Under the pieces are notes generated by a model. The model was not told the origin of the DNA and searched no databases. It worked only from the letters and a program-made list of their open reading frames with translations. This document shows, piece by piece, positions 1 through 64,000 of a stretch of 64,000 nucleotides of DNA. Within the stretch, counting starts at the first letter, position 1. Every line of letters starts with the position of its first letter. The position numbers were made by a program, and so were the translations under genes. Source of the DNA: Halomonas getboli (GTDB lineage Bacteria > Pseudomonadota > Gammaproteobacteria > Pseudomonadales > Halomonadaceae); contig NZ_JALMEW010000002.1 of assembly GCF_023094245.1 (NCBI RefSeq), forward strand, positions 1 through 64,000. Direction: 5' to 3'.

Positions 1-126
1 TGTAGCTCGGCGCTTGTAGCTCGGCGCTTGTAGCTCGGCGCTTGTAGCTCGGCGCTTGTAGCTCGGCGCTTGTAGCTCGGCGCTTGTAGCTCGGCGCTTG
101 TAGCTCGGCGCTTGTAGCTCGGCGCT
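1..126. repeat. Tandem repeat, nine perfect copies of a 14-bp unit
   Basis: Nine uninterrupted identical copies of TGTAGCTCGGCGCT fill the first 126 bases, and the array may extend beyond the window start. The unit is two heptads (GGCGCTT and GTAGCTC when re-phased), so it belongs to the same 7-bp-periodic family seen at 63550-63591. It lies 17 nt downstream of the dcd stop codon. There are no spacers, so it is not a CRISPR array. The perfect identity of copies suggests recent slippage expansion. Confidence 0.97.
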
Positions 127-143
127 TTCCGTCTAACCGGTGC

Positions 144-710
144 TCAGGTTCGGGGCAGGGTCACGCCTCTCTGCCCCATGTACTTGCCGCCGCGGTCCTT
201 GTAGGAAGTCGCGCAGACCTCGTCGGACTCCAGGAACAGCATCTGGGCCACGCCCTCGTTGGCGTAGATCTTGGCCGGCAGGTTGGTGGTGTTGGAGAAC
301 TCCAGGGTCACGTGCCCTTCCCACTCCGGCTCCAGCGGCGTGACGTTGACGATGATGCCGCAGCGGGCATAGGTCGACTTGCCGAGGCAGATGGTCAGCA
401 CGCTGCGCGGAATGCGGAAGTACTCCACGGTGCGCGCCAGGGCGAAGGAGTTGGGCGGGATCACGCAGACGTCGCCCTTGACGTCGACGAAGCTGTTGTC
501 GTCGAAGCCCTTGGGGTCGACCACCGCCGAGTGGATGTTGGTGAACACCTTGAACTCGTCGGCGCAGCGTACGTCGTAGCCGTAGCTGGACGTCCCGTAG
601 GAGATCACCCGCCGATCGTTCACATAGCGCACCTGGTCGGCCTCGAAGGGCTCGATCATGCCTTCCCGCTCGGCCATGCGGCGGATCCAGTGGTCGGATT
701 TGATGCTCAT
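144..710 (-). CDS. dcd: dCTP deaminase
   Basis: Deaminates dCTP to dUTP, feeding dUTPase and thymidylate synthesis in the cytosol. The protein is 188 aa, the usual length for the homotrimeric gammaproteobacterial enzyme. The signature KSTYARCG lies at residues 111-118 (catalytic Ser and Arg) and is followed by LEFSNTT near residue 137, which supplies the catalytic Glu. The ATG at 710 begins the conserved MSIKSDHWI and has an AGGA ribosome site in front of it; the open frame continues upstream but that extension looks like noise. It lies downstream of mrp on the same strand, separated by a probable terminator. Confidence 0.95.
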
Positions 711-743
711 GGGTCGTCCTGCTGGGTGGAATCGAAACGAATA

Positions 744-766
744 GGGGCCGCCATGATAGCGGCCCC
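744..766 (-). terminator. Probable intrinsic terminator of mrp
   Basis: An 8-bp perfect stem (744-751 with 759-766) with a 7-nt loop lies about 35 nt past the mrp stop codon. On the minus strand it is followed by the T-containing stretch TATTCGTTTCG. It sits between mrp and dcd, so the two are probably separate transcripts or only partly coupled. Confidence 0.5.
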
Positions 767-801
767 GGGGGCAGGCGTCACGGTTCTCCCCGCCGGCGGC
801 C

Positions 802-1608
802 TCAGTCGCTGAACGAGATCGCCGGCCCCGCGTCGGGCGAGGCGCCCTCGAGCTGCTCGGCCACCTGACGGGCCATGGCACGGAAGCTGGCGGTGATCTC
901 GCCGTCCGGCTCGGCAACCACGGTGGGCTCGCCGCCGTCGGCCTGCTCGCGGATCGTCAGCGTCAGTGGCAGCTGGCCCAGCACGCGGGTGTCGTATTCC
1001 CCGGCAATGCGCTCGCCGCCGCCCTCGCCGAAGATCGGCTCGCTGTGACCACAGTTCGAGCACACGTGCAGGCTCATGTTCTCCACCACGCCGAACACCG
1101 GCACGTTGACCTTGCGGAACATCTCGATGCCCTTGCGCGCGTCCAGCAGCGCGATGTCCTGGGGTGTGGTGACGATCACCGCGCCGTCCACCGGCACCTT
1201 CTGGGCCAGCGTCAGCTGGATGTCGCCGGTGCCCGGGGGCATGTCGACGAACAGCACGTCCAGATCGTCCCACACGGTCTGGGTCAGCAGCTGCTGGAAG
1301 GCGCCGGCGACCATCGGGCCGCGCCACACGGTGGGCTCGCGGGTATCGATCAGGAACGCCATGGACATGACCTGCAGACCGTGGGCCCGCAGCGGCTTCA
1401 TGGTCTTCTCGCCCGCCGCCTCGGGGCGTGCGCCCTCGGCCACGCCGAGCATCTTGGCCTGGCTGGGGCCGTGGATATCGGCGTCCAGAACGCCCACGCG
1501 ATAGCCCTCGGCGGCCATGGCCAGCGCCAGGTTGGCGGTGACGGTGGACTTGCCCACTCCGCCCTTGCCGGACGCCACGGCGACGATGTGCTTGACCCCT
1601 TCGATCAC
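802..1608 (-). CDS. apbC: Mrp/ApbC-type iron-sulfur cluster carrier ATPase
   Basis: P-loop ATPase that binds and transfers Fe-S clusters in the cytosol. The deviant Walker A motif GKGGVGKS is at residues 14-21, the Walker B-type DADIHGPS follows, and the cluster-binding CxxC occurs in VCSNCGH near residue 190. I chose the GTG at 1608 because AAGGAG sits 6 nt before it; the longer frame to 1695 has no such site. At 268 aa the protein begins directly at the ATPase domain and lacks the N-terminal MIP18/DUF59 domain found in the longer (about 370 aa) E. coli Mrp. It is divergent from the yihY-type gene. Confidence 0.92.
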
Positions 1609-1736
1609 GACTTGCTCCTTACCTCGGTTGGGATGGCCGCCCGGGCGGCTCAGGCCGTCAGTATACCCGCCGTCCCGGCGGCCGGTGAATGCCATCCCGC
1701 TGCTTCAGGACGACATCGAGCGAAGGCGGCACGGGA

Positions 1737-1767
1737 TTGACGCCAACGCCGTCGAGCGGCCTATCAT
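1737..1767 (+). promoter_or_regulatory. Possible sigma-70 promoter for the yihY-type gene
   Basis: TTGACG at 1737-1742 and TATCAT at 1762-1767 are separated by 19 nt, slightly longer than ideal. The pair lies 31 nt before the start codon at 1798, in the divergent gap with mrp. It is a sequence match only. Confidence 0.3.
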
Positions 1768-1797
1768 GCCGTCAGACTTCCTCGACCCGGCCCCGCC

Positions 1798-2730
1798 ATG
1801 ACACCGCCTCCCGCCAGCGCCACTTCATCGTCCCGCCATTTCCGCCACACCCGGCGGGTACTGAGCTTCGTATGGCGCGTGCTCGGCGCCTTCCTGCGCA
1901 ATCGCGGCATCCTGCTGGCCGGCGGCGTGGGCTACAACATCCTGCTGTCGGTGGTACCGCTGTTCGCGGTGATGGTGGTCCTGCTCGCGCGGGTGGTCGA
2001 CGAACAACAGCTGCTCACCCTGCTGTCCATCCAGGCGCGGCATCTGGCGCCTGCCCACGCCGAAGTGCTGCTCGACGCCGTGCGCTCGCTGCTCGACTCG
2101 CGCGAGGCGATCGGCATTCTGGGCCTGCCGGTGCTGCTGGTGTTCAGCTCCTTCGCCTTTCGCATGCTGGAGGACGCCCTGGCGATCATCTTCCACGCCC
2201 CTGACGCTCACGTCGGGCGCTCGGCCTGGGTCTCGGTGCTGATGCCCTACGCCTTCATGGTGGTGCTGGGCGCGGGGCTGATGGGCCTGACGCTGCTGGT
2301 CAGCCTGGCGGATGCGGTCAATACGCTGTGGATGGCGCTGCTGGGCAGGGAGCTGCCGCTGGCGGGGCTCTCGAACACGGCGCTGAACCTGACCAGCTTC
2401 GCCGGCGTGTTCCTGCTGTTCAGCGCCATCTACAAGGTGATGCCGGTGGTCAAGGTGGCGCTCAGGCGCGCCCTGGTGGGCGGCTTCGTTGCCGCCCTGC
2501 TGTGGGAGGGTGCCCGCCTGCTGCTGGTCTACTACTTCGCCCATCTGTCGTTCGTCAACGCCGTCTACGGCTCGCTGGCGACGCTGATCGTGGTGCTGCT
2601 GACCCTGGAAGTCGGCGCCATCATCCTGCTGCTCGGCGCCCAGGTGATCGCCGAGCTGGAGCGCAACGCCCGCCTGGGCCTGCCGTGGCATCTGGACTCA
2701 CGGCATCAGGCGATCACCCGCGTCGAGTAG
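1798..2730 (+). CDS. YihY/BrkB-family inner-membrane protein
   Basis: A 310-aa polytopic membrane protein of the YihY (BrkB, formerly RNase BN) family. About six hydrophobic segments are visible, starting near residue 38 after a short basic cytoplasmic N-terminus. Family hallmarks include the GVGYNILLSVVPLFA-type first segment and the late GSLATLIVVLLTLEVGAIILLLGA stretch region near residues 260-285. The molecular function of the family is not settled; a transport or envelope role is usually proposed, and the ribonuclease activity once assigned to it is not supported by the sequence. It converges with the LapA-domain gene 27 nt downstream. Confidence 0.88.
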   Translation: MTPPPASATSSSRHFRHTRRVLSFVWRVLGAFLRNRGILLAGGVGYNILLSVVPLFAVMVVLLARVVDEQQLLTLLSIQARHLAPAHAEVLLDAVRSLLDSREAIGILGLPVLLVFSSFAFRMLEDALAIIFHAPDAHVGRSAWVSVLMPYAFMVVLGAGLMGLTLLVSLADAVNTLWMALLGRELPLAGLSNTALNLTSFAGVFLLFSAIYKVMPVVKVALRRALVGGFVAALLWEGARLLLVYYFAHLSFVNAVYGSLATLIVVLLTLEVGAIILLLGAQVIAELERNARLGLPWHLDSRHQAITRVE

Positions 2731-2757
2731 CCGATGACCGCCCCAGTCTTCGGCGCC

Positions 2758-2985
2758 TCAGCGATGCTTGGCGTGCCCCTGCTGGCCACGCAGACGCCGC
2801 ACCAGCCCCATCAGGCTGCGGCCGCTGACCATGCCCAGCAGGTAGAGGGCCGCGATCAGCAACGCCAGCGGCATCGAGAAGCTCCAGGTCAGCAGGCGCA
2901 CCTGGACCAGGTTCAGATTCTGCACGATCAGTATCACCACCAGCGCCAGCAGCACCAGTTTCACGCCTAGCCAGAACCGTTCCAT
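2758..2985 (-). CDS. LapA-domain (DUF1049) small membrane protein
   Basis: A 75-aa protein with two transmembrane segments (about residues 7-22 and 38-55) joined by a short loop with QNLNLVQVRLL, and a basic C-terminal tail. This layout is typical of LapA/YciS-like proteins, which in E. coli act with LapB in controlling lipopolysaccharide assembly. The ATG at 2985 has GGGAG upstream; the longer frame from 3057 adds only a polar extension that looks spurious. No lapB neighbour is present, so the role is inferred from the family only. Confidence 0.82.
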   Translation of the reverse strand: MERFWLGVKLVLLALVVILIVQNLNLVQVRLLTWSFSMPLALLIAALYLLGMVSGRSLMGLVRRLRGQQGHAKHR

Positions 2986-3074
2986 GCCCTTTCTCCCTTG
3001 TGATCTCGGATCGCCCGCAGGCAGCTTAAAGCTGGTCGGCGGCGGCGAGGCTGTCAAAGCCGAATGGCCAACGT

Positions 3075-4526
3075 TCAGAACGTCGAGAGCCCCGAGGCCT
3101 CCATCAGCCGGTAGCGCCAGACATCGACCGTCCCGGCGGCGTCGGATTCGTCATAGGGCCTACTGGTGGTGCGTTCCGGCGTGGAGCGCCAGCGGCGGGC
3201 GAAGAACGCCTCGGCGTCGGCCAGCGCCGGCAGGCTCGGCGGGCCCAGCAGCCGCACGCTGGTTTCCAGGTTCAGATCGTCGAGGTTGCGGCGGGTGAAG
3301 TTGGCCGACCCCAGGATCAGCTCGACCTCGCCGCCGTCGGCGCGGCATCGCATCAACAGCTTGGTGTGGCACTGCTCGCCGCGGGTGGCGCACCAGCGCA
3401 CCGGGATGCCGGCCGCGACCAGCTCGTCGGCCACCGGCCGATTGGGAATACCGCCCTTGTCGATGCCGAAGGCCTCGCGATTGGGATCGAGCAGCACCCG
3501 CACCTCGGCGCCGCGCCGACGCGCCGCGATCAGCGCCTCGATCAGCTCGCGGTGGGCCAGATAGAACACCGCCACGTCGAGGCGATCGCCCTCCCCGGCC
3601 CGCTCCACGGCGGTGACCAGCGCATCGCGGATCGCGCCCTCGGTCAGCAGCTGCAGGCGAGCGCCGGGCAGGTCGTCCTCGGCGGGCGGCGGCGCGGGCC
3701 CGGGCACGGTGACGCCGGACCAGCCCGCCACCGCCCGCTCCGAGGCCAGCAGATCGAGGGCCACCGCGCCCTCGACGCGCAGCGCCACGTTGCCGTGCAG
3801 ACTGCTGGCATCGTGGGGGTTGGCCGAGGTCACCAGCCCCGCCCAGCCGTCGCCCCGGTCCACCACCAGCGTCTTGCGGTGGTTGGCCTTGACGTTGGCC
3901 AGCGCCAGATAGCTGCGTAGGGTGACTTCCCCCGGCCCCAGGACATTGGGCAGCCAGCCGGCGGAGGCCTGATTGCCCAGCCAGCGCGGCCCCAGCTGCC
4001 ACAGCCCCGTCCACAGCGGATTGGAGGCCCGCAGTCGATTCAGCTCGGTGATCGCCACCTCCACGCCGGCTTGGCGCAGGCGCTCGAGGTGGTCGAGCTC
4101 GAGGCCGCCGTAGAGGGTGTTCAGCGGATCGGTGATCAGGATGGCACGCAACTCGGGATGACGGCGCCGCTGGCGGACCAGCGCCTCGGTGAGCTCCTCC
4201 GACAGCGGGCGGAAGTCGACCCCGTCGGCCGCCCCGGCGAAGTCGTTGAACAGGAACATGTCGACCACCACCAGGCGCCGAGCCTGGCCGATCATCGCCA
4301 GCGCCTCGTCGAAGATCGCCTGGCGGCGATGGCGCTCACCCGCGGCGTCGTACCAGGTCTCGTCGGTCAGCAGCCGCGGCGATTCGGCCACGCGCAGCGG
4401 ATGGGCCTGGCCGACGCCCTCCGGCAGCGGCTTGTAGCGCTGCCAGACGCCCATGGCCAGCCACGCCAGCAGCAGCCACCCTAGCCACCATGGCCACATC
4501 CGTCGTCTCCTCGTCCCGCTTCTCAT
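3075..4526 (-). CDS. Phospholipase D-like protein, cardiolipin synthase family
   Basis: A 483-aa protein with a basic N-terminus and one membrane anchor (about residues 11-27), followed by two phospholipase D halves. The first catalytic motif HRKTLVVD is intact at residues 216-223. The second begins HTK at residues 387-389 and is followed by GSANFTRRN, but the Asp expected four residues after the Lys is replaced (HTKLLMRC). The family transfers phosphatidyl groups or hydrolyses phosphodiesters at the membrane. The ATG at 4526 has GGAGG 8 nt before it. The exact substrate cannot be assigned from sequence. Confidence 0.85.
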   Translation of the reverse strand: MRSGTRRRRMWPWWLGWLLLAWLAMGVWQRYKPLPEGVGQAHPLRVAESPRLLTDETWYDAAGERHRRQAIFDEALAMIGQARRLVVVDMFLFNDFAGAADGVDFRPLSEELTEALVRQRRRHPELRAILITDPLNTLYGGLELDHLERLRQAGVEVAITELNRLRASNPLWTGLWQLGPRWLGNQASAGWLPNVLGPGEVTLRSYLALANVKANHRKTLVVDRGDGWAGLVTSANPHDASSLHGNVALRVEGAVALDLLASERAVAGWSGVTVPGPAPPPAEDDLPGARLQLLTEGAIRDALVTAVERAGEGDRLDVAVFYLAHRELIEALIAARRRGAEVRVLLDPNREAFGIDKGGIPNRPVADELVAAGIPVRWCATRGEQCHTKLLMRCRADGGEVELILGSANFTRRNLDDLNLETSVRLLGPPSLPALADAEAFFARRWRSTPERTTSRPYDESDAAGTVDVWRYRLMEASGLSTF

Positions 4527-4606
4527 GTCGTGCCTCCCTGGCAGCCATCGAGGTCACCATCGCCCTCGCCTATCGCCGCCAGCATAGCGTGGGACCGGCT
4601 TCGACG

Positions 4607-4716
4607 CAGCGCGCCCCTGATACAGCGCACCGGACACCGCGCTCCTCACTACAGCGCGCCGAGCACCGCGCCCTAGTACAGCGCCTCTTACGCAGCAGCC
4701 CAAACGCAGCGCGCCC
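4607..4716. repeat. Degenerate array of about 14-bp repeats (GCGC-centred)
   Basis: Between the PLD gene and hupE the core CAGCGC/CCGCGC recurs with its G at about 4609, 4625, 4639, 4654, 4668, 4681, 4695 and 4709, giving spacings of 16, 14, 15, 14, 13, 14 and 14 nt. Read on the minus strand the unit resembles GCGCGCTGTANNNGG. It looks like a decayed version of the 14-bp arrays elsewhere in the window. No open frame is supported here. Confidence 0.65.
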
Positions 4717-4734
4717 GGCACGAGGCCGGGCGCG
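4710..4734 (-). terminator. Hairpin at the end of the urease operon
   Basis: A perfect 10-bp GC-rich stem (4710-4719 with 4725-4734) and 5-nt loop lies 22 nt after the hupE stop codon. On the minus strand it is followed by CTGCGTTTGGG, which has only a short T run, so termination strength is uncertain. The last 14-bp repeat of the neighbouring array runs into the stem. Confidence 0.55.
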
Positions 4735-4755
4735 AAGACATCCTGGGACAGGCGA

Positions 4756-5349
4756 TCAGCCGACGGCGAACAGCGCGCCCATGGCGGCGATGGCCGCGCC
4801 CAGGCCACGCAGCACCCGCTGCTCGCGGGTCATCAGCCAGCCGGCGATGCGGCGGCCGGCAACGGTCAGGGCCAGGGTCGCCAGGCTGAAGCCGGCCAGG
4901 TACAGCAGGGTGCTGGCCCCGTGAGGCATCTCGGCGGCGTGGGCATGGCCGTGGAAGACCATGAAGGCGACCACGGCGACGCTGCCCAGCGCCGCGGGCA
5001 CCCGGGCCAGGGCCGCGACCAGCACGCCGGCCAGCAGCACGCTCATGGCGATGCCGAACTCCACGCCCGGCAGCGCCACGCCGGCCCAGGCCAGGCCGGC
5101 GCCGAGCAGCATGCCGCCCACCGCCAGCAGCGGCACGACGCGGCCCATCGCGGCCGACTGACGCATGCTGAACAGGCCGATGGCCAGCATCGCCAGCAGA
5201 TGGTCGAGGCCGAACAGCGGGTGGCCGAGGCCCGCCACAAAGCCACCGCCGGCGACTCCGTGGCCGGGATGGGCCCAGGCGCTGCCGGCCACCAGCATCA
5301 GGGCGGCGGCGCCCAGGGCGCGCGAGTGAAAGAGGGAAGACAATGTCAT
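4756..5349 (-). CDS. ureJ: HupE/UreJ-family nickel permease, urease-linked
   Basis: A 197-aa inner-membrane protein with a cleavable-looking signal segment ending SAWA and then the metal-binding HPGHG. The family motif HPLFGLDHLLAML follows near residues 43-55, and a second His cluster (FHGHAHAAE) appears near residue 133. HupE/UreJ proteins are secondary transporters that bring in nickel for hydrogenases or ureases. Position as last gene of the urease operon, 32 nt after ureG, supports nickel supply to urease. It has a GGAG ribosome site. The symbol hupE would serve equally well. Confidence 0.88.
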   Translation of the reverse strand: MTLSSLFHSRALGAAALMLVAGSAWAHPGHGVAGGGFVAGLGHPLFGLDHLLAMLAIGLFSMRQSAAMGRVVPLLAVGGMLLGAGLAWAGVALPGVEFGIAMSVLLAGVLVAALARVPAALGSVAVVAFMVFHGHAHAAEMPHGASTLLYLAGFSLATLALTVAGRRIAGWLMTREQRVLRGLGAAIAAMGALFAVG

Positions 5350-5381
5350 GGCGATCTCCTTGCCGTGATGAGTAGAGGGAT

Positions 5382-6017
5382 TCAGTCGGCGCCGGCGTGC
5401 TGGGGCCGGCGCTCCGGCAGCATGCCGCGGTCGAGGATGAAGGCGATGATCTCCTCGAGGCCGACCCCGTCGTGCAGGTTGGTGAACACGAAGGGCCGCT
5501 CGCCGCGCATCATCTTCGAGTCGCGCTCCATCACCGCGAGCGAGGCGTGGACCTGCTCGGCGATGTCGATCTTGTTGATGATCAAGAGATCCGACTTGGT
5601 GATGCCCGGCCCACCCTTGCGCGGGATCTTGTCGCCGGCAGAGACATCGATCACGTAGAGCGTGAGGTCCGAGAGCTCGGGGCTGAAGGTCGCCGAGAGG
5701 TTGTCGCCGCCGGACTCGACCAGCACCAGCTCGAGCCTGGGGTGGCGCGCCTGGAGGTCGTCGATGGCGGCGAGGTTCATCGAGGCGTCCTCGCGGATGG
5801 CGGTATGCGGGCAGCCGCCGGTCTCGACGCCGAGGATGCGATCCGCCGGCAGCGCCTCGTGGCGGGTCAGGAAGTCGGCATCCTCGCGGGTGTAGATATC
5901 ATTGGTGACCACGGCGATATCGTAGTGATCGCGCAGGGCCCGGCACAGCTGCTTGAGCAGCGCCGTCTTGCCGGAGCCCACCGGGCCGCCGACGCCGATA
6001 CGCAGGCAATGGGTCAT
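5382..6017 (-). CDS. ureG: Urease accessory GTPase UreG
   Basis: SIMIBI-class GTPase that delivers nickel to the urease apoprotein in complex with UreD, UreF and UreE. The P-loop GPVGSGKT lies at residues 10-17, the metal-binding CPH in [12 protein letters not shown] near residue 70, and [11 protein letters not shown] near residue 102. The G4-type NKID follows at about residue 153. The ATG at 6017 starts the conserved MTHCLRIG and has GGAG upstream; the frame back to 6062 is an unneeded extension. The length of 211 aa is normal. It follows ureF by 44 nt. Confidence 0.96.
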
Positions 6018-6061
6018 CTCGTTGTCTCCTCGTCGGGATTCGGGTTCTTTTCTTCGTTGCA

Positions 6062-6745
6062 CTAGCTGCGGAACAGGCGCGAGTACTGGGTCTCATGCTG
6101 GGCGCTGGCCAGGGCCAGGCCGGGCAGCATCGGCCCGAGTTCGTCGTCGTCGCATTCGAGAGCCGCGTCCGTCGCCGCCACCAGCGCCGGACGCAGGCGC
6201 TCGATCAGCCGCTGGGCGGCGGTGTGGCCGAGCGGCAGCGCCTTGCAGGCCACGGCGAGCTGGTTCTCGAGCCAGGCCCAGGCAAAGCCGAGCAGCGCCT
6301 GACGCGGCGTCACGCCCCGGGCCAGCGCCAGCCAGGCGAAGACGCCGACATAGCCCATGCCGTTGAGGCGCGACGGCTCGGGCGGCGTCAGCCCGAGGCT
6401 CGTGACCAGCCGCGTCAGGGCACTGCCGAGGCGCGCCTCCTCGGCGGCCAGTTCGGCGGTCTCGCGGGTGGCGGCGAGCCAGCCGTTCCAGTGCTCGAGC
6501 GCCTCGACGTCGTCCTCGGCCCAGGCCGCCATGAAGCGCGCCAGGGCCGGCAGCTCGCAGCGCGCGAGGCCGTCGTCGAGCACGCCTTCCAGCCACTCGC
6601 CGAGATCGTCCTCGCCGCGCACCCAGTCGAGTTCGAAGGCGCTTTCCAGGCCCTGGGACCAGGCGAAGGCGCCGATCGGCAGCGCCGGGCTGACCAGCTG
6701 CATCAGCCCCAGCAGCGCCAGATCGTCGCTCGACTCAGTGGGCAT
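6062..6745 (-). CDS. ureF: Urease accessory protein UreF
   Basis: All-alpha accessory protein that joins UreD and UreG in the nickel-insertion complex. The hallmark [18 protein letters not shown] begins near residue 16, and the conserved SRLNGMG-type region is central. The start lies inside the end of ureE (11-bp overlap from the ATG at 6745; a second in-frame ATG at 6751 would give a 17-bp overlap), implying translational coupling. Length is 227 aa. The longer open frame upstream is the shadow of ureE. Confidence 0.93.
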
Positions 6746-7250
6746 GGTCATGCCCATGGTGGTGGCCGTGATGATGGTGATGGCCGCCCTCCCCGGCGCG
6801 GGCATAGGCGCCGGGCTCGGGATCGAAGGGCGCGGCGTGGTGCTCGAGCCGCGCGCCCAGGCGCTCGGCCAGCGCTTCCAGCACGTGATCCGGCGGGAAG
6901 CGCACCCAGCCCAGACCGGTAGAGTCCGCATCGGCGTCGGCGCCGATGGCGAGCTGCACGTGGCGGTTGCCCAGGTGATAGCTCAACCGCGCCAGCGGCA
7001 GGCCGGCCTCGAGGCGCGCGGTGACCACCGGCTCCACGGCGGCCTGGACGCGGATCGTCTGGCCGTCCTCGCCGCTCAGCCCGTCGCCGTGGCGCAGCAC
7101 CGGCCCGCGGTCGAGGAAGATCCCGACCTCCCGGCCGGCGTCGGAGACGGCCTTGAAGCGCCCGCGGGTGCGGGTCGCGTAGTCGAGGGTCAGGGTATCG
7201 ACGGCGGCGCTCGCCGCGACCGGCCCCAGGCGTTGGTTCAGTGTCCACAT
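6735..7250 (-). CDS. ureE: Urease nickel metallochaperone UreE
   Basis: Homodimeric nickel chaperone that hands Ni to UreG. The 171-aa protein has the usual peptide-binding N-terminal domain, then a metal-binding domain with YHLGNRHVQL near residue 93. It ends in a His-rich tail in which 11 of the last 16 residues are His. Such tails bind several nickel ions and act as a store. It overlaps ureF and lies downstream of the heptad-repeat gap after ureC. Confidence 0.95.
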   Translation of the reverse strand: MWTLNQRLGPVAASAAVDTLTLDYATRTRGRFKAVSDAGREVGIFLDRGPVLRHGDGLSGEDGQTIRVQAAVEPVVTARLEAGLPLARLSYHLGNRHVQLAIGADADADSTGLGWVRFPPDHVLEALAERLGARLEHHAAPFDPEPGAYARAGEGGHHHHHGHHHGHDHAH

Positions 7251-7271
7251 GACGATGTCCTTGGTTGTCGG

Positions 7272-7378
7272 TGTAAGGAGTGAGGTGTAAGGAGCGAGGT
7301 GTTCTCCTCACTCCTCACCCCTTGCCCCTTGCCCCTTGCCCCTTGCCCCTCACTCATTGCCCCTCACTCCTCACCGCT
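7272..7378. repeat. Heptad-repeat island between ureC and ureE
   Basis: Two 14-bp purine-rich units TGTAAGGAGYGAGG (7272-7299) are followed by pyrimidine heptads from about 7302: CACTCCT, CACCCCT, four TGCCCCT, CACTCAT, TGCCCCT, CACTCCT, all in one 7-nt register to 7378. The purine half (GGAGTGAGG) is complementary to the pyrimidine half (CCTCACTCC), so the operon transcript could form a stem here. No open frame is supported. Confidence 0.9.
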
Positions 7379-7382
7379 CCGC

Positions 7383-9112
<1,730 letters not shown>

Positions 9113-9116
<4 letters not shown>

Positions 9117-9511
9117 GACGACTCTCCTTGATCGGCATCGCGGGATGACGGGGTTCGCGCGTCGTCGGGCGCGGTAGAGGCATTACGCTCGGCTTCGGGA
9201 GCGATGGAGAGCTCACCCATGACGTCGCCGCGAAAACCGTAGATGCGCCGATGGCCGACGAACGGGATCAGCGTCACCTCCCGGGACTGGCCGGGCTCGA
9301 AGCGGATCGCCGTGCCCGCGGCCACGTCCAGGCGCCGTCCGCGCGCCCGGTCGCGATCGAAGACCAGCGCCGGGTTGGCCTCGGCGAAGTGATAGTGGGA
9401 ACCGATCTGCACCGGGCGGTCGCCGGTATTGGCCACCTCGAGGGTGATCCGTTCACGCCCCTCGCAGAGCGCGATCTCACCGTCCTGAAGCCGATACTCA
9501 CCGGGAATCAT
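9113..9511 (-). CDS. ureB: Urease beta subunit
   Basis: Small structural subunit of the urease heterotrimer. The start MIPGEYRL at 9511 is the family's conserved N-terminus; the frame to 9577 is an artefact of the repeat region. Conserved IQIGSHYHF-like segment ([13 protein letters not shown]) and [11 protein letters not shown] are present. At 132 aa it has a longer acidic and Ser-rich C-terminal tail than the roughly 105-aa enterobacterial subunit. It overlaps ureC by 4 nt. The gap before it, after ureA, carries an inverted heptad island. Confidence 0.96.
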
Positions 9512-9540
9512 GTCGTGGCTCCTTTCAGTCGCCGTGAGGG

Positions 9541-9606
9541 GGCGAGGGGTAAGGAGTAAGGAGATCTGGCTTCTCACGCCTCACTCCTCACCTCCCACAC
9601 CTCACA
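9541..9606. repeat. Inverted heptad-repeat island between ureA and ureB
   Basis: Purine heptads GGCGAGG, GGTAAGG, AGTAAGG (9541-9561) face pyrimidine heptads CCTCACT, CCTCACC, TCCCACA, CCTCACA (9579-9606) across a short unrelated centre. The two arms are largely complementary, so a hairpin can form in the operon transcript. The island overlaps the stop codon of ureA at 9602-9604. Confidence 0.82.
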
Positions 9607-9904
9607 CAATGGGATGATGGATGGTGACAAGCTTGGTCCCGTCGGGGAACGTCGCCTCCACCTGCACCTCGTCGACCATCTCGGCCACGCCCTCCATGAC
9701 GTCGTCGCGGCCGAGGATCTCGCGGCCCGCGCCCATCAGCTCGGCGACGCTCCGGCCGTCGCGGGCGCCCTCCATGATCTCGCAGCTGATCAGCGCCACG
9801 GCCTCCGGATAGTTGAGCTTCAGGCCGCGGTCGCGGCGCCGCTCGGCCAGCAGGCCGGCGGTGAACAGCAGCAGCTTGTCCTTGTCTCTCGGGGTCAGTT
9901 CCAT
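9602..9904 (-). CDS. ureA: Urease gamma subunit
   Basis: The 100-aa gamma subunit, exactly the family length. It starts [17 protein letters not shown] and contains the conserved [10 protein letters not shown] and [20 protein letters not shown] segments. It packs with UreB and UreC in the cytosolic enzyme. The ATG at 9904 is preferred over the upstream ATG at 9919 by alignment to the family start. It is second in the operon after ureD, following a 94-nt-plus gap containing an imperfect inverted heptad repeat. Confidence 0.97.
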
Positions 9905-9983
9905 CGAGATAGCTCCCAAAGCATGTCGTTTACCTTCAGTGTTCAGACTCCCGCCTGCCAGCTGGCAGAGCGGCGCTTCGCGC

Positions 9984-10057
9984 CTGGAAGCGAGAAGCCG
10001 GAAGACCCCCGATATCTGAAGGCAGGAGACTTCAAGCTTCCCGCTTCGAGCTTCCAG
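9984..10057. repeat. Inverted heptad-repeat island between ureD and ureA
   Basis: GAAG recurs at 9987, 9994 and 10001, exactly 7 bp apart. On the other side GCT recurs at 10036, 10043, 10050 and 10057, again 7 bp apart. The arm 9984-10004 pairs with 10037-10057 at 18 of 21 positions, giving a long imperfect hairpin with a roughly 32-nt loop. It fills much of the 160-nt gap inside the operon. Confidence 0.82.
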
Positions 10058-10064
10058 CTCCTCG

Positions 10065-10970
10065 TCAGGTCAGCCAGATGCGCGGCTCACAGGCCGGCCG
10101 CCCCGCCAGCCGCGGGCGCAGCACTTCCCAGGCCCGCCGGCACAGCGACCAGGCGACGTTGCGTTCATTGCCCAGGTAGCGCAGCAGCAGCACACCCTGG
10201 CGCACGGTCACCGCCCATTCCCGACTCGCCGGCAGCGCCTCGCGCAGCGCGTCGATCGCGCCAGCCTCGTCGTCGAGGCCCACCGCCCACAGCGTCGCCT
10301 GGACGCCGGCGCCGCCCTGCCCCCAGGCGCCGCGGAAACGGCGATGGGTCGGATCCAGCACCTGGCGCTCCAGCCACAGCGGGCACCCCTCGCGGGTCAG
10401 GCGAAAGCGCTGCTCGATGGCGCCGGAGACGTAGGGCAGCTCGCTCGCCGGCCGCCCCAGCGCCAGCACCTCCCAGCCCAGGCAGCGCGCCCCGGCGGCC
10501 AGCTCGATGTCGGTCACCTGGCGGCCCTTCGAGCCATCGAAGGCGATGGTCTCCTGGGGCAGCCACTCCAGCAGCGCGTCCTCGGCCACGCCGAGCCGGG
10601 TGTGCTGATGCCAGCGCACGCCCTGGCTGTCGGCACGATAGAGCTTGTTGGCCGCCGGCGTGGTGAGCAGCGCCTGGGCTCCGGGCGCAAGTCGGGCCTC
10701 GATGGCGAGCTCGTCGCCGCTGACCAGCCCGCCGGGCGGATGCAGCAGATAGACGTGGCAGGCGCCGGGGCGGCCCGCCTCGTCGGGGGCCTCCGGATAG
10801 AAGGGACGCTGCACGCGCAGCGGGCCCTGATGGCGGGCCTTGAGCATGCGGGTATGGCCATCGTCGCGGGCATCGAAGGCCAGCGACAGCGACGCCGCCC
10901 AGCGTCGCTCGCCGTCGAAGCGGTGGCCCGACTCGGCGGGCGACGGGAGGGCACGCGGAATGGCGGTCAT
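10065..10970 (-). CDS. ureD: Urease accessory protein UreD
   Basis: Scaffold accessory protein that binds apo-urease and recruits UreF and UreG during nickel insertion. The 301-aa protein contains family segments such as [25 protein letters not shown] and the central [14 protein letters not shown]. The ATG at 10970 has AGGA before it; the frame back to 11027 runs into the promoter. It is the first gene of the ureDABCEFG-ureJ operon, whose sigma-54 promoter lies 40-56 nt upstream. Confidence 0.94.
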
Positions 10971-11010
10971 CGACGGGTCCTGTCGGTCAGGTGGCTGTTG
11001 GCAGACCTGC

Positions 11011-11026
11011 AGCAAGTGACGTACCA
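11011..11026 (-). promoter_or_regulatory. Sigma-54 promoter of the urease operon
   Basis: On the minus strand the sequence TGGTACG-TCAC-TTGCT matches the sigma-54 consensus TGGCACG-N4-TTGCW with one mismatch. The invariant GG and GC are separated by exactly 10 nt, as required. It would start transcription near 11000, about 30 nt upstream of ureD. This implies activation by an enhancer-binding protein, most likely NtrC. Confidence 0.8.
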
Positions 11027-11102
11027 AACTGGTGAATGTGCCAAAATGTCATTTATAAACAATGACTTATTTTGTACACAAAACGGTATCCAGTCGCTTT
11101 CC

Positions 11103-11182
11103 TGCACCATGGCGAGTCGTTTCAGGGCCCTGGTGCGCACCGTCATCGATCAAGAAAGATTCACTTGCACTAATGTGGCACA
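11103..11182 (-). promoter_or_regulatory. NtrC-like enhancer sites for the urease operon
   Basis: TGCACTAATGTGGCACA at 11166-11182 matches the NtrC consensus TGCACYAWWWTGGTGCA at nearly every fixed position. Two further half sites, TGCACCA at 11103-11109 and the palindrome GGTGCGCACC at 11132-11141, lie nearer the promoter. Measured from the predicted start near 11000 they sit at about -107, -136 and -174, a normal range for NtrC enhancers. Confidence 0.65.
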
Positions 11183-11217
11183 AAAAGGCCCGGTTCGAGC
11201 GAAGCGTCGAACCGGGC
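11182..11217 (-). terminator. Intrinsic terminator of urtABCDE
   Basis: A perfect 11-bp stem (11188-11198 with 11207-11217) and 8-nt loop lies 31 nt after the urtE stop codon. On the minus strand it is followed by CCTTTTTG, a proper T tract. It separates the transporter operon from the urease operon promoter, and the NtrC-like site begins immediately after it. Confidence 0.88.
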
Positions 11218-11248
11218 GTGATGCCTCAACGGACACCGGCGGCGGGCG

Positions 11249-11947
11249 TCAGACGGTCAGGTGGGTCTTGATCAGCTCGTCGTCGAGCTCGTCGATCGCC
11301 CCCTCGGCCACCGGCCGGCCGCGATCCATGATCGCGAAGCGGTCGGCATACTTGCGGGCGAAGGGCAGCTTCTGCTCGACCAGCAGCACGGTCAGGCCGT
11401 CCTCGCGGATCAGCCGGCGGATCACCTCGCCGATCTGAGCGACGATGTTGGGCTGGATGCCCTCCCCCGGCTCGTCGAGGATCAGGAGCTTCGGCTCCAG
11501 CACCAGGGCGCGGCCGATGGCCAGCTGCTGCTGCTGGCCGCCGGAGAGATCGCCGCCGCGCCGATGGCGCATCTCGGCGAGCACCGGAAACAGCTCGTAG
11601 ACGCGCTCGGGAATGCGCCTGGCGCCGTCGCCGCGGGCCGCCAGGCCGGTGCGCAGATTCTCCTCCACGGTCAGCAGCGGGAAGATCTGGCGGCCCTGGG
11701 GCACATAGCCGATGCCGAGCCGCGAGCGATCCTCCACGCGTCTCTTCGTCAGCTCCACGTCGTCGGCGTAGCGCAGGCTGCCCGAGGCCACCGCGACCTC
11801 GCCCATCACCGCCTTCATGAGGGTGGTCTTGCCCACCCCGTTGCGGCCCATCACGCAGGTGCACTGCCCGGCCGGAATCTCGAGGTCGACGCCCCACAGA
11901 GTGTGGCTCTCGCCGTAGTACTGATCGAGTTTGCGAATGCTCAGCAT
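11249..11947 (-). CDS. urtE: Urea ABC transporter ATP-binding protein UrtE
   Basis: A 232-aa LivF-type ATPase of the urea importer. Walker A GRNGVGKTT is near residue 37, the signature LSGGQQQQLAIGRAL near residue 140 and Walker B LLILDEPGEGIQPN near residue 160. It works as a pair with UrtD under the membrane components UrtB and UrtC. The start at 11947 overlaps the end of urtD by 7 nt. The larger open frame extending to 12526 is a shadow in the urtD region. Confidence 0.95.
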   Translation of the reverse strand: MLSIRKLDQYYGESHTLWGVDLEIPAGQCTCVMGRNGVGKTTLMKAVMGEVAVASGSLRYADDVELTKRRVEDRSRLGIGYVPQGRQIFPLLTVEENLRTGLAARGDGARRIPERVYELFPVLAEMRHRRGGDLSGGQQQQLAIGRALVLEPKLLILDEPGEGIQPNIVAQIGEVIRRLIREDGLTVLLVEQKLPFARKYADRFAIMDRGRPVAEGAIDELDDELIKTHLTV

Positions 11948-12789
11948 CGGGCGTCCTCCGTGTTGTCCGACTCGGTGCCCAGATAGACCTCGACCACCTT
12001 GGGGTCGCTCGACACCTGATCCATGCTGCCCTCGGCCAGCACGCTGCCCTGGTGCAGCACCGTCACGGTGCGCGCGATCGAGCGCACGAAGCCCATGTCG
12101 TGCTCGACCACCACCACCGACTGCTTTCCGGCCAGGCCGGTGAGCAGTTCGGCGGTGCGCTCCATTTCCTGTTCGGTCATCCCCGCCACCGGCTCGTCGA
12201 CCAGCAGCAGCCGCGGCCGCTGCATCAGCAGCATGCCGATCTCCAGCCACTGCTTCTGGCCGTGGGAGAGAATGCCGGCCGGCCGATCGCGGTGCGCGGT
12301 CAGGCCGATGGTGACCAGCACCTCGTCGATGCGGTCCCGCGCCTCGCCGGAGAGCCGGGCGGTCAGCGTTGGCCAGATGCGCTTGTCGGCGGCCATGGCG
12401 AGCTCCAGGTTCTCGAACACCGTCAGCGCCTCGAAGACGGTCGGCTTCTGGAACTTGCGGCCGATGCCGAGGCTCGCGATCTGCGGCTCGCTCATGGTCA
12501 GCAGGTCGTGGCGGCTGCCGAACCACACCGAGCCGTGATCGGGCCGCGTCTTGCCGGTGATGATGTCCATCATGGTGGTCTTGCCGGCGCCGTTGGGGCC
12601 TATGATGCAGCGCAGCTCGCCGTCATCGATGGTCAGGTTCAGGTCATTGATGGCGCGGAAGCCGTCGAAGCTGACGCTGACGTCCTCCAGATACAGGATG
12701 GGGCCGTGGCGCACGTCCACCGGCGAGCGCGCCGGCGCCATGAAGTCGAAGACGCGATCGCGGCTGGCCATCTCCTTGAGCAGGTTCAT
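11941..12789 (-). CDS. urtD: Urea ABC transporter ATP-binding protein UrtD
   Basis: A 282-aa LivG-type ATPase. Walker A GPNGAGKTT is near residue 64, the signature is degenerate (LSHGQKQWLEIGM), and Walker B is LLLVDEPVAGM. The LSHGQ signature with His in place of the second Gly is commonly seen in UrtD. It has an N-terminal extension of about 30 residues before the domain. It overlaps urtC by 4 nt (ATGA) and urtE by 7 nt. Confidence 0.95.
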   Translation of the reverse strand: MNLLKEMASRDRVFDFMAPARSPVDVRHGPILYLEDVSVSFDGFRAINDLNLTIDDGELRCIIGPNGAGKTTMMDIITGKTRPDHGSVWFGSRHDLLTMSEPQIASLGIGRKFQKPTVFEALTVFENLELAMAADKRIWPTLTARLSGEARDRIDEVLVTIGLTAHRDRPAGILSHGQKQWLEIGMLLMQRPRLLLVDEPVAGMTEQEMERTAELLTGLAGKQSVVVVEHDMGFVRSIARTVTVLHQGSVLAEGSMDQVSSDPKVVEVYLGTESDNTEDARC

Positions 12790-13928
12790 GAGCTCGCTCC
12801 TTGCGCGGGTGTCTCGACGGCGCCGTCATCGCGCCGGCGGCGCAGCGACGCCAGCAGGCCGGCCACGCCCTTCGGCAGCAGCACCGTGACCACCACAAAT
12901 AGCCCGCCGAGGGCGAACAGCCAGGCCTCCGGCATCACCCCGGTGAACACCGTCTTGGCATAGTTGACCACCAGCGCCCCGATCACCGCGCCGTAGAGCG
13001 TGCCGCGGCCCCCCAGGGCCACCCACAGCACCACCTCGATGGAGAAGATCGGCGAGAACTCGCCGGGATTGATGATGCCGACCTGGGGCACGTAGAGCGC
13101 CCCGGCCACGCCGGCGAGCATCGCCGAGACCACGAACACGAACAGCTGCACCCGCTCGACGCGATAGCCGATAAAGCGCGTCCGCGCCTCGGCGTCGCGA
13201 CAGGCCACGCTGACCCGCCCCAGTTTGCTGGCGACGATGGCCCGGCACAGCACGTAGCCCAGCGCCAGCGCCACCCCAGAGGCCAGGAACAGCCCCAGCC
13301 GCGTGGCGTCGCTGCGCAGGTCGAAGCCCAGCAGCTCCTTGAAGTCGGTCAGGCCGTTGTTGCCGCCGAAGCCCATCTCGTTGCGGAAGAAGGCCAGCAT
13401 CAGGGCGAAGGTCAGCGCCTGGGTGATGATCGACAGATAGACCCCGGTGACCCGCGAGCGGAACGCCAGGAAGCCGAATACCAGCGCCAGCAGCCCCGGC
13501 GCCAGCAGCACCATCAGGAAGGCGAACCACGCCATGTCGAAGCCGTGCCAGTACCAGGGCAGGCTGTCCCAGTCGAGAAACACCATAAAGTCCGGCAGCA
13601 CCGGGTCGCCATAGACGCCCCGGTCGCCGATCTGGCGCATCAGGTACATGCCCATGGCATAGCCGCCCAGGGCGAAGAAGGCGCCGTGGCCGAGGCTGAG
13701 GATGCCGAGATAGCCCCACACCAGGTCCAGCGCCACCGCCAGCAGCGCGAAGCTCAGGTACTTGCCGAGCAGGGTCACGGTATAGGTCGAGACGTGCAGC
13801 GGATGCCCCGCCGGCACAATCAGGTTGAGCAGCGTGACGACCGCCAGTGCGGCCAGCAGCACGCCGAGGAATATCTGCGTCGAGCGCTCGCGGAACGGCC
13901 GCGACAGCCAGGATCTCGAAGCCAGCAT
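12786..13928 (-). CDS. urtC: Urea ABC transporter permease UrtC
   Basis: A 380-aa LivM-type permease with around nine to ten hydrophobic segments. The characteristic LSLGHGAFFALGGYAMGMYLM segment lies near residues 77-95, and VALGGRGTLYGAVIGALVVNY near residue 310 is the coupling region contacting the ATPases. It forms the inner-membrane channel with UrtB. It starts 3 nt after the urtB stop and overlaps urtD by 4 nt, so the five genes form one translationally linked operon. Confidence 0.95.
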   Translation of the reverse strand: MLASRSWLSRPFRERSTQIFLGVLLAALAVVTLLNLIVPAGHPLHVSTYTVTLLGKYLSFALLAVALDLVWGYLGILSLGHGAFFALGGYAMGMYLMRQIGDRGVYGDPVLPDFMVFLDWDSLPWYWHGFDMAWFAFLMVLLAPGLLALVFGFLAFRSRVTGVYLSIITQALTFALMLAFFRNEMGFGGNNGLTDFKELLGFDLRSDATRLGLFLASGVALALGYVLCRAIVASKLGRVSVACRDAEARTRFIGYRVERVQLFVFVVSAMLAGVAGALYVPQVGIINPGEFSPIFSIEVVLWVALGGRGTLYGAVIGALVVNYAKTVFTGVMPEAWLFALGGLFVVVTVLLPKGVAGLLASLRRRRDDGAVETPAQGASS

Positions 13929-13931
13929 GGA

Positions 13932-15536
13932 TCAGCCCTCCGCCGCACGGCCCTTCTGCGGAAAGAGTCCGCGGGGGCGTTTCTGAATGAACAGGATGAT
14001 GAACACGAGCACCAGGATCTTGGCCAGCACCGCGCCGGCCCAGGGCTCGAGCACCTGGTTGATGACGCCCAGCGACAGCCCGGCCACCAGAGTGCCCCAC
14101 AGGTTCCCCACGCCGCCGAACACCACCACCATGAACGAATCGATGATGTAGTTCTGACCGAGGTTGGGGCCCACGTTGGTCAGCTGCGACAGCGCCACGC
14201 CGGCGAGGCCGGCCACGCCGGAGCCCAGCGCGAAGGTCAGGATATCGACCCGGGTCGCGCGGATGCCCATCGAGCGCGCCATGGCACGGTTCTGGGTCAC
14301 GGCGCGCACTTCCAGGCCCAGCCGGGTACGGCGCATCACCAGCATCAGGCCGGCGAACACCAGCAGCGCGAAGCCCAGCACGAACAAGCGGTTGAGGGTC
14401 AGCGACAGGCCCTCGTTGATCATCAGCGAGCCGCTCATCCACTCCGGCGAGACCACCGTGCGGTTGAGCGGCGAGATCAGGGTACGCACCAGCTGCTGGA
14501 GGATCAGGCTGACGCCGAAGGTGGCCAGCAAGGTCTCCAGCGGGCGGCCCTTGAGGAACTGGATGACGCTGCGCTCGATGACGATGCCGGCCAGCGCCGC
14601 GACCAGGAAGCCCGCGGGAATCGACAGCACCAGCGCCAGCCCCGGCTGGCCCGGCAGCAGCTGCTGCATGCCCCAGGTGGTGTAGGCGCCGAGCATGATC
14701 AGCTCGCCGTGGGCCATGTTGATCACGCCCATCACGCCGAAGGTGATGGCCAGGCCGATCGCCGCCAGCACCAGCACCGAGCCGAGCGACAGGCCGAAAT
14801 ACAGCGTCTGGATGCCGTCATTCAGCTTCTGCTTCTGTTCGATGCCGGCCAGGGCCTCGGTGGCGGCCTTGGCCAGGGCCGCGTCGTCGCTGCGGGCGGC
14901 GGCGCTGAGCGCCGAGCGCACGGACGTATTCAGGCTGCCGGACAGCGCCTCCACCGCTCCGACGTCGCCCTGCTCCAGGCGCTGGATGGCGATGGCCTGG
15001 GTCAGCAGCCGGCGCACCTCGTCGTCGGCCTCGTTCTCCACCAGGCCATTCAGCGGCTCGACCATCGACGGACTCACCTCGCCGAGCAGGTCCCGGGCCG
15101 CCTCGCGGCGCGCCGAGACCGCCGGGGCGTGGAGGTCGAGCAGCGCCAGGGTGTTCTGCAGCTGGCCGCGCAGCGCATTGTTGATGCCGATGCGATCGAG
15201 ATCGCGGCGCGACATCTCGCCGAGATCCTCGTCGGTGAGCGCATCGCGCACCGGCCAGTGGCGGCCGCGATTGGCGAGCACCACCACGAAGCGGCCGCCG
15301 TCGTCCTGGCGCTGCAGCTTGCCGTCGAGCAGCGCCTCGAGCCAGGCGCGGCTCTGCGGATGGCCGCTGTCGGCGATGGCCGTCACGGCCTCGCCCTTGG
15401 CGGCGTAGGAATCGACGTCGAGGGCCTCGAGCAGCGCCCGGCCATCGTCGTCGGGCGCGGCCAGGGCGGCCGGCGCGGCGAGCGAGACGACGATCAGGCA
15501 CAGCAGCCCCTGCACGAGGGAGCGAATCGTCCTCAT
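13932..15536 (-). CDS. urtB: Urea ABC transporter permease UrtB
   Basis: LivH-type permease of the urea importer, 534 aa. It has a signal peptide ending PAALAAPDD, then about 200 soluble residues that look like alpha-helical repeats, then the polytopic LivH domain from about residue 245 with GVINMAHGELIMLGAY. The long periplasmic N-terminal region is normal for UrtB. I prefer the ATG at 15536, which has AGGA 7 nt before it; the in-frame ATG at 15542 is too close to that site. A GC-rich hairpin separates it from urtA. Confidence 0.93.
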   Translation of the reverse strand: MRTIRSLVQGLLCLIVVSLAAPAALAAPDDDGRALLEALDVDSYAAKGEAVTAIADSGHPQSRAWLEALLDGKLQRQDDGGRFVVVLANRGRHWPVRDALTDEDLGEMSRRDLDRIGINNALRGQLQNTLALLDLHAPAVSARREAARDLLGEVSPSMVEPLNGLVENEADDEVRRLLTQAIAIQRLEQGDVGAVEALSGSLNTSVRSALSAAARSDDAALAKAATEALAGIEQKQKLNDGIQTLYFGLSLGSVLVLAAIGLAITFGVMGVINMAHGELIMLGAYTTWGMQQLLPGQPGLALVLSIPAGFLVAALAGIVIERSVIQFLKGRPLETLLATFGVSLILQQLVRTLISPLNRTVVSPEWMSGSLMINEGLSLTLNRLFVLGFALLVFAGLMLVMRRTRLGLEVRAVTQNRAMARSMGIRATRVDILTFALGSGVAGLAGVALSQLTNVGPNLGQNYIIDSFMVVVFGGVGNLWGTLVAGLSLGVINQVLEPWAGAVLAKILVLVFIILFIQKRPRGLFPQKGRAAEG

Positions 15537-15576
15537 GACCATGTCCTGTCAGTAGGGAGAAAGAATCGAAGGAAGG

Positions 15577-15602
15577 CCCCGGGCCGCGAGCGCGACCCGG
15601 GG
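15577..15602 (-). terminator. Hairpin between urtA and urtB (possible attenuator)
   Basis: A 7-bp GC stem (15577-15583 with 15596-15602), extendable inside by a CGCG/CGCG pair, lies 7 nt after the urtA stop codon. No T tract follows. Such hairpins behind a binding-protein gene typically stabilise the upstream message or let only part of transcription through, giving excess UrtA over the permease. The function is inferred. Confidence 0.5.
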
Positions 15603-15608
15603 AACGGC

Positions 15609-16922
15609 TCATTCGGCCGAGGCCACCTCGGCGCCGCCGCCGCAGCGTCCCTCGACGACGTTGTAGTTGCCGCATCGCATCGGGGCGCGCCAGTCGCTGA
15701 TCAGGTCACGCGAGCCCGGCAGGTAGTCGGACCAGGCATCGCCGGCCACGGTGGAAGGCGTCTCCCAGACCACGGAGAACTGGCCGTTGTCCTGGATCTC
15801 GCCGATCAGCACCGGCTTGGTGATGTGGTGGTTGGGCATCATGGTGGCATAGCCGCCGGTCAGGTTGGGCACGGACACGCCGATGATGGCGTCCTTGACC
15901 GCGTCGACGTCGGTGGTGCCGGCCTTGCGCACCGCCTCGGCCCACATGTTGAAGCCGATGTAGTGGGCCTCCATCGGATCGTTGGTGACCGCCATCTCGT
16001 CGCCGGTGTAGTCGATCCAGTCGTCGATGAAGTCGTAGTTGGCATCGGTGTCGACGCTCATGAAGTAGTTCCAGGCCGCCAGGTGGCCGACCAGCGGCGC
16101 GGTGTCGATGCCGGAGAGCTCCTGCTCGCCCACCGAGAAGGCCACCACCGGAATGTCCGCAGCGTCGATGCCCTGGTTGCCGAGCTCGCGGTAGAACGGC
16201 ACGTTGGCGTCGCCATTGATGGTCGAGACCACCGCGGTCTTCTTGCCCTGGCTGCCGAAGTCCTTGATCTCTGAGACGATGTTCTGCCAGTCGGAATGCC
16301 CGAAGGGGGTGTAATTGACCATGATGTCGTCGTCGGCGACGCCATGGTCCTTGAGGTAGGCCTCGAGGATCTTGTTGGTGGTGCGCGGATAGACATAGTC
16401 GGTGCCGGCCAGCACCCAGCGCTCCACGCCGACCTCGTTCATCAGATAGTTGACGGCCGGAATCGCCTGCTGATTGGGCGCCGCCCCGGTGTAGAAGACG
16501 TTTTCGGAGGATTCCTCGCCCTCGTACTGGACCGGGTAGAACAGCAGACCGTCGAGTTCTTCGACCACGGGCAGCACCGACTTGCGCGACACCGAGGTCC
16601 AGTTGCCGAAGATCACGTCGACCTCATCCTGGGCCAGCAGCTGGCGCGCCTTCTCGGCGAACAGCGGCCAGTCGGAGGCCGGATCGACCACCACCGGCTC
16701 GAGCTCGCGGCCCAGCAGGCCACCCTGCTCGTTCTGCTGCTCGATGAGCATCAGCATGGTGTCCTTGAGGGTCGACTCGCTGATGGCCATGGTGCCGGTC
16801 AGCGAGTGCAGGATGCCGACCTTGATCGGGTCCTCCTGGGCCAGCGCGGGAGCCGAGACGGCCAGGCTCAGCAGCGAGGCGGCGAACAGGCGCTTGGGCA
16901 CGGCGGGCGAATGGGAACTCAT
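15609..16922 (-). CDS. urtA: Urea ABC transporter substrate-binding protein UrtA
   Basis: Periplasmic urea-binding protein, 437 aa, first gene of the transporter operon. A Sec-type signal peptide runs to about residue 28 (APALAQED). The mature part begins DPIKVGILHSLTGTMA, the usual type-I binding fold start, and includes the family features NWTSVSRKSVLPVVE, FYPVQYEG and YVYPRTTNKI. A GGAG ribosome site lies 7 nt before the ATG at 16922. Expression should respond to nitrogen status through the sigma-54 promoter about 100 nt upstream. Confidence 0.96.
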   Translation of the reverse strand: MSSHSPAVPKRLFAASLLSLAVSAPALAQEDPIKVGILHSLTGTMAISESTLKDTMLMLIEQQNEQGGLLGRELEPVVVDPASDWPLFAEKARQLLAQDEVDVIFGNWTSVSRKSVLPVVEELDGLLFYPVQYEGEESSENVFYTGAAPNQQAIPAVNYLMNEVGVERWVLAGTDYVYPRTTNKILEAYLKDHGVADDDIMVNYTPFGHSDWQNIVSEIKDFGSQGKKTAVVSTINGDANVPFYRELGNQGIDAADIPVVAFSVGEQELSGIDTAPLVGHLAAWNYFMSVDTDANYDFIDDWIDYTGDEMAVTNDPMEAHYIGFNMWAEAVRKAGTTDVDAVKDAIIGVSVPNLTGGYATMMPNHHITKPVLIGEIQDNGQFSVVWETPSTVAGDAWSDYLPGSRDLISDWRAPMRCGNYNVVEGRCGGGAEVASAE

Positions 16923-17021
16923 GGTGATCTCCTTGTCGATCCGGACGTTTTTTTATGAAGTTGTTGTGACGTTGTTATCGGTAGCGATGATGCACGACGA
17001 TGCACCTCGTCCCGTTCTCTA

Positions 17022-17038
17022 AAGCAAGAGGCGCGCCA
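17022..17038 (-). promoter_or_regulatory. Sigma-54 promoter of urtABCDE
   Basis: On the minus strand TGGCGCG-CCTC-TTGCTT matches TGGCACG-N4-TTGCW with one mismatch, and GG and GC are exactly 10 nt apart. It predicts a transcript start near 17010, leaving an untranslated leader of about 90 nt before urtA. Confidence 0.82.
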
Positions 17039-17114
17039 CATTCTGGATCATTCCACTGCTGCCTTTTCTTTCAATGAGTTGGAAGCTACCTCCGTATCCC
17101 CGCGGGTATCGAAA

Positions 17115-17162
17115 GTGCCCTTCTGGTGCAAGCTGACGCTCGCTCTTGTACCAAGATGGTGC
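17115..17162 (-). promoter_or_regulatory. Paired NtrC-like sites upstream of urtA
   Basis: GTACCAAGATGGTGC (17148-17162) is a near-perfect NtrC palindrome. A second site, with a strong GGTGCA half and a weak partner, spans 17115-17130. Their centres are about 32 nt apart, three helical turns, and lie near -112 and -145 from the predicted start. This closely resembles the enhancer layout of enterobacterial glnAp2. Confidence 0.72.
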
Positions 17163-17200
17163 CTTGCATACCGCACCTGCCCGAGGAGCGACAACGCAAC

Positions 17201-17229
17201 GGGGGCGCCGGCACGATGCCGACGCCCCC
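17201..17229 (-). terminator. Terminator hairpin of tctCBA
   Basis: An outer 7-bp stem (17201-17207 with 17223-17229) and inner 5-bp stem (17209-17213 with 17217-17221), separated by one mismatch, lie about 30 nt past the tctA stop codon. The following minus-strand sequence GTTGCGTTGTC is only moderately T-rich. It isolates the transporter genes from the urt control region. Confidence 0.62.
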
Positions 17230-17259
17230 GTCAGGTGGCGAACGAACTGGCTCAGACCA

Positions 17260-18777
17260 TCAGTCGCCTTCCGGCCCTCCGGCCACCCTCATGCGGCGGC
17301 GCAGCAGCGGGCCGACGATATAGGGCAGGATCAGCCCCAGACCGGCGAACACCCACAGGCCGATGGCCAGGCCGCTGTCCCACAGGATGGTCCAGTCGCC
17401 GTCGGCGATATCCAGGGCATGGCGCAGGTTCTTCTCCATCTCCGGCCCCAGCAGCAGGCCGAGGATGATCGGCACCAGCGGGATCTCCAGCTTGCGGAAG
17501 ACATAGCCGGCCACGCCGAAGGCGACCATGAAGTAGAGATCGAAGGCGGAGTTGCTGATCGAGTAGATGCCGACGAAGGCCACCATGGTGACGATCGGCA
17601 GCAGGTACTTGGGCGGCACCAACAGCAGCTTGACGAAGATCCCCACCAGCGGAATGTTCAGCAGCAGCAGCAGGAAGTTGCCGATCAAGAGCGCGGCGAT
17701 GACGCCCCAGACAATGTCGGCGTTCTGGGTGAACATCAGCGGCCCCGGGGTGATGTTCAGCGAGATCAGCAGCGCGAGCAGCACCGCGGTGGTGCCGCTG
17801 CCCGGTACGCCGAGGGTCAGCATCGGCACCAGGGCACCGCTGGAGGCGCCGTTGTTGCCGGCCTCGGGCGCGGCCACGCCGCGCGGGTCGCCCTCGCCGA
17901 AGTGGCCCTTGCTGCCGACCACCTTCTTCTCGAGGGTGTAGCCGATGAAGCTGCCCAGCGAGGCGCCGGCCCCCGGCAGCACGCCGGCGATGAAGCCCAG
18001 CACGCCGCCACGGATGCTCGATGGCAGGATGCCGCGGATATCGGCCCACTTCAGCGACAGCTTGTTGACCGTCATCGTCTCCTTGCCGCCGCCGGCGCGG
18101 TCCTCGATGAAGAACAGCAGCTCGGAAATGGCAAACAGGCCGACGATGGCGATGATGAAATCGACGCCCTCATAGAGCTCCAGCACGCCGAAGGTGTAGC
18201 GCTGCACGCCGGTGTTGTCGATGCCCATGGTCGAGATCATCAGGCCCAGACAGGCCGCCACCACGGTCTTCATCGGGTTCTTGCCGGTGATGCCGCCGAG
18301 CGTGGCGAAGGCCAGCAGGAACAGTGCGAAATACTCGGCCGGGCCGAAGGTCAGCGCGAAGTCGGCCAGCACCGGCGCCAGCAGGATCAGGCCCACGGTG
18401 GCGATCAGGCTGCCGATGAACGAGGCCACGGCGGAGATCGCCAGGGCCTCGGCGGCCTTGCCCTTCCTGGCCATGGGATAGCCGTCGAGGCAGGTCATCA
18501 TCGCCGGCTCGTCGCCGGGGATGTTGAGCAGGATCGAGGAGATGCGCCCGCCGTACATGGCCCCGGCATAGACCGAGGTCAGCATGATCAGCGCGGTCTC
18601 CGGCGGCAGGCCCAGCGAGAAGGCCAGCGGGATCAGGATCGCCACGCCGTTGGCCGGCCCCAGACCCGGCAGCGCACCGATCAGGGTGCCGAGAAAGGCG
18701 CCCAGCAGGGCGAACATCAGGTTGTGCGGCGCCAGGGCGACGCCGAAGCCGTCGATCAGGTAACCCAGGGTTTCCAT
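17260..18777 (-). CDS. tctA: Tripartite tricarboxylate transporter, large permease TctA
   Basis: A 505-aa inner-membrane protein with about 12 hydrophobic segments, the large subunit of a TTT-family secondary importer for citrate-like or other carboxylates. Conserved TctA features include IGALPGLGPANGVAILIP, YAGAMYGGRISSILLNIPG near residue 70 and the second-half LPGAGASLGSFIGYTLEKK and GVPGSGTTAVLLALL. Its start codon shares one base with the tctB stop (TGATG). The substrate cannot be read from sequence. Confidence 0.93.
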   Translation of the reverse strand: METLGYLIDGFGVALAPHNLMFALLGAFLGTLIGALPGLGPANGVAILIPLAFSLGLPPETALIMLTSVYAGAMYGGRISSILLNIPGDEPAMMTCLDGYPMARKGKAAEALAISAVASFIGSLIATVGLILLAPVLADFALTFGPAEYFALFLLAFATLGGITGKNPMKTVVAACLGLMISTMGIDNTGVQRYTFGVLELYEGVDFIIAIVGLFAISELLFFIEDRAGGGKETMTVNKLSLKWADIRGILPSSIRGGVLGFIAGVLPGAGASLGSFIGYTLEKKVVGSKGHFGEGDPRGVAAPEAGNNGASSGALVPMLTLGVPGSGTTAVLLALLISLNITPGPLMFTQNADIVWGVIAALLIGNFLLLLLNIPLVGIFVKLLLVPPKYLLPIVTMVAFVGIYSISNSAFDLYFMVAFGVAGYVFRKLEIPLVPIILGLLLGPEMEKNLRHALDIADGDWTILWDSGLAIGLWVFAGLGLILPYIVGPLLRRRMRVAGGPEGD

Positions 18778-19229
18778 CAGCTCACCTCCAGGAAGGACAG
18801 CGGCCCCAGCGGCAGCGCCAGATCGAGGGCGAAGTTGAAGATCAGGAACACCACCACCCCGGCGATGCCGCCGACCACGTAGGCCCTGAGCGGGGTGGCG
18901 CCCATGCGCCAGCACAGCGTGCCCACCGCCAGCAGGGTGCTGAGGATGAAGCCCAGTGGCTGCAGCAGCGCGGTGTAGGCGATCAGCACCGCCACCGCGA
19001 TCACCAGCTCGACGCCGGTGCGGCTCCACGGCCAGGCGTTATCCGGGTCCGGGCGCACGATCAGGTAGAGGCTGGACAGCGCCAGCACCGCGGCCAGCAG
19101 ATAGGGGAAAGTCTCGGGGCCGACGCCCTCGGCCCCGCCGAACGGCTCGGGAAACTGGGTGGCGCCCCAGCCGTACGCGACGGCCAGGGCGATCAACAGG
19201 ACCCCGAAGATGCGGTCGTTGAAGGTCAT
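18777..19229 (-). CDS. tctB: Tripartite tricarboxylate transporter, small permease TctB
   Basis: A 150-aa membrane protein with four hydrophobic segments, typical of the poorly conserved TctB small subunit. It is recognised mainly from its size, topology and position between tctC and tctA, with single-base overlaps on both sides (TAATG with tctC, TGATG with tctA). The arrangement implies strict translational coupling of the three subunits. Confidence 0.88.
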   Translation of the reverse strand: MTFNDRIFGVLLIALAVAYGWGATQFPEPFGGAEGVGPETFPYLLAAVLALSSLYLIVRPDPDNAWPWSRTGVELVIAVAVLIAYTALLQPLGFILSTLLAVGTLCWRMGATPLRAYVVGGIAGVVVFLIFNFALDLALPLGPLSFLEVS

Positions 19230-20215
19230 TACTGGATCAGCCCGATATCTTTGGAGAGTTGGTTGATGTCGGCGATCTGGTCGGTGACGAACTGGTGGAA
19301 CTCATCGGCGCTCATGTGGAACGGCATCAGGCCGTTGCTGGCCATGACGTCCTTCCACTCCTGGCTCTCGTAGATGGTGTCCATGGCGTCCATCCAGTAC
19401 TGCTTGGCATCGTCGGAGACGTCGGCCGGCATGTAGAAGCCGCGCCAGTTCGGGCCGACCGCGTCGATGCCCTGCTCCTTGGCGGTGGGGATGTCGCTGA
19501 ACTCGCCCGGCAGGCGCTCGTCGGAGAGCACCGCCAGCACCCGCAGGTCGCCGGATTCCAGGAAGCCCTGAGCCTCGGTGATGTCACCGGTGAAGGCGTC
19601 GACGTGGCCGCCGACCACCTGGGTCATGGCCTCGCCACCGTTGTTGTACGACAGATAGGGAATGCGCGGCAGGTTGTCGACGCCAGCCGCCTTGGCGGCG
19701 ATCAGCACCTTGAGATGGTCCCAGCCGCCCTTGGCGCTGCCGCCGGCGAACTTGACGCTGCGCGGGTCATCCTTGAGCGCGTCCATCAGCTCGGGCAGAT
19801 CGTCGTACTCGGAGTCGTCGGCCACGGCGATCACGCCGTAGTCGGCGCCCAGTGCGCCCACCCAGTTGACCATGTCGGCGTTCATGCCCGGGAACTGGCC
19901 CTGGGCCAGGCGGGTGGTGGTGGCGGTGGAGGCCGCGACCAGCAGCTGGTCGTCGCCGGCGCGCTTGCTGACGGTGTGGGCATAGGCCACGCCGCCGCCG
20001 GCACCGGCCATGTTGATGGTCTGAACGCTGGCCGGCACGAGGCCCAGCTCTTCCATCACATTGCCCACGCTGCGGCAGGTGAAGTCCCAGCCGCCGCCCG
20101 GGTCGGCGGGCGCGATGCATTCGACCTTGCCTTCCGGCTCGAAGGCCATGACGGAACCGGCGCTGACGGTGAAGGCGGCAACGGCGACGAGCTTGAGCGG
20201 CGTTTTGATGGACAT
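19229..20215 (-). CDS. tctC: Tripartite tricarboxylate transporter, binding protein TctC
   Basis: Periplasmic carboxylate-binding protein, 328 aa. A signal peptide ends near residue 24 (GSVMAFEPEG). The mature N-terminus has the TctC/Bug-family VECIAPADPGGGWDFTCR segment, and later SAKGGWDHLKVL, YLSYNNGGEAMTQVVGGHVDA and GPNWRGFYMP. The start at 20215 has GAGGGG 9 nt upstream; the 585-aa open frame reaching 20986 is mostly shadow. It is first of the tctCBA operon and divergent from the iclR-type gene. Confidence 0.94.
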   Translation of the reverse strand: MSIKTPLKLVAVAAFTVSAGSVMAFEPEGKVECIAPADPGGGWDFTCRSVGNVMEELGLVPASVQTINMAGAGGGVAYAHTVSKRAGDDQLLVAASTATTTRLAQGQFPGMNADMVNWVGALGADYGVIAVADDSEYDDLPELMDALKDDPRSVKFAGGSAKGGWDHLKVLIAAKAAGVDNLPRIPYLSYNNGGEAMTQVVGGHVDAFTGDITEAQGFLESGDLRVLAVLSDERLPGEFSDIPTAKEQGIDAVGPNWRGFYMPADVSDDAKQYWMDAMDTIYESQEWKDVMASNGLMPFHMSADEFHQFVTDQIADINQLSKDIGLIQ

Positions 20216-20280
20216 TGTTGTGGTCCCCTCTGATGTTTTCATTGGCAGATCGGGTCGGGCTTGTCGGACGCTGACGACTC

Positions 20281-20298
20281 CCTTACAATTCTGTAAGG
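20281..20298. promoter_or_regulatory. Candidate operator between tctC and the iclR-type gene
   Basis: CCTTACA-ATTC-TGTAAGG is a perfect 7-bp inverted repeat with a 4-nt spacer. It is centred 75 nt upstream of tctC and about 158 nt upstream of the divergent regulator. The dyad fits binding by a dimer, either the neighbouring response regulator or the IclR-type protein. Which protein binds is unknown. Confidence 0.5.
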
Positions 20299-20446
20299 CA
20301 GAACAACGTTCCCTTGAGCGGAAAATTAGGCCGCCCGTGCCATGGGGGTCAATGCCGTTCGAGCGAATTGCGACCAAAGTTGCAAGGCGCCGGGCGACCG
20401 CCCACTCGAGCATGAGCACCCGACATGCACAACGAAAGGAGCCACG

Positions 20447-21055
20447 ATGGCGCAGGACCGCGTCGAGGCCGTGGAGCGCGCGCTGACCGTGCTCGAGGTC
20501 TTCGATTCTTCCCAGGAAGCGTTCGCCCTGGCCGAGCTGGCCGCGGCGACCGGCTTCTACAAGAGCACCCTGCTGCGGCTGCTGGGCTCGCTGGCGCGCT
20601 ACGACTACGTGCAGCGCGGCGACGACGGCCGCTGGCGGCTCGGCGGCAGCCCCGCGCGGCTGGCGCGGCGCCACGCCCCGACGCGGCAGCTGGCCGATCA
20701 CGTCCAGCCCTGGCTCGACCGCCTGGCCGCCGAGACCGGCGAGACCGCCGCCCTGCTGGCGATGCATCCCGGCGAGGTGGAGTGCCGGCTGGCCGCCCTG
20801 CCCGCGACGCCGCTGCGCCACGATCTGCACCCCGGCAGCCGCTGGCCGGCCGAACGCGACGCGGACCCGCGCCCGGGCCTGCCCGGCGGCGCCATGACCT
20901 GCCTGGCCCTGCCCGCCGCCGAAGGGGCGCCGCTGTGGCTGTCGCTGTCCGGCCCCGCCGGCCGCCTGGCCCCGGAGGCCGCACATGAGGCCCTGATCCG
21001 GGCGCGCGACGCCCTGACCGCGGCGCTCGCCGGCGAGAAGGAGGAGCCACGATGA
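20447..21055 (+). CDS. Short IclR-family transcriptional regulator
   Basis: A 202-aa protein whose N-terminus (RVEAVERALTVLEVFDSSQEAFALAELAAATGF region through YDYVQRGDDGRWRLG, residues 5-70) is a clear IclR winged helix. The remaining 130 residues resemble only part of the effector domain, so it is 50-70 residues shorter than usual. The ATG at 20447 follows AAGGAG. It overlaps the downstream response regulator (ATGATG), so it is the first gene of a four-gene overlapping unit. Probable role: controlling the divergent tct genes or its own operon. Confidence 0.82.
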   Translation: MAQDRVEAVERALTVLEVFDSSQEAFALAELAAATGFYKSTLLRLLGSLARYDYVQRGDDGRWRLGGSPARLARRHAPTRQLADHVQPWLDRLAAETGETAALLAMHPGEVECRLAALPATPLRHDLHPGSRWPAERDADPRPGLPGGAMTCLALPAAEGAPLWLSLSGPAGRLAPEAAHEALIRARDALTAALAGEKEEPR

Positions 21056-21711
21056 TGCTGCTGGTGGAAGACGATCGGCTGCTGGCGGAGACGCTGGTGG
21101 ACGCCCTGTCGCTGGAGGGGCACGGCGTCGAGCACCTGGCCGACGGCGAGGCCGCCCGGGCGCGGCTCGACGACCCCGACCACGGCCTGACGCTGGTGCT
21201 GCTCGACCTCAACCTGCCCGGCTGCGGCGGGCTCGAGGTGCTCGAGACCCTGCGCCGCCACGACGCCGACACCCCGGTGCTGATCCTCACCGCCCGCGGC
21301 GCGGTGGAGGACCGCGTGCGCGGACTCGATCTCGGCGCCGACGACTACCTGGCCAAGCCCTTCGCCCTGGACGAGCTCGAGGCCCGGGTGCGTGCCCTGC
21401 TGCGCCGCCGCGAGCGCGGCCAGGCGCTGCAGGTCGGCCCGCTGGCCTTCGACGCCCCGGCCCAGCGCTTCACCCTCGACGGCGAGGCCCTGGCCCTGCC
21501 GCCGCGGGAACAGCGTCTGCTGGCCTGCCTGATGCGCCACGGCGGCGAGCCAGTCGACAAGGCACGGCTCGCCGAGGAAGCCTTCCAGGGCGAAGCCATG
21601 GGCGACAACGCCATCGAGGTCTACGTCCACCGCCTGCGCAAGCGCCTGGCCGGCAGCGCCGTCGCCCTGCGCACCGTACGCGGCCTGGGGTATCTGCTGG
21701 AGGCCACGTGA
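21052..21711 (+). CDS. tctD: OmpR-family response regulator, TctD-like
   Basis: A 219-aa two-domain regulator. The receiver has the acidic pocket EDD (residues 6-8), phospho-acceptor Asp52 in LLDLNLPG and the conserved Lys in AKPFA near residue 104. The C-terminal winged helix ends IEVYVHRLRKRL and RTVRGLGYLLE. It overlaps the iclR-type stop by 4 nt and the kinase start (GTGA). Location next to tctCBA supports the TctD assignment, which is an inference from context and family. Confidence 0.88.
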   Translation: MMLLVEDDRLLAETLVDALSLEGHGVEHLADGEAARARLDDPDHGLTLVLLDLNLPGCGGLEVLETLRRHDADTPVLILTARGAVEDRVRGLDLGADDYLAKPFALDELEARVRALLRRRERGQALQVGPLAFDAPAQRFTLDGEALALPPREQRLLACLMRHGGEPVDKARLAEEAFQGEAMGDNAIEVYVHRLRKRLAGSAVALRTVRGLGYLLEAT

Positions 21712-23081
21712 CCCGGCGCGACAGCCTGTATCGCCGGCTGCTGACCTGGCTGCTGCTGCCGCTGATGGCGCTGGGCGCACTGATGGTGCTCCAGGCCTGG
21801 ATCGAGGCGCGCCACACCGCCGACCGGGCCTTCGACCGCCTGCTAGAGGCTGCCACCCTGGCCATCGCCGAGCAGGTGCAGTGGCAGGACGACCGCCTGT
21901 GGCTCGACCTGCCACCCGCCGCCCTGGAAATGCTCGCCACCGATGCCGAGGAGCGTGTTTTCTATGCGCTCTACGACGCTCGCGGGCGTTTCGTCACCGG
22001 CAACGCCGATCTGCCCGGCCTGCCTCGCGATGACGATGCGACCGGCGGCCAGCTGCACTTCCGCGACCTGGTGTGGCACGGCCTCGAACTGCGCCAGGGC
22101 ATCCGCCGCGCCAGCCTCGAGGACTGGCGCTCGCGCGAACGCTTCGAGGTACGCGTCGCCCATACCCGCGAAGGGCGCGAGCGCCTCACCGGCGAGCTGC
22201 TGCGCGCCAACCTGGCCTACATCCTGGGCATGGCCGGGCTCGCCGCCGCCGTCGTGGTGTTGGCCATCCGCGGCGCCCTGACCCCGTTGAGCCGCCTGCG
22301 CCACGCCATCCGTGCCCGCGACCCTCGCACCCTGGCCCCGCTGGAGCTGCCGCTGCCACGGGAACTGGCCGAGCTGCGCGAGACGCTCAACGAACTGCTG
22401 GCGCGGATGCGCCGGGTCAAGGCCAACCAGGAGCGCTTCATCGGCGATGCCTCCCATCAGCTGCGCACGCCGCTGGCCGGGCTCTCGACCCGCGCCGAGC
22501 TGGCCCTGCGCCAGGACGACCCGCAGCGCTGGCGGGAGGCCCTGGAGGCGATGCAGACCACCAGCACCCGAGCCTCGCACCTGGCCGTTCAGCTGCTGTC
22601 GCTGACACGGCTCGACAACCCCGAATACCGCCCCGAACTCACGGCGCTGGCCCTCGACGACCTGGCCCGAGGCGCCGTTCGCCGCCACTGGAGCGCCTGC
22701 CATCGTGCCGGCATCGACCTGGGGCTGGAGGCGCCGGACGCGCCGGTGATCGTGGCCGGGCTCGACTGGCAGCTCGAGGAGGCGCTGGCCAATCTGATCG
22801 ACAACGCGCGGCGCTACGGCGCCTCACGCATCACCGTGCGGGTCATCGCGCATCCGCCCGCCCTCGAGGTCGAGGACGACGGACCCGGCATCGCCGAAGA
22901 CCAGCGCCTGCTGATGCTGCGCCCCTTCCATCGCGGCAGCGACGACCCGGACGGCTCGGGACTGGGGCTCGCCATCGTCGACGGCATCGCCCGCAGCCAC
23001 GGCGCCCGGCTGCGTCTCGACGCCGGCCGGGACGGCCACGGGCTCAGGGTCGGCCTGCACTTTCCGGAGGAATCCGCATGA
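21708..23081 (+). CDS. tctE: Sensor histidine kinase, TctE-like
   Basis: A 457-aa membrane kinase starting at a GTG that overlaps the response regulator stop. Two transmembrane segments (about residues 12-30 and 166-186) flank a periplasmic domain of roughly 135 residues. The H-box GDASHQLRTPL has the phospho-acceptor His250, the N-box is EEALANLIDNARRYG, and the ATP lid includes DDGPGIAEDQ and GSGLGLAIVDGIARSHG. The periplasmic domain is placed to sense a carboxylate or a loaded binding protein. Confidence 0.9.
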   Translation: MTRRDSLYRRLLTWLLLPLMALGALMVLQAWIEARHTADRAFDRLLEAATLAIAEQVQWQDDRLWLDLPPAALEMLATDAEERVFYALYDARGRFVTGNADLPGLPRDDDATGGQLHFRDLVWHGLELRQGIRRASLEDWRSRERFEVRVAHTREGRERLTGELLRANLAYILGMAGLAAAVVVLAIRGALTPLSRLRHAIRARDPRTLAPLELPLPRELAELRETLNELLARMRRVKANQERFIGDASHQLRTPLAGLSTRAELALRQDDPQRWREALEAMQTTSTRASHLAVQLLSLTRLDNPEYRPELTALALDDLARGAVRRHWSACHRAGIDLGLEAPDAPVIVAGLDWQLEEALANLIDNARRYGASRITVRVIAHPPALEVEDDGPGIAEDQRLLMLRPFHRGSDDPDGSGLGLAIVDGIARSHGARLRLDAGRDGHGLRVGLHFPEESA

Positions 23082-24181
23082 GACACCATCGCTGGCTGAT
23101 ACTGACGTGGCTGTGGCTATGCATAGGGTCATGGCTGTGCCTGGCCCCGCTCGCCGGCGCCGACGAGCGGCTGCGCTACCCGGCCGAGCCGGCAGACGAC
23201 GAGGCATCGGGCGAGCTGGTCGTCCACGGCGCCCTGGACCTGGTCTACGCCCGCCCGCTGTTCGAGGCCTTCCATGCCCGCCATCCGGGCATCGCGCTGA
23301 CCTATCGCAATCTCGACACCCTCACCCTGCATCGCCGCTTTCTCGCCCATCCCGACGAGGTCGACGTGCTGATGTCCTCGGCCATGCCCTGGCAATACCG
23401 ACTGGCCAACGACGGCCACGCCCGCCCACTGACCTCGCCCCAGGCCATGGCCTGGCCGGCCTGGGCGCGCTGGCGCCACGAGCTGTTCGCCTTCACCTTC
23501 GAGCCGATCGTGATGGTGGTGCGCCGCGAGCTGATCGAGCGCTTCGGCCGCCCCGACAGTCACGCCGAGCTGCTCACGCTGCTCGAGCAGCATCCCGAGG
23601 CGCTGCGCGGCCGGGTCGTGACCTACGACCCGGAGGCGAGCGGCGCAGGCTACGGCTACGCCATTCAGGAATCACGCCTGACGCCGCGATACTGGGACCT
23701 GGTCACCGCCTTCGGTGACACGGACACGGCGCTGGCCACCACCACCGGCGAGATGCTGGACGGCCTCGACAGCGGCCGCTACTGGCTGGGCTACAACCTG
23801 CTAGGCAGCTACGCCAGGGCGGTCGCCGACGCCAATCCGGCGCTAGAGATCGTGGTGCCCGACGACTACGCCCTGGTGACCCAGCGCCTCGCCTTGATGC
23901 CGCGCCAGGCACCACACCCGGAGAACGCCCGGCGCTTCATGGACTTCCTGCTCGGCGAGGCGGGCCAGCGGGTGATCGCCGAGGACACACCGCTGGGCGC
24001 CGTGCATCCGACTCTGGCGGGCCCTGGCACGGCCGCGGCCCTGCGCGAGACCCACGGCGAGGCGCTGAGGCCGGTGTCGCTGGGGCCCGGGCTGCTGGCG
24101 ACGCTGGACGATCTCAAGCGCCAGGCGCTGCTGACGCGCTGGAAGAGGGAGTTCACGCGCGCGGAGGCCGCGTCACCCTGA
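23078..24181 (+). CDS. Orphan periplasmic substrate-binding protein linked to the two-component system
   Basis: A 367-aa secreted protein with a signal peptide ending LAGADE near residue 26. It belongs to the family-1 solute-binding type (iron/2-aminoethylphosphonate-like), with GELVVHGALDLVYARPLFEAF at the mature N-terminus and TYDPEASGAGYGYAI centrally. It overlaps the kinase stop by 4 nt and no permease or ATPase gene is near. This layout recalls PgtC, a binding-protein-like partner of the PgtAB two-component system, suggesting it serves as a sensor subunit. That role is inference. Confidence 0.8.
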   Translation: MRHHRWLILTWLWLCIGSWLCLAPLAGADERLRYPAEPADDEASGELVVHGALDLVYARPLFEAFHARHPGIALTYRNLDTLTLHRRFLAHPDEVDVLMSSAMPWQYRLANDGHARPLTSPQAMAWPAWARWRHELFAFTFEPIVMVVRRELIERFGRPDSHAELLTLLEQHPEALRGRVVTYDPEASGAGYGYAIQESRLTPRYWDLVTAFGDTDTALATTTGEMLDGLDSGRYWLGYNLLGSYARAVADANPALEIVVPDDYALVTQRLALMPRQAPHPENARRFMDFLLGEAGQRVIAEDTPLGAVHPTLAGPGTAAALRETHGEALRPVSLGPGLLATLDDLKRQALLTRWKREFTRAEAASP

Positions 24182-24198
24182 AGGGCGACGCGGCCTCC
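24163..24198. terminator. Hairpin between convergent genes
   Basis: A perfect 12-bp stem (24163-24174 with 24187-24198) with a 12-nt loop overlaps the stop codon of the binding-protein gene and precedes the end of the convergent rlpA-like gene. There is no T tract on either side. It may work for both strands. Confidence 0.5.
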
Positions 24199-24218
24199 GG
24201 TGTCGGAGATGACGCGAA

Positions 24219-24647
24219 TCAGTTGGCCAGGCTGAGCTGGACCGGTGCGGTGCCCCGATGGAGCATGCCGAGCGCGCGGGCGGCACTCTTGGAGAGATCG
24301 ATCACGCGGCCGGCGATATAGGGGCCGCGGTCGTTGATCAGCACCTCGACCTGGCGGCCGTTGTCGGGCCGGGTCACCAGCACCTTGGTGCCGAGCGGCA
24401 GGGTGCGGTGGGCGGCGGTGAGCTGGCGCTGGTCGAAGGCTTCGCCGCTGGCCGTGGTGCGGCCCTGGAAGCGGTCGCTGTAGTAGGACGCGACGCCCTT
24501 CTGAATCGGCGCTTCGGCGTCGTCCTCGTGGGCCAGAGCCGGGCCGGTGCCGATCAGCGCCCCCAGGGTCATGGCCAGGAGCGCCGCGCTCAGCGCGCGT
24601 CGACGCCAGTCGGAGCGGGCGCTGCCCGCCCTGCCGGAAATTCCCAT
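24219..24647 (-). CDS. RlpA-like septal-ring/double-psi beta-barrel protein
   Basis: A 142-aa exported protein. The signal peptide ends near residue 39 (GPALAHED). The rest is a single RlpA double-psi beta-barrel: GVASYYSDRFQGRTTASGE, then AAHRTLPLGTKVLVT and VLINDRGPYIAGRVIDLSKSAA, with the conserved His and Asp of the putative lytic transglycosylase site. Full RlpA is a lipoprotein with a SPOR domain; this protein has neither a lipobox nor SPOR, so it is a short homologue acting on or binding peptidoglycan. Confidence 0.88.
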   Translation of the reverse strand: MGISGRAGSARSDWRRRALSAALLAMTLGALIGTGPALAHEDDAEAPIQKGVASYYSDRFQGRTTASGEAFDQRQLTAAHRTLPLGTKVLVTRPDNGRQVEVLINDRGPYIAGRVIDLSKSAARALGMLHRGTAPVQLSLAN

Positions 24648-24690
24648 GTGTCACCTCGAAATGACGTGGGCACCAATCGACCTCCCGCGA

Positions 24691-25566
24691 TCAGGCGCCG
24701 TCAGACGTATCGGTCGGTGTCGGGTGCTTTCCCTGCAGCCAACCGTGACTGGCGGCTCGTTCGCTATCGAACCAGGCCAGCGCGTCGTGCAATGTCACCA
24801 CCGTGCCGACGATGATGAGTGTCGGAGGTCGGATGGTAGCCAACTCATCGGCCGACGGCAACTTCGCCAGGCTCGCCACATGGACCCGCTGGCGCGCCGT
24901 GGTGCCCTGCTCGATCAGCGCCAGCGGCGTGTCACCCGCCAGGCCATGCGCGCGAAGCTGCTCGCTGATGATCGTCAGACTGCCCAGGCCCATGTAGAAC
25001 ACCAGGGTCTGGCCGGGGCTGGCCAGCGCCGGCCAGTCCAGATCGCAGCTGCCGTTGCGCAGGTGACCGGTGATGAAGCGCACCGACTGGGCGTGGTCGC
25101 GATGGGTCAGCGGAATGCCGGCGTAGGCGGCGCAGCCCGAAGCCGCGGTGATACCCGGCACCACCTCGACCTCGACGCCGGCGGCGACCAGGGTTTCCAG
25201 CTCCTCGCCACCGCGGCCGAAGATGAAGGGGTCGCCGCCCTTCAGCCGTACCACGCGCTTTCCGGCCAGCGCCCAGTCGACCAGCGCCTGGTTGATGCCC
25301 TCCTGGGGCACGCTGTGATCGGAGCGCGCCTTGCCGACGTAGAGCCGCTGCGCCTCGGGATTGGCCAGGGCCAGGATCTCGTCGCTGACCAGCCGGTCGT
25401 GGAGGATGACGTCGGCGGCCTGCAGGCGCCGCAGCGCCTTGATGGTCAGCAGCTCCGGGTCGCCCGGGCCGGCCCCGATCAGGCTAACGCGCCCGGGGGC
25501 CAGCTCGGATGCCGCGGGGGGAAGTCGGAGTTCCGGCGAGGCGGACGGGGAAGTCGCGGCACACAT
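24691..25566 (-). CDS. cobA: Uroporphyrinogen-III C-methyltransferase
   Basis: S-adenosylmethionine-dependent enzyme making precorrin-2, the branch point to siroheme (for sulfite and nitrite reductases) and cobalamin. The 291-aa protein has [14 protein letters not shown] near residue 28, [16 protein letters not shown] near residue 107 and [21 protein letters not shown] near residue 136, all SUMT hallmarks. It is a stand-alone CobA rather than a CysG fusion. Siroheme demand links it to nitrogen or sulfur assimilation, but no such gene is adjacent. Confidence 0.95.
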
Positions 25567-25688
25567 ATTCCAATATCTCGGGTAGAAAATATTTTATATG
25601 CGATAAAGTAATTAATTTGCCGACAAAATGCCACTCCCGCCTCGCCCCTGGCGTCCGATATCGCCACCCGACCGATACCCGAAACGAC

Positions 25689-25714
25689 GCGGCCCCCGCC
25701 GAAGCGGGGGCCGC
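25689..25714 (-). terminator. Terminator hairpin of the sodium-dependent transporter gene
   Basis: A perfect 11-bp GC stem (25689-25699 with 25704-25714) with a CGAA tetraloop lies 24 nt after the transporter stop codon. On the minus strand it is followed by GTCGTTTCGGG, a weak T run. Confidence 0.6.
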
Positions 25715-25737
25715 GAACGCATCAGGCGACGGCGATG

Positions 25738-27198
25738 TCAGGCAGACAGCGTCTGCTTCAGCCGGGGGCTGGCGAACTCGCCGATCAGCGTGATCACCGC
25801 CAGCGCCAGCAGCAGCCAGGGCCACTGCACGCCGAACTCCAGGGTGGCGATGCCCAGGGCGTCGAGGAACACCACCACGATGCCCAGGGGGCTAACGTAA
25901 CGCACCATGAACAGCCACAGGGCATGCACCGCCGGCGGCAGACCGAGCTCCTCGCGCATGGCCTCGCCGTTGAGCACGAAGCCCGCCAGCAGGGCCACGC
26001 CCAGGCCGCCGAGCGGCATCATCCAGCGCGAGGTCAGGTAGTCCAGCCAGCCGAAGAAGTTCTTGCCGCCCAGGGTCCACTCGGCGCCGACGTTGAACGA
26101 CAGCATGGCCAGGGTGCTGATGATCCACAGCACGATGCCGACACCCCAGGCCGCCGTGCGACGCGAGATGCCCTTGTTGTCGGTCAGCCAGGACACGGTG
26201 GCCTCGACCATGGAGATCGACGAGGTCAGCGCGGCCATGGACAGCATGACGAAGAACAGCGCGCCGAACAGGGTGCCCAGCGGCATGGCCTGGAAGGCCA
26301 GCGGCAGGCTCATGAAGATCAGCCCCGGGCCGCTGCCCGGCTCCATGCCGTTGGCGAAGATCACCGGGAAGATCGCCAGGCCGGCCATCAGTGCCACCAG
26401 GGTGTCGGCTGCCGCCACGCTCAGGGTGGTACGGCCGATGGAGGCATTGCGCGGCAGGTAGCTGCCGTAGGTCAGGATCGCGCCGGAGGCCAGCGACAGG
26501 GTGAAGAAGGCATGACCCATGGCCGCCAGCATGCCTTCGCTGGAGAGGCTGCCGGCGTTGAAGGCGAACAGGAAGTGGACCGCCTCGCCGAAGCCGCCGG
26601 AAAAGGCGCCATAGACGATCATGATCACCAGCATCACGACCATGCCCGGCATCATCCAGCCGACGCTCTTCTCGATGCCGGCCTGCACGCCCTTGCCGAC
26701 GATCACCATGGTGGCGAGCGTGACCAGGGTGCTCCAGAAGCCCAGATTGAGCGGATTGGCGTTGTTGGCGCCGAAGATGGCCGCCATGTCGTCCACGCTG
26801 GAGCCGGCCAGGCCGCCGGTCAGCATCTTCCACAGGTAGGAGAAGGACCAGCCGGCCACCACCACGTAGAAGCACAGGATCATGAAGCCGCACAGCATGG
26901 CCATCCAGCCGAGCAGCGACCAGGCCGAGGCGCCCTTCGATTCGGCACTCACCCGGCGGATGGCGTCGATGGGGCTGCCGCGGCCGCGGCGGCCCAGGGC
27001 GATCTCGGTCATCATCACCGGCACGCCGATGGCCAGGATGCAGGCCAGATAGACCAGCACGAAGGCCCCGCCGCCGTATTCGCCGGTCATGTAGGGGAAC
27101 TTCCAGACGTTGCCCAGGCCGACCGCGGAGCCGGTCGCCGCCAGGACGAAGCCCCAGCGGCCCAGCCACTGAGTACGGGGTTGTGAGTCGTTAGTCAT
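25738..27198 (-). CDS. Neurotransmitter:sodium symporter family transporter
   Basis: A 486-aa polytopic protein with about 12 hydrophobic segments. The N-terminal GSAVGLGNVWKFPYMTGEYGG region (near residues 24-44) is the conserved sodium- and substrate-binding first helix of the SNF/LeuT family. Members import amino acids or related amines with sodium. The ATG at 27198 starts the conserved MTNDSQPRTQW; the upstream frame is unsupported. It lies 165 nt downstream of hpd on the same strand, so an aromatic amino acid substrate is possible but unproven. Confidence 0.88.
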   Translation of the reverse strand: MTNDSQPRTQWLGRWGFVLAATGSAVGLGNVWKFPYMTGEYGGGAFVLVYLACILAIGVPVMMTEIALGRRGRGSPIDAIRRVSAESKGASAWSLLGWMAMLCGFMILCFYVVVAGWSFSYLWKMLTGGLAGSSVDDMAAIFGANNANPLNLGFWSTLVTLATMVIVGKGVQAGIEKSVGWMMPGMVVMLVIMIVYGAFSGGFGEAVHFLFAFNAGSLSSEGMLAAMGHAFFTLSLASGAILTYGSYLPRNASIGRTTLSVAAADTLVALMAGLAIFPVIFANGMEPGSGPGLIFMSLPLAFQAMPLGTLFGALFFVMLSMAALTSSISMVEATVSWLTDNKGISRRTAAWGVGIVLWIISTLAMLSFNVGAEWTLGGKNFFGWLDYLTSRWMMPLGGLGVALLAGFVLNGEAMREELGLPPAVHALWLFMVRYVSPLGIVVVFLDALGIATLEFGVQWPWLLLALAVITLIGEFASPRLKQTLSA

Positions 27199-27363
27199 GT
27201 CACACCAGGGATCACGGAACTGTTGTTGTCGCCGCCACGCAGCATGGGGCCACCGCAGGGCGGCCATTGTGACGGATTTTATCGTGGTTGGGCAGGGAGA
27301 CGGCGGATTGTTCTGGTTTCCGCCTCCCGCCCTGACCGGTTCTCCGGCCGTATCTGGACGCTA

Positions 27364-28476
27364 TCAGTCGTCCTTGAGCACGCCCCGACGGATCTGGTCC
27401 TCCTCGATGGATTCGAACAGGGCCTTGAAGTTGCCTTCACCGAAGCCGTCATTGCCCTTGCGCTGAATGATCTCGAAGAAGATCGGGCCGATCACGGTCT
27501 CGGTGAAGATCTGCAGCAGCACGCCCTGCTCCGGCGCGCCGTCCACCAGCAGGTTCAGCTCGCGCAGCTCCTCGAGGTTCTCCTCGTGGTTGGGCACGCG
27601 CTGGTCGACCTTTTCGTAGTAGGTGTCCGGGGTGGTCAGGAACTGGATGCCGTTGGCCTTCAGCGCCCGCACCGTGGCGTAGATGTCATCGGTGGCCATG
27701 GCCAGGTGCTGGATGCCCTCGCCGTTGTACTCGCGCAGGAATTCGGCGATCTGGGAGTTGTCGTCGGCGGACTCGTTGATCGGGATGTGCATCTTGCCGC
27801 AGGGCGCGGTCATGGCGCGGGAGAAGAGCCCGGTCTTCTTGCCGGCGATGTCGAAGTAGCGCAGCTCGCGGAAGTTGGCCAGGCGCGTGTAGAAGCCGGC
27901 CCAGACGTCCATCTGGCCGCGGTCGACGTTGTGCGTCAGATGATCGAGCACCTGCAGGCCGACGCTGTTGTCACCGGCCGCGCGGCCCTCGATCGGCGCG
28001 AAGTCGATGTCATAGATGCTGCGGCCGTCGGCGTCGAGCCGGTCGTCGACGAAATACAGCAGCGAGCCGCCGATGCCTTCGACCGCCGGAATGCCGACCT
28101 CACCCTCGCCCACCGGCACCTCTACCGGCTTGGCACCGCACGCAACGGCGCGCTCGAAGGCCTGGCGGGCGTCGTCCACCTTCCAGGCCATGGCACAGGC
28201 GGAGGGGCCATGAACGCGAGCGAACTCGGCGGCGTGGCTGCCCGGCTCGGCGTTGAGCACGAAGTTGATCTGCGCCTGCTGGAACAGGAAGACGTTCTTG
28301 GAACGGTGCTTGCGCGTCTCGGTGAAGCCGAGCTGCAGGAACAGGCGACGCAGCGCCTCAATGCCCTCGGCGGTGGGCGCGCTGTACTCGACGAAGGCAA
28401 AGCCGTCGGTGCCGAGCGGATTGGTGGTGTCGGCCTGGGTCGCCTGAGCGGGAGTGCCTTGGACGGGGGCGTTCAT
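27364..28476 (-). CDS. hpd: 4-Hydroxyphenylpyruvate dioxygenase
   Basis: Non-haem iron enzyme converting 4-hydroxyphenylpyruvate to homogentisate in tyrosine catabolism. The iron ligands are visible as His179 (LDHLTHNV), His257 (GIQHLAM) and Glu335 (FFEIIQRKG), and the C-terminal GNDGFGEGNFKALFESIE closes the active site. The 370-aa length is normal. The start at 28476 has GGAGG 8 nt upstream. Two TyrR-like boxes lie upstream, matching control by the phhR product encoded about 5 kb away. The homogentisate-cleaving genes are not in this window. Confidence 0.95.
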   Translation of the reverse strand: MNAPVQGTPAQATQADTTNPLGTDGFAFVEYSAPTAEGIEALRRLFLQLGFTETRKHRSKNVFLFQQAQINFVLNAEPGSHAAEFARVHGPSACAMAWKVDDARQAFERAVACGAKPVEVPVGEGEVGIPAVEGIGGSLLYFVDDRLDADGRSIYDIDFAPIEGRAAGDNSVGLQVLDHLTHNVDRGQMDVWAGFYTRLANFRELRYFDIAGKKTGLFSRAMTAPCGKMHIPINESADDNSQIAEFLREYNGEGIQHLAMATDDIYATVRALKANGIQFLTTPDTYYEKVDQRVPNHEENLEELRELNLLVDGAPEQGVLLQIFTETVIGPIFFEIIQRKGNDGFGEGNFKALFESIEEDQIRRGVLKDD

Positions 28477-28617
28477 GCAGAACCTCCGGGGTGCTTGTGA
28501 TTGTGGTCTCCGGGCCTTGGCCCTCGAAGTGCCCCCAGAGTAGTGCGCCCCGCGGCAGGCCGGAATCCGCTGCGGGGCCCGGCATGACGCCGCCGGGCGG
28601 CGTTTTTCGCCTCGCGG

Positions 28618-28707
28618 TGTAAAGTTTTCATGACAGCACCGATCATGCCCGCGTTCGCCCGGCCGAGGCGGCAAGTCTCGCTGACACGGCGTCAACTTGG
28701 CTTTACA
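28618..28707 (-). promoter_or_regulatory. Two TyrR/PhhR-like boxes upstream of hpd
   Basis: TGTAAA-GTTTTC-ATGACA at 28618-28635 and CGTCAA-CTTGGC-TTTACA at 28690-28707 each match TGTAAA-N6-TTTACA at 10 of 12 positions with exact 6-nt spacing. They lie about 140 and 215 nt upstream of the hpd start. The second overlaps the end of the thiamine-binding-type gene. Confidence 0.55.
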
Positions 28708-29023
28708 CCTTGCCGACCTCCGGATCGGCCAGCAGGCGCTCAACGCTCTCGACCTTGTCATCCATATGCTGCTCGCGGTCGGTCCGCGTGCCCAGCTTGA
28801 GGGTCGAGGTGATACGTGGCGCCCCCATCTCGTGCACCGTCTCGTGGCAGCGCTTGACCACCGCCATGACCGCGTCCCAGTCCCCTTCGATGTTGGTGCC
28901 GTAGGCATGCATCCGATAATCCAGCCCGGAGGCCTCGATCACCCGCTGGCAGGCCGCGACCTGGGGCGAGACCGACACGCCGACACCCATCGGCACGACA
29001 CACAGATCCACGATGACGTGCAT
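28703..29023 (-). CDS. MTH1187/DUF77-type thiamine-binding protein
   Basis: A 106-aa soluble ferredoxin-like alpha-beta protein. It begins VIVDLCVVPMGVGVSVSPQVAAC, and the central RMHAYGTNIEGDWDAVMAVVKRCHE is characteristic of the MTH1187/YkoF-related family, some members of which bind thiamine. There is no thi gene nearby and no TPP riboswitch upstream. It is followed by hpd on the same strand, but the 226-nt gap and TyrR-like boxes suggest separate control. Confidence 0.85.
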   Translation of the reverse strand: MHVIVDLCVVPMGVGVSVSPQVAACQRVIEASGLDYRMHAYGTNIEGDWDAVMAVVKRCHETVHEMGAPRITSTLKLGTRTDREQHMDDKVESVERLLADPEVGKV

Positions 29024-29070
29024 GATATTGCCCTCTTAAATATTAGCTTGTTATAAAAAAGTAACGTGAG

Positions 29071-29103
29071 TTGTCAGAAACGCCCACGCCTGATCTATGC
29101 TAA
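29071..29103 (+). promoter_or_regulatory. Sigma-S-like promoter for cfa
   Basis: TCTATGCTAA at 29094-29103 matches the sigma-S extended -10 element KCTAYRCTTAA closely, and TTGTCA lies at 29071-29076 (19-nt spacer). It is about 85 nt upstream of the cfa start, in an AT-rich stretch. Stationary-phase control of cfa by sigma-S is known in E. coli. Confidence 0.5.
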
Positions 29104-29187
29104 CGCCTTGTAATAGAACAATCGGAATCACGCCACCTCCCGCTTTCACACACCGGCTGCCCCGACTCTGAAGGACCAGGAGGAACC

Positions 29188-30339
29188 ATGACCAGCGACC
29201 CACGTCTCGGCCCCATCGCCCTGCCCGACACCAGAGCCCGACGCGTCTTCGAGAAACTGCTCGACGGCTCCGGCATCACCCTCAACGGCTCGGCCCCCGC
29301 GGACATCCGCGTCTACCATCCCGACTTCTTCTCCCGCGTTCTGCACCAGGGCACCCTGGGGCTCGGCGAGGCCTACATGGACGGCTGGTGGGAATGCGAG
29401 CACATCGACGAACTGGCCCACCGGCTGCTGCGCCATGGCCTGGGCGAACATGCCCAGTCCAAGTCCGAGCGGCTGATGTATCGCCTACAGTCCGGCTTCT
29501 TCAACCTGCAGAGCCGGGCGCGCGCGCACATCGTCGGCGAGGCCCACTACGACTTCGGCAACGACCTCTTCGAGCGCATGCTCGATGACACCATGTGCTA
29601 CTCCTGCGGCTACTGGAAGGACGCCGACAGCCTGCTCGAGGCCCAGCGCGCCAAGCTCGAACTCGCCTGCCGCAAGCTGCGACTCGAGCCCGGCATGCGG
29701 GTGCTCGACATCGGCTGCGGCTGGGGCAGCTTCGCCGAGCACGCCGCGCGGCATCACGGCGTCGAGGTCACCGGCATCACCATTTCCAGGGAGCAGGCAG
29801 AGCTGGCCCGCCAGCGCTGCGAGGGGCTGCCGGTCGAGATCCTGCTCGAGGACTACCGCGAGCTCGACGGCCAGTTCGACCGCGTGGTGTCCATCGGCAT
29901 GTTCGAGCACGTCGGTCACCGCAACTACGACACCTACTTCGAGACCGTGAAACGCCTGCTGCCCGCGGACGGTCTGTTCGTGCTGCATACCATCGGTTCC
30001 AACACCTCGGAGATCAGCGCCGACCCCTGGATCAATCGCTACATTTTCCCCAACGGCGTGCTGCCCTCCGTCAAGCACATCGCCAGGAGCAGCGAGCAGC
30101 ACCTGCTGATGGAAGACTGGCAGAACTTCGGCGCCGACTACGATCGCACCCTGATGGCCTGGCTCGAGAACTTCGACGCCCACTGGGACGAGATCGCCGA
30201 CCGCTACAACGAGCGTACACGGCGGATGTTCCGGTACTACCTGGGCATCTGCGCCGGCGCCTTCCGGGCTCGTAACCTGCAGCTGTGGCAGGTGGTGTTC
30301 TCGAAGGGACGCGAAGGACGCTACGACGCCCCGCGCTGA
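29188..30339 (+). CDS. cfa: Cyclopropane-fatty-acyl-phospholipid synthase
   Basis: Adds a methylene bridge from S-adenosylmethionine to unsaturated acyl chains of membrane phospholipids, a stress and stationary-phase modification. The 383-aa protein has the CFA N-terminal lipid-binding part with QGTLGLGEAYMDGWWE, then the SAM site VLDIGCGWGSFAEHAA near residue 170, and MFEHVGHRNYDTYFE near residue 235. The ATG at 29188 follows AGGAGG. It is monocistronic, with a hairpin after the stop. Confidence 0.95.
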   Translation: MTSDPRLGPIALPDTRARRVFEKLLDGSGITLNGSAPADIRVYHPDFFSRVLHQGTLGLGEAYMDGWWECEHIDELAHRLLRHGLGEHAQSKSERLMYRLQSGFFNLQSRARAHIVGEAHYDFGNDLFERMLDDTMCYSCGYWKDADSLLEAQRAKLELACRKLRLEPGMRVLDIGCGWGSFAEHAARHHGVEVTGITISREQAELARQRCEGLPVEILLEDYRELDGQFDRVVSIGMFEHVGHRNYDTYFETVKRLLPADGLFVLHTIGSNTSEISADPWINRYIFPNGVLPSVKHIARSSEQHLLMEDWQNFGADYDRTLMAWLENFDAHWDEIADRYNERTRRMFRYYLGICAGAFRARNLQLWQVVFSKGREGRYDAPR

Positions 30340-30639
30340 ACCTCCCGCCCCGTTCTCTTCGGGCGCCGTCGACGGCGCCCGATTCGCTGCCGCCCTACTT
30401 GCGTGACTGCCTCGAACGGCCAACAATGAGCGACTTATTTGGCCGGCCTGAGACATTCTGTCGTCAATTTCCTACAATCGATGACGCTAATCACCTACGC
30501 CCGATGGTCAATACCGGCTCCTGGCCACGCATGTATTATAATTTACTTAATAAAAAATAAAGATCGCGCGACGCGCTCCGCAGACCGCGCGAACTCAACG
30601 ACACTCCTGTACGCAGCAGGAACTCATCAGAGAACACCC
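30340..30639. other. Gap between cfa and the diguanylate cyclase gene
   Basis: The gap starts with a 9-bp GC hairpin (30360-30368 with 30373-30381) that probably ends cfa, though no T tract follows. Further on it becomes AT-rich, with a perfect TATAAT at 30537-30542 about 98 nt before the cyclase start and the run AATTTACTTAATAAAAAATA after it. No convincing -35 element or small gene is visible. Confidence 0.6.
30360..30381 (+). terminator. Hairpin after cfa
   Basis: A 9-bp perfect GC stem with a TCGA loop begins 21 nt after the cfa stop. It lacks a following U run, so termination is uncertain. Confidence 0.45.
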
Positions 30640-31557
30640 ATGTCTCCCATCGACGTCATGCCGTGCAGGGAACGGCTCGAGCCGGTGAGGGTCCTGGAGT
30701 TGGCCGATCAGCTGCCCGGACTGATCTTTCAGCTGCATCGCAGCGCTGACGGCCATCTCCATTTCCCCTTGCTGATGGGCAGCGGTATCCAGCTGCTGGA
30801 CCTGGAACCGGAACGCCTGGCGGAGAACGCCAAGCCGGCCCTGGAGCAGATCCACGAGGACGACTACCCCGCCCTGATGGCGGCCATCGAGCGTTCCGAG
30901 CGTGAGTGCACGCCGATCATCCTCAAGTTCCGCTTCCATCTCAAGGCGAGTCGATGCCGCTGGATCGCCGTGCGCGCCCAGCCCCAACGCACCGAGACCG
31001 GCGTGCTCTGGCACGGCATGATGCTCGACATCAGCGAGCAGGTCGCCGAAGAGGAGCGCCTGCGGCAACTGTCGGACAGCGATGCCCTCACCGGGCTCGC
31101 CAATCGCCGCAAGCTGCTCGCGCGGCTGGATGAAGAGATCTCGCTGAGCAACCGTCACGCCACGCCGCTGTCGCTGGTGATGATCGACCTCGACCACTTC
31201 AAGGCGATCAACGATACCTGGGGGCATCTGCAGGGCGATGCCGTGCTGCGAGAGCTGGCCGACTGCTGCCGCATGCTGCTGCGCGAGGAGGACCTGCTGG
31301 CCCGACTCGGCGGCGAGGAATTCGCCCTGCTGTTACCGCTGACCTCCCAGGGCAACGCTGCCCAGCTGGCCGAACGCCTGCGCCGGGTCATCGCCGACCA
31401 CCATTTCGAAGGGGTCGGCAGCGGCCGGATCACCGTCAGCCTCGGCATCACCGAGCACCGGGTCGGCGACGCCCGCGACAACCTGCTGCAGCGCGCCGAC
31501 GCCAGCCTCTATCGGGCCAAGCACCGAGGCCGCAATCGCGTCGTGGCCGACGACTGA
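30640..31557 (+). CDS. PAS-GGDEF diguanylate cyclase
   Basis: A 305-aa soluble protein with a PAS domain (residues about 20-130) and a GGDEF domain (about 140-305). The active site is GGEEF at residues 224-228, a catalytically competent variant, and the allosteric I-site RxxD is present five residues upstream (REED, 215-218). It therefore should make cyclic di-GMP and be product-inhibited. Metal and substrate residues in LVMIDLDHFKAINDTWGH are intact. I chose the ATG at 30640; the frame upstream contains the AT-rich promoter region. Confidence 0.9.
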   Translation: MSPIDVMPCRERLEPVRVLELADQLPGLIFQLHRSADGHLHFPLLMGSGIQLLDLEPERLAENAKPALEQIHEDDYPALMAAIERSERECTPIILKFRFHLKASRCRWIAVRAQPQRTETGVLWHGMMLDISEQVAEEERLRQLSDSDALTGLANRRKLLARLDEEISLSNRHATPLSLVMIDLDHFKAINDTWGHLQGDAVLRELADCCRMLLREEDLLARLGGEEFALLLPLTSQGNAAQLAERLRRVIADHHFEGVGSGRITVSLGITEHRVGDARDNLLQRADASLYRAKHRGRNRVVADD

Positions 31558-31631
31558 CGCAGGCTTACTGGGCGAGATCGCCGTCCATGGCGTGTATCCT
31601 TGTCGCTTTATCGACGCCGCTCGGAGCCGCC

Positions 31632-33587
<1,956 letters not shown>

Positions 33588-33597
33588 AGCGCCGCCT

Positions 33598-35160
33598 TCA
33601 TTCGTCTTCCGCCCCGATGCCGTGGCGCTTGAGCTTGTTGGCGATGGTGGTGTGCGAGACACCCAGCCGCCTGGCCAGCTGGCGGCTGGACGGGTGCTGC
33701 GGATAGAGGCTCGACAGCACCCGGCGCTCCACCTCGCCGAGAATGTCAGCCAGCGAGCCGTCGAGGTCGATGCCGGCGAGCCCCGGCGCACGGCCCACCT
33801 CGGGCAGGCGCAGATGCGCCGGCTCGACGATGCCGCCCTCGCACAGCGACACCGCCTGGAACAGCACGTTCTCCAGCTGGCGCACGTTGCCCGGCCAGTG
33901 GTAGGCCGACAGCCGCGCCACCGCGGCCGGCGACAGACGCGGCATCGGGCAGCCGATCTGGGTGGCGGCGCGATCGATGAAATGCGCCGCCAGCGCCTCG
34001 ATGCCGTCCAGACAGTCGCGCAGCGGCGGCACCTCCAGGGTCAGCACGTTGAGGCGGTGATAGAGATCCTGGCGAAAGCGCCCCTCGGCGCACAGGCTCG
34101 GCAGGTCCTGCTGGGTAGCGCAGATCACCCGCACGTCCAGGTAGGTCTCGTCGTCGCTGCCCACCCGGCGGAAGCCGCCGTCCTGCAGGAAGCGCAGCAG
34201 CTTGACCTGCATCCGCGGACTGGTCTCGCCCACCTCGTCGAGGAAGATGGTGCCGCCGGCGGTCAGCTCCAAAAGCCCCAGCTTGCCCTCGGGGCGCGCG
34301 CCCTCGAAGGCCCCCGGCGCATAGCCGAACAGCTCGGTCTCGGCCATGGATTCCGGCAGTCCCGCACAGTTGAGCGCCATGAACGGCGCCTGGCCCCGCG
34401 GGCTCGCCAGGTGACAGGCCCGGGCCAGCAGCTCCTTGCCGGTGCCGGTCTCGCCCTGGATCAGCAGCGGGGCGTCCAGCGGCGCCATGCGCCGGGCCTC
34501 GCCGATCAGCGCCTCCAACCGCGGGCTGGCCTGGAACAGCGACTCGAAGCCGCGCAGCTCCTGGCGCTGCACCTGATAGATGCGCTCGCCGATGCGGTCG
34601 GCGCGGTGCAGGGTGACCACCGCTCCGGCCAGCGAGGCCACGTCCGACTGCTGCTCGCGGTGCAGCGGCGAGATGTCGGCCAGGAACACGGTGTCGCGCA
34701 GCTTGACCCGCAGGCCGTTGACCCGGGCGTTGTTGCGGCGGATCAGCTCCGGCAGGTCCAGGTCGGGCAGGTAGCGATCCAGCGACAGCCCCGGCACCTC
34801 GTCGACCCGTACGCCCAGGAGCTGGCCGGCGGCGCGATTGGCGGCCACCAGATGGCCCTCCATGTCGATCGACATCACCGGGTCGGAGAGCGACGACAGC
34901 AGCGCGTCGAGCTCGAGGTGGCGGCGCTCGCTGGGCATCAGGCTGACCCGACGCACGCCGAACACCCCCGGTACCTGCTCGAGCTCGGGCTTGAGCGTGG
35001 CCAGCTGGGCATTCAAGAGGTTGGGCACGTGCAGGTAGATGGCGTTGCCGTGCTCGCCGCCGACCTCGCCGTGGGCCACGTTGAGCCCGTAATCGGCGAA
35101 GTGGGCCACGATATCGCGCAGGATGCCGATGCGGTTCTGGCAGTGGAATCTCAGGCGCAT
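33598..35160 (-). CDS. phhR: Aromatic amino acid regulator, TyrR/PhhR family
   Basis: A 520-aa regulator with an N-terminal ACT domain (residues 1-75), a PAS domain (about 78-190), an AAA+ domain and a C-terminal Fis-type helix-turn-helix (QLARRLGVSHTTIANKLKRHG). Walker A is GETGTGKE. The sigma-54 contact loop GAFTGA reads GAFEGA at 283-288, consistent with TyrR-type proteins that act at sigma-70 promoters. It is divergent from phhABC and should activate them on phenylalanine or tyrosine, binding the boxes in the shared gap. The ATG at 35160 has a weak ribosome site. Confidence 0.92.
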   Translation of the reverse strand: MRLRFHCQNRIGILRDIVAHFADYGLNVAHGEVGGEHGNAIYLHVPNLLNAQLATLKPELEQVPGVFGVRRVSLMPSERRHLELDALLSSLSDPVMSIDMEGHLVAANRAAGQLLGVRVDEVPGLSLDRYLPDLDLPELIRRNNARVNGLRVKLRDTVFLADISPLHREQQSDVASLAGAVVTLHRADRIGERIYQVQRQELRGFESLFQASPRLEALIGEARRMAPLDAPLLIQGETGTGKELLARACHLASPRGQAPFMALNCAGLPESMAETELFGYAPGAFEGARPEGKLGLLELTAGGTIFLDEVGETSPRMQVKLLRFLQDGGFRRVGSDDETYLDVRVICATQQDLPSLCAEGRFRQDLYHRLNVLTLEVPPLRDCLDGIEALAAHFIDRAATQIGCPMPRLSPAAVARLSAYHWPGNVRQLENVLFQAVSLCEGGIVEPAHLRLPEVGRAPGLAGIDLDGSLADILGEVERRVLSSLYPQHPSSRQLARRLGVSHTTIANKLKRHGIGAEDE

Positions 35161-35226
35161 GAAAGGCTCGCAGGTCGAAAAAATGGACCGGACCGCCACA
35201 AGAGCGTCAGCCCGGCGTGACTCATC

Positions 35227-35327
35227 TGTAAAGATAACGTGACGATAAGGGCGCCGCGACGCCGATACCATGCGCCTTTGGGCGCATCGGCCCCACGAAA
35301 ACGGCGAACCGTAACGTATTCTTTACG
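35227..35327. promoter_or_regulatory. Two TyrR/PhhR-like boxes between phhR and phhA
   Basis: TGTAAA-GATAAC-GTGACG at 35227-35244 and CGTAAC-GTATTC-TTTACG at 35310-35327 each match TGTAAA-N6-TTTACA at 9 of 12 positions with the correct 6-nt spacer. Each is nearer to one of the two divergent genes: the first lies 67 nt before phhR and the second about 120 nt before phhA. This fits autoregulation plus activation of phhA. Confidence 0.6.
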
Positions 35328-35448
35328 ACCGAGCGCCTTCCGACGCCCACACGCGCATCCTGAAGGCCCCACCTGCCCCGACGCCGCGCCTAGACTGCAG
35401 CCATCCCCTTGAGGCCACGACAATTCCAATACCGTGACGGGAGCAACC

Positions 35449-36279
35449 ATGAAGGCTCAAAGCGCCCCCAAGAAGACCGCCTACCAGGCCAGGAAGCCGG
35501 ACGCCAGCGGCCACATCGCCTGGAGCGAGCAGGAAAACGCCATCTGGCGCACGCTGATGGAGCGCCAGGTCGAGCTGCTGCCGGGCCGCGTCTGTCAGGA
35601 ATACCTTGACGGCATGGAGCGCCTGGCGCTGCCGGTGGATCGCATTCCCCAGCTGGCCGAGGTCGACGCCGTGCTGCGCGAGGCCACCGGCTGGGAAACC
35701 GCCCAGGTGCCGGCGCTGATTCCGTTCGACACCTTCTTCGAGCTGCTGGCCAATCGCCGTTTCCCGGTGGCCACCTTCATCCGCACGCCGGAGGAGCTGG
35801 ACTACCTGCAAGAGCCGGACATCTTCCACGAGATCTTCGGCCACTGCCCGATGCTGACCAATCCGGCGTTCGCCGAATTCACCGCCACCTACGGCCGCCT
35901 GGGCCTCGAGGCCACGCCCAAGGAGCGCGTCTACCTGGCCCGGCTGTACTGGATGACCGTGGAATTCGGCCTGGTCGACACCACCGAGGGCCGGCGCCTC
36001 TACGGCGGCGGCATCATCTCCTCGCCGAAGGAGACGCTGCACGCCCTGTCCGATGCGCCCGTGCACGCGCCCTTCGATCCGCTGGATGCGCTGCGCACGC
36101 CCTACCGGATCGACATCCTGCAGCCGCTCTACTATGTACTGGATAGCCTGGAGACGCTGCACGAGCTGGCCGGCCGCGACATCATGGCCATGGTCCACGA
36201 GGCCATGGAACTCGGGCTGTTCGAGCCGCGCTTTCCACCCAAACCCAAGCCCGCGCCGGCCGAAGCGGCCAGCGCCTGA
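35449..36279 (+). CDS. phhA: Phenylalanine 4-monooxygenase
   Basis: Pterin-dependent iron hydroxylase converting phenylalanine to tyrosine. The iron ligands are His127 and His132 (HEIFGH) and Glu172 (MTVEFGL). The 276-aa length fits the compact bacterial enzyme without a regulatory ACT domain. The ATG at 35449 has a GGGAG site; the frame start at 35434 is less likely. It is first of phhABC; the tetrahydropterin recycling enzyme and the aminotransferase follow. Confidence 0.96.
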   Translation: MKAQSAPKKTAYQARKPDASGHIAWSEQENAIWRTLMERQVELLPGRVCQEYLDGMERLALPVDRIPQLAEVDAVLREATGWETAQVPALIPFDTFFELLANRRFPVATFIRTPEELDYLQEPDIFHEIFGHCPMLTNPAFAEFTATYGRLGLEATPKERVYLARLYWMTVEFGLVDTTEGRRLYGGGIISSPKETLHALSDAPVHAPFDPLDALRTPYRIDILQPLYYVLDSLETLHELAGRDIMAMVHEAMELGLFEPRFPPKPKPAPAEAASA

Positions 36280-36398
36280 AGACAGCGTCCTGAATCGGCC
36301 CCCTTGCCCATGTCCTTTGGCATAAGCCCCTTGCATCGGCGGCCGATCGTCACCACGACAATTCCAACACCCCTGCATCTAGCCAACGAGGAGTCATC

Positions 36399-36737
36399 AT
36401 GAGCGAGCTTTCCGAACAGCAGTGCGAAGCCTGCAGCTGGGACGCCCCCCACGTCACCGAGAGCGAGATCGAGCAGTATCGCCGCGATATCCCCGAGTGG
36501 CAGATCGTCGAGCGCGATGGCATCATGCAGCTGGAGCGGGTCTTCACGTTCCGCAACTTCCGGCAGGCCCTGGCGTTCACCAACCGGGTCGGCGAGATCG
36601 CCGAGGAAGCCGGTCACCACCCCGCCCTGCTGACCGAATGGGGCAAGGTCACCGTGACCTGGTGGTCCCACGAGATGAAGGGTCTGCATCGGAACGATTT
36701 CATCCTAGCCGCCAGAACCGACGAGGTAGCGAAGTAA
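36399..36737 (+). CDS. phhB: Pterin-4a-carbinolamine dehydratase
   Basis: A 112-aa enzyme that dehydrates the carbinolamine formed by PhhA, allowing the tetrahydropterin cofactor to be regenerated. The family active-site segment [23 protein letters not shown] is at residues 68-91, with the catalytic His pair. The start has GAGGAG upstream. It lies 119 nt after phhA; the gap repeats a 14-15 nt sequence also found just before phhA. It abuts phhC with no gap. Confidence 0.95.
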
Positions 36738-37928
36738 ATGTTCGAACAGATTGAGCGGGTTCCCGGGGATGCCATCCTCGGGCTCATCGAGGCCTTCAAG
36801 AAGGACCCCAATCCCCAGAAGGTCGATCTCGGTGTCGGCGTCTATCGCGACGCCCAGGGCAACACCCCGGTGATGCGCGCGGTCAAGAAGGCCGAGGCCC
36901 TGCTGCTCAACAACGAGACCACCAAGACCTACATCGGTTCTCACGGTGCCCCGGCCTACGGCGACGTGGTGCTGCCGATGGTGTTCGGCCAGGGCTCCCC
37001 GGTGCTCGAGGCAGGCCGCGCCAGCGCCACCCAGTCCCCCGGCGGCACCGGCGCGCTGCGCCTGGCGGCGGACTTCATCGCCACCCAGCTGCCCGGCAAG
37101 GACATCTGGGTCAGCGACCCGACCTGGCCGAACCACCTCGGCATCTTCCCGGCGGCCGGGCTCACCCTGCACAAGTACCCCTACGTCGACGCCGACAACC
37201 GCCTCGACTTCGACGGCATGCTCGGTGCCCTGAAGCAGATCCCCGAGGGCGACGTGGTGCTGCTGCACGCCTGCTGCCACAACCCGACCGGCTTCGACCT
37301 GTCCCAGGATCAGTGGAAGCAGGTACTGGAGGTGCTCAAGGAGCGCAAGCTGCTGCCGCTGGTCGACTTCGCCTACCAGGGCTTCGGTGAAGGCCTGGAC
37401 GAGGATGCCTTCGCGCCGCGCCTGCTGGCCGAAAACCTCGACGAGGTGATCATCACCAGCTCCTGCTCCAAGAACTTCGGCATCTACTGCGAGCGGACCG
37501 GCTGCCTGATCATGGTTGCCAAGGACGCCGAGCAGAAGGAAAACGTGCGCTCCCAGGTGGCTATCGTCGCCCGCGAGAACTACTCCAACCCGCCGGCTCA
37601 CGGCGGCGCCATCGTCTCCGAGATCCTGCACTCCGACGAGCTGACCGCCGTCTGGCGCGAGGAGCTCACCGAGATGCGCGACCGCATCAACACCCTGCGT
37701 CGCGACTTCGTCGAGGCTCTCAAGCCCTACGGCCTGGACGAGAAGTACGCCCACGTGGCCGAGCAGCGCGGCATGTTCTCCTACACCGGCCTGACGCCGG
37801 AACAGGTGGACCGCCTGCGCGACGAGTTCAGCATCTACATGGTGCGCTCCGGCCGCGCCAACGTGGCCGGCTTCTCCCACGAGAACCTGCCCTACCTGGC
37901 CAAGGCGATCGCCGCGGTCAACGACTGA
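36738..37928 (+). CDS. phhC: Aromatic amino acid aminotransferase
   Basis: A 396-aa class I aminotransferase of the AspC/TyrB type, expected to convert tyrosine to 4-hydroxyphenylpyruvate, the substrate of the hpd product. The pyridoxal phosphate Lys is in ITSSCSKNFGIYCERTG near residue 247, and the substrate-binding Arg is in MVRSGRANVAGF near residue 375. It starts immediately after the phhB stop. The aromatic role rests on operon context; aspartate activity is likely too. Confidence 0.92.
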   Translation: MFEQIERVPGDAILGLIEAFKKDPNPQKVDLGVGVYRDAQGNTPVMRAVKKAEALLLNNETTKTYIGSHGAPAYGDVVLPMVFGQGSPVLEAGRASATQSPGGTGALRLAADFIATQLPGKDIWVSDPTWPNHLGIFPAAGLTLHKYPYVDADNRLDFDGMLGALKQIPEGDVVLLHACCHNPTGFDLSQDQWKQVLEVLKERKLLPLVDFAYQGFGEGLDEDAFAPRLLAENLDEVIITSSCSKNFGIYCERTGCLIMVAKDAEQKENVRSQVAIVARENYSNPPAHGGAIVSEILHSDELTAVWREELTEMRDRINTLRRDFVEALKPYGLDEKYAHVAEQRGMFSYTGLTPEQVDRLRDEFSIYMVRSGRANVAGFSHENLPYLAKAIAAVND

Positions 37929-37951
37929 TCGGCCTAGGCCGTTCGGACACG

Positions 37952-37981
37952 CGACGCCCGGGCCTCACGACCCGGGCGTCG
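37952..37981 (+). terminator. Terminator hairpin of phhABC
   Basis: A perfect 11-bp GC stem (37952-37962 with 37971-37981) with an 8-nt loop begins 24 nt after the phhC stop. It is followed by TGCATTCC, with no long T tract. Confidence 0.62.
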
Positions 37982-38013
37982 TGCATTCCGGGGTGCGATA
38001 CGCGCGCAGCGGT

Positions 38014-38406
38014 TCAGCGTCGACCTGCCTCGCCGGCAACGCCCACCCCACCCGATGCCGAGCCGGAAACGCCCCCGCCGCCACTCCCACGACCGGCGGC
38101 CCCGGCCGCATCATCGAGAGCCTGACCGGCACGGTCGGTGGCGCCTTCCACGGTGCTCGCGGCCTGACCGCGGCGCTGCTCCAGCTGGCGTTCCGCCCGA
38201 TCCGTGGCGTCATGCACGGTGGCCGAGGCCTGGCCGATGCCGAGCTCAGTGCCGCTGTCGGCGCCGGCGCCCACGTGAACGTCCTGGCCCGCGGCGGACA
38301 GCTCGGCGGCACCGTTGGCCTGGGCGGTGGCATCGGCCAGCAGAGCGCCGGCGCTCAGAGTCGTGCAGGCCAGGGTCATGCCGATGGCGAGTGTCTTGAA
38401 CGTCAT
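38014..38406 (-). CDS. Small exported Ala/Gly-rich protein of unknown function
   Basis: I do not recognise a named family. The 130-aa product starts MTFKTLAIGMTLACTTLSAGALLA, a good signal peptide with possible cleavage near residue 24-29. The rest is rich in Ala, Gly, Asp, Gln and Glu; its middle part (about residues 60-100) repeats the pattern ATxxDATDRA/STVEGATDRA, suggesting an amphipathic helix. A strong AAGGAGG site lies 5 nt before the ATG at 38406, which is the main reason to call it. It is monocistronic between phhC and dadA and could be a periplasmic or envelope stress protein. Confidence 0.65.
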   Translation of the reverse strand: MTFKTLAIGMTLACTTLSAGALLADATAQANGAAELSAAGQDVHVGAGADSGTELGIGQASATVHDATDRAERQLEQRRGQAASTVEGATDRAGQALDDAAGAAGRGSGGGGVSGSASGGVGVAGEAGRR

Positions 38407-38746
38407 ATTGCCTCCTTGGCGAGACCGGCGTCGTGGCGGCACGGTGGCAGCGCGCCACGCCCGGTGAACATGTCGGCGGCAAGCCGTCGAGACCCGCCCC
38501 ACTCTGAGCGACAGCGAACGACATGCCACCCACGCCTGGATGCCTGTTATATCAGCAAGTTGAACAACCCGCGTGGCGATCGTCAGGCCCCGGATGCGCG
38601 CCCTGCCCCCGCGATCCGTCGCCACTCGCCGACACTCCAGCGCTGCTGCCGGTTTCACCCGTTAAAACAGCACATTAGCTCGTCGCCATACGAAGACGGC
38701 CCGCGCCATGGCGCGGGCCGTCCGGGGTTTCCGACCAGGGGCCGCC
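38407..38746. other. Gap between the small exported protein gene and dadA
   Basis: The 340-nt stretch contains the ribosome site of the small exported protein, a -10-like TATAAC at 38546-38551 on the minus strand without a clear -35 element, and the dadA terminator hairpin at its far end. No additional open frame with a credible start is visible. Confidence 0.55.
38695..38722 (-). terminator. Terminator hairpin of dadA
   Basis: A 28-bp perfect palindrome folds into a 12-bp stem with a CATG loop 25 nt past the dadA stop. It is followed on the minus strand by TTCGTATGG, so there is no strong T tract. Confidence 0.6.
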
Positions 38747-40006
38747 TCAGGCGGCGTAGCGGGATACGTCGAGCCCCTGCGGGTCGATGCGCGGGTCACG
38801 GGCCGTCATCAGGTCCGCCAGCAGCTGGGCGCTGCCGCAGCTCATGGTCCAGCCCAGGGTGCCGTGACCGGTGTTGAGCCACAGGTTGTCGTAGCGGGTG
38901 GCACCGATGATCGGCGTGGAATCCGGCGTCATCGGACGCAAGCCGCTCCAGAACTCGGCGCGATCGACATCGCCACCCTCGGGGAAGACGTCGCGCACCA
39001 CCATGTCGATGGTCGCCCGGCGCTTTTCCGGCAGGCTCAGGTCGTGCCCGGCCAGCTCGGCGGTGCCACCGACGCGGATGCGGTCATCGAAGCGCGATAT
39101 CGCCACCTTGTAGGTCTCGTCCATGACCGTGGACTGGGGCGCCCCGCCGTCGTCCACCACCGGCACGGTCAGGCTGTAGCCCTTGACCGGATAGATCGGC
39201 AGACGAATGTCCAGATCCTTGACCAGCATCGGCGAGTAGCTGCCCAGGCAGACCACGTAGGCATCGGCGGTCAATTCGCCGGCGCTGGTGATCACGCCCT
39301 CGATACCGGCATTGCCGCGGCGAATGCGCTGAATGTCGACGCCGAAGCGGAAGCTGACGCCCAGCTGCTCGCGGCAGTAGTCGGCCAGGCGATTGGTGAA
39401 CAGGTGACAGTCGCCGGTCTGGTCGTCCGGCAGGTGCAGACCGCCGACGAACTTGCCCGGCACCCGCGCCAGGGCCGGCTCGACCGCGGCGATCTCGTCG
39501 GCGCCGAGCAGCCGGTGGCGCACGCCGCACTGCTCGAGCACCTTCATGTCCTTGGCCACGGCCTCGACCTGGCTGTCATAGCGGAACAGCTGCAGCAGCC
39601 CGCGCTGGCGATCCTCGTAGCGGATGCCGGTGTCAGCGCGCAGGGCGTCAATGCAGGCGCGGCTGTGCTCGGCGATGCGCACCATGCGCTCCTTGTTCAC
39701 CGCGTAGCGCTCGGGATTGCAGTTGCCGAACATCTTCATCATGAAGCGGGCCATGGTCGGATCCATGCGCGGCTGGATCTTCAGCGGCGCATGCTCCTGG
39801 AACATCCACTTCACCGCCTTCTGCGGAATGCCCGGCGCGGCCCAGGGTGAGGAGAAGCCGAAGGACACCTGGCCGGCGTTGCCGTAGCTGGTCTCCATGG
39901 CCGGCGCCGGCTGGCGATCCACCACGGTGACCTCGAAGCCCTGTTGCGCCAGGTAGTAGGCGCTGGTGACGCCGACCACGCCACTGCCGAGAACCAATAC
40001 CTTCAT
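38747..40006 (-). CDS. dadA: D-amino acid dehydrogenase small subunit
   Basis: FAD enzyme on the inner face of the membrane that oxidises D-alanine and other D-amino acids to oxo acids, passing electrons to the respiratory chain. The 419-aa protein has the dinucleotide motif [15 protein letters not shown] at residues 4-18, and the C-terminal [32 protein letters not shown] region typical of DadA. The start at 40006 has GAGAGG upstream. No alanine racemase gene is adjacent, unlike the common dadAX pair. Confidence 0.93.
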
Positions 40007-40097
40007 GCTTTCCTCTCCCCTGATCGTGTTGTTGGATCGCCGTGCCGCGTGCGGGAACGAGATCACCCGGGCCAGGCCCGGGCGATGCGATGACACG

Positions 40098-40226
40098 AGT
40101 ATAGGAGATGGATTTCAGTGGATTATTCTATTATGACGTCAAAAATACCACCATAAATTCAAATTAAAGACTGTTGTCGAATAAAAAACATGAAAAAAGA
40201 ACATAAAAAAGTAGATACCTCTGCAC
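40098..40226. other. AT-rich gap between dadA and the MATE gene
   Basis: The stretch from about 40126 to 40226 is strikingly AT-rich for this genome, with runs such as AAAAAACATGAAAAAAG. A minus-strand -10-like TATACT lies at 40098-40103 toward dadA. The MATE gene ends at 40227 on the minus strand, so the region is also its 3' flank. No hairpin or gene is evident. Confidence 0.55.
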
Positions 40227-41570
40227 CTATCCGACCGCCTGGCGCCGCGGGCTGGCGAGGGTACGCCGCAGCAGCGCCCAGGCCGCCAGCCCCGCCAGCA
40301 GATTGCCCAGCGCCGCCCCCAGTGCCAGACCCGGCAGGCCACCCAGCCAGGCGCCCAGCCCCAGGCATGGCAGGTAGAAGGCGAACAGTCGCGCGGCGGA
40401 CATCATCATCGCCCGCAACGGCCAGCCCAGCGCATTGCCGGCGGACACCACCAGCATGCACACGCCGAGCGCGGCATAGCTCGGCGGCAGGCAGCGCAGC
40501 AGCACCGCCAGGTCTGCGCCCACCTCGGCGGTGCCGGCCAGGGCCGTGGCCACCCAGGGCGCGGCCAGTGCCAGTGCCAGGCCCAGCGCCAGCTGCCAGA
40601 TCACGGCCACCTTCAGTGCCAGGCGCATCAGGCGATGCACCTGCGGCCAGTCGCCGGCGCCGTAGCAGCGCCCGAGCCAGGGCGGCAGCGACATGGTCAT
40701 CGCCAGCACCGCCATCAGCGACAGAGTCTCGAGGCGGCTGGCCAGGCCCCAGGCCGCCACCTGGGACTCGCCGAGCCGCGCCACTACCGAGATCGCCAGC
40801 ATGGCGGCCAGCGGCGGCATCAGCTGGCTGATCATGGCCGGCCCGGCGATGCCGAGGAAGGGGCGTAGCGACTGGCCGGCCTCCGCGTACAGGCCGCGGG
40901 TGGCCAGCCAGTCGCTGGCCGCCAGGCGCATGCCCATCACGGCGAGGCCGATCAGCATGGCCAGCGCCGTGGCCCAGGCCGCGCCGGGCAGCCCCAGGCC
41001 CGCCCAGTCGCCGATCCCGAAGATCAGCAGCGGATCGAGGGCCAGGTTGGCCAGGCTGGTGACGACCATCAGCGAGCCGGGCAGTCTCGTGTTGCCGTGG
41101 GCGCGGAACAGGCTGTAGCCGAAGTAGAGCAGCGCCCCGACCCAGGCGGAGAACAGCTGCGGCCCCCAGTAGGCACGAATCAGCGTCAACGACTCCGGTT
41201 CGGCGCCCAGCCGCCGGAAGATCGGCGCCTGGGCCAGCCACAGTCCCACTGCCAGCAGGGCGATGACCAGCGCTCCCACGATCAGCACCAGGCTGCCCAG
41301 ACGGCGGGCGCGGTCGGTCTCGCCGGCGCCGAGGGCGCGCGAGATCAGCGCGGCGATGGCGATGCCCATGCCGACCTGAACGCCGATGATCAGGAAGGAC
41401 AGCGGAAAGGTGAAGGACTGAGCGGCCAGCGGCGCGGTACCCAGCCGGGCGACGAAGGCGCTGTCGATCAGCTGGAAGCCCAGCAGGGACAGCACGCCGA
41501 TGGCCATGGGCCAGGTCTGACGCCACAGCGTCACACCCAGCGAGGAAGAAGGAGCGTCGTTACGCAACAC
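40227..41570 (-). CDS. MATE-family multidrug efflux transporter
   Basis: A 447-aa inner-membrane protein with about 12 hydrophobic segments arranged as two similar halves. The first half has FQLIDSAFVARLGTAPLAAQSF and VGMGIAIAALISRALGAG, the hallmark MATE segments; the second has GIAGPAMISQLMPPLAAM. Members export cationic drugs or metabolites with sodium or protons. The start is a GTG at 41570 with a GGAG site. The substrate cannot be predicted. Confidence 0.9.
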   Translation of the reverse strand: MLRNDAPSSSLGVTLWRQTWPMAIGVLSLLGFQLIDSAFVARLGTAPLAAQSFTFPLSFLIIGVQVGMGIAIAALISRALGAGETDRARRLGSLVLIVGALVIALLAVGLWLAQAPIFRRLGAEPESLTLIRAYWGPQLFSAWVGALLYFGYSLFRAHGNTRLPGSLMVVTSLANLALDPLLIFGIGDWAGLGLPGAAWATALAMLIGLAVMGMRLAASDWLATRGLYAEAGQSLRPFLGIAGPAMISQLMPPLAAMLAISVVARLGESQVAAWGLASRLETLSLMAVLAMTMSLPPWLGRCYGAGDWPQVHRLMRLALKVAVIWQLALGLALALAAPWVATALAGTAEVGADLAVLLRCLPPSYAALGVCMLVVSAGNALGWPLRAMMMSAARLFAFYLPCLGLGAWLGGLPGLALGAALGNLLAGLAAWALLRRTLASPRRQAVG

Positions 41571-41627
41571 AGGGACTCCGCGGCGATTCTCGGGGGCGGC
41601 CCATTCTACGCGAAGTCGCGCCGCGAC

Positions 41628-43493
41628 TCAGGGGGCATGCGCGAGCTGGGCGAACAGCAGCCGCTGCGCGTCCGCGGCCGGCAGCGGCGGATGGAAATAG
41701 TAGCCCTGCACCAGATCGCAGCGCATCTCGCGCACCAGCGCCAGCTGCTCGACGGTCTCGACGCCCTCGGCCACGACCTCCAGCCCCAGGCGATGGCCGA
41801 TGAACACCGCGGCTTCCATGATGGCGCGATCCTCCGGCTGCTGAGGCGCATCGCGGATGAAGCTACGGTCGATCTTGAGCGCGGTGACCGGAAAGTGCTT
41901 CAGATAGCTGAGCGACGAATAGCCGGTGCCGAAGTCGTCGATGGCGATGCGCACCCCGCGATGGTAGAGGCGGCGCAGCCGCGCCAGCACGCCCTCTTCG
42001 GCCTCGATCAGCACGTTCTCGGTCAGTTCGATGCCGATATCCTGGGGCCGCAGGCCATGCCGCGCCACGCAGGACTCCAGGCGTTCCAGCGTCTCGGGCG
42101 CGCGCACCTGACGCCCCGACAGGTTGATATCGATGCGCAAGGCCTCGACGCCAGCCGCACGCCAGGCGGCCTGCTGCCGACAGGCTTCCTCCATCACCCA
42201 GTCGCCGAGCCGCTCGATCAGCCCCGAGCGCTCGGCCAGCGGGATGAACTCGGCGGGCGAGACCGCCTCGCCATCGGTCGGCTGCCAGCGCAGCAGCGCC
42301 TCGAGGTTCTCGATCCGCCCGCTCACCGCCGACACCTGCGGCTGGTAGTGGAGACTGAGTTCATGCTTGGCGATGGCGTGCTCCAGGCGCTCGGCGAGCC
42401 GATGCTGGCGCACCAGCTCGTCATGGAAGTGCTGCTGGAAGCCCTGCAGGGTGCCCTGCCCGTCCAGCTTGGCCCGGTTCTTGGCCACGTCGGCGTTGCG
42501 GATCAGCTCCCAGGCCACCATGCCGTGCTCAGGAAACGCGCTGAGCCCGAGGCTGGCGGTCAGAGGACGTTCGATGCCGTCCACCACGAAGGGGCGATCG
42601 AAGGCGCCGCGGACCCGCTCGACCACCGATTGCCGCGCCTCGGCCTCGCTTACGCCGGGAAAGGCCATCACGAACTCGTCACTGGACACCCGTGACATCA
42701 GGTCGCCGGCCCGCTGACGATGACGCAGCCGGCGGGTCAGCTCGATCAGGATCTGGTCGCCCTGGGCATAGCCCAGGGCATCATTGATCTCGACGAAGCG
42801 GTCGATGTCGAGATAGAGCACGGTCAGCGGCTCATCGCGACGCCGGCAGCGCTCGAGCAGCTCGTCCAGGTCGGCTTCGAACGACTGGCGATTGGGCAGA
42901 TGCGTCAGCTGATCGAAGTGGGTGGCGAAAGCCAGATCACGATGGGCCCGCTTCTGGTCGGACAGATCGACGTCGACGCAGAACATCAGCGGATTGTCGG
43001 TGTGCTCGCCGAGCATCACATGGTGAGAGAACACCGGCACCGGCTCTCCGCTGCGGTGGCGAAGCTCGAGCTCGTCGGCGGGAATCTCGCGGCCCTGCTC
43101 GACCCAGGCCCGGTGGGCCTCGATCACCGGCTGTCGCATGGGGCCGGGAATGATCAGATCCTCCAGCAGGCGCCCCATGGCCTCCTCGGCCGAATAGCCG
43201 TACAGCCGCACGCTGGCCTCGTTCCAGTAGATGACCCGGCGCTGACGGTCATAGCCCTGCACCGCCACCCGGGGCAGGCTCTCCAGCAGGGCACGAAATC
43301 GCTGCTCGCTCTCCTGATAGCGACGTTGAACGAGCGCGATATCGACCGGCGCCTCCTCAGAATCACGCGCGACCGACCCTCCACGCCACCTCAACAGCCA
43401 GCGCAGGAACCGACGCCTGCGGTCACTCAAGTGCACCTCCACGCGTCCCGATGAGGCGGCCTCCCCGCATGGCGACCGCTCCCGCTTTGACAT
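41628..43493 (-). CDS. PAS-GGDEF-EAL protein, probable cyclic di-GMP phosphodiesterase
   Basis: A 621-aa protein with a basic, non-membrane N-terminus, a PAS domain (about residues 65-185), a GGDEF domain and a C-terminal EAL domain. The cyclase signature is degenerate, SSDEF at 270-274, so synthesis is unlikely. The EAL domain keeps LEALLRW, ELTEN, DDFGTGYSSLSYLK and AEGVET, the metal and catalytic segments of active phosphodiesterases. It probably lowers cyclic di-GMP in response to the PAS signal, opposing the cyclase encoded at 30640-31557. Confidence 0.9.
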   Translation of the reverse strand: MSKRERSPCGEAASSGRVEVHLSDRRRRFLRWLLRWRGGSVARDSEEAPVDIALVQRRYQESEQRFRALLESLPRVAVQGYDRQRRVIYWNEASVRLYGYSAEEAMGRLLEDLIIPGPMRQPVIEAHRAWVEQGREIPADELELRHRSGEPVPVFSHHVMLGEHTDNPLMFCVDVDLSDQKRAHRDLAFATHFDQLTHLPNRQSFEADLDELLERCRRRDEPLTVLYLDIDRFVEINDALGYAQGDQILIELTRRLRHRQRAGDLMSRVSSDEFVMAFPGVSEAEARQSVVERVRGAFDRPFVVDGIERPLTASLGLSAFPEHGMVAWELIRNADVAKNRAKLDGQGTLQGFQQHFHDELVRQHRLAERLEHAIAKHELSLHYQPQVSAVSGRIENLEALLRWQPTDGEAVSPAEFIPLAERSGLIERLGDWVMEEACRQQAAWRAAGVEALRIDINLSGRQVRAPETLERLESCVARHGLRPQDIGIELTENVLIEAEEGVLARLRRLYHRGVRIAIDDFGTGYSSLSYLKHFPVTALKIDRSFIRDAPQQPEDRAIMEAAVFIGHRLGLEVVAEGVETVEQLALVREMRCDLVQGYYFHPPLPAADAQRLLFAQLAHAP

Positions 43494-43586
43494 TCTGAAA
43501 CATTCCGACTCATTTGCTTACTGTTGACGATTTTTCTCGTCAATGAAAGCCCCACCCACTCAGATGTTCAATCAGGAGAAAGTCCC

Positions 43587-44387
43587 ATGAAACTCGATAC
43601 CCTCAAATATGGTTTCGATCCCACCACCATGCCAGCGGATCCCATCGCCGATTACTGGCTGCCCGGCGTGCAGGAAGACCTGGCCCGCCAGGACTGGGCC
43701 TTGACCGAGCTGCACTCGCGACTCGATCTGGCGGCCTGGCAGGACTTCACCGCCGACCTGCCGCGGGACCCCTACGTCAACCGGCGCTGGAAGCGCATGT
43801 CTTGGCTGGCCCTCGACGACGCCGGCCAGGTACAGGACCTGGGCCACTGCCCCATGGCCCAGGGCGGCGCCTTCAACGACGCCGACAGCATGGCCGACCG
43901 GCTTCGCTACTACGATGCCCTGACGCCCGAGTTCCTGGCGCGCGCCGACGTCAAGGCCTTCGTGCGCGCCTGGGCCCGGCTGTGGGACATCCAGCCCGAC
44001 GAGCCTATCCTGATGCAGATCACCGGAGTGCGAGGTGAAGGCCACATCGATCCGCTCCAGGGCCAGGGCATTCACGCCGACGGCTGCCAGGCGCTGAGCA
44101 TCCTGGTGCTGAGCCGGGACAACGTGCTGGGCGCCGACAGCCACCTCTATGCCGACAAGGCCGGCACCCGCGAGCTGGTGACGGCCACCCTGAGGCCCGG
44201 CGAGATCCTGCACCTGCGCGACGACCGGCTGTTCCACGGCGTCGATACGCTCGGCCAGCGCGACCCGGCCCAGCCGTTCGAGCGCTTCATCATCATCATC
44301 AACACACGCTTCGTGGACGCCTTCCAGAACCGCATCCTGAGGCGCCACTTCCCGCAGGCGAAGCTATGGGAAATGGGGGAAGCGTGA
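43587..44387 (+). CDS. 2-oxoglutarate/Fe(II) dioxygenase family protein (2OG-Fe_Oxy_2-like)
   Basis: A 266-aa soluble protein resembling the PF10014 group that includes isoleucine 4-hydroxylase and related free amino acid hydroxylases. The iron facial triad is visible as His163 and Asp165 (GIHADGCQ) and His217 (LFHGVD). Arg255 or Arg244 in the FERFIIIINTRF region may bind 2-oxoglutarate. The ATG at 43587 has AGGAG; the frame start at 43524 is unlikely. It stands alone and ends in a strong terminator. The substrate, probably an amino acid, is unknown. Confidence 0.78.
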   Translation: MKLDTLKYGFDPTTMPADPIADYWLPGVQEDLARQDWALTELHSRLDLAAWQDFTADLPRDPYVNRRWKRMSWLALDDAGQVQDLGHCPMAQGGAFNDADSMADRLRYYDALTPEFLARADVKAFVRAWARLWDIQPDEPILMQITGVRGEGHIDPLQGQGIHADGCQALSILVLSRDNVLGADSHLYADKAGTRELVTATLRPGEILHLRDDRLFHGVDTLGQRDPAQPFERFIIIINTRFVDAFQNRILRRHFPQAKLWEMGEA

Positions 44388-44394
44388 ATTAGAG

Positions 44395-44462
44395 AGGAGT
44401 CAGCAGGAAGGAGTGGGGAGCCAGGAGGGCACCATGGATGACGCGGCTCTTGGCTCCCCGCC
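44395..44462. repeat. Heptad-like purine run with inverted partner after the dioxygenase gene
   Basis: AGGAGTC, AGCAGGA, AGGAGTG, GGGAGCC, AGGAGGG follow each other in a 7-nt register from about 44396. GGGGAGCCAGGAG is repeated in inverted form as CTCTTGGCTCCCC near 44451-44463 with one mismatch. The element resembles the islands in the urease operon and precedes a true terminator. Confidence 0.55.
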
Positions 44463-44473
44463 CGCCCGAAACG

Positions 44474-44504
44474 CAGCGCCCCCGGCCACTGGCCGGGGGC
44501 GCTG
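44474..44504 (+). terminator. Strong terminator, probably bidirectional
   Basis: A perfect 14-bp GC-rich stem (44474-44487 with 44491-44504) with a 3-nt loop is followed on the plus strand by TTTCCTTATG. It ends the dioxygenase gene and, read from the other side, lies 28 nt after the yceI stop, where GTTTC follows. Confidence 0.8.
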
Positions 44505-44531
44505 TTTCCTTATGTGACCAGAGAGCAGGCG

Positions 44532-45116
44532 TTACTGGCGAAGGCCTTCGAAGGTCACGTAGAGCTCGAGCTCGCGCATCGGCTCGGGGAACTGCGACAT
44601 GTCGATGCCGTAGTCGGCCAGCGTCAGTGTGGTGGTCCCCTCGAAGCCGGCGCGGTAGCCGCCCCAGGGGTCATCGCCCTCGCCCAGCAGGGTCACCGGC
44701 ATCTCGATGGTCCGAGTCTCGCCGTGCAGGGTCAGCTCGCCGGTCAACACGCCCTCGCCCTCCCCGGTGGGCTCGAAGCCCGTAGAGGCGAAGCTCGCGG
44801 TCGGATACTCGGCCGCGTCGAGGAAGTCGTCGCTCAGGATATGCTTGTCACGCTCGGCGTGGTTGGAGGTCAGGCTGTCGACCTGCACCTCCACGTGGGC
44901 CGTGGACGCCGCCGGGTTCTCGGGATCGTAGCTGAACCCGCCGTCGAAGTCCTCGAAGCTGCCCAGGATGTAGGAGAAGCCCAGATGGCTGATCTTGAAC
45001 TGGATGAAGGCGTGCTGGCCTTCGGTATCGATGGCGTAGTCGGCGGCCTGGGCCTGGGCCAGCGGCACCAGGGACGCGGCGGCCAGGGCGGCGGTCAGTG
45101 CGGTCTTCTTGTACAT
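44532..45116 (-). CDS. yceI: YceI-family periplasmic protein
   Basis: A 194-aa exported lipocalin-like protein. The signal peptide ends near residue 24 (AQAQAADYA). The mature part shows YceI features: AFIQFKISHLGFSYILGSFEDFDG, then HILSDDFLDAAEYPTASF and GELTLHGETRTIEMPVTLLG. Family members bind isoprenoid lipids such as polyisoprenoid quinones or alcohols. It starts 2 nt after the cytochrome b561 stop with AAGGAG, reproducing the E. coli yceJ-yceI pair, so a role linked to quinone or respiratory function is reasonable. Confidence 0.93.
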   Translation of the reverse strand: MYKKTALTAALAAASLVPLAQAQAADYAIDTEGQHAFIQFKISHLGFSYILGSFEDFDGGFSYDPENPAASTAHVEVQVDSLTSNHAERDKHILSDDFLDAAEYPTASFASTGFEPTGEGEGVLTGELTLHGETRTIEMPVTLLGEGDDPWGGYRAGFEGTTTLTLADYGIDMSQFPEPMRELELYVTFEGLRQ

Positions 45117-45118
45117 CG

Positions 45119-45718
45119 CTAACTCCTTGCGTGACTCAGAGGGTCGGATTCCGGCCCGCCACGGCGGCGAGCCCGGGTGTAACGGGGCGAGAGCATGCGC
45201 ACCAGGGTGTCGTGACGATCCACCCAGTGATGCTTGAGCGCGGCCAGGCCGTGGCCGCCGGCCAGCACCATCAGCGCCAGCGCCGCATACCAGTGAACGC
45301 TGCCGGCGACGCTGGCCTGGTTGGGCAGCCCGCTGACCAGCGCCGGCACCTCGAACAGGCCGAAGACGTCGATGCCGGCGCCCTCGGCGGTGGAGATCAG
45401 ATAGCCGCTGACCAGCACCAGCAGCATCAGCGCGTAGAGCCCAACGTGGCCGAGGTGAGCGGCCAGGCGCTCGAGGCGCGAACCGGGCAGCGCCGGGGTC
45501 GGCTGCAGCGCGCGCCACACCAGGCGCCCCAGGGTCACGGCGAAGACCAGCACGCCGACCGAACGATGCCACCAGGGCGCCAGATGATACCAGTCGTCGT
45601 AATAGCCGAGGCCGGTCATCCACCAGCCCAGCACGAAGAGCCCGACGAAGGCCAGCGCACTCAGCCAGTGCAGCAGGATGCTGGTCAGTCCCCAGCCTGA
45701 AGAGGTGTTATGCCACAT
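45119..45718 (-). CDS. yceJ: Cytochrome b561-family protein
   Basis: A 199-aa di-haem inner-membrane protein with four transmembrane helices. Candidate haem ligands are the His residues in LLHWLSA, WWHRSVG, LGHVGLYALM and GSVHWYAAL. It probably passes electrons between quinol and periplasmic or membrane acceptors. It is tightly coupled to the yceI gene downstream. The ATG at 45718 has GGGAG upstream. Confidence 0.9.
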   Translation of the reverse strand: MWHNTSSGWGLTSILLHWLSALAFVGLFVLGWWMTGLGYYDDWYHLAPWWHRSVGVLVFAVTLGRLVWRALQPTPALPGSRLERLAAHLGHVGLYALMLLVLVSGYLISTAEGAGIDVFGLFEVPALVSGLPNQASVAGSVHWYAALALMVLAGGHGLAALKHHWVDRHDTLVRMLSPRYTRARRRGGPESDPLSHARS

Positions 45719-45810
45719 GAGCGCTCCCGAACACGGTTCACAGGCGCCAGACTACCCGAGCGCGACGGGGGAATCCGCTGAAAAAAGATGAATGCTTCGT
45801 TCGGAAATTC

Positions 45811-45838
45811 CGCATGCCGCCCGTTTGGACGGCATGCG
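45811..45838 (-). terminator. Terminator of metZ
   Basis: A 9-bp stem (45811-45819 with 45830-45838), slightly extendable inward, lies 18 nt past the metZ stop. On the minus strand the sequence GAATTTCCGAACG follows, with a short T run. Confidence 0.62.
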
Positions 45839-45855
45839 AACGCCTTGGCGTCGGC

Positions 45856-47052
45856 CTAGACGAGGGCGTCGAGGCCGCGGGCCAGGTCGGCCTGGATGTC
45901 GGCGATGTCCTCGAGACCGACCGCAATGCGGATCAGGCCCTCGCGGATGCCGGCGGCGGCCTTCTGGTCGTCGGAGAGACGGCCGTGGGTGGTGGTGCCG
46001 GGATGGGTGATGGTGGTCTTGACGTCGCCCAGGTTGCCGGTAATCGACAGCATCCGGGTGGCGTCGATCACCGACCAGGCACCTTCGCGGCCGCCCTTGA
46101 CCTCGACGCCCAGCACAGCGCCGAATGCCTTCTGCTGACGCGCGGCCAGCTCACGCTGCGGGTGGCTGGCCAGCCCGCTGTAGTGAACGCGCTCCACCGC
46201 CGGATGCGCCTCGAGCCACTCGGCCAGCTGCAGCGCGTTGGCGCAGTGGGCCTTCATCCGCAGCCCCAGGGTCTCCAGGCCCTTGGTGAAGATCCAGGCG
46301 TTGAACGGGCTCATGCAAGGCCCGCAGGTGCGCACCACGCCGAAGACCTCTTCCAGCAGCTTGTCGGGGCCGACCACCGCGCCGCCGATGGCGCGGCCCT
46401 GGCCGTCCAGATACTTGGTGGCGGAGTGGATCACCAGATCCGCCCCCAGCGCGATGGGCGTCTGCAGCGCCGGCGTCAGGAAGCAGTTGTCGATCGCCAG
46501 CCAGGCGCCGTGGCGATGGGCGATCTCGGCCAGCGCCGGGATGTCGCCCACCTCGGACAGCGGATTGGACGGCGTCTCGGCGAACAGCAGCTTGGTCGCC
46601 GGCGTGATCGCCGCCTCCCAGGCCGCCAGGTCGGAAAGCTCGACGTAGCGGGTGGTGATGCCGAACTTGCCCAGGTACTTGTCGAACAGGCTGACCGTGG
46701 AGCCGAACAGCGAGCGTGAGGCGACGATCTCGTCGCCGGCCTGCAGCAGCGCCAGCGCCGTGGAGAGGATCGCCGACATGCCGGAGCTGGTCGCCACGCA
46801 GCGCTCGCCGCCCTCCAGGGCGGCGAGGCGGCGCTCGAAGGTCTGCACCGAGGGATTGGTGAAGCGCGAGTAGACGTTGCCCGGCTCCTGGCCGCCGAAC
46901 TTGCGCGCCGCCTCGGCGGCGCTGCCGTAGACGAAGCTCGAGGTCGGAAAGATCGGCTCGCCGTGCTCCTGTTCGGCGGTGCGATGGTGCCCGGTACGGA
47001 TCGCCAGGGTATCGAGCCCCCAGCATTCCTCCGGATTGATATCGTCGTGCAT
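45856..47052 (-). CDS. metZ: O-succinylhomoserine sulfhydrylase
   Basis: Pyridoxal phosphate enzyme making homocysteine directly from O-succinylhomoserine and sulfide, the pseudomonad-type route to methionine. The 398-aa protein has the cofactor-binding SATKYLDGQGRAIGG near residue 208, and SSGMSAILSTALALLQAGD near residue 90. The start has GGGAGG 5 nt upstream. It follows purF by 12 nt, the order seen in Pseudomonas, and ends the long biosynthetic cluster. Confidence 0.93.
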   Translation of the reverse strand: MHDDINPEECWGLDTLAIRTGHHRTAEQEHGEPIFPTSSFVYGSAAEAARKFGGQEPGNVYSRFTNPSVQTFERRLAALEGGERCVATSSGMSAILSTALALLQAGDEIVASRSLFGSTVSLFDKYLGKFGITTRYVELSDLAAWEAAITPATKLLFAETPSNPLSEVGDIPALAEIAHRHGAWLAIDNCFLTPALQTPIALGADLVIHSATKYLDGQGRAIGGAVVGPDKLLEEVFGVVRTCGPCMSPFNAWIFTKGLETLGLRMKAHCANALQLAEWLEAHPAVERVHYSGLASHPQRELAARQQKAFGAVLGVEVKGGREGAWSVIDATRMLSITGNLGDVKTTITHPGTTTHGRLSDDQKAAAGIREGLIRIAVGLEDIADIQADLARGLDALV

Positions 47053-47064
47053 GGCGCCTCCCTG

Positions 47065-48585
47065 TCAGTCGGTGTCGTCTTCCTGATTGTGCATGCCCAC
47101 CAGCGCGTGGTCACCGGCGCTCTGCTCCGACTTGGCATCGTCGTTACGGCTGGCCTCCAGGGCGGCCAGGTAGGCGTCGTCGATGTCGCCGGTAATGTAG
47201 CGGCCATCGAACACCGAACAGTCGAACTCGTCCAGGGCCGGATTGATCTCGCGGCAGGCCGCCTTCAGATCCTCGAGGTCCTGGTAGATCATGCGATCGG
47301 CGCCGATCAGCTCGCCCACCTCTTCCTCGCTGCGGCCGTGGGCGATCAGCTCGCTGGCCGCCGGCATGTCGATGCCGTAGACGTTGGGGTAGCGCACGGG
47401 CGGCGCCGCGGAAGCGAAGTAGACGTTCCTGGCGCCGGCCTCGCGGGCCATCTGGATGATCTGGTTGCAGGTGGTGCCGCGCACGATGGAGTCGTCGACC
47501 AGCAGCACGTTCTTGCCCTCGAACTCGATATCGATGGCGTTGAGCTTCTGGCGCACCGACTTCTTGCGCTGGGTCTGCCCCGGCATGATGAAGGTCCGCC
47601 CGATGTAGCGGTTCTTCATGAAGCCCTCGCGGTAGGTCACGCCCAGGTGCTGGGCCAGCTCCAGAGCCGAGGTCCGCGAGGTATCCGGGATCGGGATCAC
47701 CACGTCGATGTCGTGGTCCGGCCACTCGTTCTTGATGCGATCGGCGAGCTTGCGGCCCATGGCCATGCGGGTGCCGTAGACGTAGGCGCCGTCGAGCAGG
47801 GTATCCGGGCGCGCCAGGTAGACGTGCTCGAAGATGCAGGGGGCCAGGCGCGGCGCATCGGCACACTGCTGGGTGTGGATCTCGCCGTCCATGCTGACGA
47901 AGATCGCCTCGCCCGGGGCAAGGTCGCGATGCAGCTCGAAGCCGCCCACGTCCAGCGCTACCGATTCGGAGGCGATCATCACCTCCTGGCCCTGGCCCTC
48001 GTCGCGGCTGCCGAACACCACCGGACGAATGCCGTGCGGATCACGGAAGGCCACCATGCCCACGCCGTTGATGATCGCCACCGCGGCATAGCCGCCCAGG
48101 CAGCGGCGATGCACGCGGCGCACGGCGTCGAAGATGTCGCCCGGCGCCAGGTGCGGCCCCTGCTTGCCCAGCTCGTGGGCGAAGACGTTGAGCAGCACCT
48201 CGGAGTCGGAGCTGGTGTTGATGTGGCGCAGGTCGGAGGAGAACAGCTCCTGCTTGAGCTGGTCGGCGTTGGTCAGGTTGCCGTTATGCGCCAGCGAGAT
48301 GCCGTACGGCGAGTTGACATAGAACGGCTGGGATTCCGCCTCGCTGGAGGAGCCGGCGGTGGGATAACGCACGTGGCCGATGCCCAGGTTGCCCTGAAGG
48401 CGCGCCATGTGGCGGGTATGGAAGACGTCGCGCACCAGCCCGTTGCTCTTGCGCAGCAGGAAGCGACCGTCGTTCCAGGTCATCATGCCTGCGGCATCCT
48501 GGCCGCGGTGCTGCAACACCGTCAGGGCATCGTAGATCCCCTGGTTCACCGCCTGCTTGGCCATCAGGCCCACGATACCGCACAT
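47065..48585 (-). CDS. purF: Amidophosphoribosyltransferase
   Basis: First committed enzyme of purine synthesis; transfers glutamine nitrogen to phosphoribosyl pyrophosphate. The N-terminal nucleophile Cys2 is in MCGIVGLM, and glutaminase residues appear in [13 protein letters not shown] and LAHNGNLTN. The phosphoribosyltransferase loop [13 protein letters not shown] is near residue 367. The length of 506 aa is normal. It follows cvpA with a 57-nt gap. Confidence 0.97.
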
Positions 48586-48642
48586 TACACCTTACCTCGC
48601 TTGCCTTGAGTGGGCGGCGCCACGGCCGCCGCTTCGATCATG

Positions 48643-49206
48643 TCAGGGGGTGGCGATCCCGTCGTCCGCCGTCCGCGACGGCATCAACGAGGCGGGATCG
48701 CCGAAGGATTCGGGAGACACCGGCAGCTGCCCTTCCCAGGCAGCCAGGCGGCCGACGGCCCAGTCCTTCAGCTGCAGGAAGGGCGGCCGCAGGCTGGCCT
48801 GCTGCCAGGCCTCGAGTTGTTGCAAGGGGGTCAAGCCGATCAGCAGGGTGGCGACCACCAGGATGGCGCTGCCCTTGGCCAGGCCGAAGGCGGCACCGGC
48901 AACGCGGTTGAGCAGGCCCATGCCGACCCACTCCACCGCCGCCTGAATCAGGCGAATGATCACACCGCAGGCCAGGATCACGCCCAACACCACCAACACG
49001 AAGGCCAGCACCAGCCGGCCGTCGGCGCTATCGATCAGCCCGGCGAGCTGGGCGGCCAGAGGCTCGGCGAGCCAGCGCGCCGCCAGCAGTGCCACCACCC
49101 AGGCCGCCAGGCCCAGGGCCTCGCGTACCAGGCCGCGTACCAGCCCGGCGATGCCGGTGACGGCGAGCACCGCCACGAACAGCCAGTCCAGCCAGGTCAG
49201 CGTCAC
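48643..49206 (-). CDS. cvpA: CvpA-family membrane protein
   Basis: A 187-aa inner-membrane protein with four hydrophobic segments (starting LDWLFVAVLAVTGIAGLVRG). In E. coli CvpA is needed for colicin V export and envelope robustness, and it is commonly encoded just before purF, as here. The start is a GTG at 49206 that overlaps the dedD stop (GTGA). Confidence 0.92.
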   Translation of the reverse strand: MTLTWLDWLFVAVLAVTGIAGLVRGLVREALGLAAWVVALLAARWLAEPLAAQLAGLIDSADGRLVLAFVLVVLGVILACGVIIRLIQAAVEWVGMGLLNRVAGAAFGLAKGSAILVVATLLIGLTPLQQLEAWQQASLRPPFLQLKDWAVGRLAAWEGQLPVSPESFGDPASLMPSRTADDGIATP

Positions 49207-49907
49207 TCGGCCTCCACCAGCAGGCCCTGGAGGTTGAAGCCGGCCTTGAGCTCGCTCATCGCCTGCTCGGCCACCTCACTGCTGGCATAGGGCCCGACGT
49301 AGACCGTGGTCAGGTCGTTATTGCGCGGGCGGCGGTAAGCGGGAAAGCCCTTCTCTTCCAGGCGCGCCTCGAGGCGCTGGGCATTGTCGGGCTCGCCGAA
49401 ACTGCCCACCTGCACCGCCCATTCGCCGCCGGAGACCGCCTCGTGGGTTGGCTTGGCCGCCGCAGCCATGCGCTCGTCGGCGGCGCGTGCCAGATCGGCG
49501 ATGGGATCCTCGGCCGCCGCCTCGGGCTCGGACGTTGCCGCACCGTCGCCAGAAGCCGATTCGGCCGCTGTCGCACGCTCTTCCGACATGTTCTGGTCAG
49601 CCAGAGCCTCGTCGCTGTCGGAAGACGAGGCCTCGATCGCGGCCTGCCCCGTCTCGACCGAGACGACGTCTTCGTTCGACGCCGTACCGTCGTCTACCGC
49701 GGCGGCATCGCTCGGGGCCAGCTCTTCAGGGGGGGCGGGCGCCTCGGGCTCGCGGTGCGGCACCTCGATCGGCTGTTCGATGCTCATGGTCGGCTGCGGC
49801 CGCTCCTCGCGAGGCGCCGGATCGTCGAACAGCAGCGGCAGGAAGATCACCGCCAGGGCCAACAGGATCAGCGCGCCGCTGATCCGCTCTCGCCATCCAT
49901 ACTTCAT
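49203..49907 (-). CDS. dedD: DedD-like SPOR-domain cell division protein
   Basis: A 234-aa inner-membrane protein with one N-terminal transmembrane helix (residues about 10-26), a long acidic and Ala-rich linker (about 40-155), and a C-terminal SPOR domain (about 158-234, GGEWAVQVGSFGEPDNAQRLEARLE). SPOR domains bind denuded glycan at the septum. It overlaps folC by one base (TGATG) and cvpA by 4 nt. The folC-dedD-cvpA-purF order is conserved in gammaproteobacteria. Confidence 0.9.
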   Translation of the reverse strand: MKYGWRERISGALILLALAVIFLPLLFDDPAPREERPQPTMSIEQPIEVPHREPEAPAPPEELAPSDAAAVDDGTASNEDVVSVETGQAAIEASSSDSDEALADQNMSEERATAAESASGDGAATSEPEAAAEDPIADLARAADERMAAAAKPTHEAVSGGEWAVQVGSFGEPDNAQRLEARLEEKGFPAYRRPRNNDLTTVYVGPYASSEVAEQAMSELKAGFNLQGLLVEAE

Positions 49908-51220
49908 CACGTTCCCTCGCTGCCGGCCTCTGCCGCCGCCTGCGCCGATTCGGCCCAGGCCGCCAGCACGTCGGCCACGGTAAAGAAGGAGCCACACACC
50001 AGGACCCGGTCCTGCGGGGCCAGGCGCTCGGTCAGCCAGGCCACGCCCGCCGCCGGGGAGTCCGCCCGGTGCCACACCGGCTGGCCGAGCGTCTCGAGGG
50101 TCTCGGCCAGCGCCGCGGCGCTGCGCGCCCGATCGCCCTCCAGGCTCACCGGCAGCCAGGCGTCGACGACCGGCGCCAGGGCGCCGATCACGCCCTCGGC
50201 GTCCTTGTCGGCGAGCATGCCCAGCAGGGCGACGGTGCGCCCCTGGCAGGGCCGCGCGGCCAGGCGCTCGGCCAGATAGGCCGCGGCGTGGGGATTATGC
50301 CCCACGTCCAGGCACCACTGGCCGCGCCACTGCATGCGCCCGGGCAGCTCGACGCCGGCCAGCGCCCGGCGGCAGGCCTCGACCTCCGGCGTCCGGCCGG
50401 CCAGCGCGAACGCCTGCAGCGCGGTGGCGGCGTTGTCCAGCGGCAGGCCCGGATCGGGCAGCGCCTCGAGGCGCGCGTCGGCGCCCTCGGCATCGAGCCC
50501 CTGCCAGGCCCAACCGCCCTCGCCGGTCTCGCGCTGGAAGGTCACACCCAGGGCGTGGCACTCGGCGCCCAGCGCCTGGGCGGTGGCGGCGACGCTTTGC
50601 GGAAGCCGCTCGCTGCCCAGCACCGCGGGGCGGCCGGCACGCATGATGCCGGCCTTCTCGCGGCCGATGACCTCGAGATCGTCGCCCAGGAAGGCGGCAT
50701 GATCGCGGGCGATGGTGGTCACCACCGCCACGTCGGCGTCGAGCACGTTGACCGCATCCAGCCGGCCGCCGAGACCGACCTCGAGGACGGCGAGCTCGGG
50801 CGCACGCTCGCGAATGGCGTGCAGCGCGCCCAGGGTGCCGGCCTCGAAGTAGGTCAGGCTGATCGGCTCGCCGTCGAGACGTGCCGCCTCGACGGCCTCG
50901 AAGCCGGCGATCAGCTCGGCATCGCCGGCCTCCGCGCCGTCGAGACGCAGACGCTCGTTGTAGCGCAGCAGGTGGGGAGAGGTGTAGGCCGCCGTGGTCA
51001 TGCCATGCGCGCGCCCCAGGGCCTCGAGCATGGCCACGGTGGAGCCCTTGCCGTTGGTACCGGCCACGGTGATCACGCGCCTGGCGATGGGCCCGTCGAG
51101 CAGGCCCATGCGCCGCGCGACTTCGGCCACCCGCTCGAGGCCGAGGTCGATGCTCACCGGATGCGCCGCTTCCAGCCGCGCCAGCCAGCCCTCGAGAGTA
51201 GACGTCGGAGCGTCGCCCAT
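49907..51220 (-). CDS. folC: Folylpolyglutamate/dihydrofolate synthase
   Basis: Adds glutamate to dihydropteroate and folates. The P-loop GTNGKGST is near residue 54, followed by YTSPHLLRYNERLR and the central EVGLGGRLDAVNV and HNPHAAAYLAERL. I take the ATG at 51220 giving 437 aa; an in-frame GTG at 51238 would add six residues and overlap accD by 11 nt. Neither has a strong ribosome site. It follows accD within 7 nt and overlaps dedD. Confidence 0.94.
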   Translation of the reverse strand: MGDAPTSTLEGWLARLEAAHPVSIDLGLERVAEVARRMGLLDGPIARRVITVAGTNGKGSTVAMLEALGRAHGMTTAAYTSPHLLRYNERLRLDGAEAGDAELIAGFEAVEAARLDGEPISLTYFEAGTLGALHAIRERAPELAVLEVGLGGRLDAVNVLDADVAVVTTIARDHAAFLGDDLEVIGREKAGIMRAGRPAVLGSERLPQSVAATAQALGAECHALGVTFQRETGEGGWAWQGLDAEGADARLEALPDPGLPLDNAATALQAFALAGRTPEVEACRRALAGVELPGRMQWRGQWCLDVGHNPHAAAYLAERLAARPCQGRTVALLGMLADKDAEGVIGALAPVVDAWLPVSLEGDRARSAAALAETLETLGQPVWHRADSPAAGVAWLTERLAPQDRVLVCGSFFTVADVLAAWAESAQAAAEAGSEGT

Positions 51221-51227
51221 GACGGCG

Positions 51228-52202
51228 TCAGCGCTCACCGTCGGCGCGCGGCTCGTCGGCCTCGCCGGCCGGTTCGACCGAGGCGTCCTCGGGCTGCTGG
51301 GCGGCGTCGACCAGGTCGGGCTCGGCCGCGTCGGCCGGGCCGTTGACCGGCTGGTGCGTCAGCTTGCGCAGCACGCCGCCGAGACGTTCACGCATCTCGT
51401 GGCGATGCACGATCATGTCCACGGTGCCGTGCTCGAGCAGGAACTCGCTGCGCTGGAAGCCTTCCGGCAGTTTCTCGCGCACGGTCTGCTCGATGACCCG
51501 CGGGCCGGCGAAGCCGATCAGAGCGTTGGGCTCGGCGACGTTGAGATCGCCCAGCATCGCCAGCGACGCGGACACGCCGCCGAACACCGGGTCGGTCAGC
51601 ACCGAGATGTAGGGCACGCCTGCCTGCTTGAGCTTCTCGAGGGCGGCGGAGGTCTTGGCCATCTGCATCAGCGAGAACAGCGCCTCCTGCATGCGCGCAC
51701 CGCCCGAGGCGCCGAAGCACACCAGCGGCACGCCCTGCTCCAGGGCCTGCTCGGCGGCGCGCACGAACTTCTCGCCCACCACGGCGCCCATCGAGCCGCC
51801 CATGAAGGTGAACTCGAAGGCCACCGCCACCACCGGCAGGCCGTCCAGGCTGCCGCGCATGGCGACCAGGGCGTCCTTCTCGCCGGTGGACTTCTGGGCC
51901 GCGGTCAGGCGGTCCTTGTACTTCTTGGAATCACGGAACTTGAGGCGGTCGACCGGCTCGAGGTCGGCGGCGATTTCCTCGCGGCCGTCCTTGTCGAGGA
52001 ACCAGTCGAGGCGCTTGCGTGCCGTGAGACGCAGGTGATGCTCGCACTTGGGACAGACGTTGTGGTGCTTCTCGAGTTCCGGCAGGTACAGCACCCCGTC
52101 GCACTTGGGGCACTTGCGCCACAGGCCGTCCGGTACGCTCGAACGGCGGTCCTTGCGCTGAATGCGGCCCACCGAGGGCACGATCTTGTCTAGCCAGCTC
52201 AT
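51228..52202 (-). CDS. accD: Acetyl-CoA carboxylase carboxyltransferase beta subunit
   Basis: Beta subunit of carboxyltransferase, first step of fatty acid synthesis. The 324-aa protein has the four-Cys zinc ribbon (CPKC near residue 31 and CPKC near residue 50) and [22 protein letters not shown] near residue 170. The C-terminus carries an acidic extension of about 35 residues ([18 protein letters not shown]) with no defined domain. The start [10 protein letters not shown] is conserved. It is 71 nt downstream of trpA. Confidence 0.96.
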
Positions 52203-52273
52203 GTCAGAAACGCTTCCATTTTTGCGGTCGCCCCAACCAGCGGGGCGACTGTCGAATCGGTATTCGGGGTCCG

Positions 52274-53077
52274 TCAGGCGTCCAGGGCCTGGCGCATCTC
52301 GCCCAGTACGGCTTCCAGCTCGCCGGGCACCGCCTCGGGGTGCTCGGCATTCTCGGCGATGCGCGAGACCAGCGCACTGCCGACGATCACGCCGTCGGCC
52401 ACGCGGCCGACCTCGGCGGCCGAGGCCCCGTCGCGGATGCCGAAGCCCACGCACAGCGGCAGCTCGGTCATCTCGCGCAGCGGTGCCAGATGCTGGGCGA
52501 CGTCCGCGGCATCGACGCCGGCGCCTCCCGTGACGCCCTTGAGCGAGACGTAGTACAGATAACCCTCGCCATGGGCGCATATTGTAGCGGCCCGGGCACG
52601 GGAAGTGGTAGGGGCCACCAGGAAGATCGAGGCCAGACCGCGCTCCTTGAGCACCGGACCCATCAGGTCGGCCTCCTCCGGCGGCATGTCGACGAGCAGC
52701 ACACCGTCGATGCCGGCATCGCGCGCCGCATCGGCGAAGGCCTCGAGGCCCATGCGCTCGACGGGATTGAGATAGCCCATCAGCACCACCGGCGTCTCGG
52801 CGTCGTCGCGGCGAAATTCGCGCACCATCTCGATCAGATCACTCAGCCGCACGCCATGCCGGAGGGCCCGCTCGCAGGCCTTCTGGATCACCGGACCGTC
52901 GGCCATCGGGTCGGAGAACGGCACGCCCAGCTCGATCACGTCGGCGCCGGCGCGCACCAGGGCGTGCATATAGCCCACGGTGTGCTCGGGCGCGGGATCG
53001 CCGGCGGTGATGTAGGGAATCAGTGCGCGGCGGCCCTGCTCCCGGAGCGCGGCGAAGCGTTGGTCGATTCGATTCAT
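52274..53077 (-). CDS. trpA: Tryptophan synthase alpha subunit
   Basis: Cleaves indole-3-glycerol phosphate to indole. The 267-aa TIM barrel shows the catalytic Glu and Asp in [14 protein letters not shown] near residues 49-60, [14 protein letters not shown] near residue 100, and LLVDMPPEE near residue 128. It follows trpB by 9 nt. The trpFBA genes sit together between truA and accD, whereas Pseudomonas keeps only trpF there. Confidence 0.96.
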
Positions 53078-53086
53078 CGGTGTCCC

Positions 53087-54301
53087 CTAGAGTTCGATGC
53101 CGTCGAGCTTGGCGACCGTCAGGATGTCCTTGTCGCCGCGTCCGGAGAGGTTGACCACGATGTGCTGGTCGGGGCGCATGGTCGGCGCCAGCACCCTGGC
53201 GTGAGCCAGGGCATGGGCCGACTCCAGCGCCGGCATGATGCCCTCGACGTGGGTCAGCTCGCGGAAGGCCTCGAGCACGGCGTCATCGTCCGCCGCCACG
53301 TACTCGACCCGGCCCACGTCCTTCCACAGCGCGTGTTCCGGGCCCACCCCCGGGTAGTCGAGCCCGGCGGAGATCGAGTGGGTGTCGCTGACCTGGCCGC
53401 CCTCGTCTGACATCAGGTAGGTGCGGTTGCCATGCAGCACGCCGCGCGGCGCGCCGGAGGCCAGGGGCGCGGCGTGGCGACCGGTGGCCACGCCGTCGCC
53501 GCCGGCCTCGACGCCGATCATGGCAACCTCGTCATCCTCGACGAAGGGATAGAACAGTCCCATGGCGTTGGAGCCGCCGCCCACGCAGGCGATCAGCGCG
53601 TCGGGCAGGCGACCGAACTCCTCCAGCGACTGGCGGCGCGCCTCGCGGCCGACCACGGCGTTGAAGTCGCGCACCAGCATCGGATAGGGATGCGGCCCGG
53701 CCACGGTGCCAATGATGTAGAAGGTGTCGTCGACGTTGGTCACCCAGTCGCGCAACGCCTCGTTCATGGCGTCCTTCAGGGTGCGGGTACCGGACTCCAC
53801 CGGAATCACCCTGGCTCCCAGCAGGCGCATGCGATAGACGTTGAGCTTCTGGCGCTCGACGTCCTCGGCGCCCATGTAGACCTCGCACTCGAGGCCCAGG
53901 CGCGCCGCCACGGTGGCGGTGGCCACGCCGTGCTGACCGGCGCCGGTCTCGGCGATCACCCGCGGCTTGCCGCTCTTCTTGGCCAGCAGCGCCTGACCGA
54001 TGGTGTTGTTCACCTTGTGGGCGCCGGTGTGGTTCAGGTCCTCGCGCTTGAGCCAGATCTGGGCGCCACCCAGCCGCTGGGACCAGCGCTCGGCGTGATA
54101 GAGCGGCGACGGCCGACCGACATAGTGGGCCAGGTCATGGTCGAATTCCGCCTGGAACGCCGGATCGTCGCGCAGCTGCGCGTAGGTCTTCTCCAGCTCC
54201 TCCAGGGCGAAGCTCAGGGTCTCGGAGACGAACCGGCCGCCATAGGGGCCGAAGTGGCCGCGGGCATCCGGCAGTCGGGTCAGATCGCTGAACTTGCTCA
54301 C
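53087..54301 (-). CDS. trpB: Tryptophan synthase beta subunit
   Basis: Pyridoxal phosphate subunit joining indole and serine into tryptophan. The Lys of the cofactor lies in [20 protein letters not shown] near residue 90, and the phosphate-binding Gly-rich segment is [16 protein letters not shown] near residue 232. The length of 404 aa is normal. It lies 57 nt after trpF and 9 nt before trpA. Confidence 0.97.
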
Positions 54302-54358
54302 GGGGACACCTCACAGATTCGCCAGTAGGGAATGGTCGGGAATGCGTCGACCGCGGGC

Positions 54359-55000
54359 TCAGGCATCGGCGCGGCGCACCGCGCGGAGAAACTCGGCCAT
54401 GGCCGCGCCGTCCTTGATACCCGGGGCGGTCTCGATACCGCCGGAGACATCCACCGCCAGGGGGCGCACCGAAGCGATGGCCTCGGCCACGTTGGCCGGC
54501 GTCAGGCCTCCGGCGAGAATAACAGGTTTGGCCAGGCGTGCGGGGATGCGCGACCAGTCGAAGGTCTCGCCGGTACCACCCGGCACGCCGGGCCGGTAGG
54601 CGTCGAGCAGCAGCGCCCGGGCACCGGCGTACTCGCGGGCCGCCGCCTCGAGGTCGAGGCCGTCGCGCATGCGCAGCGCCTTGATCCAGGGCCGGGGCGC
54701 GGCCTCGCAGAACGCAGGCGTCTCGTCGCCATGGAACTGAAGCAGGTCAAGGTGCTCGGCGGCCCGGGTCAGCAGCGCCTCGTCGGGGTCGACGAACAGC
54801 CCGACCCGGGTGACGAAGGCCGGTACCCGGGCGGCCAGCGCGGCCAGCCGCGCGAGATCCACCGCCCGCTTGCTGCCGGGCCACAGCACGAAGCCCAGGG
54901 CATCGGCCCCGGCCGCCACCGCGGCATCGACGTCCTCGGGACGGGTCAGGCCGCAGAACTTGACCCGGGTGCGGCCGAGGGCCGCGCCATGCTCAAGCAT
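54359..55000 (-). CDS. trpF: Phosphoribosylanthranilate isomerase
   Basis: Amadori isomerase of tryptophan synthesis, 213 aa. The catalytic Cys is in [13 protein letters not shown] near residue 16, and the catalytic Asp region appears in [17 protein letters not shown] near residue 175. It is a stand-alone enzyme, not the TrpCF fusion of enterobacteria. The start overlaps the truA stop by 8 nt. Confidence 0.95.
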
Positions 55001-55937
55001 CGTCGCCTTCCTCCGCTGCCAGCGCCGCCGCGTTGGCCGCCCGGGAGCGGTCGCGCCGATACGCCGCCATGGGCGAATCGGGCACCGCCCGCTCGCCGCT
55101 CCACTCGCCGAGGAAGGCCAGCAGGTTCGGCCCCAGCGGCTCGGCGGGCAGCCCCCAGCTCTCGTCGAAGAGGCAGTCGACGAAGTGCAGGCCGTGGGCC
55201 GGCGCGGTGACGTCGCCCAGGGTGCGATCGCGCAGGGTCAGCAGCCGGGCGACATGGCCCTCGTCCTGGGCCCCGCGCCCCACCGACATCAGCGCGCCGG
55301 CGATGTTGCGGATCATGTGATGCAGGAAGGCGTTGCCCTGCACGTCGATGACCACCAGCGGGCCGTAGCGATTGACCTCGATGAAGTGCAGGTGGCGCCA
55401 GGGCGTCGTCGACTGGCAGCCGGCGGCACGGAAGGTGGAGAAGTCGTTCTCGCCGACCAGCGCCTGGGCGGCGCGATGCATGGCCTCGGCGTCGAGCGGA
55501 TCGCGGCACCAGGTCACGTTGTGGCGCTCGAGTACCGGCGGGCTGACGCGATTGAGGATCACGTAACGATAGCGCCGCGCCAGCGCCGAAAAGCGGGCAT
55601 GAAAGTCGTCGGCCACCGGCTTGACCCAGCGCACCGCGATGTCGCGGGGCAGGTTGGCGTTGGTGCCGAACACCCAGGCCTTCTCCGAACGCGGCGAAGG
55701 CGGGTCGAAGTGAATGACCTGACGGGTGGCGTGGACGCCGGAGTCGGTACGGCCGCTGCACATTACCGAGACCGGCGCGGCGGCCACGCGGGACATCGCC
55801 TGTTCCAGGGAAGCCTGCACCGAGGCGCTGTGCTTGAGGCGCTGCCAGCCGCAGTAGGCGGTGCCGTCGTATTCCACGGCCATGGCCAGCCGGCCGCGGA
55901 GGGGTTGCTTGTCGTCGAGACGATGAAAGAAGGTCAT
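54993..55937 (-). CDS. truA: tRNA pseudouridine(38-40) synthase
   Basis: Makes pseudouridine at positions 38-40 of tRNA. The catalytic Asp is in [19 protein letters not shown] near residue 75, and the [10 protein letters not shown] and [13 protein letters not shown] segments are typical. I chose the ATG at 55937, giving 314 aa, somewhat longer than E. coli TruA because of an N-terminal 20-residue lead and a basic C-terminal tail. It is 7 nt from fimV and overlaps trpF. Confidence 0.94.
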
Positions 55938-55944
55938 GCGTTCT

Positions 55945-58464
55945 TCATGGCTGATGGCGGTCGAGCAGGTCGCGGGCCTCTTGTCGGGCGGCGGCGTCAT
56001 CGGACGCCTCGAGGAAGCGCTCCAGCATGACGCGCGCCTCGCGCACCTCGCCGACCTCGATCAGGTGGCGTGCCTCGTCGAGGGGGTCGGCCGCGGGCGC
56101 CGCGTCGTCGGGAGCGTCATTATCCCCGGGCAGCGGCGGGAACGCCACCTCCTCGACATCCCACGACGACGGATCGCCCACGTCGCGGGCGCCATCCTCG
56201 GCATCCTCGCCCGACGTGAACTCGACCTCCGGCTGGCTCGGCGTCTCCTCGCGGGGCACCGCCGGCTCCAGCGTCGGCGGCCGGTAGTCGATGATCCGGC
56301 TGCCGTCTTCCTTCTGACGGGTGCTCACCTGCGGCATCGTCGGCTCGGGCTCATCGGCCTGATCGCCCTGCTCGTCGCTGCCGGGCACCGGCCATGACGA
56401 CGACTCGTCAGCGGCGTCGGATTCGGGCGGCTTGCCGGGCTCCGCCTCCGCCGACGGCTCGATCTCCGGCGGACGATAGCGCGACAGGTCCTCCGGTGCC
56501 GCGCTCGAAGTCGGCTTGCCGGATGCGGCCTCCGGCGACTCGTCGCGCTCCTCGAACAGCCGCGGCGGACGCTCGTCCGAGGCGCTGAACACGGCACGCT
56601 CGGTGACATGGGCCGCCTCGGCACCGGCGGAGGGCCGCCCCATCAGACGCGACGCCTCGCGGCGGACCGCGTCGTCTTGCGACGCGCGCAGTCGCTCGGC
56701 CTGAGCCTCGGCGGCGGCGCGGTCGCCCTGCTCCAGCTGCACCCGCATCAGCTTCAGGCGCAGGTCGTCACGCTCGGGCTCGCGCGCCACGCCGGCCTCC
56801 AGCAACTCGCGGGCCTGGTCGTAGCGGCCGTAGGCGATGAAGATATCCGCCTCGCTGATCGCCTCGGCCTCGGGCATGCCGGCACGCACGGAACGAGCGG
56901 GGGCGGCGACCGCCTCGCCTCCGGCATCCGGCGTCGCCGGCTCGCCCGGCGGGCGAATGACCCGATTCTCGCCGAAGGCGGCGGGACTCGGCGTCGTCGC
57001 CTCGTCATCGCGACGCCGGCGCACCAGCCCCCACAGCGCCAACAGCAGCGCGATCGCCACGCCGCCCAGTACCAGCGGCCGCTCGACCGCGCCCTGATAG
57101 AGCGCGCCCCACCAGGGACGCGTCTGGCCGTCATCGACAACGCCGCTCTCGGGCGCTGCCACGCCACCGGCCCCCGCCGCATCGATGCCGGCGCCGCCGG
57201 CCGCCAGGGCCGCAACCCGGTCGCGCAGCGCATCCAGCTCCTCGCGCAGCCCGCCGACCTCGGCCTTCAGCGCGTCACGCTCGGCCTGCACCTCGGCCAG
57301 AGCCGCACGGCTCTGCTGGAAGCGCCGCTCCAGACGCAGCAGCCGTTCGTCGTCGGTCAGCCCGCCGCGCCCGGCGATGGCCGCCAGCACCTCGGGATCG
57401 ATTCGCTCGGCGGCGCCGGGTGACGTCGGGGACGCCCCTTCTTCCGCGCTGCCGGCCTCGCCGCTCTCTGCACTGACACCGCCCCCGGCACTACCGACAT
57501 CGACGCCGTCGCCACCCAGGCCGGCGGCGACCTCCTCGTCGGTCAACAGGGTCAGGCGCGGCGCCGCGTCCCCCGAGGAATCGCGCGCGCCCTCGAGCGA
57601 CGCGACCGCGGCCTCGTCGGCGCTCGCCTCGGGCGCCGGCGCTTCGGCCACGGCCGGCTCGGCAGCGCCCAGCGGCACCGGGGCCGGCGCCCCGCCGCCG
57701 CGGCGGGCCCAGGCGCTGTTCATGGCCTGCACCAGTTCGGCGGCCCGCGCCGGGGAACGCGCGGCGATCGTCTCGCGGGAGGGCACGGTCAGGGTGAAGC
57801 CGGCGCGCATCTCGTTGATGTTGCCGCTGGGGAAGACCTCGGGGTTGGCCTGGACCAGCGCCAGCATCATCTGATTCATGCCGATGCCGCTGTCGGGCCG
57901 CAGCCGGCCGGCCACCGCCCACAGGGTATCGCCGCTGCGCACCCGGGCCGGATCGCCGGTGCCGACGGACGACACGGCCCGCGCGGGCGCCGTCGACGCC
58001 GGCGATGTCGAGGACGTCGTCGTGGCCAGGCGCACCGCCCCGCTGCCCTCGACCAGCGCCGGCATGGCGGCATAGTCGGGCGGGTCGAGCAGCAGCGTCA
58101 CCTCGCGCAGCTGGCGGCCGCCCGGCCAGTCGAAGCGCAGCAGCAGGTCGAGCCAGGGATCGCGCACGGCACGCTCGGTGGAGAGCTCCAGCACCAGCCT
58201 CCCCTGCCGCCGCCTGATCGCCAGGTCGACGCTGGCCGCCAGCGGCGTGCGCGCGAGCCCCGCGGCGCGATAGGCGTCGCCATCGGCCACCGAGGCGTTG
58301 AGCAGCCCCGCCTCGAGCCCCGCGGTGTCGGTCAGCGGAATGGTCGCGCGCAGCGGCGCGTTGAGGGTCGAGCCGACCTCGGCATTGCCGAGCCCCAGGG
58401 CCAGCGCCAGCGGACTGAACAGAGACAGCGGCAGCAGTGTGGTAAGCGATAGCGTGCGTTTCAT
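55945..58464 (-). CDS. fimV: FimV-like peptidoglycan-binding membrane protein
   Basis: An 839-aa protein with a signal peptide (to about residue 22, LALALGLG), an N-terminal FimV domain, a LysM domain (about 175-228, VRSGDTLWAVAGRLRP), a long acidic region, a coiled coil (about 355-425), one transmembrane helix (about 460-480) and a cytoplasmic acidic part ending in the FimV C-terminal TPR-like motif (LIEVGEVREARVMLERFLE). In Pseudomonas FimV organises the pole, type IV pili and cyclic AMP signalling. Position between asd and truA is conserved. Confidence 0.92.
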   Translation of the reverse strand: MKRTLSLTTLLPLSLFSPLALALGLGNAEVGSTLNAPLRATIPLTDTAGLEAGLLNASVADGDAYRAAGLARTPLAASVDLAIRRRQGRLVLELSTERAVRDPWLDLLLRFDWPGGRQLREVTLLLDPPDYAAMPALVEGSGAVRLATTTSSTSPASTAPARAVSSVGTGDPARVRSGDTLWAVAGRLRPDSGIGMNQMMLALVQANPEVFPSGNINEMRAGFTLTVPSRETIAARSPARAAELVQAMNSAWARRGGGAPAPVPLGAAEPAVAEAPAPEASADEAAVASLEGARDSSGDAAPRLTLLTDEEVAAGLGGDGVDVGSAGGGVSAESGEAGSAEEGASPTSPGAAERIDPEVLAAIAGRGGLTDDERLLRLERRFQQSRAALAEVQAERDALKAEVGGLREELDALRDRVAALAAGGAGIDAAGAGGVAAPESGVVDDGQTRPWWGALYQGAVERPLVLGGVAIALLLALWGLVRRRRDDEATTPSPAAFGENRVIRPPGEPATPDAGGEAVAAPARSVRAGMPEAEAISEADIFIAYGRYDQARELLEAGVAREPERDDLRLKLMRVQLEQGDRAAAEAQAERLRASQDDAVRREASRLMGRPSAGAEAAHVTERAVFSASDERPPRLFEERDESPEAASGKPTSSAAPEDLSRYRPPEIEPSAEAEPGKPPESDAADESSSWPVPGSDEQGDQADEPEPTMPQVSTRQKEDGSRIIDYRPPTLEPAVPREETPSQPEVEFTSGEDAEDGARDVGDPSSWDVEEVAFPPLPGDNDAPDDAAPAADPLDEARHLIEVGEVREARVMLERFLEASDDAAARQEARDLLDRHQP

Positions 58465-58853
58465 GGGCCCCCTTGCCATCCCCTGTCCGGGCGCGCCGAT
58501 GCAGGGCGATCGATACGATGTCTGGCTTATTGGTCTAACACATTCGGCTCGTTGGTGGCCCTGCAGCACTGCCACCCCTCTCTCGTACTTTCAACGTAAC
58601 CCATTGATCCACGAAAGGGCGAGCCCGCCCGAACGACAGGCGGGGCGCCTCCCGAAGGAGACGCCCCGCCACATCCCCATCAGACAGGGATGAAAAATAA
58701 GTCGCTGATTCATGTCGCGAGCGATGAGAGGCTGGCCGCCGCCGGAACGGAACAACCGGAGTTGACTGGTTGTTCAATGAGGCTTGTGACGGTCCGACGC
58801 CTCGGGACCGCCGGCGGCCAGGATATCGAGCGCAGCAATGAATCAGTGATTTA
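58465..58853. other. Gap between asd and fimV
   Basis: The 389-nt stretch has three dyads: a GC hairpin 58639-58670 (9-bp stem plus a 4-bp inner stem with CGAA loop), an 8-bp hairpin 58750-58775, and a short AT inverted repeat 58844-58859 overlapping the asd stop codon. None has a clear T tract on the minus strand. The fimV promoter must lie in the fimV-proximal 150 nt, but I cannot point to convincing -35/-10 elements. No extra gene is supported. Confidence 0.6.
58639..58670 (-). terminator. GC hairpin between asd and fimV
   Basis: A 9-bp stem (58639-58647 with 58662-58670), a one-base mismatch and a 4-bp inner stem closed by CGAA. It lies about 185 nt past the asd stop. It may end asd read-through or insulate fimV. 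Confidence 0.45.
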
Positions 58854-59966
58854 TCACTGCTCGCGCAGGATCTTGAGCATGCGCTTGAGCGGCTCGGCCG
58901 CGCCCCACAGCAGCTGGTCGCCGACGCTGAAGGCGGACAGGTATTCACCGCCCATGGCCAGCTTGCGCAGGCGGCCGACCGGCACGGTCAGGGTGCCGGT
59001 GGCGGCGGCCGGGGTCAGGCCGTCGATGGTGGCATCCTTGTCGTTGGGAATCAGCTTGACCCAGTCGTTGTGGGTCGCGATGCGCTCCTCGATCTCGTCG
59101 AGCGGCACGTCCTGGCGCAGCTTGATGGTGAACGCCTGGCTGTGCGAGCGCATGGCACCGATGCGCACGCAGAGACCGTCGATCGGCACCGGGTTGTCCT
59201 GCAGGCCGAGAATCTTGTTGGTCTCTACGTTGCCCTTCCACTCCTCGCGGCTCTGACCGTTGTCGAGCTTGGAGTCGATCCACGGCAGCAGGCTGCCCGC
59301 CAGCGGCGCGCCGAAGTTGTCGGTCGGGAAGTCGCCGGAGCGCATGGCCGCGGTGACCTTGCGATCGATGTCGAGGATGGCGCTGGCCGGGTCGGCGAGC
59401 TCGTCGGCCACGCTGTCGCGCAGGCCGCCCATCTGGTTGAGCAGCTCGCGCATGTGCTTGGCGCCGGAGCCGGAGGCCGCCTGGTAGGTCATGGAGGTCA
59501 TCCACTCGACCATGTCGGCCTCGAACAGGCCACCCAGGCCCATCAGCATCAGGCTGACGGTGCAGTTGCCGCCGACGAAGGTCTTGGCACCGCGGGCCAG
59601 CTGCTCGTCGATGACCTTGCGGTTGACCGGATCCAGCACGATGGTGGCGTCGTCGGCCATGCGCAGGGTGCTGGCGGCATCGATCCAGTAGCCCTTCCAG
59701 CCGCCGTTGCGCAGGTCCTCGTAGACCTTCTTGGTGTAGTCGCCGCCCTGACAGGTGATGACCACGTCGAGGGCCTTCAAGGCCTCGAGGTCGAAGGCAT
59801 CCTTCAGCGGAGGCACCTCAACGCCGACGTCGGGACCGGCCTGGCCGACCTGGGAGGTGGTGAAGAAGATCGGCTCGATGCCGTTGAAGTCTCCATCTTC
59901 CACCATCCGCTGCATGAGCACGGAACCGACCATGCCCCGCCATCCGACGAAACCGACTTTCAACAT
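58854..59966 (-). CDS. asd: Aspartate-semialdehyde dehydrogenase
   Basis: NADP-dependent enzyme leading to lysine, threonine, methionine and diaminopimelate. The 370-aa protein starts [20 protein letters not shown], with the catalytic Cys in [13 protein letters not shown] near residue 134 and the [15 protein letters not shown] segment near residue 162. The length and sequence match the gammaproteobacterial type. A GGAGGG site lies 7 nt before the start. It is separated from leuB by a good terminator. Confidence 0.97.
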
Positions 59967-60054
59967 GTGAAGCCCTCCAGAAAGAAATGAACCCGTTAGT
60001 CTACAGAAAAAAGCGTGGCCTAGCAGCGCGACCCTTGATGTCGCGAAAACGACG

Positions 60055-60086
60055 CAAAATGGCAGGAAAACGCACGCTTCCTGCCA
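60055..60086 (-). terminator. Intrinsic terminator of leuB
   Basis: A 9-bp stem (60060-60068 with 60078-60086) with a 9-nt loop is followed on the minus strand by ATTTTGC. It lies about 45 nt past the leuB stop and separates leu genes from asd. Confidence 0.78.
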
Positions 60087-60131
60087 CTTTCATCGCCTCG
60101 AACGCTTCGGCGGTGCACTGCCGTCAGGCGA

Positions 60132-61211
60132 TCAGAGCGCCTCGAAGGCGGCCAGCACGGCGTCGCCCATCTCGCGGGTGGAGACGCGGGGCGCGCCCTC
60201 GGCCGCGATGTCGGCGGTGCGCAGGCCGTCGTCGAGCACCTTGCCCACGGCGGCCTCGATGCGCTCGGCCAGCGCGTCCTCGCCCAGCGAGTAGCGCAGC
60301 ATCATGGCCACCGAGAGGATGGTGGCCAGCGGGTTGGCCAGGCCCTGGCCGGCGATGTCCGGGGCGCTGCCGTGGCAGGGCTCGTACATGCCCTGGCCGG
60401 ACTCGTTGAGCGAGGCCGAGGGCAGCATGCCGATGGAGCCGGTGAGCATGGCGGCGGCGTCGGAGAGGATGTCGCCGAACATGTTGCCGGTGACCACCAC
60501 GTCGAACTGCTTGGGCGCGCGGACCAGCTGCATGGCGGCGTTGTCGACGTACATATGCGACAGCTCGACGTCCGGGTATTCCGGCGCCAGCCGCTCCATG
60601 ACCTCGCGCCACAGCATGGTCACTTCCAGCACGTTGGCCTTGTCGACGGAGCACAGCTTCTTGCCGCGCTTCTGGGCCATCTCGAAGGCGACGCGGCCGA
60701 TACGCTCGATCTCGGCCTCGGAGTAGACGTAGGTGTTGTAGCCGACCCGCTGGCCGTCGCGCTCCTCGATGCCGCGCGGCTGGCCGAAGTAGATGCCGCC
60801 GGTGAGCTCGCGCACGATCATGATATCGAGGCCGGACACCAGTTCGGGCTTGAGGCTGGAAGCCTCGGCCAGCTGCGGGTAGAGCAGCGCCGGGCGCAGG
60901 TTGCCGAACAGGCCGAGCGCCTTGCGCAGGCCCAGCAGCCCCTTCTCGGGGCGCTTGCTGATGTCCTCGAGCTTGTCCCACTTGGGCCCGCCCACCGCGC
61001 CCAGCAGCACGGCATCGGCGGCCTTGGCCTTGGCCAGGGTGCTCTCGGGCAGCGGCGAGCCCTCGAGGTCATAGGCGGTGCCGCCAACCGGCGCTTCCTC
61101 GACCTCGACGTCGAGGCCGCGGGCCTGGCAGGCGGCCAGCACGCGGCTGGCCTGGGCGGTGATTTCCGGGCCGATACCGTCGCCCGGGAGAACCAGAATC
61201 TTGCGTGTCAT
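60132..61211 (-). CDS. leuB: 3-Isopropylmalate dehydrogenase
   Basis: NAD-dependent oxidative decarboxylase of leucine synthesis, 359 aa. It begins [17 protein letters not shown], and metal and substrate residues appear in [13 protein letters not shown] near residue 130, [10 protein letters not shown] near residue 190 and [22 protein letters not shown] near residue 245. An AAGGA site precedes the start. A 173-nt gap without a gene separates it from leuD, so it may have its own promoter. Confidence 0.97.
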
Positions 61212-61384
61212 CGTATCTTCCTTGTGTCCTCAGGGCCGGGCGGCCTAGGGGCGCCGGGGGCAGGCCGCAGAGAAGGTCCTACGCCAGGGATGGCGTCGGT
61301 AGCGCCCATGGATGGGTTCACAGCGCCTTCTCGCAAGCCTGCCGCCGGATCAGCCCCGCCGCCAGACTGATGCAGGGTATAACG

Positions 61385-62038
61385 TCAAACGCCAGCCTCA
61401 TCGCGGAACAGCCAGGGCCGCGCGGCGCGATGCTTCTGTTCGAAGGCGCGGATGGCGTCCTCATCCTGCAGGGTGATGCCGATGTCATCGAGCCCCTCGA
61501 GCAGGCAGTGCTTGCGGAAGGCGTCGACCTCGAACTCGAGGATCTCCCCGGACGGGGTGGTGATGCGCTGGGCTTCGAGATCGACGTCGAGGCGATAGCC
61601 TTCCTCGGCCTCGGTCTCGCGGAACAGCCGATTGACCTGCTCCTCGGGGAGCTTGATCAGCAGGATGCCGTTCTTGAAGGCGTTGTTGTAGAAGATGTCG
61701 GCGAAACTCGGCGCGATCACCGCCCGGAAGCCGAAGTCGGCCAGCGCCCAGGGCGCGTGCTCGCGGGAGCTGCCGCAGCCGAAGTTCTGGCGCGCCAGCA
61801 GCACACTGGCACCCTGATAGCGCGGCTGATTGAGCACGAAGTCGGGATTCAGCGGACGCTGCGAGCAGTCCTGGCCCGGCTGGCCCTCGTCGAGGTAGCG
61901 CAGCTCGTCGAACAGGTTGACACCGAAGCCGCTGCGCTGGATCGACTTCAGGAACTGCTTGGGAATGATCAGGTCGGTATCGACGTTGGCGCGATCCAGC
62001 GGCGCGACCAGGCCCTGGAGACGTTCGAATTTCTGCAT
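61385..62038 (-). CDS. leuD: 3-Isopropylmalate dehydratase small subunit
   Basis: Small subunit of the leucine-pathway isomerase, 217 aa. Conserved features include [15 protein letters not shown] near residue 19 and [31 protein letters not shown] near residues 85-115. It starts 3 nt after the leuC stop, with AGGAGG inside the leuC end, indicating coupled translation. Confidence 0.97.
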
Positions 62039-62041
62039 GGC

Positions 62042-63493
62042 TCAGGCCTCCTGCTGCTGGGTGGCATCGTTGGCGGCAAGCCCGCGAACGTCGACGAAAT
62101 GACCGGCGATGGCGGCGGCGGCGGCCATCGCCGGACTGACCAGGTGGGTGCGCCCGCCGTAGCCCTGGCGACCCTCGAAGTTGCGGTTGGAGGTCGAGGC
62201 GCAGTGCTCGCCGGCGCCGAGCTTGTCGGCGTTCATCGCCAGGCACATGGAGCAGCCCGGCTCGCGCCACTCGAAGCCCGCCTCGCGGAAGATCGCGTCG
62301 AGCCCTTCCGCCTCGGCCTGCTGCTTCACCAGGCCGGACCCCGGTACCACCATGGCCAGCTTGATGGAATCGGCGACCTTCTTGCCGCGCGCCACCTTGG
62401 CGGCCTCGCGCAGGTCCTCGATGCGGGAGTTGGTGCAGGAGCCGATGAACACCTTGTCCAGGCGGATGTCGGTGATCTTCTGCTTCGGCGCCAGCCCCAT
62501 GTACTCGAGTGCGCGGCTGATGCCGGTGCGCGCGGTGTCATCGGCCGCCTCGGCCGGGTCCGGCACTTCGCCGCCGATGCCGGTGACCATCTCGGGGCTG
62601 GTGCCCCAGCTCACCTGCGGCTCGATGTCCGCGGCGTCGAGGGTCACCACCTTGTCGAAGGCGGCGCCTTCGTCGGAGACCAGATCGCGCCAGTCGGCCA
62701 CCGCGGCCTCCCACTGCTCGACGCTGGGCGCGTAATGACGGCCCTTGAGGTAATCGATGGTGGTGTCGTCCACGGCGATCAGGCCGACCCGAGCGCCCGC
62801 CTCGATGGCCATGTTGCAGACCGTCATGCGGCCTTCCATGGACAGCTCGCGGATGGCGCTGCCGGCGAACTCGATGGCATAGCCAGTGCCGCCGGCGGTG
62901 CCGATCTCGCCGATGATGGCCAGCACGATATCCTTGGCGGTGACGCCGACGCCGAGCTCGCCTTCCACGCGCACCTGCATGTTCTTCATCTTCTGCGCCA
63001 GCAGACACTGGGTGGCCAGCACGTGCTCGACCTCGGAGGTGCCGATGCCGTGGGCCAGCGCGGCGAAGGCGCCGTGGGTCGCGGTGTGGGAGTCGCCGCA
63101 GACCACGGTCATGCCGGGCAGGGTCGCGCCCTGCTCCGGGCCGACCACGTGCACGATGCCCTGGCGCGGGTCGTTGATGCGGAACTCCTCGATGCCGAAC
63201 TCGTTGCAGTTGTCATCGAGGGTCTGGACCTGGATCAGCGACACCGGGTCCTTGATGCCGGCATTGCCCTCGGCCCGCTCCTTGAGGGTGGTCGGCACGT
63301 TGTGGTCCGGCGTCGCCAGGTTGGCGTCGATCCGCCACGGGCGGCGATTCGCCAGGCGCAGGCCCTCGAAGGCCTGGGGCGAGGTCACTTCGTGGAGCAG
63401 CTGGCGATCGATGTAGATCAGCGCGGTGCCGTCGTCGCGTTCCTTCACCAGGTGCTGCGACCACAGCTTGTCGTAGAGGGTCTGGCCTGCCAT
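62042..63493 (-). CDS. leuC: 3-Isopropylmalate dehydratase large subunit
   Basis: Large subunit with the [4Fe-4S] cluster, 483 aa. The cluster Cys residues are in GSCTNSR (near 350) and CSMC (near 411), and [29 protein letters not shown] near residue 127 is typical. The ATG at 63493 starts [11 protein letters not shown]; the frame further upstream runs through a tandem repeat. It is first of leuCDB and divergent from a LysR-type gene. Confidence 0.97.
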
Positions 63494-63549
63494 CTCGTTC
63501 TCCCGGGCGCTGGGCCCTGTGCGTGTCCGGTCGGTCTTCTCGTCTTTTT

Positions 63550-63591
63550 GGCGCTTGGCGCTTGGCGCTTGGCGCTTGGCGCTTGGCGCTT
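63550..63591. repeat. Tandem heptamer, six perfect copies of GGCGCTT
   Basis: Six perfect copies of GGCGCTT fill 63550-63591, between the leuC start and the divergent LysR gene. The unit is half of the 14-bp unit at 1-126. It lies 57-98 nt upstream of the leuC start, so it is within the probable leuC leader or promoter. Confidence 0.97.
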
Positions 63592-63647
63592 TTGCAGGAG
63601 TGTCCCGCGACGCGCACATAAAAGCAATTCATGTTATTTATTCAAAG

Positions 63648-63664
63648 GATTCCAAAAAGGAATC
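63648..63664. promoter_or_regulatory. Candidate LysR-type regulator binding site
   Basis: GATTCC-AAAAA-GGAATC is a perfect 6-bp inverted repeat with a 5-nt centre and fits the T-N11-A rule for LysR-family sites. It lies 25 nt before the LysR start and about 155 nt upstream of leuC. Autoregulation plus control of leuCDB is plausible. Confidence 0.5.
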
Positions 63665-63688
63665 ACAGAAAAACGACCGGGAGCACCC

Positions 63689-64000
63689 ATGGACACTCAG
63701 AGCCTGCAGGCCTTCCTCGCCGTGGCCGACGGCGGCAGCTTCTCCCGCGCCGGCGAGCAGCTGCACCTGACCCAGCCGGCGGTCAGCAAGCGCATCGCCG
63801 TGCTCGAGGATCAGGTCGGGGCGCGGCTGTTCGACCGCATCGGCCGCCGGGTGACGCTGACCGAGGCCGGCCGGCTGCTGCTGCCCCGCGCCCGACAGAT
63901 CCTGGTGATGGTGGACGACAGCCGCCGCGCGCTGGGCAACCTGAGCGGACAGGTGGCCGGCAGCCTGACCCTGTCCACCAGCCATCATATCGGCCTGCAC
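63689..64000 (+). CDS. LysR-family transcriptional regulator (cut by window end)
   Basis: The first 104 residues are present. They contain the complete LysR winged helix-turn-helix: LQAFLAVADGGSFSRAGEQLHLTQPAVSKRI, then LEDQVGARLFDRIGRRVTLTEAG, then the linker helix and the first strand of the effector domain (GSLTLSTSHHIG). A GGGAG site precedes the ATG. Divergence from leuCDB suggests control of leucine synthesis, as for similarly placed regulators in pseudomonads. The rest of the gene lies beyond the window. Confidence 0.9.
   Translation, partial: MDTQSLQAFLAVADGGSFSRAGEQLHLTQPAVSKRIAVLEDQVGARLFDRIGRRVTLTEAGRLLLPRARQILVMVDDSRRALGNLSGQVAGSLTLSTSHHIGLH

What the first reader, a model, noticed from the sequence alone, without database searches (positions are those of the whole stretch)
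63550..63591. Same heptad in front of leuC: a genome family of 7-bp-periodic repeats
Six perfect GGCGCTT units here equal one half of the 14-bp unit 63 kb away (GGCGCTT plus GTAGCTC). Together with the islands at 4607-4716, 7272-7378, 9541-9606, 9984-10057 and about 44395-44440, the window has at least seven intergenic islands with 7 or 14-bp periodicity but different sequences. Conserved period with unconserved sequence suggests a common generating process (a slippage or templating enzyme) rather than a copied element. Cyanobacterial short tandem heptanucleotide repeats are a possible parallel.
Basis: partly seen in the sequence, partly recalled or inferred. Interest (0 to 1): 0.72.

Follow-up and report, generated by a model that had tools for sequence, protein, structure and literature searches.

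The report
Halomonas seven-base repeats beside genes
A salt-loving bacterium carries many short stretches in which a seven-letter DNA word is repeated, in the part looked at all between genes and mostly right behind a gene's stop signal; comparing relatives at one site suggests that such a stretch grew on the spot from a single word, which gives a natural system for asking why bacteria favour repeats of seven.

Summary
(TTGGCGC)6.3 lies at 63548-63591 between divergent leuC and a lysR-type gene. In 864 kb of this genome (24%), exact tandem runs of at least 14 matched bases number 21 at lag 7, all noncoding by my gene calls, 4 at lag 14 and 0-2 at each other lag from 2 to 30. Resampled intergenic DNA gave none at lag 7 in 20 tries.

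Rotated and strand-chosen, most units fit RAGSNNY, and the RAG strand is usually the coding strand of the gene whose stop codon is near (19 of 24 arrays nearest a gene 3' end; 16 of 17 within 20 bp).

At leuC, relatives carry 1 to 13 heptads at one place with several unit variants, one octamer array, or none. I read this as growth in place from a single-copy seed by slippage. A templating reverse transcriptase is unlikely: no RVT_1 match in this genome.

The anatomy matches the published GGGNATC heptads of Xanthomonas (PMC4692102), but only 2 of 28 arrays meet a three-layer quadruplex rule. A new variant of a known kind; why seven stays open.

The parts
63548..63591 (-). Heptad array of the finding: on the leuC sense strand (AAGCGCC)x6 (63550-63591), just downstream of a conserved promoter-like block
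63599..63637 (-). Block upstream of leuC (ATAACATGAATTGCTTTTATG...GACACT); its first 21 bases are matched without mismatch, one free position aside, in all 30 genus loci read. I read TTGCTT - 17 nt - GACACT as -35/-10 by eye; the promoter scan found no consensus site
   Evidence: one search found 0 sites
62042..63493 (-). leuC, 3-isopropylmalate dehydratase large subunit
   Evidence: TIGR00170 763 bits (cut-off 560)
63689..64000 (+). LysR-family regulator (continues beyond the window to C18:64585 by my gene call)
   Evidence: none of the 25 rows shown reaches its cut-off
1..127 (-). 14-bp array (AAGCGCC GAGCTAC)n at a contig end, on the 3' side of dcd (dCTP deaminase, 144-710, -), sense to it
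7262..7382 (-). Inverted heptad island (RAGGNGY arm, loop, RCNCCTY arm) behind the ureC stop; 7262-7390 folds as a hairpin, z = -3.8
9512..9601 (-). Inverted heptad island between ureA and ureB; hairpin z = -4.2 for 9505-9612
9984..10059 (-). Weaker island between ureD and ureA (CTTCAAG/CTTCCAG units at 10030-10059; lag 7 = 0.57); not folded

Best explanation
The arrays are short tandem repeats born in place. A single heptad seed is duplicated and then expanded, contracted and homogenised by replication slippage with a step that in this Halomonas is almost always 7 bp. They survive, and perhaps arise preferentially, where a transcript is free of ribosomes: mostly in the first bases after a stop codon, less often in a 5' leader such as that of leuC, with the purine-rich RAG strand as the RNA-sense strand. 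Behind several genes the sense array is followed by a reverse-oriented array, which gives a long hairpin in the mRNA. Shown here: the 7-specific excess, intergenic location, orientation, differing arrays at orthologous sites, and conserved positions within the unit. Inferred: growth in place (from the species comparison), the slippage step, the role of ribosome-free RNA, and any effect on transcripts. Not explained: why seven.
For: Lag-7 excess: 21 runs, all noncoding, in 864 kb. leuC leader in the 30 best-scoring of 89 matching genus genomes (of 90): 7 heptad arrays (AAGCGCC x6 here, x5 in G048, x13 in G072; 11 AAGCGCA followed by 2 AAGCGCC in G077; (CAGCGCC) x8 in G051; AAGCGCC followed by GAGGGCC/AAGGGCC in G023 and G089), 6 classed as single heptad-like, 17 classed none, of which one (G015) holds an octamer array. 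In both mixed arrays the first unit is still AAGCGCC. ureC 3' gap in 6 relatives with a match: GAGCTAC and GAAGCCC-type heptads in G072, GAGCGCC CAGCGCC CAGCGCC in G051, a dispersed element in G077 and G055, no array in G061 and G022. C18:336852 gap in 7 relatives: (AAGGGCC)x6 behind the same stop in G051, the 14-mer on the other strand in G077, no period 6-8 run in G048, G055, G061, G072, G022. Orientation: 19 of 24 arrays nearest a gene 3' end are sense (p = 0.007), 16 of 17 within 20 bp (one contig-edge array, also sense, left out); in convergent gaps all 14 are sense to the nearest gene. Convergent gaps hold 14 of 27 arrays but 15% of intergenic length. In nine other genomes of the class, 17 of 21 arrays have only a sense stop at their head, 1 has stops on both sides, 0 antisense only, 3 neither. 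Adjacent-unit mismatches by position R,A,G,S,N,N,Y are 47,5,2,6,61,31,20 of 184.
Against: Pure neutral slippage predicts mismatches spread evenly over the unit; they are not, although I chose the phase by the consensus, which inflates this. Identical units recur at unlinked loci (GAGGTGC as a main unit in 4 of 28 arrays; the 14-mer at 13 places), so some copying or convergence must be added. Two 3' arrays are plain exceptions in orientation (C18:357128, C11:326448). The consensus also occurs antisense behind stops (15 of 434 regions against 37 sense) and upstream of genes (13 sense, 8 antisense of 494). The close relative G061 shows no lag-7 run of at least 14 in 200 kb. Expansion at leuC could in part be contraction of older arrays; no tree was built. 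No population data, reads or growth experiment show slippage directly.
Confidence: 0.6

Rival explanations
1. The arrays are functional 3'-end (and leader) RNA elements: sense (RAGGNGY)n plus a downstream (RCNCCTY)m arm fold into hairpins that end transcription or protect mRNA, and selection on the RNA keeps the consensus.
For: Eight inverted islands folded as RNA scored z from -1.8 to -5.6 against 100 shuffles each (islands picked by hand). Two gaps of the urease operon in the window carry such islands and a third a weaker one. AAGC-type arrays run into terminator-like stems. Conserved A, G, S positions.
Against: Unit variation in the two arms looks independent in the pairs that I read. The inverted islands that I read lack a T-tract (by eye). 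Orthologous gaps in relatives can lack the island altogether. The leuC leader fold is unremarkable, z = -1.05.
Confidence: 0.2
2. A dispersed mobile family: arrays are copied from site to site and then diverge.
For: The 14-mer AAGCGCCGAGCTAC is at 13 places, five of them read and found next to similar terminator-like stems; the same unit and stem stand in G077 at a gap where this genome has another array; GAGGTGC arrays recur at unlinked loci.
Against: Flanks of most arrays that I read look unrelated (by eye). The leuC array keeps one site with 1 to 13 units and changing units across species. A Y1_Tnp (RAYT-type) match is absent from array-bearing G017, G018, G021, G022 and G023.
Confidence: 0.12
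3. Three-frame stop ladder: a heptad holding TGA or TAA gives stops in all frames within 21 nt, so arrays are kept behind genes as a back-up stop.
For: Outside Halomonas the listed units are mostly TRAGGNG and the ORF often ends in the first, second or third unit. Here 17 of 37 post-stop hits start in the stop codon itself.
Against: Only 7 of 28 arrays in this genome hold stops in all three sense frames, and 3 of 28 in all antisense frames; many units have C in place of T.
Confidence: 0.05
4. G-quadruplex elements, as proposed for the GGGNATC heptads of Xanthomonas and Nostoc.
For: Same period, intergenic placement, coding-strand preference behind stop codons, and inverted pairs (PMC4692102, read). 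A looser two-G rule is met on the sense strand by 20 of 28 arrays.
Against: Only 2 of 28 arrays meet a four-G3-tract rule on either strand; 7 of 28 meet not even the two-G rule.
Confidence: 0.03

Closest known systems
GGGNATC / GGGGA(C/T)T heptameric repeats of Xanthomonas and Nostoc (Rehm et al. 2015, PMC4692102; abstract, introduction, first third of the results, section on intergenic repeats and discussion read)
   Different: Unit RAGSNNY instead of GGGNATC; mostly no G3 tracts; growth in place can be followed at leuC; in the sample 14 of 27 arrays lie between convergent genes, against 16% in Xanthomonas
TAACTGA direct repeats of marine Beggiatoaceae (PMC4679880; abstract and outline read)
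   Same: Intergenic heptamer direct repeats, dispersed in one genome, patchy phylogeny
   Different: One fixed heptamer, mostly just upstream of start codons; here many units, mostly behind stop codons
Heptanucleotide promoter repeats of Haemophilus influenzae hmw1A (PMC8262952; seen in search listing only, promoter role recalled)
   Same: A heptamer array near a gene's promoter whose number varies
   Different: leuC is a housekeeping gene; no phase variation tested here
Cyanobacterial short tandemly repeated repetitive (STRR) sequences (recalled; term in search listing, Calothrix heptamers mentioned in PMC4692102)
   Same: Heptanucleotide tandem repeats in intergenic DNA
   Different: Other units and another phylum; not compared at sequence level here

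Membership tests
Intergenic heptameric simple sequence repeats of bacteria (general kind) | Tandem period 7 well above other periods | tested here: met
   (24% of the genome)
Intergenic heptameric simple sequence repeats of bacteria (general kind) | Intergenic location | tested here: met
   21 of 21 lag-7 runs and 28 of 28 consensus arrays noncoding by my own simple gene calls
Intergenic heptameric simple sequence repeats of bacteria (general kind) | Copy number varies between relatives | tested here: met
Xanthomonas/Nostoc GGGNATC quadruplex repeats | Unit GGGNATC or GGGGAYT | tested here: not met
   units mostly RAGSNNY
Xanthomonas/Nostoc GGGNATC quadruplex repeats | Four G3 tracts able to form a G-quadruplex | tested here: not met
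   2 of 28 arrays
Xanthomonas/Nostoc GGGNATC quadruplex repeats | Close behind stop codons on the coding strand, with inverted partners further away | tested here: met
   two exceptions
Contingency locus (phase variation by slippage in a promoter) | Reversible change of repeat number within a clone altering expression | not testable with these tools
   only between-species variation seen
REP/RAYT or MITE elements | Conserved element ends or a cognate Y1 transposase in array-bearing genomes | tested here: not met
   flanks mostly differ (by eye; the 14-mer subset with its stem is an exception); own genome has 2 Y1_Tnp matches but G017, G018, G021, G022, G023 have none
Reverse-transcriptase-templated repeats | A reverse transcriptase in array-bearing genomes | tested here: not met
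   0 RVT_1 matches in G000, G013, G018, G022; other RT families not tested

The most novel reading that the evidence does not exclude
A bacterial mutational process with a preferred step of 7 nt acts on DNA whose transcript is free of ribosomes (just behind stop codons and at the very start of leaders), reads the purine-rich sense strand, and independently creates arrays with different units in Halomonas, Xanthomonas, Nostoc and scattered other lineages; transcription, for example through R-loops, sets both place and orientation.
Probability: 0.2. Interest if true: 0.85.

Novelty: new variant of a known kind. Interest (0 to 1): 0.57.

Why it matters
Heptamers have been reported as over-represented among bacterial repeats, and the one proposed reason that I read is the size of the DNA polymerase contact (cited in PMC4692102). 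Here is a genus with a traceable site (leuC) where seed, growth, unit replacement and one switch to eight bases can be lined up across species, and with arrays that share the Xanthomonas anatomy but mostly fail the three-layer quadruplex rule. That separates 'why seven, and why behind stop codons' from the quadruplex idea and makes it testable in a culturable genus.

Tried and rejected
Reverse-transcriptase templating: PF00078 over 38 genomes, 19 with a match, none in the own genome. RAYT mobility: PF01797 over the same 38 genomes, 24 with a match, 2 matches in the own genome, none in several array-bearing ones. Quadruplexes: 2 of 28 arrays. Arm-to-arm covariation: the arms look independent in the inverted pairs that I read; not counted formally. 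Three-frame stops: 7 of 28. Promoter consensus at leuC: none found. Rfam for the roughly 110-bp element in leuC leaders: no match in 4 loci. The ortholog reading had faulty anchors (several loci in the other orientation, and no own anchor for the ureC gap); it was redone, and this report uses. For ureC, G048 gave only a weak match and was not read. The built-in reversed-pattern controls are weak, because units such as GAGCTTC or GAGGAGT also fit the reversed pattern: several genomes (G018, G021 among them) have as many control hits as hits, and two genomes have control hits only. One search took 31 pairs off the mismatch counts for the two alternating 14-mer arrays; the arrays listed give 28.

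Full report
WHAT IS THERE. Positions 63548-63591 read (TTGGCGC)6.3 without a mismatch. On the other strand this is (AAGCGCC)n, the sense strand of leuC (62042-63493, minus; TIGR00170). A LysR-family gene runs the other way from 63689. The pattern (GGCGCTT)x3 occurs only here in the own genome. The window is the first 64 kb of contig C18 of a 3.66-Mb, 99.85% complete assembly. Its closest leuC relatives in the named collection are Halomonas cerina and H. ventosae at 93% protein identity (that list may leave out the genome itself), so I take it for a Halomonas.

IS PERIOD 7 SPECIAL? Yes, in the 24% looked at. In 464 kb of C18, exact runs of at least 14 matched bases number 13 at lag 7, 4 at lag 14, and 0 or 1 at every other lag from 2 to 30. 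In 400 kb of C11 the numbers are 8 at lag 7, 2 at lag 28, and 0 or 1 elsewhere. All 21 lag-7 runs are noncoding by my own simple gene caller. In 487 intergenic regions the lag-7 count of runs of at least 10 is 26, against 0 in all of 20 Markov resamplings. With a looser island score, multiples of three rise because of coding periodicity, and lag 7 stands out only among the other lags (21, 22 and 8 islands in C18, C11 and G023 against 1 to 10 for lags 5, 8, 10, 11 and 13; three of the C11 islands are runs of N).

THE SEQUENCES ARE RELATED. After the C18 units suggested RAGSNNC, the C11 sample served as a fresh test: of 10 lag-7 units listed there (runs of at least 12), 8 fit RAGSNNC and 10 fit RAGSNNY under some rotation and strand (fitted by eye; a random heptad has 14 chances to fit, so single fits mean little). 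Of the 13 C18 runs, 10 fit RAGSNNY (by eye); the misses are AGCCCGA and CCGAAGT at C18:234653 and TCTCCTC at C18:357135. Scanning for at least four such units gives 28 arrays, all noncoding, against 2 in the reversed sequence. Two kinds appear: RAGGNGY and RAGCNNC. Neighbouring units differ at positions R, N, N, Y and hardly at A, G, S: 47, 5, 2, 6, 61, 31, 20 of 184 comparisons in C18, C11 and G023. Some 28 pairs come from two alternating 14-mer arrays, which differ at R, N and N; without them the skew remains. The caveat is that I chose the phase by the consensus.

WHERE THEY SIT. Of 27 arrays with both neighbours, 14 lie between convergent genes, 11 between tandem and 2 between divergent genes, while convergent gaps make up 15.0 of 101.8 kb of intergenic length (binomial p = 7e-6). 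Arms of one gap were counted apart; by distinct gaps it is 12 convergent, 8 tandem, 2 divergent (my recount). Of 24 arrays nearest a gene's 3' end, 19 have the RAG strand as the coding strand; within 20 bp it is 16 of 17. Six of the 27 are not sense to the nearest gene: three are plainly the far arm of an inverted pair, a fourth (C11:221686) follows a sense stretch right behind the stop codon, and two (C18:357128, C11:326448) are exceptions. In 434 regions behind stop codons, 37 hold a sense [AGT]AGSNNYRAGS, 17 of them starting inside the stop codon itself (T|GAGGTGC..., TAGCTGC AAGCTGC...), and 15 an antisense one; upstream of genes it is 13 sense and 8 antisense of 494. The leuC array belongs to the minority in 5' leaders. 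By eye it begins about where transcription would start, but the scan found no consensus promoter.

GROWTH IN PLACE AT leuC. Of 90 genus genomes 89 matched; the 30 best loci were read on both strands. All 30 keep ATAACATGAATTGNTTTTATG. Behind it, 7 have heptad arrays: AAGCGCC x6 (own), x5 (G048), x13 (G072); 11 AAGCGCA followed by two AAGCGCC (G077); CAGCGCC x8 (G051); AAGCGCC then GAGGGCC and AAGGGCC (G023, G089). Six were classed by a simple pattern as holding one heptad-like copy, and 17 as none; one of these 17 (G015) in fact holds a 12-copy octamer array of AAGCGGCC. The simplest account is a single-copy seed AAAAGCGCC that was amplified several times, with new variants spreading through the array; contraction of older arrays is not excluded. 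The 30 loci are the best by score, not a random draw. Among the other loci, Halomonas sp. ML-15 has a degenerate copy and H. ventosae none.

OTHER SITES AGREE. Behind ureC, six relatives with a match were read: G072 and G051 have different heptads, G077 and G055 an unrelated dispersed element, G061 and G022 no array. In the gap that holds the 24-unit array C18:336852, seven relatives were read: G051 has (AAGGGCC)x6 right behind the stop, G077 has the 14-mer behind a terminator-like stem for the gene on the other strand, and five have no run of period 6 to 8. The 14-mer AAGCGCCGAGCTAC is at 13 places here; in the five cases read (C18:116948, C18:130823 and C11:263673; the C3 and C11 contig ends) it stands next to a stem such as CCCCGAAGG...CCTTCGGGG. 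For this subset copying is likely.

HOW WIDE. (RAGSNNC)x4 has matches in 19 of 25 genus genomes (own included) and 2 of 13 from other families of the order. (RAGGNGY)x5 has matches in 11 of 369 gammaproteobacterial genomes drawn across the class: this one, one of another genus of the family, and nine from six other families. The reversed-pattern controls are not independent, as told under Tried and rejected. From nine of the eleven genomes (not the own one and not G439) I took 20 stretches, chosen by me from the listed hits, holding 21 arrays: 17 have a sense stop codon of a long ORF at their head and no antisense one, 1 has both, 3 have neither. Lag-7 runs of at least 14 in further stretches: G186 6 (and 7 octamer runs) in 100 kb, G436 6 in 99 kb, G430 2 in 40 kb, G142 none in 100 kb, G343 none in 60 kb.

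HOW IT MIGHT WORK. Steps shown: period, place, orientation, motif, and differing arrays at orthologous sites. Steps inferred: growth in place from a seed, slippage as the mechanism, preference for ribosome-free transcribed DNA, any effect on RNA. The inverted islands do fold strongly (eight islands, z -1.8 to -5.6), so a role at mRNA 3' ends is a serious rival or addition. A reverse transcriptase of the RVT_1 family is not needed, nor a Y1 transposase. Why seven rather than eight or nine is unexplained; PMC4692102 cites a hypothesis about the polymerase contact size.

KNOWN OR NEW. Rehm et al. (PMC4692102; abstract, introduction, first third of the results, the section on intergenic repeats and the discussion read) describe the same anatomy for GGGNATC heptads, and report that heptamers were already found over-represented in many bacteria. 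I found no paper on such arrays in Halomonas: 0 papers; 1 paper, without Halomonas; 15 of 3,061 listed, none on this by title; a Halomonas salifodinae genome paper that mentions tandem repeats was not read. That is absence from one open-access library only.

Noticed in passing
window 1-127: The window starts inside a 14-bp array at a contig end; contigs C3, C11, C18 and C22 all end in the same array, 124-127 bp long in the three that I measured, which looks like an assembler overlap and suggests that the true arrays are longer.
   Followed up: partly
window 4756-10970: Urease operon (ureD, ureA, ureB, ureC, ureF, ureG, ureJ, minus strand) with heptad islands in three of its gaps.
   Followed up: partly
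L198, L199, L204, L209, L212, L214 (leuC leaders); L308, L313 (behind ureC): A dispersed imperfect palindrome of roughly 110 bp (GGCGCCGGGG.CAG ... CAGCGCCTCC ... CCGG) sits in the leuC leader of several relatives and behind ureC in G077 and G055; no Rfam match in four loci.
   Followed up: partly
L205 (G015), leuC leader: An octamer array (AAGCGGCC)x12 at the site where relatives have heptamers: the core is kept while the period changes.
   Followed up: no
L275-L279 (G186): A distant gammaproteobacterium with as many octamer as heptamer runs (7 and 6 in 100 kb) and further heptad units such as ACGGAAC.
   Followed up: no
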